The position numbers and the translations under genes are program-made. The notes below the pieces were generated by a model. It saw only the letters and a program-made list of their open reading frames with translations, was not told the DNA's origin and did not search any database. A DNA stretch of 16,129 bases. Source: an uncultured Coprococcus sp. Lineage in GTDB: Bacteria > Bacillota > Clostridia > Lachnospirales > Lachnospiraceae. Where the stretch lies: positions 1-16,129 of the forward strand of contig USSH01000025.1 of NCBI GenBank assembly GCA_900557435.1, in the 5' to 3' direction. The first letter of the stretch is position 1, and every line of letters begins with the position of its first letter. Positions 1 to 16,129 of this stretch are shown one piece after another.

Positions 1-631
1 TGGAGTAGAACTGGCACTGGAGCAAGGAAAGATATATGTGATACTAGGTCCTTCGGGTTCGGGAAAGAGTACACTTCTCAATATGATGGGAGGCCTCGAC
101 AGCCTGGATGAGGGAAGTATCACGGTGGATGGAAAGGAGATATCCAGACTGAAGTCTGGTGAACTGACAAAATATAGAAAGACCGATGTGGGATTTGTAT
201 TCCAGTTCTACAATCTGTTGCCGGACCTCACGGTGAAGGAGAATATACAGGTCGTGGAGGATATTGCAAAGAATCCACTTTCTATAGATGAGGTCATGAA
301 GGCTGTGGATATAGAGAAGTACAAGGATAGATTTCCAAATGAACTGTCAGGCGGCCAGCAGCAGAGAGTTGCAATCGCCAGAGCCATTATCAAGAATCCA
401 AAGCTCCTGCTCTGTGATGAGCTTACAGGTGCCCTCGATTCAAAGACATCGAGAAGTGTTCTTGAATTTGTGGAGAAGGTCAACAGGCAGTTTGGAACAA
501 CGGTTGCGATCATCACCCATAATGAGGCTATAGCGGGGATGGCTGACGGGATAATCCGCATAAAAGACGGCAAGGTATCACTCAGCAAGGCAAATGACAA
601 CAAGATACCGGCAAAGCAGCTTGAATTATAA
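1..631 (+). CDS. ABC transporter ATP-binding protein (5' end cut by window)
   Basis: This is the nucleotide-binding subunit of a LolD/MacB-type ABC exporter; it hydrolyses ATP in the cytoplasm to drive the FtsX permease encoded next. The frame is open to the left edge (readable from base 2), so the true start lies outside; the GTG at 38 is an internal valine just before the P-loop. Counting from that valine, the Walker A GPSGSGKST is at about 4-12, the Q-loop glutamine follows VGFVF near 56, the ABC signature LSGGQQQR is at 103-110, the Walker B LLLCDE is at 123-128 with its catalytic glutamate, and the H-loop is in IITHN near 160. The D-loop segment reads CDELTGALD where the family usually has ADEPTGALD, a mild deviation. 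The stop is 11 bases before the permease ATG, so the two genes are an operon. The substrate cannot be told; antimicrobial peptide or lipoprotein export is typical of the family. Confidence 0.95.
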   Translation, partial: GVELALEQGKIYVILGPSGSGKSTLLNMMGGLDSLDEGSITVDGKEISRLKSGELTKYRKTDVGFVFQFYNLLPDLTVKENIQVVEDIAKNPLSIDEVMKAVDIEKYKDRFPNELSGGQQQRVAIARAIIKNPKLLLCDELTGALDSKTSRSVLEFVEKVNRQFGTTVAIITHNEAIAGMADGIIRIKDGKVSLSKANDNKIPAKQLEL

Positions 632-642
632 GAGGTGGAGAC

Positions 643-2919
643 ATGACATTAAATAGAAGATATATAAGGAATATAAAGCATAATCTTTCTTTTTACATAT
701 GTGTCACGATCCTCACCGCGTTGATGATAGTCATGTATATCGGTGTCACAGGTGCTTATGATGGAGAGGGCAGATATCTTGATTCGTTCTATGAAGATAC
801 AAATGTTGAGGAGGCTCAGTTTGTCACAGCAAATCCTATATATGATAAATCTATCAATAATCTTGAAGAGAAGTACAATGTACAGCTTGAAAAGCAGACA
901 TATGCTGATATAGATCTGACCGAGGAGAACTGTGATGACAGGACAGGTAAGGATATAGCGGAGGATTACACATTAAGGATATTCACGCCGTCAAAGAAGA
1001 TCGATACATATAAGCTGCTGGATGGTGAGGATGTGACTTCTGATGACGAGATACTCTTGAATCCTCATCTGATGGATGCCAGGGGACTGCAGATAGGGGA
1101 CTTTCTTGATATCGATGGAAGAAAATACAAAATAGTAGGAACGATGGCGAGACCTGATTATCTGGCGGTATACAAGAATCTTTCAGACAACATGTTCCTG
1201 TTTGATACATTTGGATATGCGGTAGTGAGTGAGGATGCATTTGCGCAGATAGATGATGACAAAAAGACATCATACTATACGGTCATATATGATGATAAAG
1301 ATCTGGAGAAGGCATTCAGGGAGGCGGTACACAGCGAGTATTACACTCTGTCATACATTCTGGCATCCACAAATGTGAGAATAAAGGTTCCGCAGAATGA
1401 GAGGGAACAGTTAAAATTATATATGAATATGGTTATACCTATGCTGGTCGTATTTGTGATGATAATAATAGCGATAGTTCTCGGAAGAAAGATCAAGTCT
1501 GAGGCGAGACAGATAGGAGTTCTGTCAGCTCTTGGATATGGCAGGACACGGCTCTCATTGCACTACGGATTATTTGGTGTCATTCCGGGAGTGATAGGCG
1601 CTGTGATAGGTGCCATTGCGGCTGTCCCATGCAGGGATGCGCTTGCTACGGCAATATTTGAGATGAAGACAGAGATACTTCCTGTGGATTACAGTTCGGA
1701 AACAGTGCAGTTTGTGATCATTTGTATTGTACCGGTGGTGGCATATGGTATTGTGGGATTGCTTACGGCACTGAGAGTTCTCAGATTTAAGACAATCGAT
1801 CTTCTTCAAGGAAATGGAGGAACAAGAAAACGCAGAAGACTTCGCATGGCAAAGTCAAATATGAAGTTCACGACAAAATTCAAGATCCGGTCTATTCTTG
1901 GCAACTGGAGTAGAAGTCTTGTGGTTATATTTGGAATCGCTGTCGGTGGAATATTGATGGTGTTCTGCTACGTTTGTATAGATTCGCTTGAGAACTACTG
2001 TGATGTATCCGTAAATGAAGTCGGAGACTATGAGTATGAGTATTTTTTAAGCAGTATCCAGACGGAAAAAGTGGATAGTGCAACGGAGATCATGGCAGGG
2101 ACGTTCAGTGTGGATGGATACACGACCAATCTGACATACATGGGTATGGATGACAATGAGTTCATGGATTTAAAGAGTACATCAGGAGATAAGCTGGAGC
2201 TTACATCAGGAAAAACGTATATATCTGCAATGGGATCCATGATATATGGCGTAGGCAAGGGGGATGAGCTCACTTTCTACGATCAGGCATCACTCAGTGA
2301 GTACACGGTCACGATAGATGACGTTGTGCAGAACGATTCCCAGAGTATACTCTACAGCAGCTGGAATGATTCATGCGATCTGCTTGATGTTCCTGAGGGC
2401 AGTTACAATGCTGTTATGTCTGACAAAGAACTTGACTATAAGGAGTCTGATTATCTGTATAGGATAACCAAGGCAGATCTTTCAGATCAAATAGGTCAGA
2501 TCACAGTACAGATGAAATCAATGCTCTCGGTTTGTATCGGATTTGCCGTGCTCATCATAGTTATATGTGTATATCTGATGGTGAATATGTTAATAAGCGA
2601 AAATGCATCATCGATATCAATGTTAAAGGTGCTTGGATACGATGACAGACAGATAAATCGTATGATGATAAGTATCTACCACATCCTTGTTCCGATAGGA
2701 ATCGTGATAGGCTCAGTGCTTGGAGTGGTGCTGTGCAGAGTGAACTTTGAGGCGAGTGTATCGGCATACAATACTTATATAGAGACAGTATACACGCCGC
2801 TGTGTTTTGTAAAGTATGCTGTGTGTGTTCTTATAAGTTACGTGATCTCTCTGTGGCTGTTAGGCCGAAAGGTGAAGAAAGCGGATATGGTTGAAAGCCT
2901 GAAAGACAACAGGGAGTAG
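643..2919 (+). CDS. FtsX-like ABC transporter permease (MacB/LolC type)
   Basis: This is the membrane subunit partnering the preceding ATPase. The 758 residues show a first membrane segment at about 15-36, an external domain of roughly 220 residues, an FtsX core with segments near 263-281, 308-330 and 357-379, a further segment at 424-446, a second external domain at about 450-620, and a second FtsX core from about 628 to 742. Both cores carry the family's coupling motif: ARQIGVLSALGYGR near 288-301, and SISMLKVLGYDDRQ just after the sixth segment. This two-core, eight-segment plan fits the large FtsX permeases of Firmicutes, which act in mechanotransmission or export of amphipathic compounds. 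The start is an ATG preceded by AGAGGTGG at a spacing of 4 bases. The substrate is not evident. It is distinct from the BceB-type permease found later in the window. Confidence 0.93.
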   Translation: MTLNRRYIRNIKHNLSFYICVTILTALMIVMYIGVTGAYDGEGRYLDSFYEDTNVEEAQFVTANPIYDKSINNLEEKYNVQLEKQTYADIDLTEENCDDRTGKDIAEDYTLRIFTPSKKIDTYKLLDGEDVTSDDEILLNPHLMDARGLQIGDFLDIDGRKYKIVGTMARPDYLAVYKNLSDNMFLFDTFGYAVVSEDAFAQIDDDKKTSYYTVIYDDKDLEKAFREAVHSEYYTLSYILASTNVRIKVPQNEREQLKLYMNMVIPMLVVFVMIIIAIVLGRKIKSEARQIGVLSALGYGRTRLSLHYGLFGVIPGVIGAVIGAIAAVPCRDALATAIFEMKTEILPVDYSSETVQFVIICIVPVVAYGIVGLLTALRVLRFKTIDLLQGNGGTRKRRRLRMAKSNMKFTTKFKIRSILGNWSRSLVVIFGIAVGGILMVFCYVCIDSLENYCDVSVNEVGDYEYEYFLSSIQTEKVDSATEIMAGTFSVDGYTTNLTYMGMDDNEFMDLKSTSGDKLELTSGKTYISAMGSMIYGVGKGDELTFYDQASLSEYTVTIDDVVQNDSQSILYSSWNDSCDLLDVPEGSYNAVMSDKELDYKESDYLYRITKADLSDQIGQITVQMKSMLSVCIGFAVLIIVICVYLMVNMLISENASSISMLKVLGYDDRQINRMMISIYHILVPIGIVIGSVLGVVLCRVNFEASVSAYNTYIETVYTPLCFVKYAVCVLISYVISLWLLGRKVKKADMVESLKDNRE

Positions 2920-2944
2920 AAGTGATTAAGAGGAGGATAAAGAG

Positions 2945-3580
2945 ATGAACAGTTATGTAGCGTGGGGAATATTTGGAATAATAAGTGGACTAATTGCGTC
3001 CTTTGCGGATGTACCGCTTGTCATGCCGAATCAGAGTGAAAATCTGAAATTAGGTGGAGTTTGTTCATGGTGGGGAGATGTGACCTCAAAGAGATTCAAG
3101 GTGTCGTTCTGGCTTTCATTCCTTGGGCAGCCGGGAGGCTATATCGTCATGTGGCTCCTTGCAGATATGATCTCAAAGGAGAATGGAACGCTTGCAGGGA
3201 TCCTCAAGGTCATAACATTACTCGGATGTTACACTGGCCTTATGAGCCATGTTGTGTTCTGTTTGAAACCGCTCCTGTACCAGAGACTCTGCAAGAAAAT
3301 GTCAGACGATGAAAGTAATGAAGTTGTCAAGGCCATTGATCCGGTTTTTAATCCGCCAATGTATTTGGCAGGCGTGGTACTCTGGCTTGGTCTTGCGGTC
3401 ACAGTTATAGTGGCGATACTTACCGGGGCACTTCCTGTTCCTAAGTGGTGCGTTGTCTTAAATCCTATCGGTTCACTGATAGTTCTCATGCCGCTCAAGA
3501 AATGTGGTGTCAGGATCATCGGAGCCCTCGGATTTGGATTTGTGCTGCTTTCTGTACTGCTCATTATTGCGGGGGTATAA
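2945..3580 (+). CDS. Polytopic membrane protein of unknown function (DUF6796-like)
   Basis: This 211-residue protein has about six hydrophobic segments (near 5-22, 52-75, 82-103, 139-160, 168-183 and 190-210) and little soluble mass, so it should be an integral membrane protein. A loop after the first segment holds polar residues and a double tryptophan (SWWGDV), and GQPGG sits in the second helix. The general look, GxxxGLxxSxAD followed by a loop and WxxxFWLSFLGxP, reminds me of the DUF6796 family, but I cannot confirm this without a profile search. It starts 25 bases after the permease stop behind an AGGAGG site and is followed by a terminator, so it is the last gene of the export operon. 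It may be an accessory or immunity membrane protein; no catalytic motif is visible. Confidence 0.75.
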   Translation: MNSYVAWGIFGIISGLIASFADVPLVMPNQSENLKLGGVCSWWGDVTSKRFKVSFWLSFLGQPGGYIVMWLLADMISKENGTLAGILKVITLLGCYTGLMSHVVFCLKPLLYQRLCKKMSDDESNEVVKAIDPVFNPPMYLAGVVLWLGLAVTVIVAILTGALPVPKWCVVLNPIGSLIVLMPLKKCGVRIIGALGFGFVLLSVLLIIAGV

Positions 3581-3682
3581 AGAGCGCACAGGGTGAATCA
3601 CATAGACATGGTAGATGGGGCGATTGATTTGTCAAATTCGTTGCACAGTGATTATTGAAAGTTAAATACTGTAATAAATAAT

Positions 3683-3720
3683 AAAAGGGATTTCCGGATT
3701 AAAGGAAGTCTCTTTTATTT
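3683..3720 (+). terminator. Rho-independent terminator closing the ABC export operon
   Basis: A 13-bp stem (3683-3695 pairing with 3704-3716, two G-U wobbles) with an 8-base loop is followed by a T-rich tail (TTTTATTTTAT). It sits about 100 bases after the membrane protein stop. Confidence 0.8.
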
Positions 3721-3858
3721 TATGTGTCATAAAAATGGTTAGAAGTTGTTGTATATAAATTAGCATTCACAAAATGTTCGCGGCTGCATTTGAAATATCA
3801 TCAAATAAGTTTAACAAAATTAATCAGTAAACAGTGGCTAGGTGCATGCAAAAGAAGT

Positions 3859-3864
3859 TATAAT
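3859..3864 (+). promoter_or_regulatory. Candidate -10 box upstream of the HgdB-like gene
   Basis: The TATAAT lies 59 bases before the ATG at 3923, directly after a terminator, which makes an independent promoter necessary. The -35 region is weak, so the exact promoter is uncertain. Confidence 0.4.
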
Positions 3865-3922
3865 ATATAATTAAAGTGCTACAAACACGTTATATCACTG
3901 CAAAATATATGGGGGGTAAATT

Positions 3923-4858
3923 ATGTATAAGATAGACGAGGATGCATGGAAAGAAAAATACATACTGCTCATACCAGCCATGCTGGATGCGCATTTTCCT
4001 CTGATAAAATACGCCTTTTATTCAAAGGATTATCATCCGGTCATACTGTCAAATGAGGACCATATCACGGATGTGGGACTTAAGTACGTGAACAATGACA
4101 TGTGTTATCCGATAGTGTTAAATGCCGGGCAGATGATAGATGCACTGCAGTCAGGCAAGTACGACATCAGTCGGACAAGGCTTCTTATGCCGACGGCGGG
4201 GGATGCCTGCAGGGGAGCTAATTACCTACATGTGTTAAAGGAGTCAGTAAGAAAGGCAGGATTGGGCAGGGCGAAGATACTGTCCCTGAATGTTAAGGGG
4301 CTGGAGAAGGACTGTCAGATGCGTGTGCAGCCATTCATGGTGTGGAGAGCACTGTTCGGCCTTTTTTATGGCGATATACTCATGCTCCTGCTTAATCAGA
4401 CAAGGCCAAATGAGGTGAAAAAGGGGCAGTCACAAAGGATGTGGCAGAAGTGGATAGATATCCTGTCTGGGGATCTGAAAGAGGGAAAGAATCTGAATCT
4501 CGGCAGGATGAAACGAAACTTTGTCAGGATTGCCAGGGATTTTTCACGGATAAAGCTGCATGATAAGAGAAAACAGAGGGTGGGGATAGTTGGAGAGCTG
4601 TACATAAAATATTGCCATCTTGGAAACTGGGATATGATAAATTTCCTTGAGTCAAATGGATGTGAGAGTCATACAAATGGGCTTTCATGGTATGCCATGT
4701 ACTATATGGATTCACACCTCACGGACAATATGACATTTGAATCTCTGCTTTACAAGGCGGGGTTGAAGTTCTTCGGAAGTCTGCAGAGAGCGATGATAGA
4801 GGCACTTAGAAAATATGGATTCTATAACCATGGAGGATTTCTTCACGATGAAGCGTGA
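3923..4858 (+). CDS. 2-hydroxyacyl-CoA dehydratase/activase-related protein, N-terminal part (frame broken)
   Basis: The protein resembles the HgdB-like (DUF2229-type) C-terminal portion of the large acyl-CoA dehydratase activase-related proteins. That family binds a [4Fe-4S] cluster through three conserved cysteines and acts in radical dehydration or as yet undefined electron transfer. Family landmarks visible are YILLIPAMLDAHFPLIKYA near 13-31, VGLKYVNNDMCYP around 51-63 with Cys61, ALQSGKYDISRTRLLMPTAG near 74-93, DACRGANY around 94-101 with Cys96, and GDILMLLLNQTRP after residue 150. The frame ends at TGA 4856-4858, before the third cysteine motif. That motif is encoded in the +1 frame immediately downstream, so these 311 residues are only about three quarters of the protein. 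Usually this module is fused behind BcrAD/BadFG ATPase domains; here it stands alone. A start at 3923 is supported by GGGGGG six bases upstream. Confidence 0.8.
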   Translation: MYKIDEDAWKEKYILLIPAMLDAHFPLIKYAFYSKDYHPVILSNEDHITDVGLKYVNNDMCYPIVLNAGQMIDALQSGKYDISRTRLLMPTAGDACRGANYLHVLKESVRKAGLGRAKILSLNVKGLEKDCQMRVQPFMVWRALFGLFYGDILMLLLNQTRPNEVKKGQSQRMWQKWIDILSGDLKEGKNLNLGRMKRNFVRIARDFSRIKLHDKRKQRVGIVGELYIKYCHLGNWDMINFLESNGCESHTNGLSWYAMYYMDSHLTDNMTFESLLYKAGLKFFGSLQRAMIEALRKYGFYNHGGFLHDEA

Positions 4859-5144
4859 GGCTGATGGATATGTGAGCTGGGGCTACAAAACAGGAGATGG
4901 CTGGCTCATAGGCGCGGAGATAACGGGACACATACTCCATGAGTGTCCGAAGGTTCTGGCGGTTCAGCCATTTGGCTGTATGCCTAATCACACCTGCGGA
5001 AGAGGTTTGTATCCTTCACTTCAGAAGAAGTTGCCGCAGGGTATGATAGTGAGTTGTGATGTGGATTCAAGTGGTTCAAAGCTGAATGTCTACAACAGGG
5101 CGAGGATGTTGGTGGATATGCCGCTGAAGAGATTAAAACAATGA
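4848..5144 (+). CDS. 2-hydroxyacyl-CoA dehydratase/activase-related protein, C-terminal part (+1 frame)
   Basis: This is the missing C-terminal quarter of the preceding protein, in the +1 frame. It contains GYKTGDGWL (family GEGWLLTAE), then VLAVQPFGCMPNH with the third cluster cysteine (Cys44 of this segment) and the family's C-terminal SCDVDSSGSKLNVYNRARML. I place a start at ATG 4848 because GGAGGA at 4832-4837 lies 10 bases upstream and because homology-like sequence begins there. ATG 4815 in the same frame is the longest alternative but has a poorer ribosome site. The two frames overlap (4848-4858). Either the gene is disrupted by a one-base indel, or the halves are joined by reinitiation or frameshifting. 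On its own the fragment lacks two of the three cluster cysteines. Confidence 0.7.
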   Translation: MKREADGYVSWGYKTGDGWLIGAEITGHILHECPKVLAVQPFGCMPNHTCGRGLYPSLQKKLPQGMIVSCDVDSSGSKLNVYNRARMLVDMPLKRLKQ

Positions 5145-5213
5145 AGTGAAGGAAAATAATTAAATATATATGCATGGAGACATGTGATAATGCGCATTTG
5201 TGGAGGAACGGAC

Positions 5214-5876
5214 TTGAAAAAGATATTTGTGGTGGAAGATGATGAGAGCATTTGCAAGGAACTTGTGCAGATACTTGAGAATGAGGGCTATGAGGCTGAG
5301 AGTCTTAAGAGCTTTGACAATACAAAGGACGATATATTGAAAGCGGCACCGAATCTGGTGCTCATGGATATCAATATTCCGGGGATAAACGGTAGAAACC
5401 TTGTGAAGGAGATACGAAAGGAATCAGATGTGCCGATCATCATGGTCACAAGCAGGACTTCCGAGATGGATGAGGTGCTGTCCATGAGTTATGGCGCGGA
5501 TGATTATATAACAAAGCCATACAATCCAACGATACTTCTGCTTAGGATAGCGGCGGTGCTCAAGCGCATGGAGGGCAGCCAGAACACGGCATCATACAGA
5601 GATGCGGAGGTCAACTTCAGCAAGGGGACCATCAGCAAAGAAGATCAGGAGATGGTTCTCACCAAGAATGAGATGATCATATTCCAGCTGCTGCTTGCCA
5701 ACAGAGAAAAGATAGTGTCGAGGGATGAGATCATGACGGATCTGTGGGACAATGATGAGTTTGTAAATGACAATGCGCTCACGGTGAACATCAGCAGGCT
5801 CAGGGGGAAACTGGCGGATCTTGGATATGATGATGCCATAGAGACCAGGAAGAAGCAGGGATACAGGCTGGTGTGA
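5214..5876 (+). CDS. OmpR-family response regulator (BceR-like)
   Basis: This is the cytoplasmic transcription factor of a two-component system, predicted to activate the BceAB-type transporter downstream. I chose TTG 5214 because GGAGG at 5202-5206 sits 7 bases before it and the protein then begins with the canonical MKKIFVVEDDE; an in-frame ATG at 5184 would add ten unconserved residues. The receiver domain spans 1-115, with acidic residues E8, D9 and D10, phospho-acceptor D52 in LVLMDINIPG, T79, and K101 in the ITKPY loop. A winged-helix DNA-binding domain covers roughly 125-220, with a recognition-helix region NDNALTVNISRLRGKL and the wing KKQGYRL. Length (220 aa) matches the family. The kinase follows after 159 bases instead of the usual few, which is unusual for this pair. 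Confidence 0.93.
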   Translation: MKKIFVVEDDESICKELVQILENEGYEAESLKSFDNTKDDILKAAPNLVLMDINIPGINGRNLVKEIRKESDVPIIMVTSRTSEMDEVLSMSYGADDYITKPYNPTILLLRIAAVLKRMEGSQNTASYRDAEVNFSKGTISKEDQEMVLTKNEMIIFQLLLANREKIVSRDEIMTDLWDNDEFVNDNALTVNISRLRGKLADLGYDDAIETRKKQGYRLV

Positions 5877-6035
5877 CAGGTAGCATGATCGTGCATATGC
5901 TTTGTAGGTGAGAGATAAGACCATAGGGTGGTGCACATATTTGTAGTTGAACATATGGACTCAGCATAGCTTGATGACTGAATAATCGGATCGTGGCATA
6001 TCTTTTGAAAGCGTAGATGGGAGTAATAATTAGAC
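5877..6035 (+). other. 159-base gap between regulator and kinase, no gene seen
   Basis: Regulator and kinase genes of this type are normally adjacent or overlapping. Here 159 bases intervene with only trivially short frames, a weak inverted repeat near its start (AGCAT...ATGCT around 5883-5902) and no T-tract terminator. I see no clear promoter. Confidence 0.4.
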
Positions 6036-7052
6036 ATGAAATTTGGCAGGTATATAAAGGACAAACTTGGAATAATTGCAGGATATGCGGGATTTGTGAT
6101 ATTCACATATCTGCTCATGATGGCATTTCACTCACAGTTACAGATGAGAATTATGTTCGTTATCGTGGCTGTGATATTTGTCGTCTCAGTTATCGCCTGC
6201 GATTATCTGAGAAAATATAAGTTCTACAACAGTCTGGTCGGACATCTGGATGAACTGGATCAGAAGTATCTCATACTTGACACTTTGGACGAGCCTGACT
6301 TCTACGAGGGAAAGCTGGTGTATTCAGCTATGTACGACATCAACAAGTCCATGACTGAGAATGTGAGAAAGTACAGGGACAGCGTGGAGGATTTCAAGGA
6401 CTTTATAGAGATATGGGTTCACGAGATAAAGCTTCCGATAGCCAGTCTGGTGCTCATGTGCCACAACAACAGGGATGTGATCCCGAGAAAATACGAGGAA
6501 CAGGTCGCAAGGCTTGACGCGTATGCAGATCAGGTCCTCTACTATGTGAGGGCGGAGCATGCAGCGGCAGATTACAGATTTGCCGAGACAAATCTCAAGA
6601 GCGTTATCGGAAGGGTGGCTGTGAAGAACAAGGATATGCTGCTTGATGGTGACATAACGCTGAATGTTCATGATGTGGATGAATGTGTTGTGACGGATTC
6701 AAAATGGCTTGAGTTTATGGTAAATCAGATCGTGAGCAACAGCATTAAGTATATAGACCGAGGACAGGAAAAGACTATAGAGATGTGGGTTGAACCGGTG
6801 GGTGACGGCAAGGCTCTGCACATAAAGGACAATGGAATAGGTATACCACAGTCTGATATTCCACTTGTGTGCAAGAAATCATTTACCGGGGAAAATGGTC
6901 GGAAACATGCGAAATCAACAGGTATGGGTCTTTATATAATAGACAATCTGTGCAGGCAGCTGGGACATAAGCTGAATATAACGTCAAAGGTGGATGAATA
7001 CACAGATGTGAGTATAGTATTTGGATATAATGATATATACAAGATTGGATGA
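6036..7052 (+). CDS. Intramembrane-sensing histidine kinase (BceS-like)
   Basis: This 338-residue sensor kinase is the expected partner of the preceding regulator. It has two membrane helices (about 13-31 and 38-56) separated by only a few external residues, so it has no sensor domain of its own. Bce-type kinases of this design sense drug stress through the associated transporter. The phospho-accepting histidine is H129 in IWVHEIKLPIASL, the N-box is NQIVSNSIKYI (N230-N235), G1 is DNGIGI at 265-270, the K-F-T-G loop is KSFTG at 281-285, and G2 is STGMGLY at 294-300. Upstream in frame there is a stop at 6027-6029, so ATG 6036 is the first possible start; GGGAG lies 13 bases before it, a rather long spacing suggesting modest translation. 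Confidence 0.92.
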   Translation: MKFGRYIKDKLGIIAGYAGFVIFTYLLMMAFHSQLQMRIMFVIVAVIFVVSVIACDYLRKYKFYNSLVGHLDELDQKYLILDTLDEPDFYEGKLVYSAMYDINKSMTENVRKYRDSVEDFKDFIEIWVHEIKLPIASLVLMCHNNRDVIPRKYEEQVARLDAYADQVLYYVRAEHAAADYRFAETNLKSVIGRVAVKNKDMLLDGDITLNVHDVDECVVTDSKWLEFMVNQIVSNSIKYIDRGQEKTIEMWVEPVGDGKALHIKDNGIGIPQSDIPLVCKKSFTGENGRKHAKSTGMGLYIIDNLCRQLGHKLNITSKVDEYTDVSIVFGYNDIYKIG

Positions 7053-7082
7053 TATAAAAATGGTGTTTTGTGATAGTGGGAT

Positions 7083-7094
7083 ACCAGATCTGGT
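7083..7094. repeat. 12-bp perfect palindrome upstream of the BceAB-type genes
   Basis: ACCAGATCTGGT reads identically on both strands and is flanked by GGGA and TCCC, which can lengthen it into an imperfect hairpin. It lies between the kinase stop and the putative operator. There is no T-tract, so a classical terminator is unlikely. Role unknown. Confidence 0.4.
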
Positions 7095-7108
7095 GAGCGT
7101 CCCCAAGG

Positions 7109-7122
7109 TTACAGAATTGTAA
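7109..7122. promoter_or_regulatory. Putative BceR-type operator TTACA-N4-TGTAA
   Basis: The sequence TTACA GAAT TGTAA is a perfect dyad and matches the TNACA-N4-TGTAA consensus that I recall for BceR-like regulators. It lies 105 bases before the transporter ATPase start, in the intergenic region where the adjacent regulator would be expected to bind. A possible core promoter follows at AGGACA (7143-7148) with a 17-base spacer to TAAACT (7166-7171), but that is weak. Confidence 0.6.
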
Positions 7123-7227
7123 TGTTAGGTAATAATGAAAAAAGGACAATTGCTTTCAAAATGTGTAAACTGCAAATATGTTCAATGGTGAGAGCAGTAA
7201 TAAACAAACATTTGAGGAGGCATTTCA

Positions 7228-8019
7228 ATGGAAAATCCAATGGGAAATTCAATGGAAACAATATTAAAGATTGATAACATTGAGAAATATTATGGAAACA
7301 AATCCAATATGACAAAGGCCATAGATGGAATATCATTCGATGTGGAGGCAGGAGAGTTCGTCGCTATCATGGGTGCATCGGGAAGCGGTAAGACGACACT
7401 GCTTAACTGCGTTTCAACTATAGATAAGGTTAGCAGCGGTCACATCTATGTGGGTGGCAAGGATATCACAACCCTAAAAGGCAACAAGCTTAACGAGTTT
7501 AGGAGAGAGGAGCTTGGATTTATATTTCAGGATTTCAATCTTCTTGACACACTCACAGCGTATGAGAATGTCGCACTGGCACTCTCCATACAGAATGTTC
7601 CTGCAAAGCAGATAGATGCGAAGGTAAGGACCGTTGCAAAGGAGCTTGAGATCGAGAGTGTTCTGAAGAAGTATCCGTATCAGATGTCGGGCGGTCAGAA
7701 ACAGAGAGTAGCATCTGCAAGAGCAATCATCACTGATCCAAAGCTTGTGCTTGCAGATGAGCCCACGGGAGCACTCGATTCCAAGTCGGCAAAGCTGTTG
7801 CTTGAGAGACTTAAGCATCTGAATGAGGATCTCATGACAACGATACTTATGGTAACACACGATTCATTTACAGCCAGCTATGCAGGCAGGATTCTTTTCA
7901 TCAAGGATGGCAAGGTGTTCCACGAGCTCAGAAGAGGAGGAGATACCAGAAAAGAGTTCTTCAATAAGATCATAGATGTCGTGACACTGCTTGGAGGTGA
8001 TCTGAATGACGCTCTTTAA
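7228..8019 (+). CDS. Bce-type ABC transporter ATPase (BceA-like)
   Basis: This is the nucleotide-binding subunit of a peptide-resistance and sensing transporter. Its 263 residues hold Walker A GASGSGKTT at 49-57, Q-loop FQDFN at 100-104 followed by the LLDTLTAYENVALALS stretch characteristic of BceA-like ATPases, signature MSGGQKQR at 153-160, Walker B LVLADEPTGALD at 173-184, and the switch histidine H211 in MVTHD. The start has a strong GAGGAGG site 7 bases upstream. The end overlaps the permease start by 14 bases, and the permease ribosome site (GGAGGTGA at 7993-8000) lies inside this gene, so the subunits are translationally coupled. The last 25 residues after the core are family-typical. 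Likely induced through the operator at 7109-7122 by the regulator and kinase encoded just upstream. Confidence 0.95.
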   Translation: MENPMGNSMETILKIDNIEKYYGNKSNMTKAIDGISFDVEAGEFVAIMGASGSGKTTLLNCVSTIDKVSSGHIYVGGKDITTLKGNKLNEFRREELGFIFQDFNLLDTLTAYENVALALSIQNVPAKQIDAKVRTVAKELEIESVLKKYPYQMSGGQKQRVASARAIITDPKLVLADEPTGALDSKSAKLLLERLKHLNEDLMTTILMVTHDSFTASYAGRILFIKDGKVFHELRRGGDTRKEFFNKIIDVVTLLGGDLNDAL

Positions 8020-10096
8020 GCTTTCCGTATCAAATATGAAGAAGAGTATAAAGGACTATGCCATATATTTCTTCACTTTGGTACTCGGTGTTGCAATCTT
8101 CTATGTGTTCAATGTCATAGAGACGCAGACCGCCATGCTCCGGATATCGGCTGACACAAGACAGGTCGTGCAGCTCATGAGCAAGATGATCGCGGGTGTC
8201 AGTGTGTTCATCGCATTTGTGCTCGGATTCCTCATCATATATGCAAGCCGTTTCCTGATGAAGAGGCGCAACAAAGAATTTGGTCTGTACCTCATCCTTG
8301 GAATGGGAAAACGCAAGGTGTCCATAATGCTTTTCATCGAGACACTTATCATCGGACTTGTATCACTTGTGGTAGGACTTCTTGCCGGAATAGGAATCTC
8401 ACAGATAACAAGTGTACTTGTTGCAAACATGTTCGATGCAGATATGTCATCATACAGCTTTGTGTTCTCTGGCAGCGCATTTGCCAAGACTTGTCTGTAT
8501 TTTGCAATCATATATGTGGTGGTTATAATCTTCAACACATTTATCATCAGCAAATGTAAGCTCATCGACCTTTTCCAGAATGGAAGAAAATCTGAGAATG
8601 TCAAGATCAAAAATCCATGGGTATCAGTTATCGTGTTCCTGATATCAGTTGTATCACTTGGATATGCTTATCATGCGGTAATTACCGATATAAATGACAT
8701 GTACATGAACGATCTCTACAAGTGGATCGTGATCGGATGTGTTGCAACAGTGCTTTTCTTCTGGTCAGTATCCGGAATGCTCTTCAGGATCGTGTCATCC
8801 ATGAAGAATGTGTATTACAAGGGACTCAATTCATTTGTCGTGAGACAGATGAGCAGCCGTGTAAATACAAATGTACTTTCAATATCAGTCATCTGTCTGA
8901 TGCTTTTTGTGACAATATGCGTGCTTTCATCAGCGCTTGCAGTGAAGAATTCCTTAAATGAGGGCATTGCAAAGTACGCAAGAGCGGATGTGTGTATATC
9001 AAAGACCCAGAGCGGTGATTCAATCTATTATGATGAAGACGAGATGGGTAATGACAGCGAGACAAATGATCTTTTGAAGAAACTTGAAGTTACTGATGGA
9101 AAGAGCATAGAGGACGTATATAGTGAAAATAATATAGATCTCGGAACATACTTTTCAGATTATGTTGACGTACACACGTATACATGTCCTACACTTACTA
9201 TCAGAAACTATCTGGGAGATGAGGCTCTCATGGATTCTTTTGGAATAGATGTAAACGCTTGGTCTGGATTTGATGGAACGGAGGAGATCATATCACAGTC
9301 CGACTACAACAAGATTGCAAAGCTTTATGACAATGCTGAGCTCCAGCTTGACGATGACGAATATGCCATCCTGGCAAATTATAGAATATTCGTGAAGATT
9401 CGTGACGAGAGACTTCAGGAGGGCAAAGAGATAGAGGTATATGGCAACAAGCTTAAGCCGGTTATCTCATACTGTATAGACGGAGATATAGAGCTTGCCA
9501 CACAGCCGGTCAATACAGGCGTGTTTATCGTGCCGGATTCAGCCGTTGAAGGTGCACAGTTTGCAAAGGAATATTTCATCGGAAAGTATGCCGATCAGGA
9601 CAGGGATGTCATACAGGATAGTGATACGATCATAAGGAATGTATCAAAGAAGGATGAACTCGGCGGACTTATCACAGTAAATACTAAGGACAGCGTGAAA
9701 GCAGCCAGCGTGGGAGTAGGAGCCATCGCATCATTTATAGGCATGTATATCGGACTTATATTCCTTATATCTGGAGCAGCCATCCTTGCACTCAAGGAGC
9801 TCTCAGAGAGCACAGACAATATAGAGAGATATAAGATGCTCAGAAAGCTTGGCGTGGATCAGAACATGATCAACAAGGCTCTTTTCTCACAGATGGGACT
9901 ATTCTTCGTATTCCCACTTGCTCTCGCCATAGTCCATTCGATATTTGGAATGATGGTCAGCATAAAGATTCTTGATACTATGGGAGCGTATGATATAGCA
10001 GGTGCTATCGGAATCACAGCAGCTATCGTGGTGATCATATATGGTGGATATTTCCTTATAACGTATCTGTGCAGCAGGAAGATTATCAGTGAGTAA
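8006..10096 (+). CDS. Bce-type ABC transporter permease (BceB-like)
   Basis: This 696-residue permease has the signature plan of BceB: seven membrane helices in the first ~315 residues (near 18-38, 62-82, 110-133, 160-180, 205-222, 240-258 and 288-312), a large external domain of about 260 residues, then three helices in the last ~125 residues. The external domain is acidic (for example QLDDDEYA) and is the part thought to define ligand recognition in this family. FtsX-like coupling sequences are seen in NKEFGLYLILGMGKRKV (89-105) and in IERYKMLRKLGVDQNMI near the C-terminus. It should bind and dislodge cell-wall-targeting peptides such as bacitracin or lantibiotics from lipid II intermediates and signal to the two-membrane-helix kinase upstream. 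The exact drug cannot be read from sequence. Confidence 0.93.
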   Translation: MTLFKLSVSNMKKSIKDYAIYFFTLVLGVAIFYVFNVIETQTAMLRISADTRQVVQLMSKMIAGVSVFIAFVLGFLIIYASRFLMKRRNKEFGLYLILGMGKRKVSIMLFIETLIIGLVSLVVGLLAGIGISQITSVLVANMFDADMSSYSFVFSGSAFAKTCLYFAIIYVVVIIFNTFIISKCKLIDLFQNGRKSENVKIKNPWVSVIVFLISVVSLGYAYHAVITDINDMYMNDLYKWIVIGCVATVLFFWSVSGMLFRIVSSMKNVYYKGLNSFVVRQMSSRVNTNVLSISVICLMLFVTICVLSSALAVKNSLNEGIAKYARADVCISKTQSGDSIYYDEDEMGNDSETNDLLKKLEVTDGKSIEDVYSENNIDLGTYFSDYVDVHTYTCPTLTIRNYLGDEALMDSFGIDVNAWSGFDGTEEIISQSDYNKIAKLYDNAELQLDDDEYAILANYRIFVKIRDERLQEGKEIEVYGNKLKPVISYCIDGDIELATQPVNTGVFIVPDSAVEGAQFAKEYFIGKYADQDRDVIQDSDTIIRNVSKKDELGGLITVNTKDSVKAASVGVGAIASFIGMYIGLIFLISGAAILALKELSESTDNIERYKMLRKLGVDQNMINKALFSQMGLFFVFPLALAIVHSIFGMMVSIKILDTMGAYDIAGAIGITAAIVVIIYGGYFLITYLCSRKIISE

Positions 10097-10165
10097 GGGA
10101 AATGAAAATATCCTTGCAAAAGAGCAAAAGTATGATAAAATTAAACTAAATATAAGAATTTTGTA

Positions 10166-10171
10166 TATAAT
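10166..10171 (+). promoter_or_regulatory. Candidate -10 box of the type III antitoxin RNA promoter
   Basis: A perfect TATAAT stands 20 bases before the first antitoxin repeat, in a very AT-rich segment. The -35 match is poor (TTAAAC at 10141-10146, 19-base spacer). Transcription would start near 10178, just ahead of the repeats. Confidence 0.5.
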
Positions 10172-10190
10172 AAATATATAGGATCTTATG

Positions 10191-10265
10191 GGAGAGCTCC
10201 TGCCTTTAAGTGGAGGGTTTAACAACAGGAGAGCTCCTGCCGTTTAAGTGGAGGGTTTAACAACA
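10191..10265 (+). ncRNA. toxI: Type III antitoxin RNA (ToxI-like), two tandem repeats
   Basis: Two head-to-tail repeats, 10191-10227 (37 nt) and 10228-10265 (38 nt), are identical except for one extra G in the second copy. Tandem repeats of about 35-37 nt, followed by a terminator and then a ToxN-like gene, are the diagnostic layout of ToxIN/AbiQ type III systems, in which the toxin cuts the RNA into units that fold as pseudoknots and inhibit it. Each unit can form an H-type pseudoknot: a short GG/CC stem around the loop, whose CUCC pairs with the downstream GGAG. The central UUUAAGUG is, as I recall it, also present in Pectobacterium ToxI. The A-rich AACAACA at each unit end fits the expected cutting sites. 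Two repeats is at the low end of the known range. Confidence 0.85.
10191..10265 (+). repeat. Direct tandem repeat, 2 copies of 37/38 bases
   Basis: The copies begin GGAGAGCTCC and end TTTAACAACA with no spacer between them. They are the DNA form of the antitoxin RNA. Confidence 0.95.
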
Positions 10266-10267
10266 AA

Positions 10268-10297
10268 GAGAGACATCTTCGGATGTCTCTTATTTTT
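10268..10297 (+). terminator. Terminator between antitoxin RNA and toxin gene
   Basis: A 9-10-bp stem (10268-10277 with 10282-10291) is closed by a C(UUCG)G tetraloop and followed by TTATTTTT. In ToxIN loci this leaky terminator sets the excess of antitoxin RNA over toxin mRNA. It lies 18 bases before the toxin start. Confidence 0.9.
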
Positions 10298-10314
10298 CAT
10301 ATGAAAGGAAGTAT

Positions 10315-10872
10315 ATGAAGTTATACAGTGTTGCGGATGAGTATATAAAATACATAAGAAAGTCATTTCCAAGAGTATACTCAAACAAGGAAACTGAACG
10401 TGTTCATACAAGAAAATATGTGGGGGTGGTAATAGAGATTAATGGATACAAATATTATATTCCCCTTTCATCACCAAAAGAACAACACGATTATATAATT
10501 ATTGATGGAAAGAAATGCATAAGAAAAGATTCATTGATTGTTATGAGAATAGTTTCAAAAAAGGAAGATAAATCTGAGCTAAAGGGTACTTTGCAAATTG
10601 GAACAATGATACCAGTTCCAGATGAGGCGTTAGAGCTGTATGACGCTGACGGAGAAAAAGATCAAGCATATAAGGATCTTGTTAATGAGGAATTGATATA
10701 TATTCGTAAAAATGAGTCTAAGATAATAAAGAACGCAAAAGTGCTATATAGTAAGCGAAAAAATGGGGATACCAGCAAAATGATAACTAATTGTTTGGAC
10801 TTTATTGCAATTGAAAAGCAATGTGATAAATGGATACATAAGCATGAGACAGATTGGAGGAAGTCACAATGA
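10315..10872 (+). CDS. toxN: Type III toxin-antitoxin endoribonuclease (ToxN/AbiQ family)
   Basis: This is a sequence-preferring endoribonuclease toxin, held inactive by the upstream antitoxin RNA and known in other hosts for abortive infection against phages. Family features visible in the 185 residues are MKLYSVADEYIKYIRK (ToxN starts MKFYTISSKYIKYLK), GVVIEINGYKYYIPLSSPK at 37-55 with S52, S53 and K55 at the positions of the ToxN active-site Thr52, Ser53 and Lys55, MIPVPDEALELYD at 98-110, then YKDLVNEELIYIRKNESKI and the C-terminal NCLDFIAIEKQCDKW. It is slightly longer than Pectobacterium ToxN (about 170 aa). AAAGGAAG precedes the ATG. The gene looks markedly more AT-rich than its neighbours, consistent with horizontal acquisition. 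The stop overlaps the next start (ATGA). It resembles ToxN more than the CptN or TenpN branches, although that needs a tree. Confidence 0.88.
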   Translation: MKLYSVADEYIKYIRKSFPRVYSNKETERVHTRKYVGVVIEINGYKYYIPLSSPKEQHDYIIIDGKKCIRKDSLIVMRIVSKKEDKSELKGTLQIGTMIPVPDEALELYDADGEKDQAYKDLVNEELIYIRKNESKIIKNAKVLYSKRKNGDTSKMITNCLDFIAIEKQCDKWIHKHETDWRKSQ

Positions 10873-11264
10873 ACAAACATGTAGAAAAAGCTATGGAGAT
10901 AAGAAACGAGACCCCGATGGTCAACAACTGTGCGCAGACCATTCTGCGGGCTTACGCGGACGAGCTCGGAATAACAGGAGATATGGCGGCAAAGCTCAGT
11001 GCTAATTTCGGTGGTGGCATGAAATGTGGTTCAACCTGCGGTGCGATCACAGGAGGACTTATGGTACTTGGCGCTCTGGGCGTTGAGAATCCATACGTGA
11101 TAAATCAGTTCAGGCGCAGGATAGCAGATAACCACAACGGCATGACCGATTGTACCGATCTGTTAAAGGCAAATGCCCAAAAGGGCGGAATCAAGAAAGT
11201 GCACTGCGACGGCATGATAAGAGAGGCTATAGAGCTGATAGATGAGCTGGTGAAGAGTGAATAA
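10869..11264 (+). CDS. C_GCAxxG_C_C family (probable redox) protein
   Basis: The 131-residue protein carries the cysteine pattern of the C_GCAxxG_C_C family: Cys21 in NNCAQTI, the GGGMKCGSTCGAITGG motif at 48-63 with Cys53 and Cys57, Cys95 in MTDC and Cys113 in VHCDG. The family is widespread in anaerobes and is thought to have redox or metal functions; the reaction is not established. I start it at ATG 10869, which overlaps the toxin stop as ATGA and has GGAGG eight bases upstream at 10856-10860, inside the toxin gene. It is therefore probably co-transcribed and translationally coupled with the toxin, which is not a usual partner. Base composition looks host-like, unlike the toxin, so the TA locus may have landed in front of a resident gene. 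Confidence 0.88.
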   Translation: MNKHVEKAMEIRNETPMVNNCAQTILRAYADELGITGDMAAKLSANFGGGMKCGSTCGAITGGLMVLGALGVENPYVINQFRRRIADNHNGMTDCTDLLKANAQKGGIKKVHCDGMIREAIELIDELVKSE

Positions 11265-11333
11265 ATATAACAAGAACAATGTGTTTACCTATCCTGGAGA
11301 AAAAAGGAATTCTAGAATGGAGGATGCAAGTAA

Positions 11334-11786
11334 ATGAAAATAGACTACAGAAGACTTACAGAAAATGAACTTGATACATTTATAAATATGAGAATAAATC
11401 AGCTCAGGGAAGAGGGCGCAAAAGAGGATATAGACATGGCGCCAGCACTTAAGGATTATTATACCCGTCATATGGCAGATGGGACATTTGTATCATGGCT
11501 GGCTTTTGATGGTGATGATATTATAGGGACAAGCGGCATGTCATTTGTGGAGAAACCGCCATATTTTGGATGCCCAAGTGGAAGAATTGGGTTGCTCTCC
11601 AGTATGTTTACCAACCCTAACTATAGAAGGAGGGGGATAGCAAAGGAACTGTTATCCCGCGTTGTAAATGATGCAAGGGATTATGGGTGTGGAACTATAC
11701 AGATCACGGCATCTGACATGGGCGTTAAATTGTATACGGATTTCGGATTTGTTCATAATGATAATTTCATGCAGTATAAGCTGTAG
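11334..11786 (+). CDS. GNAT-family N-acetyltransferase
   Basis: This is a single-domain acetyl-CoA-dependent acetyltransferase of 150 residues. The acetyl-CoA pyrophosphate-binding loop is YRRRGIAKELL at 97-107 (R/Q-x-x-G-x-A/G pattern), preceded by a beta strand IGLLSSMFTNP and followed by the family's C-terminal GVKLYTDFGFVHNDNFMQYKL, the usual LYxxxGF signature. GGAGG at 11319-11323 lies 10 bases before ATG 11334. The acceptor substrate cannot be deduced; many relatives modify small amines or antibiotics. It ends directly before a relic of another acetyltransferase and may be transcribed with the gene 69 bases upstream. Confidence 0.9.
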   Translation: MKIDYRRLTENELDTFINMRINQLREEGAKEDIDMAPALKDYYTRHMADGTFVSWLAFDGDDIIGTSGMSFVEKPPYFGCPSGRIGLLSSMFTNPNYRRRGIAKELLSRVVNDARDYGCGTIQITASDMGVKLYTDFGFVHNDNFMQYKL

Positions 11787-11789
11787 TAT

Positions 11790-11913
11790 ATATGATGATA
11801 GAGCAAAGTTACATTTTGAGATTGCCCTGCCTATCACAGTGGGAGATAACGTCTGGATCGGAGCGAATGTTTCAGTGCTGCCGGGAGTTACTTATCTTAG
11901 GGCGAAGTTATAA
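11790..11913 (+). pseudogene. 3' relic of a hexapeptide-repeat sugar O-acetyltransferase (maltose/galactoside type)
   Basis: From about 11790 the frame reads YDDRAKLHFEIALPITVGDN and then VWIGANVSVLPGVTYLRAKL before a stop at 11911-11913. The PITVGDNVWIGANVSVLPGVT core is the left-handed beta-helix hexapeptide repeat of maltose or galactoside O-acetyltransferases (LacA/Maa family). Those enzymes are about 180-200 residues with this motif around residue 130-150, so the N-terminal two thirds and the C-terminal end are missing. The frame can be extended upstream only through the GNAT gene in another register, where it makes no sense. No start codon with a ribosome site exists, so I regard it as a degraded remnant, not a gene. 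Confidence 0.7.
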
Positions 11914-11923
11914 GTAATTAGTA

Positions 11924-11951
11924 TTGACACAGCAATAAACTCCTTTATAAT
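11924..11951 (+). promoter_or_regulatory. Consensus sigma-A promoter of the lipoprotein gene
   Basis: TTGACA at 11924-11929 and TATAAT at 11946-11951 are both perfect matches with a 16-base spacer. It is the best promoter in the window. The -10 box and the predicted start (about 11958) lie inside the palindrome described next, so a bound repressor would block it. A promoter this strong is expected where tight repression exists. Confidence 0.85.
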
Positions 11952-11988
11952 AAATATTACAAATGTAATATTTATTATAAAGGAGTTT
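11937..11988. promoter_or_regulatory. Putative BlaI/MecI operator within a 25-bp-arm perfect palindrome
   Basis: Two perfectly complementary 25-base arms (11937-11961 and 11964-11988) flank a 2-base centre. The core TATTACA AA TGTAATA has the TACA-N2-TGTA dyad recognised by BlaI/MecI repressors. It covers the -10 box and the ribosome site AAGGAG (11980-11985) of the lipoprotein gene. The genes for a BlaI-like repressor and BlaR1 sensor lie at the other end of this region. Confidence 0.75.
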
Positions 11989-11992
11989 TAAT

Positions 11993-14248
11993 ATGATGAA
12001 CTTATATTTTTTTATCTTGAAATACTACATATGTAATATATATAAGAAGTTATATTGTATGCTACTTTTGGTTGGAATAGCCATATTGTTATGTGGTTGT
12101 TCCAATAAAAATGCAGTGACAGACGCAGAGCGGACAGTTGTTGATTTTAGTATATCTGATGAAAATCAGTTTATTGCAGATTTGGATGATATATATTCAT
12201 CCTGTCAGGATATGAAACGCAAGACCGAGGAAGAAAAACTGAATCAGACTAGGACCGTAATAGAATCGATGGGAAGTAAGGGGTACATAGCTGTGGATGT
12301 GGCGAATCAGATCAATATGGCAAATGCAGAGAATGCTGAGATGTTTTTATCAGAGGTGGCTGAAAACAGAGATGTGGGATGTACCATACTGCAGGTCATG
12401 TATGATAAGTCTTTTGTAAGGTTTGATTTTAAATCAGGCGGTAATAATGTGATGATAACCAGGCGATTCTATGTGTGGGAGAATAACTGTTTTGTTGAGA
12501 AAAATGAAGAAAACTATAAGGCCTATACATGGAAATACACAGACGGATATCTATTTTTTGAGAGGTACAGGATGGGAGGATATGACGGAGATTCTGCGTA
12601 TACGGCATTACGAGTTGAGCCTCTGGATGAGAAGTTAAGGGTACTTAACAGAAAGTATATCAAGACGATTGGATATGATTCGAATAATTTATTTACCACA
12701 AACTGGGATGAATCAGATATGAACAGAATAAATTATTATGATATCTATGAGGCACTTTACAAAATGAAATATGGTATGTCCAGTCCATATTCGGACGAGG
12801 GGGTTACATATATGATAGAAGGAAAGTTATACGAGAAGGTGTTTCAGGAGTATTTGCCTGTGTCTACAGATGTACTTCAGCATGTCAATGTGTATGATGT
12901 GTCCAGACAAATGTATCAGTACAGAACGAGGGGGATGTTTGATCACAGTGTAACACCATTGGTTCCATTTCCAGAGGTAGTGGATGCTGAGTATAATGCT
13001 GACGGAACAATAACCCTCATAGTAAATGCTGTTTCGGAGAAGGATGAGAGTGGCAGATTATTTACACATAAAGTTACAATAAAGGAGAAAGAAAATGATG
13101 GATTTGAGTATGTGTCAAATGACGTTCTGACGATGAACAAAGAGGGGATATATTGGTATAGAGAAAGGCTTTCTGATAAAGAGTGGCAGGAGTACTACGG
13201 AGATAAGACCATCACAATAAATCAGAATGGAAATGTTGTTGATGATAGTCTGTTATCCGATGACGAAATGGAAAATGTTAAAGTAGATATAATGGGAATC
13301 TTACAGTCAGATGTCATAAGAAAGTTGTACGATGATGAAGATATTTCAGATAATAGTGATTTAATATATGACGCAGTTGATATTTTGGGAAGCAGTGGAC
13401 TGATATGTTTTTCTGATGATACCAATATGTATAATTATCAGCTATTTCAGTCTTTTTATAGAAATTATACAGAGGGTGGAGAGCGTGATTACATTTGCGT
13501 ATATAGGGTAAACAGGGATGCAAGCGTGACGGAGATGACATTTGCGTATGATGACAGCCGGATACAGATGATTTTCAACACAGCAAAATACGAGAATCGT
13601 GACTGGAAGTTTATAGCGTCTGGCATACGGGATTTAAAAGATATGAAACTTACAGAAAAAGGCTACTTTATATATACATACTCAAATATAATAGCTCATG
13701 GTGGGCTGAAGGAGTATTTCAGAGTCAGTCCGTTGACGGATGAATGCAGGAAACTGACAAGAAAATATGTGTATGGGCTTAGTTATGTGAATTACAATAT
13801 GCTTGTTATCGATTGGGATGAGTCAAATGCATCTGATATACTTGTGCCGTGTATGTTTGATGATTTATACAGACTGTACGCTGGTGAAAATCTGAAACCT
13901 GATGGTGGATGGATAGATGCAGACAAATATGAGTCTGTTATGTTGTCAATGTTCCCTGTCACTGTGACGGAGCTGAGGGATAAATGTGATTACAATCCAG
14001 AAAAAGATTCGTACAGATACCATGTCATCCTTGGAAAACAGTACCCACCATTCGGAGAGGTTGTGGACTATACCTACAACGATGATGGAACTGTTTCGCT
14101 TATTGTTGATGCGGTGTGGGCTGACAAGGGATCGGACATTGCATTTAGAAATACACTTACAGTAAAACCGGAAGATGATGGTACTTTCAAATATATGTCA
14201 AATCATATAGAGAAGATGGAATGTGACATACCGGTTTATTCTGACTGA
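11993..14248 (+). CDS. Large lipoprotein with internal duplication, unknown function (candidate BlaI/BlaR1 target)
   Basis: I do not recognise the family with confidence. The 751 residues begin with a charged n-region and a hydrophobic stretch (about 21-34) ending in the lipobox LCGC, so Cys36 should be lipidated and the rest lie outside the membrane. The mature part is a tandem duplication of roughly 330-350 residues offset by about 365: VEPLDEKLRVLNRKYIKTIG (208-227) resembles VSPLTDECRKLTRKYVYGLS (578-597), NWDESD (237-242) resembles DWDESN (607-612), and EVVDAEYNADGTITLIVNAV (328-347) resembles EVVDYTYNDDGTVSLIVDAV (689-708). It is acidic, rich in Tyr and Asp, and lacks the beta-lactamase SxxK/KTG motifs. 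AAGGAG lies 7 bases before ATG 11993; ATG 11996 is an alternative. The 3' end overlaps the convergent blaR1 stop by 13 bases. Context suggests a cell-wall-stress or beta-lactam-inducible surface protein. Confidence 0.85.
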   Translation: MMNLYFFILKYYICNIYKKLYCMLLLVGIAILLCGCSNKNAVTDAERTVVDFSISDENQFIADLDDIYSSCQDMKRKTEEEKLNQTRTVIESMGSKGYIAVDVANQINMANAENAEMFLSEVAENRDVGCTILQVMYDKSFVRFDFKSGGNNVMITRRFYVWENNCFVEKNEENYKAYTWKYTDGYLFFERYRMGGYDGDSAYTALRVEPLDEKLRVLNRKYIKTIGYDSNNLFTTNWDESDMNRINYYDIYEALYKMKYGMSSPYSDEGVTYMIEGKLYEKVFQEYLPVSTDVLQHVNVYDVSRQMYQYRTRGMFDHSVTPLVPFPEVVDAEYNADGTITLIVNAVSEKDESGRLFTHKVTIKEKENDGFEYVSNDVLTMNKEGIYWYRERLSDKEWQEYYGDKTITINQNGNVVDDSLLSDDEMENVKVDIMGILQSDVIRKLYDDEDISDNSDLIYDAVDILGSSGLICFSDDTNMYNYQLFQSFYRNYTEGGERDYICVYRVNRDASVTEMTFAYDDSRIQMIFNTAKYENRDWKFIASGIRDLKDMKLTEKGYFIYTYSNIIAHGGLKEYFRVSPLTDECRKLTRKYVYGLSYVNYNMLVIDWDESNASDILVPCMFDDLYRLYAGENLKPDGGWIDADKYESVMLSMFPVTVTELRDKCDYNPEKDSYRYHVILGKQYPPFGEVVDYTYNDDGTVSLIVDAVWADKGSDIAFRNTLTVKPEDDGTFKYMSNHIEKMECDIPVYSD

Positions 14249-16074
14249 TATCCATAGGCATATATTCCGAGATCACGCAGTATTGACAGAGAGATCTTCG
14301 ATGCGGAAAGTCCGTCCGCTGATAAAAACTGATTGTCATTTTCAGAAAGTGATATATTCGTGGCGAAAAAGTAATCATTATCATTAGATGTAATGAATCC
14401 GACGAACCAGCCGTTTATATTTATATCATCAACTCTGCCGGTACCTGTCTTGCCATACAGACTTTTTCCATCTGAGTTTGCAATAAACATGGACTCTATA
14501 ACTGTATCCACATTTGTCTTAGACAGTTTCCAATCATTTTTTTTCAGGTGACATAGCAGTTCTACCTGCTCTACCGGGGATATAGTCAGAGAGGATTCCA
14601 GCCAGTAACAGTTCTGAGCTGAATTGATATTCTGATTTCCATATTCAATAAGACTGAGAAAATTTTTCACATCTGTGTGGTCCATGGCTGCATCCAGATT
14701 GTCAAAATACCAGTTTACAGATCCGGTCATGGCAGATCGAAGTGTCTGGTCTGTGTTCCAGGCATCAAAAGGGTAAGTGCTCCCATCCCAGCGCATAAAT
14801 GAGTTGTCGGAAGTTATGATGCCATGTTCAAGAGCCATCACTGCGTCATATATTTTATATGTAGAATCCGGTGAAGTGCGGCATAGAGCTCTGTCCTGGT
14901 TATAGATAAACCATTTATCATTTCCTTTGTCGTACAGCACAAAACAGCCGTTGTAGCCAGAAAAGTAGCTGGATAGATCCAAGGATTCCAGATTCACTGG
15001 GGCAAAATCCTTGTATTGTGTATCATCCAGAGCATATACAGATAATGGCGCACTTACAGTCATCAGCAATATGATAATGAAAAATGCATATATACATTTT
15101 CGTTTTTCTCTCTTGGTGACAGGTTTGAAATCAACAATAAGCTGAAGTCTTATTTTAAGTAATTTTTTCCTGCTTTTGCTCTTGAATGATAGCGATGATG
15201 AACTACGGGATCTGCTTGCAGCCGCACGGAGGATGGTCTGCCCATACTTCGCGGCATAGTTTTGACCGAGGCTCTGCAATACATCATTGTCACATGCTTT
15301 TTCTCTGTCATGTCTTGCTGTATGTAATGTGTATATAACAACAGGATTGAACCAATACAGTATGCAGAATATACAGATAAACATATTCACGGCATTGTCT
15401 CTACGTTTAAAATGTTGTAGTTCATGTAACAAAATATGTCTCAGGTCGGTTATTGTGTAATCGGATATGCAGTCGTTGATTTGCCGTGGAATATATATAA
15501 CAGGGCGGAATACACCTACAATGACCGCTCCAGATAAAGCAGAGGAGTAATATAATTTCGGTTTGTATCTGCGCACATTGCAGAGCTCAAGGCATTCCGA
15601 ATATATATTCAATATGACAGTATCGTCGGTGACTGGAACAGCAGATTTTTTCAGCTTGTATAGTGATATGCCTGACACTATTAAACGGATAGAAAATATG
15701 CAAACTCCGGCAAGCCAGATAATAAAAAGGATCTTTGGATATATTGTTGATGTACTGTTTACAGATATAGCAAAGTCGTTCATCCAGTTCCCATTTGATG
15801 AAGGGCTGGTATTGATAGGCACAGGAGTAACTGTATTTGCGGCAGAAGTACCTCTGTGAAATAATGATCGTATGAAACCTATGGCCTGGAATATAAATGA
15901 ATTATTTACAGGGATAAATGGAATTACGAGAAGAAACAGCACAATATATATGGTGTTGTATCTGCCGTTACATGTTAGCTGTTTTCTGAACATAAATCGA
16001 ACAAATATCAGTAGTAGCAGAGAGAAACTTATGGATATATTGCTGATAAAAAAATGTGTGAAAAATTGAGTCAA
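14236..16074 (-). CDS. blaR1: BlaR1/MecR1-type beta-lactam sensor-transducer (M56 metalloprotease)
   Basis: This integral-membrane receptor is predicted to bind beta-lactams outside and then trigger an inside zinc protease that leads to loss of the BlaI repressor. In its 612 residues, membrane helices lie near 10-29, 41-55, 115-137 and 328-347. The zinc motif HELQH is at 217-221 with a third ligand, probably E258 in REKACD. The external penicillin-binding domain (about 360-610) has the class D motifs STYK at 404-407 (acylated Ser404, Lys407), SVN at 452-454 and KTG at 542-544. All catalytic residues are present, so it looks intact. The start is TTG 16074 with GGGAGG nine bases upstream (16084-16089) inside the blaI 3' end; the gap to the blaI stop is 3 bases, the usual operon arrangement. 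Length matches family members (about 585-601 aa). Confidence 0.92.
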   Translation of the reverse strand: MTQFFTHFFISNISISFSLLLLIFVRFMFRKQLTCNGRYNTIYIVLFLLVIPFIPVNNSFIFQAIGFIRSLFHRGTSAANTVTPVPINTSPSSNGNWMNDFAISVNSTSTIYPKILFIIWLAGVCIFSIRLIVSGISLYKLKKSAVPVTDDTVILNIYSECLELCNVRRYKPKLYYSSALSGAVIVGVFRPVIYIPRQINDCISDYTITDLRHILLHELQHFKRRDNAVNMFICIFCILYWFNPVVIYTLHTARHDREKACDNDVLQSLGQNYAAKYGQTILRAAASRSRSSSSLSFKSKSRKKLLKIRLQLIVDFKPVTKREKRKCIYAFFIIILLMTVSAPLSVYALDDTQYKDFAPVNLESLDLSSYFSGYNGCFVLYDKGNDKWFIYNQDRALCRTSPDSTYKIYDAVMALEHGIITSDNSFMRWDGSTYPFDAWNTDQTLRSAMTGSVNWYFDNLDAAMDHTDVKNFLSLIEYGNQNINSAQNCYWLESSLTISPVEQVELLCHLKKNDWKLSKTNVDTVIESMFIANSDGKSLYGKTGTGRVDDININGWFVGFITSNDNDYFFATNISLSENDNQFLSADGLSASKISLSILRDLGIYAYGYQSE

Positions 16075-16077
16075 GCC

Positions 16078-16129
16078 TTATTTCCTCCCGGTGCCTTTTA
16101 CATTTAATATGTCTTGAAGTTCCTTTATA
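16078..16129 (-). CDS. blaI: BlaI/MecI-family repressor, last 16 codons (cut by window edge)
   Basis: Reading the - strand from the right edge, a frame starting at 16128 gives IKELQDILNVKGTGRK followed by TAA at 16080-16078, three bases before the blaR1 start. The ending of a helical ELQDIL-type segment plus a short basic tail, and the position immediately upstream of blaR1, are what is expected for the C-terminus of a BlaI-type winged-helix repressor. The DNA-binding domain and any protease site lie outside the window, so the identification rests mostly on gene order. Confidence 0.7.
   Translation of the reverse strand, partial: IKELQDILNVKGTGRK

Follow-up and report, generated by a model that had tools for sequence, protein, structure and literature searches.

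A DUF6070 lipoprotein gene as a candidate output of BlaI/BlaR1 control in Coprococcus, and its pairing with PBP2a/PBP5-type proteins in relatives

We analyzed a 16,129-nucleotide stretch of DNA from an uncultured Coprococcus sp. (hereafter the window; contig USSH01000025.1 of assembly GCA_900557435.1), in which a gene for a putative lipoprotein lies convergent with blaR1 and blaI and carries BlaI-type operators. BlaI control of the lipoprotein gene is well supported by the sequence. The reading that we favor, and hold to be reasonably probable, is that of a beta-lactam-inducible wall-protection module whose lipoprotein helps a low-affinity penicillin-binding protein (PBP) or, as here, takes its place.

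The lipoprotein gene (11993–14248, forward strand) is preceded by a sigma-70-type promoter on the same strand, TTGACA-N16-TATAAT (11924–11951), read directly in the sequence: the –35 element occupies 11924–11929 and, 16 bases on, the –10 element occupies 11946–11951. The –10 box sits on one arm of a computed perfect inverted repeat (11937–11988), the two 25-nt arms of which (11937–11961 and 11964–11988) are 100% complementary and 2 nt apart; the opposite arm carries the ribosome site AAGGAG. The repeat is kept in two relatives, differing by one base in locus L001 and by two in L055, in both cases close to the centre. The centre itself reads ATTACAAATGTAAT and belongs to a BlaI-type operator, ATATTACAAATGTAATAT (11954–11971), that scores 20.7 bits in an 18-base operator matrix trained solely on 17 distinct blaI-promoter sites of relatives. 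The preliminary description had claimed this promoter, a –10 box inside a perfect palindrome and a BlaI/MecI dyad at the palindrome centre, and all three are borne out. It had overlooked a second operator, ATACTACATATGTAATAT (12022–12039; 20.1 bits in the same matrix), which lies within the coding start (the YYIC codons), 68 bp from the first, centre to centre, and is likewise present in L001 and L055.

RNA folding gives –34.8 kcal/mol, with the ribosome site buried, for a transcript read from upstream, and –6.5 kcal/mol for a transcript from position 11958, inside the palindrome. Judging from the folding, the ribosome site would be inaccessible in read-through RNA, whereas a transcript of the gene's own promoter, with a presumed start near 11958, would begin inside the palindrome and remain translatable. 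The palindrome may act in this way as a silencer of read-through translation, keeping the lipoprotein gene under its own repressed promoter.

Long inverted repeats are found around other BlaI-type sites as well. Of 92 distinct sites, 11 have at least 10 outer pairs (0.3 expected), a count that includes near-copies (the window and L001; L071 and L075), and six have at least 14 (none in the null); the flanking sequence differs between genomes. Sites centring long perfect repeats occur at 11937–11988 of the window, at 6266 and 6324 of L054, and at L067 11299, L078 6744 and L069 3084; some of the long repeats with a BlaI-type centre lie in 5' leaders and have a run of T or A next to them. Two or three BlaI-type sites occur together in certain blaI promoters (L078 13517–13633, L062 4690–4807, L072 15369–15456), and in L078 and L072 the opposite-strand neighbor of such a promoter is a Trans_reg_C gene.

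On the reverse strand, blaR1 (14236–16074) runs toward the lipoprotein gene, the two frames overlapping by 13 bases, and is preceded by the 3' end of blaI, its last 16 codons and stop (16078–16128, reverse strand; frame read by eye and compared with L001), the remainder lying beyond the window edge. Sensor and repressor genes are therefore placed next to the output gene and convergent with it, as initially described. BlaR1 joins an M56 metalloprotease domain (PF05569, 3.6e-44), with HELQH (HExxH) at residue 217, to a C-terminal penicillin-binding sensor domain with STYK, YGN and KTG (KTGT) at residues 404, 478 and 542. Residues 10–604 align with S. aureus BlaR1 (8exs), and the protein scores 558.7 bits against the NCBIfam model blaR1_generic (cut-off 400). 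As all these motifs are kept, BlaR1 should sense beta-lactams.

A complete blaI is found in the nearest relative (genome G001, locus L001; lipoprotein 94% identical), at 5145–5528, directly before blaR1. Its product matches the Penicillinase_R family at 125.6 bits (PF03965, cut-off 22.6), and the best of the named NCBIfam alleles, BlaI_of_BCL, gives 121.5 bits against a cut-off of 180; by sequence, it is a BlaI family member of no named allele. The preliminary description had pointed to the region before blaI as the place to look for a matching operator: in L001 the blaI promoter, TTGACA-N17-TATACT, is followed by ATTACAAATGTAGT, and the same dyad is found at both the blaI promoter and the target promoter in L001 and other loci. 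The G001 genome holds a single BlaI-family match, the one beside the lipoprotein gene and with the matching operator. A viral sequence collection yielded one operator pattern match and no relative of the window BlaR1.

Upstream in the window lie a two-component system and, after it, an ABC transporter that has a large permease (5184–10096). The nearest model for the kinase is SapS, below the SapS cut-off, and we take the arrangement to be like antimicrobial-peptide detoxification modules. Next come a ToxN-family protein (PF13958; 10315–10872) and a gene for a C_GCAxxG_C_C redox-type protein.

The putative lipoprotein has 751 residues and two DUF6070 domains (PF19546, 1e-155 in two stretches; 518.5 bits against a curated cut-off of 27), with a signal peptide and an LLCGC lipobox-like site read by eye. 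Pfam returns DUF6070 alone and NCBIfam, which includes resistance models, returns no match, in agreement with the early observation that the output lacks a beta-lactamase motif. The DUF6070 alignment has few invariant residues, with no recognised catalytic or penicillin-binding motif among them. The DUF6070 structure model is confident (pLDDT 91); a fold search with it gave no informative match, and a sequence search of the PDB gave no relative below E 0.17. In the protein search, a close homologue (P0017, 97% identical) represents 971 contigs, which makes the gene a common one among sequenced samples. Going by database names, Anaerostipes caccae and Faecalicatena orotica also have DUF6070 proteins.

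The lipoprotein had been called duplicated. It does contain two DUF6070 domains, yet the halves are old paralogues in different clades. In a tree of 65 DUF6070 domains, from which domains below 150 bits were left out, the first domain falls in one clade and the others outside it in 18 of the 19 multi-domain loci, the window included, the exception being G114 (L067). Domain 1 of the window protein belongs to the first-gene clade and domain 2 to the middle-gene clade, that of the second gene in three-gene operons, and G385 encodes one protein with three DUF6070 domains in the order first-middle-last. For these reasons the window gene appears to have arisen by fusion of two paralogues, which elsewhere are neighboring genes, and not by recent copying. 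The first, middle and last types occur either on genes of their own or joined, in this sequence, within one protein.

Some relatives place the lipoprotein beside a defined type of PBP. In 12 operons from 10 of 34 genomes, DUF6070 is accompanied by a PBP with the domains MecA_N + PBP_dimer + Transpeptidase; Pfam identified these domains in five of the 12 PBPs, and the others were found with a profile built from one of those five. SDN and KTGT are present in all 12 and ST(F/L)K in 11, the corresponding part of the twelfth (L057) falling outside the scanned stretch. For the two PBPs tested against NCBIfam the nearest models are Enterococcus PBP4(5) and PBP2a, with scores below both cut-offs (440.3 and 410.9 bits against 750 for PBP2a). 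The PBP is the first gene in 11 of the 12 shared operons, with operators ahead of it, DUF6070 being first in G389, and it is accompanied by one to three DUF6070 genes; in G445, G354, G259 and G424 the DUF6070 gene that follows the PBP has an extra operator at its start. Where regulators are present, they are convergent. By its gene context, sharing an operon with such a PBP puts the lipoprotein in a setting of resistance or wall repair. One protein, P0221 (629 aa; MecA_N + PBP_dimer + DUF6070), appeared to be a fusion of the two partners; its PBP part ends and is followed by the signal peptide of a DUF6070 protein, so that it reads as an internal deletion or assembly join, and we set it aside as evidence.

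The pairing has clear limits. The DUF6070 operon is without a PBP in 24 of the 34 genomes, and 18 of the 35 DUF6070 genomes examined for MecA_N (of 39) have no match at all, including the two closest to the window, G001 and G005. Among seven MecA_N loci lying away from DUF6070 in DUF6070 genomes, three have a site of at least 12 bits (G020, G425, G051) and four do not. In G001 and G005 the pattern ATNYTACRNNYGTARNAW matches non-coding sequence at blaI and DUF6070 only, with four other matches in coding frames. Neither genome gives a strong match to a class A beta-lactamase; each has three Beta-lactamase2 matches of at most 47 bits, presumably of the kind expected of carboxypeptidase-type PBPs.

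The same scan covered ten genomes with no PBP beside DUF6070, G001 and G005 included; it used the exact pattern and is not exhaustive, since some divergent sites, such as that of blaI in G114, are missed. Beyond the blaI and DUF6070 promoters it found 13 places, of which eight lie inside coding frames (L115, L116, L117, L123, L124, L127, L167, L168), two immediately ahead of another gene pair in G386, its second (L166), and three, unexplained, outside frames of at least 90 aa (L122, L133 and L165, from G460, G433 and G386). The two in L166 (1508–1754; contig C29 of G386) are ATNCTACANNTGTAGNAT-like sites, and the pair behind them appears by eye to be BlaI-like and M56-like. Separately, a small gene of 143–146 aa lies between DUF6070 and blaR1 in G030 and G428 (L062 7540–7977, L068 8593–9021) and has its own BlaI-type site; it has no Pfam match and is a possible further BlaI output.

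The absence of a MecA_N match from G001 and G005, and the confinement of their non-coding operator matches to blaI and DUF6070, would be expected if the lipoprotein were a direct binder, capturing either the drug or a wall fragment set free by the drug and independent of any PBP, and two or three tandem domains would suit such a protein. We consider this unlikely. DUF6070 conserves no recognised penicillin-binding motif, the PDB offers no sequence relative within the limit given above, and the PBP in the shared operon of 10 of the 34 genomes indicates wall synthesis, as in the partnership with a transpeptidase that we prefer.

Our sample for linkage comprised 42 DUF6070 operons in 34 genomes, five of the 39 genomes with a DUF6070 match having been left out (G226, G281, G399, G406, G415). 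Co-occurrence with blaI and blaR1, a check suggested in the preliminary description, turned out positive: for 21 of the 42 operons blaI/blaR1 is no more than 6 kb away, and each of these operons is convergent with it. Here G006 is counted as unlinked, though its contig ends inside an adjoining blaR1, and G005 as linked, though its blaR1 is interrupted. The interruption, near the 3' end of blaR1 (L055 7200–8990), is by a transposase-type gene that we take to be IS256-like; DUF6070 and both operators persist. Many of the sampled genomes are fragmented, and the loci of G259, G354 and G445 C86 are close copies of one another.

A site of at least 12 bits is present in 20 of the 21 linked operons and in eight of 17 others, a split that suggests trans-acting control in some genomes and none of this kind in the rest. 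In a sample of 392 genomes of the order, DUF6070 was found above the cut-off in 28, BlaR1 (E ≤ 1e-40) in 63 and MecA_N in 41. DUF6070 and BlaR1 coincide in 18 genomes against 4.5 expected (Fisher p 2e-9), DUF6070 and MecA_N in 13 against 2.9 (p 3e-7); both p-values are optimistic, because the tests ignore relatedness. Ten of the 28 DUF6070 genomes have no BlaR1 match and eight have neither BlaR1 nor MecA_N. Taken with the 10 of 38 assessable operons that have no site of 12 bits, these eight genomes mean that, as far as gene content tells, DUF6070 is not always tied to the Bla system.

The convergence with blaR1 in all 21 linked operons is what one would expect of a lipoprotein that belongs to the signalling arm, modulating the activity or recovery of BlaR1 and not itself protecting. 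We regard such a role as decidedly improbable, as the operator is still there in eight of the 17 unlinked operons (one of these eight, in G006, adjoining the contig-cut blaR1) and 45 of the 63 BlaR1 genomes of the order sample have no DUF6070 above the cut-off.

The BlaI-type operator recurs at DUF6070 promoters, which were scored outside the training set of the matrix; the matrix does not use L076, a locus with an incomplete blaI. Four of the 42 operons have too little upstream sequence, and 28 of the 38 assessable ones have a site of at least 12 bits, compared to three of 1520 shuffled regions. Across 40 loci (665,511 bases) there are 90 sites of at least 13 bits, 76 of them at the start of blaI, PBP or DUF6070 (the blaI ones being the training sites of the matrix) and 14 elsewhere. 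A first control gave such scores for 33 of 440 other ORFs. On recounting, 27 of these owe their site to a blaI, PBP or DUF6070 promoter, being the PBP itself or a gene in the shared region; two of the remaining six are the small gene of G030 and G428, and four are unexplained (two in L055, and two in L085 that share one site). Shuffled sequence took the place of this first control as the null. Alternatively, TACAnnTGTA could be an operator of the CopY copper type, or a palindrome arisen by chance, with the gene outside BlaI control. CopY-family repressors do share the TACANNTGTA core, and according to PMC7253601 these ten bases by themselves are insufficient for binding. We hold this reading to be very improbable: the matrix spans 18 bases, the site recurs as just described, the sole BlaI-family match of G001 adjoins the lipoprotein gene and has the same operator, and the L001 BlaI scores 99.5 against the CopY cut-off of 121.95, being likewise below the cut-offs of the named BlaI models.

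We propose that a beta-lactam would acylate BlaR1 outside the cell, that the metalloprotease domain would be activated and that BlaI would leave its operators, derepressing blaI-blaR1 as well as the DUF6070 lipoprotein gene that is convergent with it. Acylation, protease activation and the loss of BlaI from the operator have been described for staphylococcal BlaR1/BlaI (PMC9834060). The lipoprotein would then be secreted, anchored at the outer face of the membrane and influence wall synthesis without being an enzyme itself, most likely by binding or activating a transpeptidase. For a fair share of the relatives, that transpeptidase would be the PBP2a/PBP5-type PBP of the same BlaI-controlled operon. 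In the window lineage the lipoprotein may work with a housekeeping PBP, because the operon has no PBP and, blaI-blaR1 apart, no BlaI output other than the lipoprotein can be recognised. We infer BlaI binding, beta-lactam induction (from the intact BlaR1 sensor) and surface anchoring; the role as PBP partner is the least secure step. For B. licheniformis, PMC3305447 reports a peptidoglycan fragment as a proposed co-signal, which would fit a reading in terms of wall stress.

More broadly, and tentatively, DUF6070 lipoproteins could be a new class of inducible factor protecting gut commensals from beta-lactams. Their stackable surface domains would sustain the work of a low-affinity transpeptidase under drug attack or, where a lineage has no such PBP, that of a housekeeping PBP. 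DUF6070, a family of unknown function, gains a testable role and a connection with the best-known alarm for beta-lactams. Should the lipoprotein support a low-affinity PBP, mec-like resistance would have a second component, with a bearing on the survival of commensals during beta-lactam therapy. DUF6070 is named nowhere in the open-licence literature searched, and none of the titles listed there concerns BlaI/BlaR1 with such an output.

The closest known systems share parts of this arrangement. Like the bla divergon of S. aureus and B. licheniformis (blaZ/blaP-blaR1-blaI), as outlined in PMC3305447, it has a BlaR1 sensor-protease, a BlaI-family repressor and operators at both the repressor's own promoter and the target. 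It differs in its output, a DUF6070 lipoprotein and no beta-lactamase, and in gene order: the window genes are convergent, and the layout of the bla and mec divergons, with regulators divergent from the output, is seen neither in the window nor in any of the 21 linked operons. The BlaI regulons of Clostridium thermocellum, as described in PMC8457756, are similarly very small, include the repressor's own operon and have multiple ordered sites, whereas their motifs are GTCTAT/GACTAT repeats and those found here are TTACANNTGTAA. With mec (mecA-mecR1-mecI) and the Enterococcus PBP5-type PBPs 10 of the 34 genomes have in common the operon-borne MecA_N-PBP_dimer-Transpeptidase PBP, to which they add the DUF6070 genes, while the window has the lipoprotein without a PBP. 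Lipoproteins of the LpoA/LpoB type are PBP activators and Gram-negative outer-membrane proteins; the surface lipoprotein as PBP partner resembles them in idea. Set against all of these, the regulator pair is known, whereas its output appears to be new, as does the combination of this output with a MecA-type PBP.
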